Assembly (NCBI GenBank): GCA_937924445.1
Contig: CALDSX010000063.1
Span: forward strand, 1-42,034
Source of the DNA: an uncultured Chthoniobacterales bacterium
Lineage (GTDB): Bacteria; Verrucomicrobiota; Verrucomicrobiia; Chthoniobacterales; CALDSX01
DNA length: 42,034 nt
Direction of reading: 5' to 3'
Position numbers and translations under genes: made by a program. Shown piece after piece: positions 1-42,034 of the stretch. A model generated the notes under the pieces. That model saw only the letters and a list, made by a program, of their open reading frames with translations, was not told the origin of the DNA and did not search any database. Numbering within the stretch: the first letter of the stretch is position 1; each line of letters begins with the position of its first letter.

Positions 1-72
1 CTCAACGCTTTGGAGGCGTTGCAGCGCGTGTTCCTCGGCACCCCCTTCGTGCCAGCGGTCAACACCTCGTGA
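1..72 (+). CDS. C-terminal end of a CDS truncated by the window edge
   Basis: Frame 1 is open from base 1 to TGA at 70-72 (LNALEALQRVFLGTPFVPAVNTS*), followed by a strong hairpin. Too short to identify. Confidence 0.4.
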   Translation, partial: LNALEALQRVFLGTPFVPAVNTS

Positions 73-115
73 GTCTCGCCCATGCGTCGGGTGCGTGCGT
101 CCCGCCATTCACTCA

Positions 116-147
116 CAGGTGGCCGCCCCAAGGCGGGCGGCCACCTG
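116..147 (+). terminator. Strong GC-rich hairpin, possible terminator of the upstream gene
   Basis: CAGGTGGCCGCCC / GGGCGGCCACCTG form a perfect 13-bp stem with a 6-nt loop, 43 bp after the stop at 72. There is no clear U tract. Confidence 0.5.
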
Positions 148-282
148 AGCAGTTACGTTAGAAATTAAAAGCGTAGAGGCTGCTTTCGGCCAAAAGATAG
201 CACATAAAGATGAAAATGTCGCAGGGACGGACATGTTTTTGAGGCACGCTCACGAGCCTGCGAGCGCTCGCAGAGATGGAGA

Positions 283-366
283 TGGTGCTCGGGGGGGGAC
301 TTGAACCCCCACGCCTTGCGGCATACGCCCCTCAAACGTACGTGTCTGCCATTTCACCACCCGAGC
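283..366 (-). tRNA. tRNA-Leu (anticodon GAG), CCA encoded
   Basis: The reverse complement GCTCGGGTGGTGAAATGGCAGACACGTACGTTTGAGGGGCGTATGCCGCAAGGCGTGGGGGTTCAAGTCCCCCCCCGAGCACCA has a 7-bp acceptor stem GCTCGGG/CCCGAGC, anticodon loop TTGAGGG, a long variable arm, GGTTCAAGTCC in the T arm and 3' ACCA. Confidence 0.95.
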
Positions 367-494
367 GCCGCTCTTAGAAGCTAGCTAATTTTCTCTGCAA
401 CGCAAGGGCTAATCAGCAAAAGAGCCCTGCTTTTTAAGAGAATTCACGGAGGACTGAAGCGGGCTGACGGAGCGTGGCAGAAAGGGGGCAGCGT

Positions 495-1799
495 TTATTG
501 TTTTGGCCGGGCAGCGAGGTAGTAGTCTGCGAGTCCCCGTGCGACCGCACCTGCGTATTCGCGATAGATAGACTCCCGGGGTTTGCCGTTGATTATCCGC
601 TCACCATCGTAATCGCCGATTTGCAATCGGTGATAGTCCAAATGACTGTTCATCACATAAGGTTCCAGGTAAAGGACAGGGCACTGAAAGAGCCTATTGG
701 CGAGGAGATTACGAGCCCAGACATATTCCGAGAGACGTTTCGCATTGGCAGTTTTGTAAACGTAGGGAGGAAGCTCTGTTGCCGTCGCAAGAGCCGTAGC
801 GACATACCCAGCAATGGCACGTTCCTCGGAACCGGCGCCATTGAGAATTTTGACGAGCATTTCGAGTCTCACGTCGTCGTGACTGAGTTCTTCTGCAGAG
901 AAGCTTCCGGTGACCAATAGGTGGACGTGGGAAACATCAACAAGGGTCGGGTTTGCGGGATTACCCCATGGTTCCGCATTGAAATGAATGGCAAGAACGA
1001 GATCGGGTTGGAGTCTGTGATTTACATTTTCTGCCCGGGCACGAATTTCCGCTGTTCGATAGAAGAGTTTTTCGGCCTCGACTTGCACACTTCCCGCGCG
1101 TCGGATGTCATCGGCTCCCTTGTAACGTTCGAAGCGGGGAGTGATGCCGCGAGCTTGTAGCGACGCTCGAGCGATGGCAAAAAGATCGTTCGGGCGCTTA
1201 GACGTTGTCGGGGCAGCAGATGTGCGCGTGAAAGTAACATCGGCTCCCAACGCTTTCAGCTTTTGCCCCAGATGTTTGGCAACAAGTAGTGTCATGTCCC
1301 CTTCGGTAACTGGTTTTGCTTCGCCGATTTGGAACCAGCGTTCCTCCATCCGTGCCCACTCGCCACCAAGATGCCCTGGATCGAGGGTAATACGAACGCC
1401 TTGCAGCGGTTGATGAGAAGGAGCGGGGCCGAGTTCTGCCGCCGTGCGCCACCAGCGTTTAGGTGACTTGCGATTCTCCCCTGCAAAGTGCAACTTGAAG
1501 ACTTCAGCCGACTCTGCAGATTTTATGATTGCCACGTGATCTTCGGCAATCGAAATGAAAGATTTTGCCGCATCGCCTGGAGCAAATTGCGATTCGAGTG
1601 CGCTCAAGAAATCATCGATCGTGATGGTCTCATGAAAGTCCTCAAGAATAGCCCAATCAGGCGGAGAACCAAGCGGAGAGATCTTGGCGAAGAGGTGCGA
1701 CATTTCTGAAAGCGCAAGAATTAGAGTGAGAAAAAACGCTTGCCGCGTTCTGAGACCGATCAGACGAGAAAAGCCACCTCTTGGAGACTTGCAGATCAT
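495..1799 (-). CDS. N-acetylmuramoyl-L-alanine amidase (Amidase_3-like), secreted
   Basis: 434-aa ORF with an N-terminal hydrophobic segment. Amidase_3-like motifs: VRITLDPGHLGGE, LVLAIHFNAEPWG and YLEPYVMNS. Confidence 0.8.
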   Translation of the reverse strand: MICKSPRGGFSRLIGLRTRQAFFLTLILALSEMSHLFAKISPLGSPPDWAILEDFHETITIDDFLSALESQFAPGDAAKSFISIAEDHVAIIKSAESAEVFKLHFAGENRKSPKRWWRTAAELGPAPSHQPLQGVRITLDPGHLGGEWARMEERWFQIGEAKPVTEGDMTLLVAKHLGQKLKALGADVTFTRTSAAPTTSKRPNDLFAIARASLQARGITPRFERYKGADDIRRAGSVQVEAEKLFYRTAEIRARAENVNHRLQPDLVLAIHFNAEPWGNPANPTLVDVSHVHLLVTGSFSAEELSHDDVRLEMLVKILNGAGSEERAIAGYVATALATATELPPYVYKTANAKRLSEYVWARNLLANRLFQCPVLYLEPYVMNSHLDYHRLQIGDYDGERIINGKPRESIYREYAGAVARGLADYYLAARPKQ

Positions 1800-3820
1800 G
1801 TCGCAAAGATCGGGTTGCTAAGTGGTCCGGAACTCCAGCGCCGTATTTTGAAAAGGTGGGCAGCGCGCTCCGCGTGTGGATCAAGCTCGACATAACACCA
1901 CGCACCTCTCCAGACGTAGGACTCGCCCAGCAACAAATCTTCCACCAGATAGGGTTCGTCGGGGAGAATTCCAAAGCGGGCAAGTGGTACTTCGACATGC
2001 CCAAAGCATCGGTTGTGAGGATTCGTGGCCGCAACGCAGAACACACAGCTTTCGCGCGCTTCGGTTACTTTGGAGTATACCAGAAGCTCGGGGTTATCGG
2101 AGCCATGGAACTCCACATTCGAGTAATATTGGAGAGCACGTTCGGACCGTCGTGCGTTGTTGATGCGAGCAATCCAATCCTTGATATGCCCGGGTGCATC
2201 CCAGTTGCGTGCTTTGAATTGATACTTTTCAGATTCCCAATACTCCTCTTTGCCTGGCATAGGGGTGTTTTCGCACAACTCAAACCCGCTATAAATGCCA
2301 TAAACCGAAGAGAGAGTGGCCGCAAGAAATACTCGAATGAGAAAGCCGGGACGGCCAGAGTATTGTAAGTAGAAGGGCAGGATATCCGGCGTGTTGGTGA
2401 AAAAATTGCCGCGGAAATAGTCTTTCATTTCCGTTTGCGTTAATTCAACAACATATTCCCGCAGTTCTTGAGCGGTGTTTCGCCAAGTAAAGTAGGTATA
2501 GCTTTGTGTAAAACCGGCCTTGGCAAGAGCACGCATCATTTTGGGTTTGGTAAATGCCTCGGAGAGAAAAATAACGTCAGGATATTTTGCCTGCACAGCA
2601 GCGATGAGATATTCCCAAAAGGCGACGGGCTTCGTGTGGGGATTGTCCACACGAAAAATGCGAACGCCATGTCGGCACCAGAAAAGGATGATGTCGCGCA
2701 TTTCATCCCAAAGAGCCCGCCAGGTAGGTGCATGGAAATTTAGCGGATAGATATCCTCGTATTTTTTAGGTGGGTTTTCCGCATATTTAATCGAGCCGTC
2801 AGGGCGGTGAAAAAACCACTCGGGATGTTCTTTGACGTAGGGATGATCAGGGGAGCAATTAATCGCGAAGTCGATGGCGACTTCCATACCTCGAGCCCGG
2901 ATCTCGCCAACGAGCCAATCAAAGTCGGCAAGAGTGCCGAGTTCAGGTTCCACTGAAAAGTGACCACCCGAAGGAGCACCGATGGCGTAGGGAACACCTG
3001 GATCACCTGGGTTGGCAACAAGGGAGTTGTTCGGGCCTTTGCGTTTGGTAAATCCAATGGGATGGATTGGCGGGAAGTAGATGACGTCAAAGCCCATCGC
3101 TCTCGCATAGTCCACTCTCGGCAGGCAGTCGCGAAGCTTCGACCCCCGATCTGCATGACCTTCGGCGGAGCGTGGAAAAAACTCATACCACGCCGCAAAA
3201 ACAGCGGCGTCGCGATCCACCTGCACCGGAAGAGGCCGGGACCGCGTGGCTAAAGAAAGGTCGGGATTCCGTGCCATAAGAGCTGCGAGCCTGGAGTTAA
3301 GAGCCAAACTCCGGACTACATCGTGGCTCGCCTGGCGAAGATCAGCTGCGTATTTCAAAAGTTCGACGGCATCCGGCGGAGGCACCCGTGATCGTGTTTT
3401 GTGGGTTTGCTTAGAACTTTTTTTGATGCGGTTTGCTGTCTCTTCGAGGAGCCGAGCCCCCTCTTCGAGTTCTGTTGTTAGGTCCTTCTGGCCGGCGTCG
3501 AATTTTTTTCGAAATTCTTCCCTCCAGGAAAGGAAAGGATCGCCCCATGCCTCAATCACAACCTCGTGGGCTCCATATTCTCTAAACACAACCATTCCTG
3601 TCCAGCGATCATTTTCGATATGCCACATTCGCGAGGAGCACCAGTCATCCGCATCATGCCGACGCCAAAGTAGTCGCGCGGAAAGAACATCATGGCCGTC
3701 TTTAAAAATATCCGCTTCAATACGCACCGATTCTTTCAAAGATCTTTTTACAGAGTGCCGACCGCAATCCACTAAGGGCGTGATATTTTCGATAACAGCG
3801 GTTTCGCGCGGTTTATTCAT
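1796..3820 (-). CDS. glgE: Alpha-1,4-glucan:maltose-1-phosphate maltosyltransferase (GlgE-like, GH13)
   Basis: 674-aa ORF. GH13 motifs include GFDVIYFPPIHPIG, VAIDFAINCSPDHPY, GVRIFRVDNPHTKP and FLSEAFTKPKMM, the FRVDNPHTKP form being typical of GlgE. Overlaps the amidase start by 4 bp. Confidence 0.85.
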   Translation of the reverse strand: MNKPRETAVIENITPLVDCGRHSVKRSLKESVRIEADIFKDGHDVLSARLLWRRHDADDWCSSRMWHIENDRWTGMVVFREYGAHEVVIEAWGDPFLSWREEFRKKFDAGQKDLTTELEEGARLLEETANRIKKSSKQTHKTRSRVPPPDAVELLKYAADLRQASHDVVRSLALNSRLAALMARNPDLSLATRSRPLPVQVDRDAAVFAAWYEFFPRSAEGHADRGSKLRDCLPRVDYARAMGFDVIYFPPIHPIGFTKRKGPNNSLVANPGDPGVPYAIGAPSGGHFSVEPELGTLADFDWLVGEIRARGMEVAIDFAINCSPDHPYVKEHPEWFFHRPDGSIKYAENPPKKYEDIYPLNFHAPTWRALWDEMRDIILFWCRHGVRIFRVDNPHTKPVAFWEYLIAAVQAKYPDVIFLSEAFTKPKMMRALAKAGFTQSYTYFTWRNTAQELREYVVELTQTEMKDYFRGNFFTNTPDILPFYLQYSGRPGFLIRVFLAATLSSVYGIYSGFELCENTPMPGKEEYWESEKYQFKARNWDAPGHIKDWIARINNARRSERALQYYSNVEFHGSDNPELLVYSKVTEARESCVFCVAATNPHNRCFGHVEVPLARFGILPDEPYLVEDLLLGESYVWRGAWCYVELDPHAERAAHLFKIRRWSSGPLSNPIFAT

Positions 3821-4806
3821 GAGAGAGATTCGAGGGTTTTTGCCAGGGACTCAAGTCCCGGAATCTGGGCAAGGAAGATCTTTAGCCGTTCAAGAGCGGT
3901 TGGAATGTGTAGGAGAAACTCGGTTTTTCCTTTCGTATGACCAAGAAATCCGTAGGCTCCCATGGCTTGCATGAGGCGTTGGATGGCACAGAGTGGAAAT
4001 TCTTCAGCGACGATTTTGTCGGGATAACCCATGGCAGAACAATAAAAAAACAGCAGTTCGGTTCTCTCTTCATTTTTGAGTGAAACGTAAGGATCGAGCA
4101 GAAGAGAAGCCACGTCATAGAGAGGGACCCCTGGCCGCGCTCCTTGAAAATCGATAAAAACCGCTTCACCTCCTCCCCTCAAAAGGACGTTTTGAGATTG
4201 TAAATCCCGATGGATCAGCGCCCGAGGTGCGGCGGCGAGTCGGCGGGCGATTTCAGAGAGTGCAGGGAGATTCTGTAGACGGGACGTCTCTTCAGAGCCG
4301 AGGCCGAAATGGCGACCGAGGCAGTTGTCGAAAAAATATTCCTGTTCCCAACGGTAGAGAGCCTCATCAAACTGGCGCTCAAGTCGGAGACGCGCTTTGA
4401 TTGCGTTTGCTTGGCCGAACCTATGAAGAGTCGCGGCGTGTCGAAGCACCTGCCGGTAAATGGCACTACGATAGGCCCAAGGTTCATTGCGAACGCTCCA
4501 GAGGCTGGAATCGCCAAGATCTTCCATCCAAACAAGTCGCCGTTCCGGATCCCACGCGAGGATTTCCGGAACCGGTATTCCCAACGCGGAGAGCAGTCTA
4601 GCAACCGGAACAAACTGTTCGTTTTCGGCGCGCCCGCGCCCGTATCTCATCACAATCAGACGCGAACCATTGGCCGACGCGACTCGGTAAAACATTCGGT
4701 CAGATCCGGAGCGGTCAATAAGCCGCACATTGCCGTCCAACCCCGGGCTGTCGGCCAAAGGGCCGAGAAGCCACCCGTCATCATTCGATCCATTTAGCCT
4801 GACCAT
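3817..4806 (-). CDS. Aminoglycoside phosphotransferase-fold sugar kinase, AmgK-like (MurNAc/GlcNAc anomeric kinase family)
   Basis: 329-aa ORF. Motifs: SGSDRMFYRV, WMEDLGDSSLW, ALIHRDLQSQNVLLRGGGEAVFIDFQGARPGVPLYDVASLLLDPYV. Overlaps the glgE start by 4 bp. Confidence 0.75.
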   Translation of the reverse strand: MVRLNGSNDDGWLLGPLADSPGLDGNVRLIDRSGSDRMFYRVASANGSRLIVMRYGRGRAENEQFVPVARLLSALGIPVPEILAWDPERRLVWMEDLGDSSLWSVRNEPWAYRSAIYRQVLRHAATLHRFGQANAIKARLRLERQFDEALYRWEQEYFFDNCLGRHFGLGSEETSRLQNLPALSEIARRLAAAPRALIHRDLQSQNVLLRGGGEAVFIDFQGARPGVPLYDVASLLLDPYVSLKNEERTELLFFYCSAMGYPDKIVAEEFPLCAIQRLMQAMGAYGFLGHTKGKTEFLLHIPTALERLKIFLAQIPGLESLAKTLESLS

Positions 4807-5192
4807 TTTACTTTATGGCGATTGCGCTTGATTTCACTTCGGCGCTTTTTCTCTTTCAGAATTTTCTCTTTCAACCCAGGAGGCTTTGGCCGTTTTCTGC
4901 GGCGCTCGAGCTCTCGTTCAGCTCTTTTTTTAATAACCTGCTCTGCGCTAAGGTCAGAGGCTTTTTCCACAAGACGACGCCAAGCGAGTAGGCGGTTTGT
5001 GGCCTGAGAGCGTTCTTTCATCACTCTAACAAACAGATTTAGGGGTTTGTAGTGTAACGAAACAGCCGATGAAACTTTATTCACATTCTGCCCGCCTGGA
5101 CCCCTTGCCCGGGAAAAACGTTCCACTACCTGCTCGGGACAAATACCCACTGATCGGGCCGCTTCGTGTGCCTCATCAAGCGAGCTTTTCAT
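4794..5192 (-). CDS. arfB: Class-I release-factor-like peptidyl-tRNA hydrolase (ArfB/YaeJ-like)
   Basis: 132 aa with FSRARGPGGQNVNKVSSAVSLHY (GGQ motif) and a basic C-terminal tail (KRPKPPGLKEKILKEKKRRSEIKRNRHKVKWSG). Confidence 0.8.
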   Translation of the reverse strand: MKSSLDEAHEAARSVGICPEQVVERFSRARGPGGQNVNKVSSAVSLHYKPLNLFVRVMKERSQATNRLLAWRRLVEKASDLSAEQVIKKRAERELERRRKRPKPPGLKEKILKEKKRRSEIKRNRHKVKWSG

Positions 5193-5225
5193 GATGCCCC
5201 GGCCGCAGTGCCGTGCTTTGTTAAA

Positions 5226-5576
5226 TCAGCCGAACCGTTTTTTGCGCTCCACCTTTACCTGCGCTACATGGCGGTTTCGCAGTTTGACACGCGTTTTTCG
5301 CTTACGAAGCTGCCTTGCCAATTTATCAACCACCTTGTCAATGGCGGCATAGAGGTCGGAGTCGTAACTTTCAGCATGAACATCCGGTCCCGGGATGGCA
5401 AGGTGAACCTTCACCTGGTATTTTTTTTGAACTGCGCCGCCTTCATCGTGAATGAGCACACAGTGTGCACCGATGATTTCTTCCGCGATAGACTCCAGAT
5501 GTTCGACTTTATCGGCCACATATCCGTGAATAGCGGCAGTGAGGGTGAGGTGTCTTGGACTGACGTGTATCTGCAT
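5226..5576 (-). CDS. hpf: Ribosome hibernation promoting factor / RaiA-family protein
   Basis: MQIHVSPRHLTLTAAIHGYVADKVEHLESI...YAAIDKVVDKLARQLRKRKTR. The start at ATG 5576 is preferred over the longer ORF start at 5729 because the family begins here. Confidence 0.85.
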   Translation of the reverse strand: MQIHVSPRHLTLTAAIHGYVADKVEHLESIAEEIIGAHCVLIHDEGGAVQKKYQVKVHLAIPGPDVHAESYDSDLYAAIDKVVDKLARQLRKRKTRVKLRNRHVAQVKVERKKRFG

Positions 5577-5898
5577 ATGAGAAGTAACATAAGTCACGCC
5601 AAACACCGCATTCAACAAATTTGCGCATTTTTCTAACTCTTCATTCGCCGGGAAGCAAGATGCGACGGGTTTTGGTGAACGTATAGGGTGAAGGCGCGTC
5701 TGACGAGGGAGGCAGTCCCAAGCGAGCAAGAGGAGAGATCAGTCCGGGTTCACGCCCTCAGGGAGAACCATGCGGGATCAATCCAAAAATTTGATCTAGA
5801 AAGAGGTGAAAAAATTTTTGATCCAAACAGGATTTGTCGAGATAGCCTCAGGAGAAAGGAACCAATGATCCCCAGCAAACGGTAGCGGTTCTTTTATT

Positions 5899-6264
<366 letters not shown>

Positions 6265-6298
6265 TTATTTGAGGTCGCTTCGTGAGCGGCGAGAGCCT

Positions 6299-6352
6299 TT
6301 CAACTTCAGAGAGCAGTCGTCCACTCCCCCTCCGACCGCTCTCTGAGTTGAA
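6299..6352. repeat. Long near-perfect inverted repeat in the glnB upstream region
   Basis: TTCAACTTCAGAGAGCAGTCG (6299-6319) pairs with CGACCGCTCTCTGAGTTGAA (6333-6352), with one bulge and one mismatch. Confidence 0.7.
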
Positions 6353-6814
6353 CCCTCACCCGTCTCACTTGGCGTCATGTCCACACCCTTTAACCCTTGC
6401 AAACAAGCATCAAGCGTAGTAGCAGCAGCCGTGCCATACCTCCTCATGGTCGGTAGTTTTCAAAAAAATTTATAGCCACCTTGCGATTTGAGGGAGAATG
6501 ACCCTGCATTACCGGTCTGCTAATTCACCTTTTTTGGCAATTCAGGTGCCACGATATGGGCAAAAATCGCCAGTCCCACTCGGAGATTGGCCAAAACGTC
6601 TCAAGATGAGCTCGTCGCTGGTTCCCTTCCGACAATCACTCGACTCAGCGTTGTAGGCAGAACGCTCAGTGACATGGTCAGATGAATAAATAAAAAACGC
6701 TCTCTGTTCGGTTCTATCGCGAGGGTAGAACTCGATTTAGTCCATTTGCCCCGATTAGGCCTCGACCGATGCCACTTTCCTCACGCCGGAGGTGGTTGCC
6801 TTTAAACAGCTCAA

Positions 6815-9007
6815 GTGGCACTGTTTGTTGTGCAATTCAGGTTGGCATCAGAATACCGTCCGCGAGGAGACCAGGAGCAGGCTATTGAAAAGCTTACGCG
6901 CTGCATGGAAAAAGGCTGTCGTCATCAGACGCTGCTCGGCGTCACCGGCTCCGGCAAAACCTTCACCGTCGCGAATGTGATACAAAATCTTGGACGGCCC
7001 GCGCTTGTTTTGTCTCACAACAAAACACTGGCGGCGCAGCTTTATTCTGAATTCAAACAGTTTTTCCCAGAGAACGCCGTAGAGTATTTTGTCAGCTATT
7101 TCGATTACTATCAACCGGAGGCCTACATACCGCGCACAGACACCTACATTGAAAAAGATTCAGCGATTAACGACGAGATCGAGAGGCTCAGGCTCTCGGC
7201 GACTTCCTCGCTGTTGACGAGAAGAGATGTTATTGTGGTTGCTTCCGTCTCCTGTATTTACGGACTGGGGTCACCTGAAGATTACCTCAACATGCTACTC
7301 ACGCTGAGGCCTGGGGATCGGCTCTCGCGCGAAGAGTTGCTTCGTCGTCTTGTTGACATGCTTTACGACCGAAATGATATCGATTTTGCTAGAGGTAAAT
7401 TTCGAGTGCGAGGTGATGTTGTGGAGGTGTTTCCTGCACATCAGGACGAGCAGGCGTGGCGCATTGAGTTTTTTGGCGATGAAATCGAGCGGATTTCTCT
7501 TTTTGATCCGTTGACCGGAAAAGTCTCCGCCCGGGTGGAAGTGATGACACTCTATCCCGCCAAGCAGTTTATCACCCCGCGTGACAAACTCTTAGTGGCT
7601 TTGGATTCAATTCGCGCCGAGCTGAACGAGCGAGTGGTGTGGTTTGAGAAAGCAAACAAGCTCGTAGAGGCTCAACGCATCAGGCAACGAACGGAATATG
7701 ATCTTGAGATGCTGCGTGAGATGGGTTTTTGCAACGGTGTGGAGAACTATTCACGCCACCTTAGCGGGCGTCCACCGGGTTCTCGGCCGTTCACTCTGCT
7801 TGACTTTTTCCCGCGAGATTTCATCTCCGTAATAGACGAATCCCATGTCAGCATACCGCAGATAGGCGGCATGTATGAGGGCGACCGCTCACGGAAACAA
7901 GTGCTTGTTGATTATGGTTTCAGACTTCCAAGTGCTCTGGATAACAGGCCGCTGAATTTTTCTGAGTTTATGGAGATGACCGGCCAGATTCTCTACGTGA
8001 GTGCGACCCCCGGACCGTTTGAGTTGAGGAACAGCGTTTCAGGTAACAAGAGCTGGGTTGCTCCAAGGAAGGAGTCTGCTGACAAGCCCCACCTTCTGGC
8101 AGCACCTCGTGTGGAAGCCGACCCGTTCGATCCGAGCATACCCGGCACCCGTCTTGTTGTGGAACAAATAATACGACCGACAGGTTTACTTGACCCCAAG
8201 ATCACGCTTCGGCCGCTAAAAGGTCAGATCGACGAAACAATCGAGCAATGCCGACAGCGTGTTGAGCGAGGCGAGAGGGTTTTGGTCACTACCTTGACCA
8301 AACGAACTGCGGAGGATTTGTCGGATTACCTGCGCGATGTCGGGCTTAAGGTACGTTACCTGCACAGCGATATCGACACCATTGAGCGGGTAGAGATTTT
8401 GCGGGCACTCCGGGCTGCGGAGTTTGATATTCTCGTCGGCATCAACCTCCTCCGTGAGGGGCTCGACCTGCCTGAAGTTTCTTTAGTCTGCATTCTCGAC
8501 GCGGATAAAGAAGGTTTTCTTCGCAGTCGCACCTCGTTGATTCAGACAGCAGGCCGTGCTGCACGCCATGTGAACGGGGAGGTTATTCTTTTTGCCGACA
8601 CAGTGACGCGTAGTATCGAGGAACTTGTGGCCATTTCCGAATATCGCAGAGAGCGTCAGATGGAATATAATAAGAGACATGGCATTGTGCCTCAGAGCGT
8701 CCGTCGCGCGGCGCAGGAAAGTCTTCACGTCATCCACAAGCCGAGTTCTGAATCTGCGGCCACAGTGCGTGATGCCCCCCCGGAAGCAGGGCTCTCGGAA
8801 TTTATAGCCGAACTTGAGGAAGAAATGTTGGCTGCTTCCGCCCGCCTCGAGTTTGAAAAGGCGGCCTTGATCCGAGATCAACTTCGCGAGATTCGCTCCG
8901 GAGCGGGCCTTGAAAAGCTTATCTCCAATAAAAAGGTCTCACTGCCTTACAAAATCAAACGTCGTCCGGGCTCCGGCCGAGCAAAACCCGCTCTTCGAAG
9001 GCGATGA
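6815..9007 (+). CDS. uvrB: UvrABC system protein B
   Basis: 730 aa from a GTG start: [99 protein letters not shown], and a C-terminal UVR motif. Confidence 0.97.
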
Positions 9008-10416
9008 AAGCACCGACATTCAGGCAGCTTATCAATCTAGGAATCCCCCGACATGCCCTAGATGAGGCGGTCTCTGCTTTGAGGGCTATGCTCTCAAGCG
9101 GTTCTACTTTTAAGGAAGCCACCCAGGAGCTTCAGTCTGTTCAGGCCAATCCGGAGGCATTTCTCGGGCACCCTGTTTTGCAATCTTTCGCACGGGCTGT
9201 TTATGTTCCGCCTTATGTGCGGCGCGAGAGTCCCGCGCCCTGGCAACAGTGGGGTAGCAATCTCGATGAGCAGGCGATCAAACAGATGATCAATGCCTGT
9301 TCGCTGCCAGTGGCAGTTGCGGGCGCGTTGATGCCGGATGCTCATGTCGGTTACGGGCTGCCTATCGGCGGGGTTCTCGCCACGGATAACAGCATCATCC
9401 CCTTCGCTGTGGGTGTGGATATTGCCTGTCGGATGCGCCTGACGGTTTTTGATCTCCCTGGCGATCGTATTGCAGGGCAGCGCGATCGTCTCGCAAATAT
9501 TCTGGAATCCGAAACCCGCTTCGGTGTCGGAGCTGTTTTTCAGAAACGCTGGGGTCATCCGGTTATGGATGAGGACTGGTCTATCTGTGCGATCACTGCA
9601 AAGCTCAAAGACAAAGCCTGGGCGCAGCTTGGCACAAGCGGTTCGGGCAACCACTTCGTTGAATTTGGCCTTTTTATCCCCGTTACCGAGGAGGCAGGCA
9701 AGGGTGAGCTACCGAAGTCCGGCGAGTATCTCGCGCTGCTCAGCCATAGTGGTTCGCGGGGCGCTGGGGCGTGCGTGTGTCAACATTACAGCCAGGTTGC
9801 GATGAGCCGCCAAGCGAACCTACCCAAAGAGCTAAAGCACCTTGCATGGCTTGAGCTCGATTCTGAACCTGGCCAAGAATACTGGAGCGCAATGAATCTG
9901 ATGGGTCGCTATGCTGCCGCCAACCACGAAATTATTCATAAACAAATCGCCCGGGCCATTGGTGCCAGGATACTTTTCCAGGTCGAGAATCACCACAACT
10001 TTGCCTGGAAAGAGGTTCATAACATCAATGGGAAACAATGCGAGGTAGTGGTGCACCGAAAAGGGGCCACCCCTGCTGGCCAGGGCATCCTCGGCGTCAT
10101 CCCCGGCTCAATGGCCACACCTGGATTTCTAGTGCGAGGGCGCGGGTGCGCCGCTTCGCTCGAATCGGCCTCCCATGGAGCTGGGCGCGTTATGAGCCGC
10201 TCGCAGGCTCTCTCGAGTTTTTCTTGGAGCGCCGTGAAAAAAGAGTTGGCCGCAGCCAACGTGCATCTGCTCTCAGCAGGCCTTGATGAGGTGCCCGGTG
10301 TTTACAAAAATATTGAAAATGTCATGGCCGCACAGACCGATCTTGTCGACATCTTGGGCGTATTCCAACCCCGAATCGTCAAAATGTGTCCAGCTGGCGA
10401 GCGCGCCGAGGACTGA
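9004..10416 (+). CDS. rtcB: RNA-splicing ligase RtcB
   Basis: 470 aa: [93 protein letters not shown]. Starts inside the uvrB stop (ATGA). Confidence 0.95.
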
Positions 10417-10570
10417 TACATCGGTTGGCTACAACAGGCGGCCCAGCAAAAAGACAACGTTCGTCGTTTGGTGAGGGGGAACGCTTTATGACAATTTTCC
10501 CAAGCCAAAACCGCTTGCATAAAGCCCCTTCGCAGATACGTTCCTAGGGTCACGCTCCGCTGCAAGTGCC

Positions 10571-10867
10571 ATGCAAACTCCTTTTTCTGCTGAGAAATCC
10601 AGCACAGGTTCACCAAAAAAGTCGCCTAAACTTTCAAGGCCCGACACATTGAACCGACGCAGTTCGATATCAGCCCAAGAACAGCCGGCGACCAATCAGT
10701 TCGCTCATCAAAGGTCGGCCGAGTGCCAACGTATTACAAAGCGGCTGGCCGATCGCGCCTTGCTCGACGCATACGTTGAAGCGGGTTTGGATGCAGAAGT
10801 GCGCAGGTATTTTCGCAGCCTGCCAGAGAATAACCCCGGGCGAAAGCCCACCCACCGAAAGGCCTAA
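10571..10867 (+). CDS. Small hypothetical protein
   Basis: 98-aa ORF ending 8 bp before truA, with a charged plausible C-terminal half (RITKRLADRALLDAYVEAGLDAEVRRYF). No recognised family, and there is an opposing ORF. Confidence 0.3.
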   Translation: MQTPFSAEKSSTGSPKKSPKLSRPDTLNRRSSISAQEQPATNQFAHQRSAECQRITKRLADRALLDAYVEAGLDAEVRRYFRSLPENNPGRKPTHRKA

Positions 10868-10875
10868 CCGCAGGA

Positions 10876-11649
10876 ATGCGCCGTTTGCGCATTCGCATCG
10901 CCTACGATGGCGCGGGTTTCCAAGGTTGGCAATCCCAGCAGGGTCGTGGCGCTATTCAGGACTTGGTCGAGGATGCCATTGCCTCCCTCACTGGACAGCG
11001 CGTTCGCATCCACTCGGCGGGGCGCACGGATGCGGGGGTCCATGCCCTTGGGCAGGAAGCTCACTTTGACTTACCCTCCAACATTCGCATTCCCTGCGAA
11101 AAATGGCCAGAGGCACTCAATACAAAACTTCCGCCTCAAATTCGTGTGATGCGCTGTCACGTCGTATCTCCAACTTTTCATGCGCGGTTTTCGGCTGTTG
11201 CAAAAACGTACCGCTACGAAATTCGCCTCGGGCGAATTTTACCGCCGCATGAGTATAACCGCGTCTGGCTGGTGCCTATGCCGCTGGACATTCATCTGCT
11301 TTATAAGGGGCTGGCAGCGTTCAGGGGCAGGCATGATTTCCGTTCATTTGCCGCAAACCGCGGGAGCCTCGAACCTGACACTGTGCGGGAGATTTTTCAG
11401 GCTACTGCCGTGGCACGCGGAAAGCGGCTCTCGATCATTTTCAAGGGCGACGGTTTTCTTTATCGAATGGTTCGTCTGATGGTAGGCGGACTTGTGCAAA
11501 TGGCGGCGGGACGCATGACTTTTGATGGGATAACTCAACTCATTGACCCTCCGACAGATTCCAAAGCAAAATGTACATTTTGTGCTCCTGCATGTGGGTT
11601 GACCCTTGTTCGCGTTTTTTATTCGAATACCAAATCACCTGCAGCATGA
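10876..11649 (+). CDS. truA: tRNA pseudouridine(38-40) synthase
   Basis: 257 aa: MRRLRIRIAYDGAGFQGWQSQ, IHSAGRTDAGVHALGQ, FKGDGFLYRMVRLMVG. Confidence 0.95.
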   Translation: MRRLRIRIAYDGAGFQGWQSQQGRGAIQDLVEDAIASLTGQRVRIHSAGRTDAGVHALGQEAHFDLPSNIRIPCEKWPEALNTKLPPQIRVMRCHVVSPTFHARFSAVAKTYRYEIRLGRILPPHEYNRVWLVPMPLDIHLLYKGLAAFRGRHDFRSFAANRGSLEPDTVREIFQATAVARGKRLSIIFKGDGFLYRMVRLMVGGLVQMAAGRMTFDGITQLIDPPTDSKAKCTFCAPACGLTLVRVFYSNTKSPAA

Positions 11650-11659
11650 TCTCTGAAAA

Positions 11660-13993
11660 ATGAGTTGCTTGACATCTCCGCCGCTAACTAAAGCACCCAC
11701 GACAGCGGTGTGCCGTGGCGGACGGCTTCTGCGCAGTGGGCTGCTGCTAGCAGCTTTTTTCCTTTTCTCGGCAGTGGTGGGTCTATTCCTCGCAGATCTC
11801 TTTCTGCCGCTGCCAGCTGAGTTGCTCGCACCCCGTCCGCTCACATCGAGGGTACTCGATCGCCATGGAGTGCCACTTGCTGAATTTGGTACCAAGACAG
11901 CATGCAAACAGGAATGGCTCGATCTAAATCAGATGGGCAGATTTCTGCCGACCATAACGGTCGCGTTGGAGGATCGGCGGTTCTTTTCCCATTCGGGGGT
12001 GGATTTCCGCTCAGTTGCCCGCTCTTTGAGGGATAATCTCTTTCATCCCGGCTCAGGTGGTGGGGCTTCGACCCTAACCCAGCAGTTAGTGAAACTCTCA
12101 CTCGGACGACGTGGGGTGCCGCTTCTTGACAAGCTTATCGAGATACTCCACGCGAGAAAAATCGAGCGTCACTGGCCGAAGCGTCAAATTCTTGCGGCTT
12201 ACCTCAATCGTCTCGACTACGGAAATCGGTTAATCGGTCCAGCTGCGGCCGCAGAAGCTTATTTTGGCAAGAGACCAGAAGCCTTGACGTTGGCGGAAGC
12301 AATTTATCTTGCCGGTTTGCCCCGCTCGCCGACACGACTTAATCCGTGGCGAAGGCCAGTCGCCGCGGCGGCCGAGTTTCGCCGTTCGGTCTCGCGTCTG
12401 AAGCGATTAGATACCAAATTACCAGACGGAACTTCGGAAGGGCTCGAGCTTCAAAAAGACTCTCTCAGTCGACTCGAGCCACCGCCGGTCAGGCCATGGC
12501 AGCGATCTGCTTTTATGGACTCTTCAGCGAGGTTTTTTGCCGACGAGGCAATTCGCCGGGCCAAAGGAAAAAGTGCTATTGTGCACACGACGTTAGACAA
12601 AGCATTGCAACAAAAGGTGTTTGCACTCGCATCCGCTCATCTCGAATCGCTCAAGCGCCCTTCGGTGAGCGCTGTAGCAATTGTTGTTCTTTCGAACAAC
12701 AATTCTAAAGTCCGCGCGCATATTTCGCTTGATCTGAACTCGTCAGAAATTGACTGCACGAGGCTACGGCGCAGCCCAGGCTCCACGCTCAAACCATTTG
12801 TCTACCTCACCGCGCTTGAACGTCGCCTGATTACCGCCGCAACCCTGCTTCCCGACACACGTGATGCAGTGCGCGCTGTTTATCCGGATTATGCACCTCA
12901 AAACTACAGCAACAGGTTTCTCGGACCTGTTCGGGCAAGGGAGGCACTGGCAAATTCACTTAATGTACCCGCAGTTGTGCTCCTGGAAAGAGTTGGTGCG
13001 AGGGCTATGTTCCACCATCTTGAGGGATGGGGTATCTCTTTTGGGCGTCCATTTGATGATGTCGGCGCTGGATTTGTTCTCGGTAACTGTGAGGTTTCTC
13101 CGATGGATCTCGCGGCGGCTTACGCCGCCATCGCACGTGGAGGAGTGGCTGTTCCGCCAAGCTGGTTGGAATCGGAATTCACCGCTGGTCGCCGACGAGC
13201 CTCTGCCTCAAGCTGCGCAATTGTGGCGGATATTCTTTCGGACAACGACGCGAGAATCAGAGAATTCGGAGCCCGCTCGCCTCTGGCGCTACCGGTTCGA
13301 GTGGCTGCAAAAACGGGAACAAGCAGCTGGTTTCGCGATGCGTGGGCAGCTGGATTTACGCGGGACCACACTGTTGTCGTCTGGGTTGGCAATAGCTCCG
13401 GCGCCCCTCTCGGTGAACTCCCCGCCATCCGTGCCGCAGCACCGCTTTGGCGGGCAATTATTGATTACCTGCTGGCCCAAGGCAGCCGACCTTTGCAATT
13501 GCCCGAAAGCTTTGGCCTCGAGTCTGTAGAAATCTGCACACTCACCGGCCTTCGTGCCTCAGAGAAGAGCCCCGGAGTTGTAAGGGAATACTTTCTGCCC
13601 GGCACCGCACCAGAGGAATCATCTGCTGAAATGATCGACATTGAACAAGGCCATGCGATACCTTTACTCGACGCGCAATACGCCGCGTGGTGCGCCAGCC
13701 CGGATAATTCCATCGGTGCCAGGCTGAAACCAAACAGTGAACCAAAGATTCTTGTTCCGGAGGAGGGGGCCGTTTTGGCCCTGGACCGTGAGATTCCAAG
13801 AGCGCAACAACGAATTGAGTTCCGGGCCACCGGCATCGAGGAGGGAGGACGTTGGTTCGTCAATGAAAAGGAAATTTTTCCTGAAAACGGTCGCTACTCC
13901 TGGTCCCTAGAGTCGGGAAACCACACGGTTCGGCTTGAGACAGCAGACGGAAAGGTACTCTCCCGCCGTTTTAAGGTTCTTCCCTCACCGTAA
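11660..13993 (+). CDS. pbpC: Penicillin-binding protein 1C (transglycosylase/transpeptidase plus C-terminal beta domain)
   Basis: 777 aa: N-terminal TM; ALEDRRFFSHSGVD, GASTLTQQLVKL (GT51); SPGSTLKPFVYLTAL (SxxK), AAKTGTS (KTG); C-terminal WFVNEKEIFPENGRYSWSLESGNHTVRLE (BiPBP_C-like). Confidence 0.93.
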   Translation: MSCLTSPPLTKAPTTAVCRGGRLLRSGLLLAAFFLFSAVVGLFLADLFLPLPAELLAPRPLTSRVLDRHGVPLAEFGTKTACKQEWLDLNQMGRFLPTITVALEDRRFFSHSGVDFRSVARSLRDNLFHPGSGGGASTLTQQLVKLSLGRRGVPLLDKLIEILHARKIERHWPKRQILAAYLNRLDYGNRLIGPAAAAEAYFGKRPEALTLAEAIYLAGLPRSPTRLNPWRRPVAAAAEFRRSVSRLKRLDTKLPDGTSEGLELQKDSLSRLEPPPVRPWQRSAFMDSSARFFADEAIRRAKGKSAIVHTTLDKALQQKVFALASAHLESLKRPSVSAVAIVVLSNNNSKVRAHISLDLNSSEIDCTRLRRSPGSTLKPFVYLTALERRLITAATLLPDTRDAVRAVYPDYAPQNYSNRFLGPVRAREALANSLNVPAVVLLERVGARAMFHHLEGWGISFGRPFDDVGAGFVLGNCEVSPMDLAAAYAAIARGGVAVPPSWLESEFTAGRRRASASSCAIVADILSDNDARIREFGARSPLALPVRVAAKTGTSSWFRDAWAAGFTRDHTVVVWVGNSSGAPLGELPAIRAAAPLWRAIIDYLLAQGSRPLQLPESFGLESVEICTLTGLRASEKSPGVVREYFLPGTAPEESSAEMIDIEQGHAIPLLDAQYAAWCASPDNSIGARLKPNSEPKILVPEEGAVLALDREIPRAQQRIEFRATGIEEGGRWFVNEKEIFPENGRYSWSLESGNHTVRLETADGKVLSRRFKVLPSP

Positions 13994-14233
13994 GATGATT
14001 CTGCAAGGAGCTTAAAAAAATCTCCTTTTGCCAGCAGTTTTTTTAGGATGGCAAATAAGCATCCACGTAGGAATCGTAATTTAGAGAAAGTAGTAGTGCG
14101 GTTTTTCGACAGTCGTTTATACAATTCCCGTATTCAAAGCTTCCAAAACACCACCGCACGTTTTGCAAGAGAGGGCTCTTATTTGAGTTGTTTGGTGAAT
14201 ACCTCAGATAAAGCGCCGTTTACTGGCGGCTTC

Positions 14234-15028
14234 TCAAACAACGGAACTTTCTTCTCTCGGAAGACGCTCAGGAAATTTTACCACGTATGCAATCAAGTCG
14301 CAAAGTATCTCCACCGATCGTGCTGCGTTAGCTTCCGTGATATAATCCCAGTAGCCCCCACCGACGCCGTAAAGCGATTCAAAGGATTGATATTGTAAGG
14401 TCATAGGCCAGTCCTTTTGCATAAGCTCGACCTGATACGTTAGTTGCGGAAGGAGTGTTTTTCCGGAGTACCGAATGATAACTCCAAAGGGAGTGCCTTC
14501 CAATCTACCTTTGTATCTCCACATCTGACTACCTAAATCTGCGCTCTCGGCAGAAAAACGATGAAATAATGCTTTCTCTACCTGTTTCCGCAGTCTGCTA
14601 AGTCTGACTGGGATAAGTTCCTCAACATTTTTTGCGAAATACTCGGGCAATTTCTCGGCAAAACCCGTCACACCAGTGTTCCGAAGCCACCCCTGCCATC
14701 CAGCAAAAGTTTCACTCTTCGCCCGAGCAGCCAATATCTTCACTCCCGAATAACGAACACCCTCCGGTTTGGTTGGAGATTTCATCGCAGAAGTGAATCT
14801 TTGTATAAGTTCAGGTGAACTGGACATCCTAAACAAACGGTCAGTCAGTATTTGGGCACTCATCTCGATCCATGCATTTTTCTCGGAGGGAGTTAGCGCC
14901 CCAAAGCCATCCAAAAAGCGAATAACCCTTGTGTCAGGAACCTTGCTCAGCCGACTGAAATCGCCGGAGAATTCATTTTTGAATTCCTCAATCAACCACT
15001 CCGTCAGGATGTTGCGGGACACATTCAT
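14234..15028 (-). CDS. Hypothetical protein
   Basis: 264-aa ORF with protein-like composition, the longest in its interval. No recognised family. Confidence 0.6.
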   Translation of the reverse strand: MNVSRNILTEWLIEEFKNEFSGDFSRLSKVPDTRVIRFLDGFGALTPSEKNAWIEMSAQILTDRLFRMSSSPELIQRFTSAMKSPTKPEGVRYSGVKILAARAKSETFAGWQGWLRNTGVTGFAEKLPEYFAKNVEELIPVRLSRLRKQVEKALFHRFSAESADLGSQMWRYKGRLEGTPFGVIIRYSGKTLLPQLTYQVELMQKDWPMTLQYQSFESLYGVGGGYWDYITEANAARSVEILCDLIAYVVKFPERLPREESSVV

Positions 15029-15249
15029 ACAGATCGAAATATCCGAGAGGCGGTTTCATTAAAAGAAAAAAACATTTCAGCCTACGACAGTAAGGGTGTG
15101 CGTCGAGCCTTAAAATTGCAAAAGGCGAAACACGGATACATCTCTATCTACCCAACACTACTGTAACCTCGGCGACGGAGAGGCGCTGTTTTTGAGTTTT
15201 AGACCTCTTTCGTGGTACTTTTAAATTTCGAGATTGATTTGTCGGACGT

Positions 15250-15852
15250 TTGAAAGAAAAGAGAAACAAATTCTTTCAACATATGAGAGGAAATAATTAC
15301 AAAATTATTAAGAAGCTCCTGATTTGGTTTTTTGTCTCTTTAGCAGGTCTCTCCTCCATCTCTCTCGCTTCACAAGATCCCTGTGGTTTTGTCCGCAGAA
15401 TATACGATGCCACCCAAGGGATCACTGCAAGCTGCGGTGTTCCGGAGGGAGACACACTCTTGCTCTTCTCAGAAGAACTTAGAGATCTTTTCAAAAAAGC
15501 TCTAGCCGCTAATCACAAATACAGCGCAAAACATCCTGATGAAAAGCCGCCGTTCGCCGATTTCGACCCCTTCCACCCTCTTCCGAATCGGCACAAATCT
15601 GTCGAGGTTCTTACAACACCCGCAGCCACACCCCCTTTTCTAAGTTCCGTCGTGACGGTGTTCGAATATGAAGACGATTCTGTGATGCCCTCCGCACGTT
15701 ATTCGGCCCTGATGATTTATCGCCTCGTTGAGGAGAACGGCGCTCTCCAAATCCAGGATATACTCACCATCGATCCACGGGAGGAAAACGGTGTCTCTTC
15801 CCTCCGGGAGCAAATCATTCTTGGCCTCCGAACAGCAGACGTTGCCGACTGA
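15250..15852 (+). CDS. Hypothetical secreted protein
   Basis: 200-aa ORF with a signal-peptide-like N-terminus (KKLLIWFFVSLAGLSSISLASQ). Divergent from the preceding ORF. Family not recognised. Confidence 0.6.
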   Translation: MKEKRNKFFQHMRGNNYKIIKKLLIWFFVSLAGLSSISLASQDPCGFVRRIYDATQGITASCGVPEGDTLLLFSEELRDLFKKALAANHKYSAKHPDEKPPFADFDPFHPLPNRHKSVEVLTTPAATPPFLSSVVTVFEYEDDSVMPSARYSALMIYRLVEENGALQIQDILTIDPREENGVSSLREQIILGLRTADVAD

Positions 15853-15974
15853 AAAATTTTGGGTCGCCACTTCCTGGCTTTAACCCTGTCGGTCCGGGAA
15901 ATGAAACGGCGCTCCTCGAAAGGCATCTATGGAAGGGCTTCCAAGCGTGTTAATGTGGTGCCTTCAATTTTAGT

Positions 15975-16601
15975 ATGATTTTTTACGCTCACAATAATTT
16001 GGCCCTCGGTGCAATCGCGCTTTTGCCCTTTTTCGTCTCCTGCGCAGGAGCTACAAAAGATCTGCCACCACAGAAACTGAAAAAATTCACTGGTGGCATT
16101 GCCCATGCACAACATGTGGACTTGGAACAGATGATGGGCGACTGGATTGTTTTTGCCAACATCCCCTACTGGGCCGAGCGCGATGCATACGGTTCGATTG
16201 AGCGCTATCAGTTAGATTCGCAAGGACGCATACCTACGGAGTTTTATTTTCGAAAAGGCAAGCCCTCTGGGCCGGTTAAGAGGGTTCGTTCTCTTGCGCG
16301 GGTTGTTGATCACAAATCAAACGCGACCTGGCAGGTTGAGTTTTTTGGCGTCATAAAAATTCCATACATCATCGCCGAGGTCTCACCTGAATATCGCTGG
16401 GCGCTTATTGCCCATCCTTCCAGAAATCTTGGATGGATTCTTTCAAGAGAACGCTTGTCGGACGAGCAATATCGTGCGATCCTCACCATTGCCAAAGAGC
16501 GCGGCTACAATCCAGATAAGTTTCAAAAAGTTCCTGAGAGTGAGCCGTTCGATCTGCCGCCTCGGCGAGTTACGTCCACCGCGACTTCGCACCGCGAATG
16601 A
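15975..16601 (+). CDS. Lipocalin (Blc-like) lipoprotein
   Basis: 208 aa with a lipobox-like FVSCAG. Lipocalin fold signatures: MMGDWIVFANIPYWAER, ATWQVEFFGVIKIPYIIAEVSPEYRWALIAHPSRNLGWILSRE. Confidence 0.8.
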   Translation: MIFYAHNNLALGAIALLPFFVSCAGATKDLPPQKLKKFTGGIAHAQHVDLEQMMGDWIVFANIPYWAERDAYGSIERYQLDSQGRIPTEFYFRKGKPSGPVKRVRSLARVVDHKSNATWQVEFFGVIKIPYIIAEVSPEYRWALIAHPSRNLGWILSRERLSDEQYRAILTIAKERGYNPDKFQKVPESEPFDLPPRRVTSTATSHRE

Positions 16602-16650
16602 AGTATCCACTAAACTCCTTTCTCAGCTTTTTCCATCGAAATATTTTCAC

Positions 16651-17655
16651 ATGAACTCAGATCAGGCTGTTCAGCAAGAAACCATCACTCAGACAATTTT
16701 ACGCGTTTTGCGCCAAATTTTTGATGCTGATTATTATCCTCAAGGAGTGGCTCGTGTTCTCGAACAGCCAGAGCGTTTCGAGTTTGGTCGCGCCTTGCCT
16801 TTTATCTTTCTCCATCTCGGCTGCCTGGGAGTAATCTGGACTGGATGGAGCCCTGTGGCGATTCTGGTTGCTGCCGCGCTCTACTTTATTCGGATGTTCG
16901 CAATTACCGGCTTTTACCACCGCTATTTCTCGCACAAGGCATTCAAAACGTCACGCGTGGCGCAATTTTTATTCGCCGTTCTTGGAAACACAGCCGTCCA
17001 GCGGGGGCCGCTCTGGTGGGCTTACGTGCACCGTCATCACCATAAACATTCTGACCACGAGGAAGATATGCACAGTCCTGGAGTCAAAGGCTTTATCTGG
17101 TCGCATATCGGCTGGATGACTAGCAGCAGAAACTTCCCCACCCGCTACGAACATGTCAAGGATCTTGCCAAGTATCCTGAGCTTGTGTTGTTAAACAGGT
17201 TTGACTGGATTGTTCCAGCCATTTTTGCCCTTTGCCTGTTTCTCTGCGGAGCTGCTCTTGAAAGTTTCGCTCCGGATCTCGGAACAAACGGCTGGCAGAT
17301 GCTTGTTTGGGGCTTCTTCATCAGCACAGTTGTCTTGCTTCATGCCACGTTAGCAATTAATTCCTTCGCTCACTCCTTTGGTAAGAAAGTTTATAACACT
17401 GACGACGAAAGTCGTAACAGTTTGATTCTTGCACTTGTCACTCTCGGCGAAGGCTGGCATAATAATCATCACCGCTACATGAGTAGTGCTCGTCAGGGTT
17501 TCCGATGGTATGAATTGGATATTACTTATTACATCCTAAAGTTACTGAGCTTCACCGGTTTGGTAAAAGATCTAAAACCTGTTCCCGTGCAGATCCTAGA
17601 GGAAGCTCAGCACCGCGCCTCAAATCTTAAAAGTTCCACCACTGCAAAGTCCTGA
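16651..17655 (+). CDS. Acyl-CoA desaturase (delta-9 / stearoyl-CoA type)
   Basis: From ATG 16651 (334 aa), three His boxes: HRYFSH, HRHHHKHSD and HNNHH. The longer ORF start at 16408 would overlap the lipocalin by almost 200 bp. Confidence 0.9.
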   Translation: MNSDQAVQQETITQTILRVLRQIFDADYYPQGVARVLEQPERFEFGRALPFIFLHLGCLGVIWTGWSPVAILVAAALYFIRMFAITGFYHRYFSHKAFKTSRVAQFLFAVLGNTAVQRGPLWWAYVHRHHHKHSDHEEDMHSPGVKGFIWSHIGWMTSSRNFPTRYEHVKDLAKYPELVLLNRFDWIVPAIFALCLFLCGAALESFAPDLGTNGWQMLVWGFFISTVVLLHATLAINSFAHSFGKKVYNTDDESRNSLILALVTLGEGWHNNHHRYMSSARQGFRWYELDITYYILKLLSFTGLVKDLKPVPVQILEEAQHRASNLKSSTTAKS

Positions 17656-17658
17656 ACG

Positions 17659-18948
17659 TTGGCCATGACGTCAGTTGCCATTATCGGGACGGGGATTGCA
17701 GGGCTTGGCTGCGCTCACTTGTTGAAGGGGCGGTTCAAGGTTGTTCTTTTCGAAAAAGAAAATCGCATTGGGGGCCATTCAAACACCGTTGAAGTCGAGG
17801 AGAACGGCCAGAGGCTGCCGGTCGACACCGGCTTTATGGTTTTCAACAAAATTACATATCCGAATCTGGTTAAGCTCTTTGAGCAACTTGACGTACCAAT
17901 CAAACCGACCACGATGTCTTTCAGCGTGCAACATCTACCCTCTGGTCTTGAATGGAATGGGGCTGGTTTGAATCGGCTCTTCGCCCAGCGGCGGAATCTC
18001 CTCAGACCTAGGTTTTGGAAGCTGCTCTTAACAATCAACCGTTTTAATAAAGAGGCACCGAGACTTCTCGAAGATCCTGCTTTCGAAGACACCACGCTCC
18101 GTGAACTCGCCCAGCAAAGAGGCTACGGAGAGGATTTCTTACATCACTACCTTATCCCGATGGGTGCTGCCGTCTGGTCCACACCACCAGCCCGAATGCT
18201 CGACTTTCCTGCGATGACTCTGATGCGCTTTTGGAAAAACCACGGATTTCTCGGACTGGATACCCACTTTCAATGGTGGACCATTGAAGGGGGCTCTCGC
18301 GAATATGTTAAGCGCCTCATCGCACCGTTTCGCGATTCCATCCGCACCCGAGAGGCGGTCGTTTCTGTCAGGCGCCTTTCAGATGGTCGCGCAGAAATTG
18401 TCAGTTCATCCGGTCAGAAGGAGATCTTTGATAGGGTCATCCTCGCCTGTCACGCAGACGAAGCGCTCGCTCTACTGGACCGACCAGACGAGGAAGAAAG
18501 GAATCTGCTCTCGTTGTTCGAATACCAAAACAATACTGCCATCATTCACACTGAAGTCCGGTTCATGCCCAAGAGACGTCTTTGCTGGGCCTCATGGAAT
18601 TACCGTATTGAAGTCGGTGCGGATGGCGCTCCGCTGCCGCCCACTGTTCATTATTGGATGAACAGCCTTCAAGGCGTATCGAAAAAAATAAACTATTTTG
18701 TTTCGCTCAATGTTCAGGATCAAATTGATCCGGAAAAAATTCTTCATCGGATAGAGTACACCCACCCTCTCTTCTCAACCGAAGCGGTGCATGCCCAGAC
18801 GAAACTTCCCGCATTGAATCGGCGTTCTGCGTCTCAAGCTGTTTTCTTCTGTGGAAGTTACTTTAAATATGGCTTCCATGAAGACGCACTCTCGGCGGGT
18901 TTGGATGCCGCACGGGCCGTGACCGGTGATGAATCTCTTTCTCTTTGA
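17659..18948 (+). CDS. NAD/FAD-binding amine-oxidase-like protein (COG2907-type)
   Basis: 429 aa: SVAIIGTGIAGLGCAHLL (Rossmann FAD motif), IGGHSNTVEVEENGQRLPVDTGFMVFN, PMGAAVWSTPPARMLDFPA, C-terminal FCGSYFKYGFHEDALSAGLDAA. Confidence 0.87.
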   Translation: MAMTSVAIIGTGIAGLGCAHLLKGRFKVVLFEKENRIGGHSNTVEVEENGQRLPVDTGFMVFNKITYPNLVKLFEQLDVPIKPTTMSFSVQHLPSGLEWNGAGLNRLFAQRRNLLRPRFWKLLLTINRFNKEAPRLLEDPAFEDTTLRELAQQRGYGEDFLHHYLIPMGAAVWSTPPARMLDFPAMTLMRFWKNHGFLGLDTHFQWWTIEGGSREYVKRLIAPFRDSIRTREAVVSVRRLSDGRAEIVSSSGQKEIFDRVILACHADEALALLDRPDEEERNLLSLFEYQNNTAIIHTEVRFMPKRRLCWASWNYRIEVGADGAPLPPTVHYWMNSLQGVSKKINYFVSLNVQDQIDPEKILHRIEYTHPLFSTEAVHAQTKLPALNRRSASQAVFFCGSYFKYGFHEDALSAGLDAARAVTGDESLSL

Positions 18949-18950
18949 TC

Positions 18951-20102
18951 ATGAAGTCCCCATCTGCCAAGCTGATTTTTGCTGCCGGTGAGCATGATGC
19001 CGATATGCGTCGTCTTACAGGTTTTGAGGCTCCCGATCCTCAACTCTTTGTCGCTGCCCGCAGCACATCTTGGCTTCTGGCCACCGATCTCGAGATAGAT
19101 CGTGCCAAACGTGAGGCCACCGTAGATCATGTGGTGGCTTGGAGCGATTTTGACAACCATCCACCGCACGCCAGCAGCTCGAGTCGCGCTCTGAAGACCT
19201 CGTCAAAAAGTCGCACGCTAGCCGAAACGATCGCGGCATTCTTGCGTTCAATCCGGGTCAGATCTGCGGTCGTACCGGAAAATTTTCCCTCACGGCTCTT
19301 CACGGAACTTAACGCGCTCGGCATTCGTCTTAGACCATCCAAAGACGCTTTGTTTGTCCCGGAACGCGAGTTTAAAACAGACAAAGAAGTATCTCTGATA
19401 AAAGAAGCTTGTCACATTGCCGAGGCGGGGATCGCCAGGGCGTTTGAAATATTACGCTCTTGTTCAATTACAAAAAATCGCCGACTCACCTGGGGTGCAT
19501 CGGTCCTGACGGCGGAATCTCTCCGCGCCGAAATGGAGATCGCCTGCCTGCGTCTTGGGGGACGCGCCAGCGGAACGATTGTCGCATGTGGTCAAGATGC
19601 GTGCGACCCGCACGAGCGTGGACACGGACCTCTGCGCGCCGGAGAGTTCCTCATTCTCGACATCTTCCCCAGAGCGACTTCAGGCTATTTTGGCGACATC
19701 ACACGCACCGTTCTAAAGGGCCGTGCCAGCGATGCCCAGCGAGCTTTGTGGCACACAGTGCTCGAGGGCCAGAAAATAGCACTCACTGCAACGCGACCAG
19801 GAGTTTATGGAGGTGACATCCACGAACGCATTGTTCGATTCTTTGCTTCGCGCGGTTTTCCGACTCAAGTTCAAAATGGACGTCGCACCGGTTTTTTTCA
19901 TGGAACAGGTCACGGTCTTGGCCTGGAATTGCATGAATACCCAAGGTTTGGTGCCACGCACATCAAACCCCGTCAGGTCTTCACCATCGAACCGGGCCTC
20001 TATTATCCAGGCTTGGGCGGAGTTCGGCATGAGGATGTCGTCTTTGTCGGAGACAAGCGCTCACGTCTTCTCACAAAACTAGAAAAGCCGTTTGAGCTCT
20101 GA
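18951..20102 (+). CDS. M24-family metallopeptidase (Xaa-Pro aminopeptidase-like)
   Basis: MKSPSAKLIFAAG... with metal-ligand motifs LILDIFPRATSGYFGDITRTV, FHGTGHGLGLELHE, FTIEPGLYYPGLGGVRHEDVV. Confidence 0.88.
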   Translation: MKSPSAKLIFAAGEHDADMRRLTGFEAPDPQLFVAARSTSWLLATDLEIDRAKREATVDHVVAWSDFDNHPPHASSSSRALKTSSKSRTLAETIAAFLRSIRVRSAVVPENFPSRLFTELNALGIRLRPSKDALFVPEREFKTDKEVSLIKEACHIAEAGIARAFEILRSCSITKNRRLTWGASVLTAESLRAEMEIACLRLGGRASGTIVACGQDACDPHERGHGPLRAGEFLILDIFPRATSGYFGDITRTVLKGRASDAQRALWHTVLEGQKIALTATRPGVYGGDIHERIVRFFASRGFPTQVQNGRRTGFFHGTGHGLGLELHEYPRFGATHIKPRQVFTIEPGLYYPGLGGVRHEDVVFVGDKRSRLLTKLEKPFEL

Positions 20103-21379
20103 CTTCTGATCATAAGGATTTCTCAGATCAAAAAAACTATATTTTTAATCCTCAAAAGACTCTTTTCCGATTCTCGTTTTCCATCCCTTGTCGGCATCGT
20201 GCTCAGCAACTCGGGCAACCACAGCGTGGTTGTAGAGGTCTATTGCAACAGAATGCTATCTTCTATCGCCCAAAAGCTCTTGAGGATATACAATTCACCC
20301 GCGGTAGGGATGTTAACCAGAGCAGCTCAACCGCAAACTCCCGGCTAAAAGTGATTTCAAAAAGGTCTCTTCACATCTCAGGTGAATTCTCCATCTTCAG
20401 TCATTTAATTGGTCAATCCACGGAGTAAGAGCCTCTTGCACCCCACTCACCTCTTCTTGGCTGCGGAGATACGCTTGTGCCTCATGCCTAGAGACCGTGG
20501 AGAGAGCGGGAACAGAGTTAAGTATCAAATAAGTTCTCCATCAAAATAAACGTCTCATTTTCGCCTGAATCGAAAAAGAGACCTGATTAAAACTCTTACA
20601 TTATATACACGTTCAATAAGATTAGAAATTGAACCCGTGCACAGAAGAGTTTCTGACTAACAGAACGTAACGAAAGTCCACTCCGTCCAGTTACCATCAA
20701 AACACAAATGTCGGAAAGGTGGGTCGAGGGCTCAAGGGCAAAGGTTTCGAAGTGCGGAAGGATCGCCATCGTGTCCCGTGGATTTTCGCCGTGGTAAATG
20801 TAGAAATGTCTACCAGTATTTAACCGCACAAAGGAATCCCTCAGGATGTCACCTAATTTAGGTAGGATTTTACAGTTTAAGTTGAATAAACGTCATACTA
20901 CCAGTATTTTATTTTATTTAGATTTAATGCTTCACCCGGTCTAATACTTTGCACCCCGGGTCCGATATTAGCAAACTAATCATTACTCGAACGCAAGTTA
21001 CTATGTTGCGTGCGACCTTTTCGACGTCCAGGCCTTCGCTCACGTCGCTCGTCAGAAAGAGTTTCAACAGCGGCATATTGCCCGGCCTCACGAAGCCCAA
21101 CACAGGAACACTGTTGATTACTGCCAATAATGCAGCGTAACACCATGTTAAAACCGCCAAATATCGCATGCACCCTTGCCGAAGCAGACGCAGTGCTTGA
21201 ACGGGAAAGGTGTTACCAGGCCAAGGGCAAACCTTTGGCTAGACGCTCACAATCCAAACGCGAATGGATCAGCGACATTCTCAACTGCTCATCTGTTAGA
21301 TGATGATCCACCCCAGTCACCAATGCTCCCTGAACTTGATGAATGTGTTGTTGAACCCCTCTCCCCTGCAACAAAAAGG

Positions 21380-21699
21380 ATAATTAGTTCGAAGACCAAT
21401 ACGGCACGCACCTCGGCGTGAAGTTCACTGCCGAAATTCGCGTGGTCGCCCCCGGTGCGACCCTTACCGCTACCCAAGACGGTTTGCGCGTCTGTAACGC
21501 GACGGAACTGCTGTTGTTGGCGACCGCCGCCACCGATTACAACCTCGCTGACTCCCTCACGCCCCTCACCTACGAGCGGGCATTAGCCTGCCACGAGACT
21601 CTCGCACATACGTCAGAATTTGCCGACTTGCTTGCCGAACATGAAGTTGCGCATCCTCGTCTTGCCATGGCATCGGATAATGCTTGCTCTGGTGGTTGA
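21380..21699 (+). pseudogene. Remnant of a GH95-like alpha-L-fucosidase N-terminal domain
   Basis: DQYGTHLGVKFTAEIRVVAPGATLTATQDGLRVCNATELLLLATAATDYNLADSLTPLTYERALACHETLAHTSEFADLLAEHEVAH resembles the GH95 stretch 'GVRFEA.LRV...G.....L.V..A....LLLAAAT.YN..DP'. The rest of the enzyme is absent. Confidence 0.55.
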
Positions 21700-21733
21700 A
21701 AAAGGTCGTCGCCTGCATAAAAATGAGAATATT

Positions 21734-22954
21734 ATGATTACCTTCGCCTATCAAGCACGTGACGCCTCTGGAAAGATAGTGTCTGGTGTGCAGGAAGCGA
21801 TTAATCAGGAGAATGCAGTGAGCAGCCTGATGAGTCGTGGACTGATGGTTCTCTCAATCACACAAAAGGGAGTATCGAAGGGCACAAAATCTATTCGTTC
21901 TGTAAAGGAGACGGACCTGGTGCTGTTCACCCGTCAGCTTGCGACTATGGTGGGAGCAGGATTACCGTTGACGACGGCTTTGACTGCGCTATTTGAGCAG
22001 GCTGACCCGAAGAAGCAGAAAGAGTTGCGATCGGTCATTAGTGACGTTGTATCTCGGGTGCAGGGTGGAGACAGTTTCAGTGAAACATTGGCTAAACACC
22101 CTCGAGTATTTGGACGATTATATGTTTCGATGGTAAAAGCCGGAGAGACTGGGGGTTTGTTGGAGGAGATTCTGGATCGTTTGGCTGGATTTTTGGAAGC
22201 GGCAGCGCGATTAAAGAAGAAGGTCAAATCAGCGATGACCTATCCGGTGATTGTTGTATGTATTTGCGTCGCAATCGCATTATTTCTTATCATGAAGGTC
22301 GTTCCGACTTTCAAGGATATCTATTCGGATCTCGGTTCTGATCTTCCTGCTCCCACGCAAGCGCTCATCAGTGTCAGTGAATTTTTTATTAATTATTGGT
22401 ATTTGATTTTCCTGGCAACACCTGCTGCCTTTTATGGATTTTTGCGATTTACAAAGACAGAAAGCGGTCGGAAGTGGTGGGATCGCTCGAAGCTGAAGTT
22501 GCCTATTTTTGGTCCACTGATGTTGAAGATTGCCATGTCGCGCTTTGCCCGGACATTCTCGCAACTTATACGGAGTGGTGTTCCGATTCTTGAGGTTCTT
22601 TCGATCGTTGGAGAGACGTCGGGTAATTATGTTATTGAGAGTAGCATTACTTCGGTCTCGAAGTCCGTTGAGAAGGGTGATCCCTTGGCCGTTGCGCTCT
22701 CGCAGCAACCGATTTTTCCCCCGATGCTCATCCGCATGGTGGCTGCGGGTGAGCAGACTGGTAAAATTGATGCCATGCTTGAGAAAATTGCGGATTTTTG
22801 GGATGAAGAGATCGAAGCAATGTTGGATGCTTTGACATCATTGATCGAGCCGGCGCTTATAGTTTTCGTCGGTGTGATGGTGGGGACGATGGTTATTTGC
22901 CTATTCCTGCCGATTTTCAAACTGAGCGACGTTGTGTCCAATCCCGGCAAGTAA
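21734..22954 (+). CDS. Type II secretion / type IV pilus inner-membrane protein (GspF/PilC family)
   Basis: MITFAYQARDASGKIVSGVQEA..., LVLFTRQLATMVGAGLPLTTAL, FGRLYVSMVKAGETGGLLEEILDRLAGF, FARTFSQLIRSGVPILEVL, PPMLIRMVAAGEQTGKIDAMLEKIADFWDEEIE. Confidence 0.93.
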   Translation: MITFAYQARDASGKIVSGVQEAINQENAVSSLMSRGLMVLSITQKGVSKGTKSIRSVKETDLVLFTRQLATMVGAGLPLTTALTALFEQADPKKQKELRSVISDVVSRVQGGDSFSETLAKHPRVFGRLYVSMVKAGETGGLLEEILDRLAGFLEAAARLKKKVKSAMTYPVIVVCICVAIALFLIMKVVPTFKDIYSDLGSDLPAPTQALISVSEFFINYWYLIFLATPAAFYGFLRFTKTESGRKWWDRSKLKLPIFGPLMLKIAMSRFARTFSQLIRSGVPILEVLSIVGETSGNYVIESSITSVSKSVEKGDPLAVALSQQPIFPPMLIRMVAAGEQTGKIDAMLEKIADFWDEEIEAMLDALTSLIEPALIVFVGVMVGTMVICLFLPIFKLSDVVSNPGK

Positions 22955-23048
22955 CCCCTTTAAACTAGGTAATCTTGCCGCAATGCTGGTGCTGCATCTT
23001 TATCTTGAATTGATTTCATAGAATTCATCAAAATACCATTAGAGCGGT

Positions 23049-23064
23049 TGTTCCACGTGGAACA
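23049..23064. promoter_or_regulatory. parS-like ParB-binding site, copy 1
   Basis: Perfect 16-bp palindrome TGTTCCACGTGGAACA, matching the conserved parS core (TGTTnCACGTGnAACA). Located 6 bp upstream of the mnmG ATG. Confidence 0.8.
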
Positions 23065-23070
23065 TTTTAG

Positions 23071-24999
23071 ATGAACACTTTTTGTTATCCGGTTCATTAT
23101 GATGTGATCGTCATCGGATCGGGGCACTCGGGCGTTGAAGCAGCAACTGCCGCTGCCCGGCTTGGTGCTTCCGTTTTACTCCTCACCCAAAATCTCGACA
23201 CTGTAGCACAGATGTCGTGTAATCCCGCCATTGGTGGTTTGGCAAAAGGGAATATTGTTCGGGAGATTGATGCGTTGGGTGGAATAATGGCTGAAAACAC
23301 GGACGCAACTGGTATTCAATTCCGAATGCTTAATGCCCGGAAAGGGCCAAGTGTGCGTGCCCCACGGGCTCAATGCGACAAGAAGGCTTACCAGTTTCGA
23401 ATAAAAGCCATCCTTGAGACCTATCAAAATCTTTCTCTTCAACAGGGGAACATCACTTCTCTCGTTGTCGATCGAGACAGAGTCGTCGGAGTTCAAACAT
23501 CGCTAGGGATCCGCTATTGCAGCCAAGCTGTTGTGATTACAACAGGAACATTTATGCGTGGTTTATTACATGTTGGCCTGCGAAATGAACTTGGTGGACG
23601 CATGGGCGATGGCATTTCTACGCTAAGTGACCATTTACGTGAAATAGGCCTAGAAGTGCGACGTTTTAAAACCGGAACTCCTTGTCGTCTGAATGGCAAA
23701 AGTATAAATTTTTCAAAGTGTGAGCAGCAACCAGGCGATACGCCTCCACCGCGCTTTAGCTTTAGAAAGGAATTTCTCAAAGAGCATAGCGAGGGAGTTT
23801 TCACCTTGAACTATCTCGTGGAAGGAATGTTCCACGTGGAACAAGTTCCTTGCTGGCTAACGCACACCAACGAATGTACTCACGAAGTCATTAGGGCAAA
23901 TCTTGATAGATCACCACTCTTTGCCGGTATCATTGAGGGTGTTGGCCCACGCTACTGCCCCTCCATCGAAGATAAAGTGGTCAAATTTCCTGACAAAAAG
24001 AGCCATCAAATTTTCCTCGAACCGGAGGGGCGTCACACATCCGAATTTTATGTTAATGGAATTTCTACTTCCCTGCCCTTCGAAGTCCAATTGGCATTCC
24101 TTCACACCATCCCTGGTTTGGAAAATGCCCACATCTTAAGACCTGGCTATGCTGTAGAATACGACTACTGTCCGCCAACTCAGCTCTTTCCCTCGCTAGA
24201 AACTAAGAAAATTGAGTGTCTTTATCTGGCAGGACAAATAAACGGAACATCAGGCTATGAAGAAGCGGCGGCCCAAGGTCTAATCGCAGGAGCCAATGCG
24301 GCCTTAAAAATTGCCGGTCGTCCTCCTCTTATTCTACGACGCGACCAAGCCTATATCGGGGTGCTCATCGACGATCTCGTCACAAAAGGTGTCACAGAAC
24401 CCTACCGAATGTTCACGAGTCGAGCAGAACATCGTCTCCTCCTACGACAGGATAACACAGATCTCCGCCTTGGCCCACTTGCCAAGTCAATTGGGCTTCT
24501 CGACCCCAAACAAATACAGTGGCTTTATGAAAAACAATCCCTTTATCTCGATGCCACCAAATTTATCGGTTCATGCCGCATAGATGGCCTCCACCTTAAC
24601 ACCTGGTTTTTGCGACCGGAGAATTCATGGAAAACCCTTCCTGAAGATCTACGCCGACGTTACCCTGAAGAAGTCTGGACCCTCGTCGAAACAGACCTCA
24701 AATATGCAGGTTACGTTGCACGCCAGGAGGAAACGTTACAAAACGCTGTTCGCCTCGAACGACAGCTCATCCCCAACTCGCTTGATTACCGAAAGCTCAA
24801 AGGCTTACGACTCGAAACCATTCAACGTCTCGAATGTATTCGGCCCAAAAATCTAGGCCAAGCCTCACGTATCAGCGGCATAACACCCTCCGATATCGCA
24901 CTCCTAAGCGTTATTCTGAAAAAGGAGAAAATGCTTTCCCAAGAAAATACCAAGGAGCAGACCAGCAGCTCGGAAATTCAAAACCTTGAAGAGATTTAA
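23071..24999 (+). CDS. mnmG: tRNA uridine 5-carboxymethylaminomethyl modification enzyme MnmG (GidA)
   Basis: 642 aa: [127 protein letters not shown]. Confidence 0.97.
23828..23843. promoter_or_regulatory. parS-like ParB-binding site, copy 2 (intragenic in mnmG)
   Basis: Identical palindrome TGTTCCACGTGGAACA inside the mnmG ORF, encoding MFHVEQ. Confidence 0.78.
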
Positions 25000-25682
25000 T
25001 TCCGTCGTCGGTAAAGTGTTTCGTTCTCACTGAAATCCTTAACAACGGTGCTCAAATAAACAGGTTCTGGATAATAACGTTGGTATTTGGTAATTTCAGA
25101 TCGGTTAATAAGTTTAAAACCGAATCGTTCAAACATTCGTTCGCCGCGTCGGTGCGCTGTCGTCACCATTTGCCCATAGACCCCCTTTTCACCAAGTTGA
25201 CGAAGATGCGCAAGAAACTGGTCAATTAGTTCTCTTGTGCTTCGCACGCCTCGCGCTTCTGGAAGTAAATTGATGTGGAAATGGGGGAGGCTTTTGGGAA
25301 CCGGCGGCGTCTCATGCCATCCTTTACAAATCATCCATAGAATAAATCTCCGGCTTTCTTGCCGGTAAGAGCTAAATCTTCTGATAACTTTAGAAATTAA
25401 GCCTGGCATTTTTCGGAGGTAGTAGCCTTTCCGCTTTTTATGAAATCTCGAGCCAATCAGATAGCCTAAAAGAACACCCTTTTTGCCCACCACAAACGCC
25501 GACTCTGGTTCTTCGTCCAGATAATAATTGACGAGAAAATCAGCGAAAACCTCACGATCTTCAAAAACGGGATCTATGGGGTCTCCTAAAAATCCAGTAT
25601 CACAGCACAACGCACGAATTCTTTCGCGATCCGCTGGCTGAAATTTACGGATAAAAAAATTATCTGCGTCATTACTGTTCAT
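24996..25682 (-). CDS. GNAT-family N-acetyltransferase
   Basis: 228 aa: [100 protein letters not shown]. Confidence 0.75.
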
Positions 25683-26081
25683 TTGAACACATAATTTTCC
25701 AACTCTCCTCCTCGCTGCTATCTAGTTATACCCACCCCGATTAATTTTTCCTCTCTGAAGCTAAAAAACTCTTCATCTTATACCATGTCAAAAATTTGAA
25801 TAAGTCTGTTCCTCGCTCGAATTAAGCCTGTTCCACGCCAGCGGCAAGTGTTGGTAAATTTGATAAAAAACATCTTAAAAAGGGCATTAGCCCGAGGTTT
25901 ACAGATATTATTTAACAAACTTCATGATTACTCTCGACATATTGAGAAAGATGTTCACACGGCCTTGGGCTGGACATCCCGCTCAGACGTGTCATCATCT
26001 CTAATAATTTTTCCTTAAAATGTTTAAGTGGATCAAATTTGACCAGAGTCGGCAACCCAACGTGGCCGCGGTGAACCCATC

Positions 26082-27383
26082 GTGAAGACTATTCAAATAG
26101 CTCTCGCTGGATTGGGTAATGTCGGTTCTGGTGTTTTTAAACATCTTACCAGGAACCGAGCACTGTTCGAGAGTCGGACCGGTTGTTCACCTCTTATCAC
26201 GAGGATCGCAGTTCGCACTCCTGCAAAAGAACGATCAATCTCCTTGAACGGTATTGAACCGGTGGCGGATTGGCGCAGCCTCATGACCGATCCCTTGCCA
26301 GATCTTTTTATTGAACTCATGGGTGGCACCAGTGAAGCACTGAAGTTCACACGTGCTGTTCTCGAACGTGGTTGCCCCTTGATTACTGGTAACAAGGCCT
26401 TGCTGGCAGAACATGGTGCCGAACTTTTTGAACTCTCTGCAACTCGTGGGGCTCCGCTCTACTTCGAAGCCGCTGCTGCCGGGGGAATTCCGATCATAAA
26501 AACAGTGCGGGAAGCACTTGTTGGCAATCATATTCTTTCGATGCACGCCATTATCAACGGCACTTCGAACTACATCTTAACGCGAATGGCCAGTGAGGGC
26601 CTTGATTTTGCCGAGGCGCTGGCAGATGCGCAGCACTACGGCTATGCTGAATCAGATCCCACGCTAGATATTAACGGTTGGGATGCTGCGCATAAAGCGA
26701 TCATTCTCGCGTCGCTGGCCTATGGATTTTGGATCGATCACAAGCAGGTTTATGTCGAAGGAATTGATCGCGTTACTCAATCAGATATCTGTTACGCCGA
26801 CCTGTTGGGATACACTATTAAGCTCCTTGCAATTATCAAAGCCACACCTGGCACGGACATTGAAGTCAGAGTACATCCCGCTCTTATTACAAAGAGCCAC
26901 GTCCTCTCCTCAGTGAAAGGCGTCTTTAATGCCGTAGCCATTCATGGTGATGTCGTTGGAGACACGCTTTTTTATGGACGCGGCGCCGGTGCCGATGCGA
27001 CCGCAAGTGCGGTTTTAGGTGATATCGCCGATGCCGCAGCGACACTCCGATGTGCCAAACCCGCGCCCGCCTTTAGACCACATGATCTCTACGGGCGTTG
27101 TCGTCCAATTGATGAAATCGTCTCTCAATTTTACCTCCGTCTTGCGGTGGAGGACCAACCAGGGGTTCTCGCAAAGATTGCAGAAATACTGGGCCGGTTG
27201 GACATTGGAATTCTCTCTGTGATACAGCCAGAAATCCGCGACGAAGGCGCCGCAACGCTTGTTCTTCTGCTCCACGATGCCCCACGCAAAAAGATGCAGG
27301 AGGCCGCTTCTGTGCTTGCAGATCTTCCATGCGTGAAAGCTCCCCCGCATGTTCTTTGGGTTGAACATCCTTCAGACACATGA
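26082..27383 (+). CDS. hom: Homoserine dehydrogenase (with C-terminal ACT domain)
   Basis: 433 aa: IQIALAGLGNVGSGVFKHL, ITGNKALLAEHG, YFEAAAAGGIPIIKTVREALVGN, INGTSNYILTRM, AESDPTLDINGWDAAHKAIILASLAYG, ACT-like YLRLAVEDQPGVLAKIAEILG. Confidence 0.96.
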   Translation: MKTIQIALAGLGNVGSGVFKHLTRNRALFESRTGCSPLITRIAVRTPAKERSISLNGIEPVADWRSLMTDPLPDLFIELMGGTSEALKFTRAVLERGCPLITGNKALLAEHGAELFELSATRGAPLYFEAAAAGGIPIIKTVREALVGNHILSMHAIINGTSNYILTRMASEGLDFAEALADAQHYGYAESDPTLDINGWDAAHKAIILASLAYGFWIDHKQVYVEGIDRVTQSDICYADLLGYTIKLLAIIKATPGTDIEVRVHPALITKSHVLSSVKGVFNAVAIHGDVVGDTLFYGRGAGADATASAVLGDIADAAATLRCAKPAPAFRPHDLYGRCRPIDEIVSQFYLRLAVEDQPGVLAKIAEILGRLDIGILSVIQPEIRDEGAATLVLLLHDAPRKKMQEAASVLADLPCVKAPPHVLWVEHPSDT

Positions 27384-28468
27384 TTCAGGATGCAATATAT
27401 GACAGGGGCGTCATCGCCCGTTACCGGCCCTACTTGCCTGTGGCTTCATCGGTGCAAGCCGTTTCCCTAAACGAGGGCTCTACCCCCCTTGTCTATTCAC
27501 CAAAGCTTTCCTCCAAAGTTGGCCGTGGTGCACGAGTTTTCATCAAATACGAGGGACTTAATCCCACCTGTTCGTTTAAAGACCGCGGCATGACGGTTGC
27601 AATTACAAAAGCCGTCGAGGCTGGTGCTGCCGCTGTTATTTGCGCTTCGACCGGAAACACATCCGCCGCCGCCGCTGCTTACGCCGCACGAGCCGGAATC
27701 CCATGTGTTGTGCTACTTCCAAAAGGCAAAATTGCTACTGGAAAACTTCTCCAGGCTTACGCGTATGGTGCAAGAGTCATCGCGGTCAATGGAAACTTCG
27801 ACGACGCACTCCGTCTCGTTCGGGAATCCGCCGGAGATGGGTTGGCGATTGTCAATTCCGTGAATCCCCACCGCATTGAGGGGCAAAAAACCGCGGCTTT
27901 TGAAATTATTGAAACCCTTGGTGACGCTCCCGATCTACACATTCTACCATTGGGTAATGCTGGAAATATCACTGCCTATTGGAAAGGCTACACTGAATAT
28001 GCCCAGCTCGGAAGGGCTCGGCGGCTGCCTAAAATGTTGGGAATCCAGGCGGCAGGTGCCGCGCCGGTTTACTTTGGACGTGTGATCGAAAAACCGGACA
28101 CCTGCGCAACCGCAATTCGCATTGGCAACCCAGCAAGTTGGGACGGGGCCGCCGCCGCTTTGCGTGAATCTTCGGGTGCAGTTGAAATTGTAGCTGATGA
28201 TGAAATTCTCGCAGCGCAAGCATGGCTCGCGCGCGAGGAGGGTATTTTTGCAGAACCAGCAAGTGCGGCCTCAGTGGCAGGTCTCATGAAATGTCTTGAG
28301 GGGAATAGGTGCGCCGCTTGTCCCTTTGGAAAAATACTGGACGAGGCAGTTATTGTGCTCACAATTACCGGTCATGGGCTTAAGGATCCTGATATTGCAG
28401 GTCGCTTCGTTTCCGACTTAATCTCTATCGAACCAAGTCTGACAGAGCTCAGAAAACACCTCGACTGA
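27380..28468 (+). CDS. thrC: Threonine synthase
   Basis: 362 aa PLP-fold: SLNEGSTPLVYSPKLS, YEGLNPTCSFKDRGMTVAITKA, CASTGNTSAAAAAYAARAG, LPLGNAGNITAYWKGY. Overlaps hom by 4 bp (ATGA). Confidence 0.95.
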   Translation: MIQDAIYDRGVIARYRPYLPVASSVQAVSLNEGSTPLVYSPKLSSKVGRGARVFIKYEGLNPTCSFKDRGMTVAITKAVEAGAAAVICASTGNTSAAAAAYAARAGIPCVVLLPKGKIATGKLLQAYAYGARVIAVNGNFDDALRLVRESAGDGLAIVNSVNPHRIEGQKTAAFEIIETLGDAPDLHILPLGNAGNITAYWKGYTEYAQLGRARRLPKMLGIQAAGAAPVYFGRVIEKPDTCATAIRIGNPASWDGAAAALRESSGAVEIVADDEILAAQAWLAREEGIFAEPASAASVAGLMKCLEGNRCAACPFGKILDEAVIVLTITGHGLKDPDIAGRFVSDLISIEPSLTELRKHLD

Positions 28469-28529
28469 GGTGGCCCCCGAAATTTCTCCAAGAGCCTCGC
28501 TCCAGCTGAATCAGTGTTTGTAAGTAAAG

Positions 28530-29693
28530 ATGAAAAAATATTCAAAGCAAATGGCTGACCCCGAAGTTGCCATGGTCCCACCATGCTCCCGTTCTCCGCT
28601 CCTCTGGGCTGTGGCAATTTTACTCTTGATAGCCCTCGGACAGCTTATCGTCCTCTCTATCGCATTCGGACCAAGGCTTAAAACCGCCGCACAAGCTGCA
28701 GCTGCTGCTTTTAGCGGAACCGATATTCATCTAAAGGATCAGACTGTCTTCATTAACCCACCCCCTGTTGCAATCCCACCTCCAGAGACCATCGGCACCG
28801 AAATCCACCCGGCAACTGCACGATCGGTTCCTGCAGACGATATAAATGCGGAGCCTGACCCGAATTCTTCCGCACACTTAAACGTCGCCAGGGAAGCCTC
28901 CCCTCAAGAGTTCATCCTCCGCACATCTCTCGAATCTGTGCTTATCGCTCGCAGTGCCAGAAAACAGGGCGATATGCAATTAGCTCTCGACAAACTCAGA
29001 GAAGCCCAAGCTCTTGCTCCAGACAATCCGGAAGTGGTCGCTGAGTTGGCCATCACTTTTGAACAAATGGGTCTAATAGATAAAGCCATTGCACACTGGC
29101 GTACTGTTTATCAGCTCGGACCCCGCGGGGGGATTTATTACCGCATGGCTACAGAAAAAATAACCCACGGGGTTGGCCAACAGACAAATTCTGCAAGTGA
29201 CCTGCTCGAAACCGAGCAGAGAGGTGGGTTGCTCCAAACCCGCGAATCCTCAAAGCTCCTTATCGAAAGCGCGGAAGTACAAAAACTCAATGCCGATGAA
29301 GAACGGCAGGGTAGCCTCGAGTTACGTCTGATTTTCAGAGCACAAGAACGCCCCCTTTCCATTCGAGAAACAAAAGTGCAAGTCTATTTTTATGATATTA
29401 TCAACGACGAAAAAGTCGAGCTAACGAATGCCGACACCACGTCGAAATGGACAACCAAACCCATCGATTGGGTCAATGGCGTTCCGGAAGAGCTGCGTGT
29501 GACTTATACTCCACCGGCTGAGGATACCGAAGATGCCAATTCGCGAAGAAAGTTTCTCGGGTATATCGTTAGCGTTTATTATAAAAATAAGCTACAGGAT
29601 GTCGTAGCCGAACCCAAAAGGCTCTTGGACCTTTTTCCCCCTCCAAACACACTGAGCGATGAACTCCCAGAAATTGATCCTACTAGCGGTTGA
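28530..29693 (+). CDS. TM-anchored TPR-containing protein
   Basis: 387 aa with an N-terminal TM (LLWAVAILLLIALGQLIVLSIAFG) and TPR-like repeats (KQGDMQLALDKLREAQALAPDNPEVVAELAITFEQMGLIDKAIAHWRTVYQLGP). Overlaps the next ORF by 35 bp. Confidence 0.75.
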   Translation: MKKYSKQMADPEVAMVPPCSRSPLLWAVAILLLIALGQLIVLSIAFGPRLKTAAQAAAAAFSGTDIHLKDQTVFINPPPVAIPPPETIGTEIHPATARSVPADDINAEPDPNSSAHLNVAREASPQEFILRTSLESVLIARSARKQGDMQLALDKLREAQALAPDNPEVVAELAITFEQMGLIDKAIAHWRTVYQLGPRGGIYYRMATEKITHGVGQQTNSASDLLETEQRGGLLQTRESSKLLIESAEVQKLNADEERQGSLELRLIFRAQERPLSIRETKVQVYFYDIINDEKVELTNADTTSKWTTKPIDWVNGVPEELRVTYTPPAEDTEDANSRRKFLGYIVSVYYKNKLQDVVAEPKRLLDLFPPPNTLSDELPEIDPTSG

Positions 29694-32253
29694 CGACGAT
29701 CCAGTCCTCTTAAATCAGCTTCGTGACGCTGTAAATCGGCTTGCCCTACAGCGAATTATCCTTATTCCCGCAAAAGGTGCTGATTCGGCGCTCGAACTCT
29801 CCAATAGGGTCCCCCGAATAGACCTTTTGCTCGTCGACGTGTATTTGAAAAATACTGATGGGTTGACGCTGCGTGACAGTTTGATCGCGCGACATCCCAA
29901 CCTGCAAACGGCTTTCACAACCTTTTATGACGTGAGCGAGGTTTCACCACGATTAGGAGACGCTCCTGTCTTTGTTAAGCCCTTTTCTGCTGATGACGTT
30001 CTGAACACCATTCTCTCTTGGTTGCCGGAGGAAGAGAACACGCCGTCGGCTGTCCCTTCCACATCAGAGTCAGCGGCAACCCCTGTAGTAACGGCAACCT
30101 CTGTAGCAGCGGCAGTGCCCGTCGCAACGGCAACCCCTGTAGCAAAGGCAGTGCCTGTAGCCACAACAGACAGCCCGGTGGCTGCCAAAACCCCTATCCC
30201 TGTGGCTGGGCAGGCTCAACCGCTTCCGGCCAGTGCATCTCAAAGCCTTGACCCCGAACTCCAATCTGCTTCCAAATCACAACGGCTTAAAAAACTCATT
30301 GAGCGGCCAGGGTTCACAGGAAAACTAGATCAATTTCAGCTAATCGACATTATTCAAATGTGTTGTATTAGCGGGCGGACCGGCCGATTACGGATCACCA
30401 AAGGCATTTCAAGTGGCGTGATCTATCTAAAAAACGGGAATTTTATTCATGCAATAGTTGGCGTAAAGAGCGGCGTGGATGCGGTCAATGAAATAGTCTC
30501 ATGGCGCTCCGGGCAATTCCAATTCGAAGACGGTGTTTTGCCTGAGAGTCAAACCATCGCTGGAGGGTGGGAACATGTCATGATGGAGGCACTACGGCTT
30601 CGAGATGAGAGGGGAGATGATAAAGAAGCCGATGCAGAGAACACCAATCTCGAAGGCCGAATTCTTGGGGACTTCGAAGTTCAACGGAAGCTTGGCACTG
30701 GCGTGATGGGGGATGTTTACCTTGCCCAACAGGTTTCCATGCGGCGTCCTGTGGCACTAAAAGTTCTTTGGAAGCAGGCCGCCGAGGATCCGGAGACTGT
30801 CCAGAACTTCATTGCAGACGCTAGCGCAAAGGCTCAAGTACAGCACCGAAGTATTCTTTCGGTCTACGAAGCCGGAGAGGCGGCGGGCTATTTCTTCTAC
30901 GCTCGTGAATATGCCGAGGGCCAGAGCCTCGCAGATCTCATCGCTGCCGGACAAATTCTCGATGACATGAAAGCTCTTCAAGTCATTCGTGTCTCAGCTG
31001 AAGCGCTTTCTTACCTTAATCATTACAAAATACATCATGAAGGAATTGACGCTGGCCGAATCTACCTAATGAAAGACGGATCGGTCAGGATTTCCAACCT
31101 CGCCTCTGTTGGGGCAGAGGGCGCCATGCCTGTGCAGGCCGAAATCAGAGCTCTTGCCGGAATTGTGAACGCGGCAAAACAAGGTGGGGCGAATGCTTCT
31201 CCGGCTGTTCAAATGCTGCTTTCCAAAATGCAAACGCATGGAGCGGGCGGCTTTCTTTCTTGGGGGGCTCTCATCCAGGCTGTGCGAGAGCTAGAACCGA
31301 AAGTCGTCCCTGCGGATGCTTTTAAATTTTCCGAACAGGACCAAGCGGCGATAAGGGCTGTTGAGGAGATCAAAAAGAGCCAGAAGCTCACGGTTAAACG
31401 AACCATTTACGGGCTCGCGGCACTAGTTACTCTGTCTGCTCTTCTGGTCTATTTCTTCTTCTTCAGAAGTCATGAAAAGAACTTTTTCGGCAGTGTCGTC
31501 AAAATCCCTGCCGGTCCATTTATTTATCAAGACAATCAGAAAGCCACAACAAAAGAATTCTGGATTGACCAATATGAGGTGACAATCGGGCAATACGCTA
31601 AATTTCTTGCCCACTTACGCGCTCATCCCCAAGACGTCAAAAAATTCGCTGCGCCCGATCAGCCCAAAACCAAGACAAGCTACGAACCGAGAGTGATGCC
31701 CAACATGTGGAAAATTATGTACTCCAAAGCAAAACGAAAGGGAACTTATCGGAATGTTTCAATAGACCTTAACTGTCCTATCTTTGGTATTGATTGGTAT
31801 GATGCGTATGCCTACGCAAAGTGGCGCGGAGGGCGGCTACCAACCGAACAGGAATGGGAAAAAGCAGGTCGTGGACCTGATGGCAACCTCTACCCTTGGG
31901 GTAACAAAGTCGAGCCGAATATCATTGCACGAGTAAACACTGCGGCAGATTACATCCCAGAACCTGGTGTCAGACAAAAGGGAGACGTGGACGGTTTCGT
32001 CCATTGGTCACCTGTACATGAAACGATCGCCGATCGCTCTCCTTATAATGTGTTTAATATGGCTGGTAACGTGAGCGAATGGACTGCCTCCTTCGAGGGA
32101 AGCGGTCTCAACCGCACTCCGGTTATAAGAGGCGGCTCTTACAACTCCGACGATTTTGAACTGACCCGACGCGTGGTGGTATTACCTGCCGAAGTCGGTG
32201 ATTTTCGTGTGGGCTTCCGCGTTGTTTATGATTCTCCTCCCTTACGTCCTTAA
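29659..32253 (+). CDS. Multidomain protein: REC receiver, Ala/Thr/Pro linker, DUF4388/PATAN-like, protein kinase-like (catalytically degenerate), TM, SUMF1/FGE-sulfatase-like
   Basis: 864 aa. REC: VDDDP, LLLVDVYLKNTDGL, VFVKPF. DUF4388-like: FTGKLDQFQLIDIIQMCCISGRTGRLRI. Kinase-like: LGTGVMGDVYLAQQ, VALKVLWK. TM: YGLAALVTLSALLVYFFFF. SUMF1-like: IPAGPF, GRLPTEQEWEKAGRG, YPWG, NMAGNVSEWTAS, VIRGGSY. Confidence 0.85.
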   Translation: MNSQKLILLAVDDDPVLLNQLRDAVNRLALQRIILIPAKGADSALELSNRVPRIDLLLVDVYLKNTDGLTLRDSLIARHPNLQTAFTTFYDVSEVSPRLGDAPVFVKPFSADDVLNTILSWLPEEENTPSAVPSTSESAATPVVTATSVAAAVPVATATPVAKAVPVATTDSPVAAKTPIPVAGQAQPLPASASQSLDPELQSASKSQRLKKLIERPGFTGKLDQFQLIDIIQMCCISGRTGRLRITKGISSGVIYLKNGNFIHAIVGVKSGVDAVNEIVSWRSGQFQFEDGVLPESQTIAGGWEHVMMEALRLRDERGDDKEADAENTNLEGRILGDFEVQRKLGTGVMGDVYLAQQVSMRRPVALKVLWKQAAEDPETVQNFIADASAKAQVQHRSILSVYEAGEAAGYFFYAREYAEGQSLADLIAAGQILDDMKALQVIRVSAEALSYLNHYKIHHEGIDAGRIYLMKDGSVRISNLASVGAEGAMPVQAEIRALAGIVNAAKQGGANASPAVQMLLSKMQTHGAGGFLSWGALIQAVRELEPKVVPADAFKFSEQDQAAIRAVEEIKKSQKLTVKRTIYGLAALVTLSALLVYFFFFRSHEKNFFGSVVKIPAGPFIYQDNQKATTKEFWIDQYEVTIGQYAKFLAHLRAHPQDVKKFAAPDQPKTKTSYEPRVMPNMWKIMYSKAKRKGTYRNVSIDLNCPIFGIDWYDAYAYAKWRGGRLPTEQEWEKAGRGPDGNLYPWGNKVEPNIIARVNTAADYIPEPGVRQKGDVDGFVHWSPVHETIADRSPYNVFNMAGNVSEWTASFEGSGLNRTPVIRGGSYNSDDFELTRRVVVLPAEVGDFRVGFRVVYDSPPLRP

Positions 32254-32256
32254 CGT

Positions 32257-33177
32257 ATGGCAAAGTTTACTAACAGGTTATTTTTCGCAGCGTTGCTAGT
32301 TGCTGTGCAGATTTGCGGTGTTTGGTTTCAACCTGCATTAGCCCAGATCCAAGTCACTCTTCAGCCGACACGCAACGCTTTTGTCATTCACGAACCTCTT
32401 CTTGTCAATTTGACTCTCACAAACCTGGCTGGGCGGGAGATTATGTTAGAAGATACACCGGGCCAGCCTTGGCTTGATTTTCGTATCTCCAACCAGATAA
32501 CATCTCGGCCTGCCACCCGCCGCTCCTCTTCAAGCACGATTGCACCTCCGATTGTGATTCCGCCCGGAGCAACCGTGCGGCGGTCTTTTGACCTGAATCG
32601 CTACTTTCTCCTCGAAGAAATGGGAACGACAATCATTACTGCCGAGGTTCGTTTTGCCGCGATCAATCGAAGTTTTATCTCGAACCGTGTCCCTATTGAA
32701 ATCACCGATGGTCGAATACTCTGGAGTCAGACGCTTGGACTTCCAGGGACGCCAGATATCCGTCGGCTTGCACTACTTACCGCACGGCTTAACAACAAAA
32801 GCCTTGCCTTTCTTCGTGTCACAAACCCGGAAACTTACGCTGTTTATATGACACGCCCTCTGGGAGAGATTATCCTTCTAGCGGAACCACAGGCTCAGAT
32901 TGACGCTTCAAACAATTTACACCTTGTTTTTATGACGGCGCCGAAAGTTTACCTCCACTACACTTTCTCCTCCTCAGGAGAGCAGCTTGATCGTGTGGTG
33001 TATCAGGCCACTCAGACGCGGCCGATGCTCCTGCGCGATGCATCGGGAAATGTTGCGGTTGCGGGTGGCCTTGCGATCATCCCCAAAGCCACTTTAAGCG
33101 CAGAGGAACAGGTCTTGAATGCGCCAGCGAAACTCTCTGCTCGGCCTCCTGGGTTGCCGAATTCTGTCACAAAGTAG
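32257..33177 (+). CDS. Secreted hypothetical protein
   Basis: 306 aa with a signal peptide (RLFFAALLVAVQICGVWFQPALAQ). Begins 4 bp after the preceding stop. Confidence 0.7.
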   Translation: MAKFTNRLFFAALLVAVQICGVWFQPALAQIQVTLQPTRNAFVIHEPLLVNLTLTNLAGREIMLEDTPGQPWLDFRISNQITSRPATRRSSSSTIAPPIVIPPGATVRRSFDLNRYFLLEEMGTTIITAEVRFAAINRSFISNRVPIEITDGRILWSQTLGLPGTPDIRRLALLTARLNNKSLAFLRVTNPETYAVYMTRPLGEIILLAEPQAQIDASNNLHLVFMTAPKVYLHYTFSSSGEQLDRVVYQATQTRPMLLRDASGNVAVAGGLAIIPKATLSAEEQVLNAPAKLSARPPGLPNSVTK

Positions 33178-33262
33178 AAATCAATCCCTCCACCCCCGCA
33201 TCGTCGATTTGAAACCTAGAGTGCATGGTTGACGTGGTTTGCATTCCGTCCGAGTATGGGCC

Positions 33263-33484
33263 ATGTTTGCGATGTCTTTAAAAGAGGTTAGGTTACTGGC
33301 TGTTATTGTTCTTGTGCTCAGTGTTGGTGGCTTGGTCAGGGCACTTCGACCTGCGGCCAATTCTGATGCACTAACTTGCGATGCTGTCGGTTCGCAAGAT
33401 TTACCAGTGGAATCTGCTTCTTTCCGAACCGGCCAGACCGTATCGAATAAAAAGTTCTCGGTGAAAACAAACGAAAGCAAATGA
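33263..33484 (+). CDS. Small hypothetical membrane protein
   Basis: MFAMSLKEVRLLAVIVLVLSVGGLVRALR... with a hydrophobic N-terminus. The stop overlaps the next start (ATGA). The given ORF starts upstream at 33239. Confidence 0.5.
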   Translation: MFAMSLKEVRLLAVIVLVLSVGGLVRALRPAANSDALTCDAVGSQDLPVESASFRTGQTVSNKKFSVKTNESK

Positions 33485-33933
33485 AACAACCAGGCCTTAT
33501 TGAAATCATAGATCAAATTCTTGCCAAAGACACCCGATACGACAGGGAAGCCTATGCATTTGTGCGCGACGCGTTGGAATTCACACTCAGGAAGCTTCGC
33601 AAAAATAACACTCCTGGCGAAACTGGCGCAAGCCGTCATACCCACGTCTCGGCCGATGAATTACTTGAGGGTCTTCGGCAGCATGCTCTTGCTGAATTTG
33701 GGCCGATGGTTCCAACCGTTTTCTCGTTTTGGGGTATACACTCTAGCGCCGACATCGGCCAGATCGTTTTTAACCTGATCGAAAGCGGGCTTTTTGGCCG
33801 CTCTGAGCAGGATCGGATCGAAGATTTTACTGGGGCTTTGGACTTTCACAAAGCGTTTGTTGAACCTTTCGAACCGGGCACCGTAACTTCGAATGATTCG
33901 CCCCGGATCATGAAGCCAGTACCGCGTCCTTAA
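33481..33933 (+). CDS. Minf_1886 family protein
   Basis: 150 aa: IDQILAKDTRYDREAYAFVRDALEFTLRKL...HVSADELLEGLRQHALAEFGPMVPTVFSFWGIHSSADIGQIVFNLIESGLFGRSEQDRIEDF. Confidence 0.8.
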   Translation: MKQPGLIEIIDQILAKDTRYDREAYAFVRDALEFTLRKLRKNNTPGETGASRHTHVSADELLEGLRQHALAEFGPMVPTVFSFWGIHSSADIGQIVFNLIESGLFGRSEQDRIEDFTGALDFHKAFVEPFEPGTVTSNDSPRIMKPVPRP

Positions 33934-33942
33934 GCCAACACA

Positions 33943-36666
33943 ATGTTCTCCCTTCTCTTCTCTTCTCGCTTGACTAGGTGCAATTTTCGAAAAGAGGGTG
34001 GCACCACCCGAGTGGAACGACTTCCCAAAGGAAGCTCTCTGTTTTTTTTTCTCATGCTCTCTCTCTCAGCAACTCAAACGCATTCATCCATTCTATCCGC
34101 TCAAACTCAAGCAAATGAACTGGAATTTCCTCCGGCAGATGCCCAGACTTGGATTTTTCCGAACGGATTCACTCTGATCGTCAAACGCGACGCCAGTGCG
34201 CCGGTCGCCAGCGTACAAGCTTGGTGTGCCACAGGCAGCATCCATGAGGGAAAATGGCTCGGAGCGGGGCTCTCGCACATATTGGAACACATGCTCTTCA
34301 AGGGCACCGAGAAACGCGGCGCGAATGATATTGCTCGACAAATACAGGAAAAGGGTGGCTATGTAAACGCCTACACCAGCTTTGACCGCACTGTGTTCTG
34401 GATAGACATCCCGTCGGAGGGTGTTGCTACGGCGATCGATATTCTCGCCGATGCGATGCTGCACTCCACTCTGCCTGAATCGGAATATGAAAAAGAGCAG
34501 GAGGTTATTCGTCGCGAGTTTGCAATGGGTTTTGATGATCCCTCGCGCGTTCTAAGTAAACTTCTTTTCGAGACCTGCTTTGTTGAACACCCCACACGCT
34601 ATCCTGTCATTGGGTATCTCGATATTTACAATCGTCTCACTCGTGCTGACGTCTTCGAGTATTACAAAAAACGTTACGTGCCAAACAATCTTTTCCTGAT
34701 CGTAGTGGGCGATGTAGATCCTCAAGCGGTGCATAATCAGGTTCTCGACCTTTTCGGCCAGTTACCTCGTGCCACACTCGAACCCATCTTTCTTCCTGAC
34801 GAACCGCGCCAACTCGGACGACGCGAACGTCATGAGGAGTTTGCCACCGATTTAACCCGTCTCCAGATTGCCTGGCCGACCCCCGGCATCACGCATCCCG
34901 ATATGCCAGCTCTCCAAATTCTCTCTGAAATCCTCGGCGGCGGGCGCAGTTCAAGACTTTATCTCGGTGTAAGGGAAAAACTTGGTCTTGCCCACGAAGT
35001 TGGCGCTTATTCCTACACGCCTGCTGGCCCCGGTCTCTTTCTGCTTTCGGCTCTCGCTGATCCAGACAAGCGCGCCTCCCTTACCGAAGCTCTGCTGGCG
35101 GAAATACACCGCATCTCAAACGAAAAACCCTCCGATGCTGAAGTTGCACGGGCAAAACGTAGGTTACTCGCGGCACAATTTCAACAGCTTTCCACAATGC
35201 GCGGCCAGGCTTCGGACCTCGGTTTTAACTGGCTTTTGACAAAAAATCTCGACTTCAGCCGCAACTTCCTCAACGGCATCAATAACGTAACCGCTGAAGA
35301 TGTACGACGAGTTGCTGACATACACCTGCGTGAAGACTCCTTGAACATCGTCAGCCTCAATCCTCCAAGTAAAGTCGGCACCGATCAGAAGGCAAAGCCG
35401 ACCGCCGAGCGCGCGGCTTTTCAGAAAACCACTTTCCCTGACGGTCTGCGACTTCTTCATCTCGAGGACCACCGTCTTCCTCTGGTTACCATCGTGGCTG
35501 TCTTTCGCTCCGGCGTTCTCTTCGAGCCACCTTCACAATCTGGCATCTCCTCCCTTCTGGCTAATCTTCTGCTTAAAGGCACTCCAACTCGCGACGCCGA
35601 ACGTATTGCTAATGAGATTGAAGAGGCCGGGGGTACCATTTCAGCCGATAGCGCAAACAACACTCTCATTGTAACTATTGACATTCTCGAGAACGGTCTC
35701 CCACTTGCTGTGGAAGTGCTCGCTGACGTACTTCGCAACGCTCACATTCCTGAAGATGCTCTGGAACGCGAACGAGGAGCGCAACTTGCGGAAATAAAGG
35801 CTGAACGTGACAAACCGCTCTTCCTTGCCAGAAAACAGCTTGTCGAAATACTCTTTGGGGATCATCCCTACTCACGGTCGCCATCCGGCTCTGCTGAAAC
35901 TGTCAGCGCTATTACTAGATCTCAACTTCTAGCCTTCCGCGATGCCCATCTTCGCCCTAGCAACTGCGTGCTGGCGATTGCAGGAGCCGTGGACAAAACC
36001 ACCGTAGAGCAGTTGGTGGCAAAGCATTTTGCCGATTGGGGCGGCGCAAAAGATAGCGCTCTCGTTCTGCCCCCGGAACCGGTGTTTCCAACCGACAAAC
36101 GGTTTGTTCAATCCGAAGCTCCCAAGAATCAAGCAATCCTCATGATCGGCTATCCGGGGGTCAAGGTTTCTGATTCTGATTTCCTTCCCCTCCAACTAGT
36201 GGCCGAGGCTTCAAGTGACATGGGCTCCCGGTTCTTTGATCGTATTCGTGAGCAGTTGGGGTTGGCCTATTTTGTCGGCGCCGTCCAGCAAACCGGCCTT
36301 GCCCCAGGCTCCTTTATTTTTTATCTCGGCACGGACCCCGCCGAGCTCGATGCTGTGCGGGCGACGTTCCAGGAGGAGATTGATCTTCTCATGCAAGACG
36401 GCCTTCAGAAAGATGAGTTTGAGCGGGCACGACAAAAATATCTTGGCGAAAGCAAAATCAGCAATCAATCTGCCAGAGCACGCGCCTCTCAGGCCGCGTC
36501 CAACGAGATTCTTGGCCTCGGCTATGACTATGAAGATGCGGAAATGGAGCGGGCCGCTAATCTTACACTCGAGGAGGTCAACGCCGCCCTTGTGCGCTGT
36601 CTGAAACGCCCCAACGTCGTTTCTGTCATCCGCCCCTCAGAACCAGCGACTTTGAACTCCAAATAG
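33943..36666 (+). CDS. M16 family zinc metallopeptidase, fused active and inactive halves
   Basis: 907 aa. HILEHMLFKG (HxxEH) with a downstream EVIRREF glutamate; a second M16-like half lacks HxxEH (GISSLLANLLLKG). The true start may be internal. Confidence 0.9.
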   Translation: MFSLLFSSRLTRCNFRKEGGTTRVERLPKGSSLFFFLMLSLSATQTHSSILSAQTQANELEFPPADAQTWIFPNGFTLIVKRDASAPVASVQAWCATGSIHEGKWLGAGLSHILEHMLFKGTEKRGANDIARQIQEKGGYVNAYTSFDRTVFWIDIPSEGVATAIDILADAMLHSTLPESEYEKEQEVIRREFAMGFDDPSRVLSKLLFETCFVEHPTRYPVIGYLDIYNRLTRADVFEYYKKRYVPNNLFLIVVGDVDPQAVHNQVLDLFGQLPRATLEPIFLPDEPRQLGRRERHEEFATDLTRLQIAWPTPGITHPDMPALQILSEILGGGRSSRLYLGVREKLGLAHEVGAYSYTPAGPGLFLLSALADPDKRASLTEALLAEIHRISNEKPSDAEVARAKRRLLAAQFQQLSTMRGQASDLGFNWLLTKNLDFSRNFLNGINNVTAEDVRRVADIHLREDSLNIVSLNPPSKVGTDQKAKPTAERAAFQKTTFPDGLRLLHLEDHRLPLVTIVAVFRSGVLFEPPSQSGISSLLANLLLKGTPTRDAERIANEIEEAGGTISADSANNTLIVTIDILENGLPLAVEVLADVLRNAHIPEDALERERGAQLAEIKAERDKPLFLARKQLVEILFGDHPYSRSPSGSAETVSAITRSQLLAFRDAHLRPSNCVLAIAGAVDKTTVEQLVAKHFADWGGAKDSALVLPPEPVFPTDKRFVQSEAPKNQAILMIGYPGVKVSDSDFLPLQLVAEASSDMGSRFFDRIREQLGLAYFVGAVQQTGLAPGSFIFYLGTDPAELDAVRATFQEEIDLLMQDGLQKDEFERARQKYLGESKISNQSARARASQAASNEILGLGYDYEDAEMERAANLTLEEVNAALVRCLKRPNVVSVIRPSEPATLNSK

Positions 36667-36703
36667 CGACAATATCTCTGTTGTCCATCTCCAATCCAAG
36701 ACT

Positions 36704-37117
36704 ATGGCAGAAATCCAAAAAGCAGACCCAAGCGGTGAAATGACTCGTCGGTTTATCGAGTTTGTGATGATGCAAGCGCAAAACGCGGCGATGTTTCTAG
36801 GTGAAATACCCAACCCCAGCACTGGCCGCGGTGAAATAAACCTCGACCTCGCAAAAGTGTTCATTGATCAGCTTGAGATGCTGAGCCTAAAAACCCGAGG
36901 TAACCTTTCTAAAGATGAGGAAGACATCCTCGCCAATACTCTCACCCAGCTCCGACTCTCTTTTGTTCGTGCCGGTGGCCTTGGTGTCGCAAACACGTCA
37001 CCATCGGCATCCGACTCTGACAGCAGGCCCGGCCCCGGCACCTCAACTTCGCCAGCTTCCGAGTCGGAGAACGAGGCAAACTCGCGCAAAAAATTCTCTA
37101 AAAGCTACGGCTCCTGA
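36704..37117 (+). CDS. DUF1844 domain protein
   Basis: 137 aa: FIEFVMMQAQNAAMFLGEIPNP...INLDLAKVFIDQLEMLSLKTRGNLSKDEEDILANTLTQLRLSFV. Confidence 0.8.
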   Translation: MAEIQKADPSGEMTRRFIEFVMMQAQNAAMFLGEIPNPSTGRGEINLDLAKVFIDQLEMLSLKTRGNLSKDEEDILANTLTQLRLSFVRAGGLGVANTSPSASDSDSRPGPGTSTSPASESENEANSRKKFSKSYGS

Positions 37118-37147
37118 GCCACCTTCATCCCCACAGTTCCTCCCTTC

Positions 37148-37981
37148 ATGGCCGAGTTCCGAAGATTACGAACTATTCAGACCGATAAATTTAGTGTCGG
37201 TGGACGCGAGCCTCTCTTCATCCTTGGCCCATGCGTTATCGAATCGGAACGTATGATCCGACGAGCGGCATCTCGCATTCTCTCAATCGCCCGTGACGCT
37301 GGAGTACGTAATCTCGTCTTCAAAGCTTCCTACGACAAAGCAAACCGCACATCTCATAAGTCCTACCGCGGCATTGGAATCCATGACGGCTGTCGGATTC
37401 TGGAGGCTATCGGAGCAGAGCATGGAGTTTCCGTCACTACGGATGTTCACACTGTTGAGGAGGCTGAAATTGCTGCGGCGCATGTAGATATCCTACAGAT
37501 ACCTGCTTTCCTTTGTCGCCAAACAGATATTCTCAAATCCGCTGCCTCCTCCGCTCGCGTGGTTAACGTCAAAAAAGGCCAGTTTCTCGCCCCCTGGGAT
37601 GTTAAGAATATTGCCGAAAAACTAGAATTTTTTGGTGCAAAAGCATTCTTTTTCACCGAGCGAGGCACAACCTTTGGCTATAATAATCTTGTCGCAGACA
37701 TGCGCTCTCTCTTTTGGATTCGAGCGGCCGGATACCCCGTAGTTTTCGACGCCACTCACTCGGTACAACGGCCCGGTGGAGGGGGAGATAAAACAGCGGG
37801 CGATGCCATTCTTGCCCCGGTCTTGGCCAGAGCAGCGATGGCTGCGGGTTGTGACGGCATCTTTCTCGAGACCCACGAAAGCCCCGCCAAAGCCCTCTCC
37901 GATGGGCCAAACATGATTCCTTTTCGTACCCTAAGTTCGCTTCTGAAAGTGCTGCTGAAAATCCGGTCAGCTTTGGAATAG
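37148..37981 (+). CDS. kdsA: 3-deoxy-8-phosphooctulonate synthase
   Basis: 277 aa: FILGPCVIESE, FKASYDKANRTS, VTTDVHTVEEAE, DILQIPAFLCRQTD, VKKGQFLAPWD, TERGTTFGYNNLVADMRS, FDATHSVQRPGG. Confidence 0.97.
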   Translation: MAEFRRLRTIQTDKFSVGGREPLFILGPCVIESERMIRRAASRILSIARDAGVRNLVFKASYDKANRTSHKSYRGIGIHDGCRILEAIGAEHGVSVTTDVHTVEEAEIAAAHVDILQIPAFLCRQTDILKSAASSARVVNVKKGQFLAPWDVKNIAEKLEFFGAKAFFFTERGTTFGYNNLVADMRSLFWIRAAGYPVVFDATHSVQRPGGGGDKTAGDAILAPVLARAAMAAGCDGIFLETHESPAKALSDGPNMIPFRTLSSLLKVLLKIRSALE

Positions 37982-37999
37982 AGATGCATCACTTGTTTC

Positions 38000-38557
38000 A
38001 TGACACTCTTCCACCAACCCCAGCCTTACGAACTGACAAACGGTCTCAGTAAAATTGGGATTTGCCTTTTTCTCTGCCTGTTTGCAGCTTTTGCATCGTT
38101 TTCGCACGCACAACAACCCGGGAACGCTCCCCAAAATGATTTTATTTTAAATTCCCCTAGCAGCCGCGCTCTGGCCGCTCTCGACATCCTTCCTATTGGC
38201 GAAAAGTCTATCGGTGTTGTTCTTCCGGACTACGACCTTCAAGGGAACCTTATCAGCATCTTGAAGGCGCACTCCGCCAAGCGCATCAGTGAAACGGAAA
38301 TTTTCCTCGACGCAATGACCCTCTCAGTATCCCAGGACCCTCCTCGTTCAAATCTGCTCGTCGAACTTCCCGCCGCGCGTTACGACGTCAGCACATCGAT
38401 GCTGTTCGGTCTGCGTGATGTTCGCGTCAGCAGAGATGATTTTCTTCTCACTGGAGACAGCTTGGAATTTGATACCCAAACACGCTGTGGAGTCCTCCGT
38501 GGCAACATCAGAATGGTTCTTCAAAAGCAACACCCACCTTCCGCTGACATCCCATGA
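38000..38557 (+). CDS. LptC-like protein (LPS export, periplasmic)
   Basis: 185 aa with a signal/TM segment. LPDYDLQGNLISILKAHSAKRISETEIFLDAMTL has an LptC-like pattern. Position is between kdsA and the LptA-like gene, with ATGA overlap. Confidence 0.6.
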   Translation: MTLFHQPQPYELTNGLSKIGICLFLCLFAAFASFSHAQQPGNAPQNDFILNSPSSRALAALDILPIGEKSIGVVLPDYDLQGNLISILKAHSAKRISETEIFLDAMTLSVSQDPPRSNLLVELPAARYDVSTSMLFGLRDVRVSRDDFLLTGDSLEFDTQTRCGVLRGNIRMVLQKQHPPSADIP

Positions 38558-39105
38558 AGCGCTCTTACCTCATCACTTCCTTGCGGTTTGCCTACCTGGC
38601 CATTACGCTTTGGCTGCCCGCACTTAACGCACAAAACAAAACTGAAACATCCAAACCTCAAGACTTTCTCGTCTCCGGGAAGTCTAACTCCGAAACCACC
38701 ATTCTCGCCGACCAACAGGTCGAGTTTAGCTCAAACGAGCGCAAAGCCGTCTTTGTAGGCAATGTCCGGGTAAAAGATTCACAATTCGATATTGAATGCG
38801 ACAAACTCACCGCTTTTCTCGACCGCCAGGAGGGCGGCCTGGAGAGCGCCATCGCCGAGGGTCGGGTTCGTGTCGTACAGGAAAAAAAGGGGGCTGACGG
38901 TAAGAAAACCGTCTCTATTGGGCGTGGAGAACGTCTTGTTTGGGAGGCAAAAAATGGCACCGCACACCTCTCTGGCAACGCGCAGGTTCAGCAGGGAATT
39001 AATCTTCACATCGCCGAAGGCAAAGATACCGTCATGGTTCTTACTCGCGATGGCGAACTCAAAACCAACGGCCGCAGCCGCACAGTCATTAAACCACAAG
39101 ATTGA
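38554..39105 (+). CDS. lptA: LptA/OstA-like LPS transport periplasmic protein
   Basis: 183 aa with a signal peptide. ILADQQVEFSSNERKAVFVGNVRVKDSQFDIECDKLTAFLDRQEGGLESAIAEGRVRVVQEKK...LSGNAQVQQGINLHIAEGKDTVMV. Confidence 0.78.
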   Translation: MKRSYLITSLRFAYLAITLWLPALNAQNKTETSKPQDFLVSGKSNSETTILADQQVEFSSNERKAVFVGNVRVKDSQFDIECDKLTAFLDRQEGGLESAIAEGRVRVVQEKKGADGKKTVSIGRGERLVWEAKNGTAHLSGNAQVQQGINLHIAEGKDTVMVLTRDGELKTNGRSRTVIKPQD

Positions 39106-39185
39106 GCAAGCCGTACCAAACCTTTCTTTTCCCTTCCCCCAGATGTTTTTAGGCGCTACGTTTCTTGAGGTAAAATTTTTCAGAG

Positions 39186-39992
39186 ATGACTTCATCTTCT
39201 CACGCCACATCGAAAAAAATCTCCAAAACCGTGCGTTCCAAGCCCTCACCGCCATTGGCTCCTGAGGAGCGGTCGCTTCTACGCACAGAAAAACTCGTCA
39301 AAACTTACGGCGGAAGAACAGTCGTCAATGGTGTCGACATTTCCGTCCGTCAGGGCGAAATCGTAGGTCTTCTTGGGCCGAATGGTGCCGGCAAAACAAC
39401 AAGCTTCTACATGATCGTCGGCCTTGTTCGCCCAGATAGCGGTCGTATCTTCCTCGACGACACCGACATCAGCGGCCTGCCGATGCACGTCCGAGCCAGA
39501 CTAGGTCTTGGCTACCTTCCACAGGAAGAATCCATTTTTCGCAAACTTACCGTTGAACAGAATCTCTACGCAGTTCTCGAGACCCTCCCTATTAGTGCCA
39601 CCGAACGCAAATGTCGCTGTGATGAATTACTCAATCAATTTGGTATCACGCATATCCGAAAAAACACCGCAATGACTCTTTCAGGTGGTGAAAAGCGTCG
39701 ACTCACCATCGCGCGTTCCCTTGTCACACGCCCAAAGCTTCTGATGCTCGACGAACCCTTCTCTGGTGTGGACCCGATAGCTGTCTTTGAAATCCAGCAA
39801 ATCATCGTGAATCTGCGGCATTCAGGTTACGCTATTCTCATTACCGATCACAACGTTCGTGAGACTCTCTCCATTGTAGATCGCGCTTACCTCATCTACG
39901 AAGGGCGCGTTGAAAGCGAAGGTTCCAGCGATTTTCTCATCAACGACCCTGTCAGTCGGCAACTCTATCTGGGAGAGCGCTTTACGATGTGA
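39186..39992 (+). CDS. lptB: LPS export ABC transporter ATP-binding protein
   Basis: 268 aa: LVKTYGGRTVVNGVDISVRQGEIVGLLGPNGAGKTTSFYMIVGLVRPDSG, GYLPQEESIFRKLTVEQNL, TLSGGEKRRLTIARSL, LLMLDEPFSGVDPIAV, LITDHNVRETL. Confidence 0.95.
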   Translation: MTSSSHATSKKISKTVRSKPSPPLAPEERSLLRTEKLVKTYGGRTVVNGVDISVRQGEIVGLLGPNGAGKTTSFYMIVGLVRPDSGRIFLDDTDISGLPMHVRARLGLGYLPQEESIFRKLTVEQNLYAVLETLPISATERKCRCDELLNQFGITHIRKNTAMTLSGGEKRRLTIARSLVTRPKLLMLDEPFSGVDPIAVFEIQQIIVNLRHSGYAILITDHNVRETLSIVDRAYLIYEGRVESEGSSDFLINDPVSRQLYLGERFTM

Positions 39993-41335
39993 GCTCTATC
40001 CCATTCTCTCAAACAGTGTCTGCCCGATTCAGCACGATTTACCTTGGAATCCTTCTCCTCTTCGGCGTTCTGATTATCCGCGAGGGCGATCGCGGCACTT
40101 TTGATACACCTGAAGAACTTTTTGCCCTATGGCTTGCCGCTAATTGCCGACGGCAACCGGAATCTTTTTCCGAACCTCGACCGATACTCCTTGTCGAAGC
40201 AAATAATGAAACCCGAAGAGATTCCTGGCCTCTTTCTCTGCTGGACTATGCGGCATTTCTACGCACCGCTGCCAGCCTCAATCCCACGCTTGTTGCTCTG
40301 GCCGATCTTCCGGACAGTCACCCTCCCACCTCCATTGAACTCCGCGCCCTCGAATCTGCCGCACTCACAGTCTCACAGCTTCTAATTCTAAGACCTCATA
40401 ATCCTAGCCCGCCCACTGTTTACACAACCGAATATCCCCTGCTCGCTTCAAATGACCAGGTGGAATTTGCGGATCAACTTGGTACGCCCAGAGTTCATTT
40501 CCTTGTCGAGACACTTCCTGCCATTGCGGCTTTTGGCCCTTGCCTCGTGCGTGATCCTGTCGCGGCCCCCTCCCCACCACAGGCAGTTCCTGAGGTTCAC
40601 CTCCTCTTTTCCACACCCTCAGGGCTCGTGCCCTCCTTTGTTCTTCGAAGCCTTCTTATGGCTAACCACATCGCACCTCAGGAAGTCGTCGTCAAACCCA
40701 AAAATCGGCTCCTGCTCGCTAACGGGCGAACAATTTCTCTTGGGCCAAACGGGAAAATGCCCCTGCCAAATCCTCTCACATCAGGTTTTCGAAGGATTGA
40801 ATTTGGTGACTTCCTTTTAGCTTTACAGGATCCTACGGCTCCGAGCCACCCGCAATTGGCTGGCATTGATGGTGGCGTCATTCTCTTTGGCAACACAGAC
40901 GACGAAAGTCGCGGGATTTTTCTCGCCAATGGAGAACGCATTTCAAATGCTGAACTTTATGCCGCAGCAATCTGTCAGCTTTATTCCGCACGTAAAGAGT
41001 TCCAACGGATACAATGGGTCTCATGGCTCTTACTCGGGTTGACAGCGGCACTGTTCTATAAACTCCGTTCAATGGACAGAGGCGTGGCCATGGTCTTCTC
41101 TATTCTTATCGGAGCCGCATATCCTATTGTTGCTATTGCCTTCTATGAACAAGCCTCTCTTACCCTGCCTTTTGTTCCAGCTTACGCCATGATTGGGTTT
41201 TTATTGGTCAGTCGATTTTTCTTTCCTTCACGCGTCCAACGACCCCACAAACCAAAACGCCTACACCATACAAGGCACGCTCCCACACTAAAAATTGAAA
41301 AAAACAATCATCCCCCCAAAGACTATCTGCGTTGA
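39989..41335 (+). CDS. CHASE2-like sensor-fold membrane protein without a recognisable output domain
   Basis: 448 aa. N-terminal TM (IYLGILLLFGVLII), extracytoplasmic region resembling CHASE2 (PILLVEANNETRRDSWPLSLLDYAAFLRTAASLNPTLVALADL), C-terminal TM segments. GTG start overlaps the lptB stop by 4 bp. Confidence 0.6.
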   Translation: MSSIPFSQTVSARFSTIYLGILLLFGVLIIREGDRGTFDTPEELFALWLAANCRRQPESFSEPRPILLVEANNETRRDSWPLSLLDYAAFLRTAASLNPTLVALADLPDSHPPTSIELRALESAALTVSQLLILRPHNPSPPTVYTTEYPLLASNDQVEFADQLGTPRVHFLVETLPAIAAFGPCLVRDPVAAPSPPQAVPEVHLLFSTPSGLVPSFVLRSLLMANHIAPQEVVVKPKNRLLLANGRTISLGPNGKMPLPNPLTSGFRRIEFGDFLLALQDPTAPSHPQLAGIDGGVILFGNTDDESRGIFLANGERISNAELYAAAICQLYSARKEFQRIQWVSWLLLGLTAALFYKLRSMDRGVAMVFSILIGAAYPIVAIAFYEQASLTLPFVPAYAMIGFLLVSRFFFPSRVQRPHKPKRLHHTRHAPTLKIEKNNHPPKDYLR

Positions 41336-41389
41336 ACGAAGATCATTTGCCTTCAATGGTAGTTCTGTAGCTAACATCCTGTTGAAAAA

Positions 41390-41463
41390 CCTTTCCAAAG
41401 TCAGGCAGGCATGATGGGAGAGAAAAAAAACCTTGCCAAAGTTAGGCAGGCATGATAGGAGGG
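41390..41463 (+). repeat. Tandem 33-bp direct repeats inside the left end of the IS-derived element
   Basis: CCTTTCCAAAGTCAGGCAGGCATGATGGGAGAG (41390-41422) and CCTTGCCAAAGTTAGGCAGGCATGATAGGAGGG (41431-41463): 29/33 identical, 41-bp period. Confidence 0.85.
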
Positions 41464-41467
41464 AAAA

Positions 41468-41860
41468 ATGTTTGAGAAGCGAGTTGTGAGAGAAGAGCAA
41501 GGAGAGTTTTGGATTCAACGCAAGCATCTGGTAGCCTCGCGAGGGCGGGGATTTAACGCTAAACTGAACGAGACGGTGGCCGAGATGGGATTTGCCCAGA
41601 GAGTGAGGGTGTTGTGCGAACCGAGCTACCGGGAAGCCAATCGGGGAGGAAGGCCCGGGATTGAGCCGGTGGTGTATTTCAAGATGCTTATGGTGGGATT
41701 TTTTGAAAACCTGGGAGTGGATTCGAGCGTCATCGAAAAGCCAATGCCAGCCTGCGGAGTATGGAACACCGCAACAGCAAGTAATCTTATTGGAAGTATG
41801 TCAAGGGTTTGTTTTCTATGTTTTCGCAACCAATTTTCGGAGGATACTTTTTTGCAATGA
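41468..41860 (+). pseudogene. Truncated transposase (DUF772-type N-terminal part, probable internal deletion)
   Basis: 130 aa: EPSYREANRGGRPGIEPVVYFKMLMVGFFENL is a transposase N-terminal signature. The catalytic middle is missing. GGAGG precedes the ATG. Confidence 0.75.
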
Positions 41861-41941
41861 GCCTAAAACCACCCGTTTTTCAACAGTCTGCTAAACGATT
41901 CATCCATTCATCGCATACCCGCAAGACCGACATTTCGTGAC

Positions 41942-42034
41942 ATGAAAACAAGACTACTCCTTCCGTTGGGTTTGGCGGTCGCCGCGCAGCATTTCGCCTC
42001 TGCTCAGAAGCCAGACGCTTCCGACGCATTTGCC
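41942..42034 (+). CDS. N-terminus of an exported protein, truncated by the window end
   Basis: ATG at 41942: MKTRLLLPLGLAVAAQHFASAQKPDASDAFA, a signal-peptide-like start, open to the window edge. Confidence 0.6.
   Translation, partial: MKTRLLLPLGLAVAAQHFASAQKPDASDAFA

Follow-up and report, generated by a model that had tools for sequence, protein, structure and literature searches.

What does a single bacterial protein do that joins a receiver, a DUF4388/PATAN-like module, a kinase-like fold, a transmembrane (TM) helix, and an FGE/SUMF1-like domain? Such a fusion is encoded on the 42,034-nt contig CALDSX010000063.1 of an uncultured Chthoniobacterales bacterium (assembly GCA_937924445.1), and this whole stretch of DNA is called the window here. 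A preliminary description proposed that the protein carries out phosphorylation-gated, inside-to-outside signaling and treated it as a system not known to have been described. The gene and its parts are as follows.

29659..32253, + strand: cassette gene 2, a REC-DUF4388-pseudokinase-TM-FGE-like protein of 864 aa (open reading frame, Pfam, family HMM, AlphaFold2)
29683..30006, + strand: receiver domain, aa 9-116 (Pfam Response_reg, family HMM)
29836-29838, + strand: codon of the phospho-acceptor Asp60, within the receiver
30034..30252, + strand: Ala/Pro/Val-rich disordered linker, aa 126-198 (pLDDT below 50)
30316..30612, + strand: DUF4388/PATAN-like domain, aa 220-318 (Pfam, 71 bits; genome search, 76 bits)
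30658..31305, + strand: pseudokinase domain, aa 334-549 (Pfam Pkinase, Foldseek, loss of catalytic residues)
31405..31461, + strand: TM helix, aa 583-601, inside a long helix of aa 560-602 (hydropathy, AlphaFold2 helix)
31495..32244, + strand: FGE/SUMF1-like domain, aa 613-862, predicted periplasmic and without catalytic cysteines (Pfam, SUMF2 match, cysteine columns)

The reading frame was confirmed on the plus strand, and all five of the proposed modules were recovered by a combination of Pfam, a family HMM, AlphaFold2, and Foldseek. Pfam matched FGE-sulfatase (123 bits, aa 627-856), DUF4388 (PF14332; 71.4 bits versus a cut-off of 25), and Pkinase (55 bits, aa 339-479, the first half of the model alone). 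The Response_reg match (PF00072; 27.5 bits, E 3.8e-6, aa 9-116) fell slightly below its 30.2-bit cut-off, but the family-specific HMM gave the receiver a score of 1e-26, which makes the identification unambiguous. The AlphaFold2 model (mean pLDDT 86 from 58 aligned sequences) contains four confidently folded domains (REC, with a pLDDT of about 95, DUF4388, kinase fold, and FGE fold) plus the linker and the single long helix, although its pTM of 0.43 means that the mutual placement of the domains is not predicted. The same order of modules was found again in independent genomes (L005, L006, L008, and L009), which rules out an assembly chimera or a chance reading frame.

The fusion is not a one-off but a member of a family found across the Verrucomicrobiota. 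A protein search of 213 Chthoniobacterales genomes hit 78 of them at E ≤ 1e-60, and a scan of genome contigs found 371 relatives, the best 80 of which were taken and came almost entirely from Verrucomicrobiota metagenome-assembled genomes. Removal of duplicates left a comparison set of 98 distinct relatives, nearly all from the same phylum; as these were picked by similarity, the counts given below describe the sample. They share a pseudokinase–TM–FGE-like core, which a receiver precedes in most cases. In an even sample of the phylum (388 genomes) a profile search matched 48, and for a few of these the match was to a single domain. The matched families include that of Akkermansia (f15), in which a protein of genome G244 is 89% identical to Amuc_1100.

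The receiver of the window protein has the complete residue set (the acidic pair D12/D13, the phospho-acceptor D60, T88, and K107), and phosphorylation gating of this protein is plausible from its sequence. The genome has nine HATPase_c matches which, together with a CheA-like cluster described below, indicate that candidate phosphodonors exist. As a general mechanism, however, the proposed gating did not hold. The phospho-acceptor column in 86 relatives reads Asp in 30, Glu in 25, Gly in 14, Asn in 11, Ala in 3, Ser in 2, and Arg in 1, so that 56 of the 86 have a substitution, and the state of this site (Asp or not) requires six changes on the core tree. The Chthoniobacterales mostly have Asp together with K107, the Verrucomicrobiaceae-like receivers have Glu with K107 mostly replaced by Asp, and the Akkermansiaceae-like receivers have Gly or Asn with K107 retained. 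Even the sister clade of the window protein (L008 and L009) has Glu at the phospho-acceptor position. Since only 30 of 86 relatives have the Asp, phosphorylation control is lineage-specific at best and not the core function of the family. Akkermansia-type members do without the receiver: locus L114 encodes, in order, a TPR protein, a pseudokinase–TM–reduced FGE protein, and a secreted protein, and Akkermansia has lost the receiver while retaining the cassette to which these genes belong. In L114, L115, and L116, all of f15, the FGE-like domain also misses a central stretch of about 40 profile positions.

The kinase fold is clear (Foldseek groups it with PknI and PknB, with an E of 6e-14 for PknI) and the window protein retains a G-loop and the β3 lysine, K368. 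The residues expected of an active Hanks-type Ser/Thr kinase are gone: HRD reads HEG, the catalytic-loop Asn is Arg (R467), and DFG reads NLA (N480). An active kinase was rejected on these grounds, and the designation as a pseudokinase stands. The losses are family-wide. The HRD column has Asp in 2 of 98 relatives, the DFG Asp column has Asn in 96 of 98, and the β3 Lys is retained in 46 of 98. A divergent branch of the family (L044, L049, L056, L087, L091, L108, L111, and L120) includes several members with DUF4388 and degraded receivers; in two members of the branch, L087 and L056, Gly rather than Asn occupies the DFG position.

The FGE-like domain follows the same pattern. Its sequence matches the SUMF2 and SUMF1 structures, and SUMF2 (1y4j, E 3e-19) is the best sequence match in the structural database; PorK/GldK are also among the matches, and EgtB belongs to the same fold family. 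In all 98 relatives the six columns scored in the cysteine region are free of Cys, and a functional FGE enzyme was rejected for want of the catalytic cysteine pair. Both enzyme-like domains thus look dead throughout the family, whose core would need neither kinase nor FGE catalysis. The loss of the HRD and DFG Asp residues together with the absence of the cysteines speaks against catalysis and favors binding or scaffolding. Some pseudokinases keep unusual activities, and the protein could still be an enzyme, either as an atypical kinase using K368, which it retains along with the G-loop, or as an EgtB-type oxygenase, given the fold that EgtB and FGE share. We regard this as very improbable: the HRD Asp is absent from 96 of the 98 relatives, the catalytic Asn and the DFG Asp are lost, the lysine is missing from about half of the relatives, and the FGE cysteines are missing from all of them.

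If catalysis is set aside, the protein might serve as a static, non-signaling scaffold for an envelope complex or as the hub of its assembly, with the receiver and pseudokinase serving as interaction platforms in the manner of PorK/GldK in the type IX secretion ring. The family-wide degradation of catalytic signatures, which includes the receiver Asp, fits this picture, as does the presence of PorK/GldK among the FGE-like matches. But the window lineage and most Chthoniobacterales keep D12, D60, T/S88, and K107 together, which would be unexpected under pure scaffolding, and we consider this alternative unlikely.

The arrangement of the modules about the membrane was predicted from hydropathy and charge. 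The segment at aa 583-601 is the sole hydrophobic segment (hydropathy 2.17) and has five Lys/Arg residues on its N-terminal side; a TM helix between the kinase and FGE domains is also present in the relatives. The receiver, DUF4388, and kinase fold are predicted to lie on the positively charged, cytoplasmic side and the FGE-like domain on the opposite side, in agreement, as a prediction, with the single-pass topology proposed earlier. Inside-to-outside signaling fits this topology, but outside-to-inside sensing and plain scaffolding are alternatives to it.

In the sensing alternative, a ligand in the envelope would be bound by the FGE-like domain together with the other two cassette proteins (TPR and secreted). 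The pseudokinase, receiver, and DUF4388 would then pass the signal on to targets in the cytoplasm, and in the window lineage the target might be the type IV pilus motor, reached via the DUF4388/PATAN domain. Classical receptors have a similar topology. Type IV pili are a known target of PATAN response regulators: the CheY-like REC-PATAN regulators PixG, PixE, and LsiR are implicated in type IV pilus motility, and PixE was reported to bind PilB1 (PMC7690835). They resemble the window protein in having a receiver and PATAN/DUF4388 in one chain, whereas in the fusion these two modules head a transmembrane pseudo-enzyme. The window genome encodes four long PilB/GspE-type ATPases and, in the vicinity of pilB and pilC, has another DUF4388 gene next to a CheA-like/CheX cluster, and by analogy with the cyanobacterial regulators the DUF4388 module may link the fusion to type IV pili. 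The family as a whole cannot have a pilus output as its function, however, as DUF4388 occurs in only about 9 of the 98 relatives (L001, L005-L009, L044, L049, and L056), and a receiver is normally a kinase-phosphorylated input rather than an output. Sensing in this direction is a tentative alternative that we think somewhat doubtful. The presence of DUF4388 requires five changes on the core tree, and the domain is an add-on rather than part of the family core. The chemosensory locus of the same genome (L142, C13:5500-19500) has consecutive CheA-like (Hpt plus HATPase_c), DUF4388, and CheX-like proteins at 3040-6458 and 10776-13893, a few kb from pilB/pilC-type genes, and possibly provides chemosensory control of pili.

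The genes that flank the fusion give further indications of its role. Its two immediate neighbors are as follows.

28530..29693, + strand: cassette gene 1, a membrane-anchored TPR protein of 387 aa (Pfam TPR_19, TM segment, linkage)
32257..33177, + strand: cassette gene 3, a secreted protein of 306 aa with a signal peptide and two beta domains (model, linkage)

The first protein has one TM segment (aa 24-42) followed by TPR and a C-terminal domain. The 3' end of its gene overlaps the fusion gene by 35 bp and a gap of 3 bp separates the fusion stop codon from gene 3, which suggests co-translation. HMM searches showed that, of the 86 relative loci with at least 1 kb of upstream room, 83 have a TPR homologue directly 5' of the fusion gene, and that 66 of 94 loci with room have a homologue of the secreted protein directly 3'. 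The secreted protein is not obligatory, since about 22 Akkermansiaceae-like loci, which form one clade, lack its gene. Gene 3 belongs to no Pfam family (the commonest Pfam match was Big_14, with a best E of 0.003). Its AlphaFold model (pLDDT 90.5) has two beta domains behind the signal peptide, but its best PDB matches were Ig/beta-sandwich proteins of a generic kind whose query TM-scores reached about 0.3 at most, so that no structural relative was convincing and no function could be assigned. Among the window neighbors only the TPR and secreted-protein genes recur around the relatives; hom, thrC, the M16 peptidase gene, kdsA, and lptCAB are not conserved beside the fusion gene and a functional tie to them was rejected. 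Because conservation is confined to these two neighbors, the three-gene cassette, which the preliminary description had missed, is likely to be the functional unit. A DUF1844 protein (77 bits) is encoded at 36704-37117 of the window, between the M16 peptidase gene and kdsA.

Gene 3 is followed directly on its 3' side by an amidase gene in 10 loci that are spread over distant clades (L005, L008, L010, L015, L024, L051, L062, L068, L109, and L112); that of L109 (8812-9543) encodes an N-acetylmuramoyl-L-alanine amidase (Pfam Amidase_3). No amidase gene lies beside the cassette in the window. As this gene follows the cassette in such scattered clades, we propose envelope or peptidoglycan work as the output. 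The reading we favor, and hold with moderate confidence, is that the protein is a single-pass inner-membrane pseudo-enzyme scaffold that links cytoplasmic events to a complex in the periplasm and may thereby control work on the envelope or peptidoglycan. The three cassette products would form one inner-membrane/periplasmic complex, although gene adjacency is no proof of a complex. The receiver would be phosphorylated in the window protein and act as a locked or pseudo-receiver in most relatives. Receiver and pseudokinase would work through shape change or partner binding rather than phosphotransfer to substrates, and the signal would cross the membrane along the long TM helix and reach the FGE-like domain, a putative binder of partners. 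Control of envelope or peptidoglycan remodeling is the most speculative step. A more specific version, in which the receiver and dead kinase switch the periplasmic complex through the TM helix and the dead FGE domain so as to control a peptidoglycan amidase, inside-to-outside and with no enzymatic transducer step, seems to us improbable.

Several known proteins share parts of this design. Chlamydia Pkn1, also from the PVC superphylum, fuses a kinase to a C-terminal FGE/SUMF1 domain (PMC3581485) and is reported to be cytoplasmic and catalytically active (PMC5177608). The window fusion likewise carries both folds in one chain but differs from Pkn1 as described in having a kinase fold without catalytic residues, a TM helix between the two folds, and a receiver and DUF4388 ahead of them. 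In the Pseudomonas aeruginosa H1-T6SS the FGE-like periplasmic protein TagR acts upstream of the membrane Hanks-type kinase PpkA (PMC10482370), and TagR1 is listed as an FGE-sulfatase-domain protein (PMC13411936). By analogy TagR–PpkA would be the closest functional precedent, an FGE-like part (predicted to be periplasmic in the fusion) being coupled to a kinase-type membrane part. TagR and PpkA are separate proteins with an active kinase in a T6SS context, whereas the fusion has inactive domains in one chain, and no T6SS gene was noticed among the window reading frames or as a conserved neighbor in the relative loci. PorK/GldK, which are lipoproteins of the type IX secretion ring, and SUMF2 share the FGE fold but have no kinase or receiver. 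Cyanobacterial kinase-CLec variable proteins, diversified by diversity-generating retroelements, combine an N-terminal Ser/Thr kinase with a C-terminal C-type-lectin-fold domain (PMC7517822), an arrangement like that of the window fusion; the portion of that report consulted mentions no receiver or DUF4388, both of which the fusion has.

A search of the literature, with most subscription journals outside its coverage, found no description of the family, and within that literature the view that the system is undescribed holds. Kinase–FGE and REC–PATAN fusions are already known separately; what that literature was not found to contain is the combination of modules, their inactivity, the TM junction, and the conserved cassette. 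The finding is of a conserved transmembrane pseudokinase system across the Verrucomicrobiota, Akkermansia included, and it offers a case in which a receiver, a kinase fold, and an FGE fold would all have been converted to non-enzymatic parts. Targeted mutagenesis and transposon libraries are now available for Verrucomicrobium spinosum (PMC12283558), and the system would be testable there if the cassette is present in that organism.
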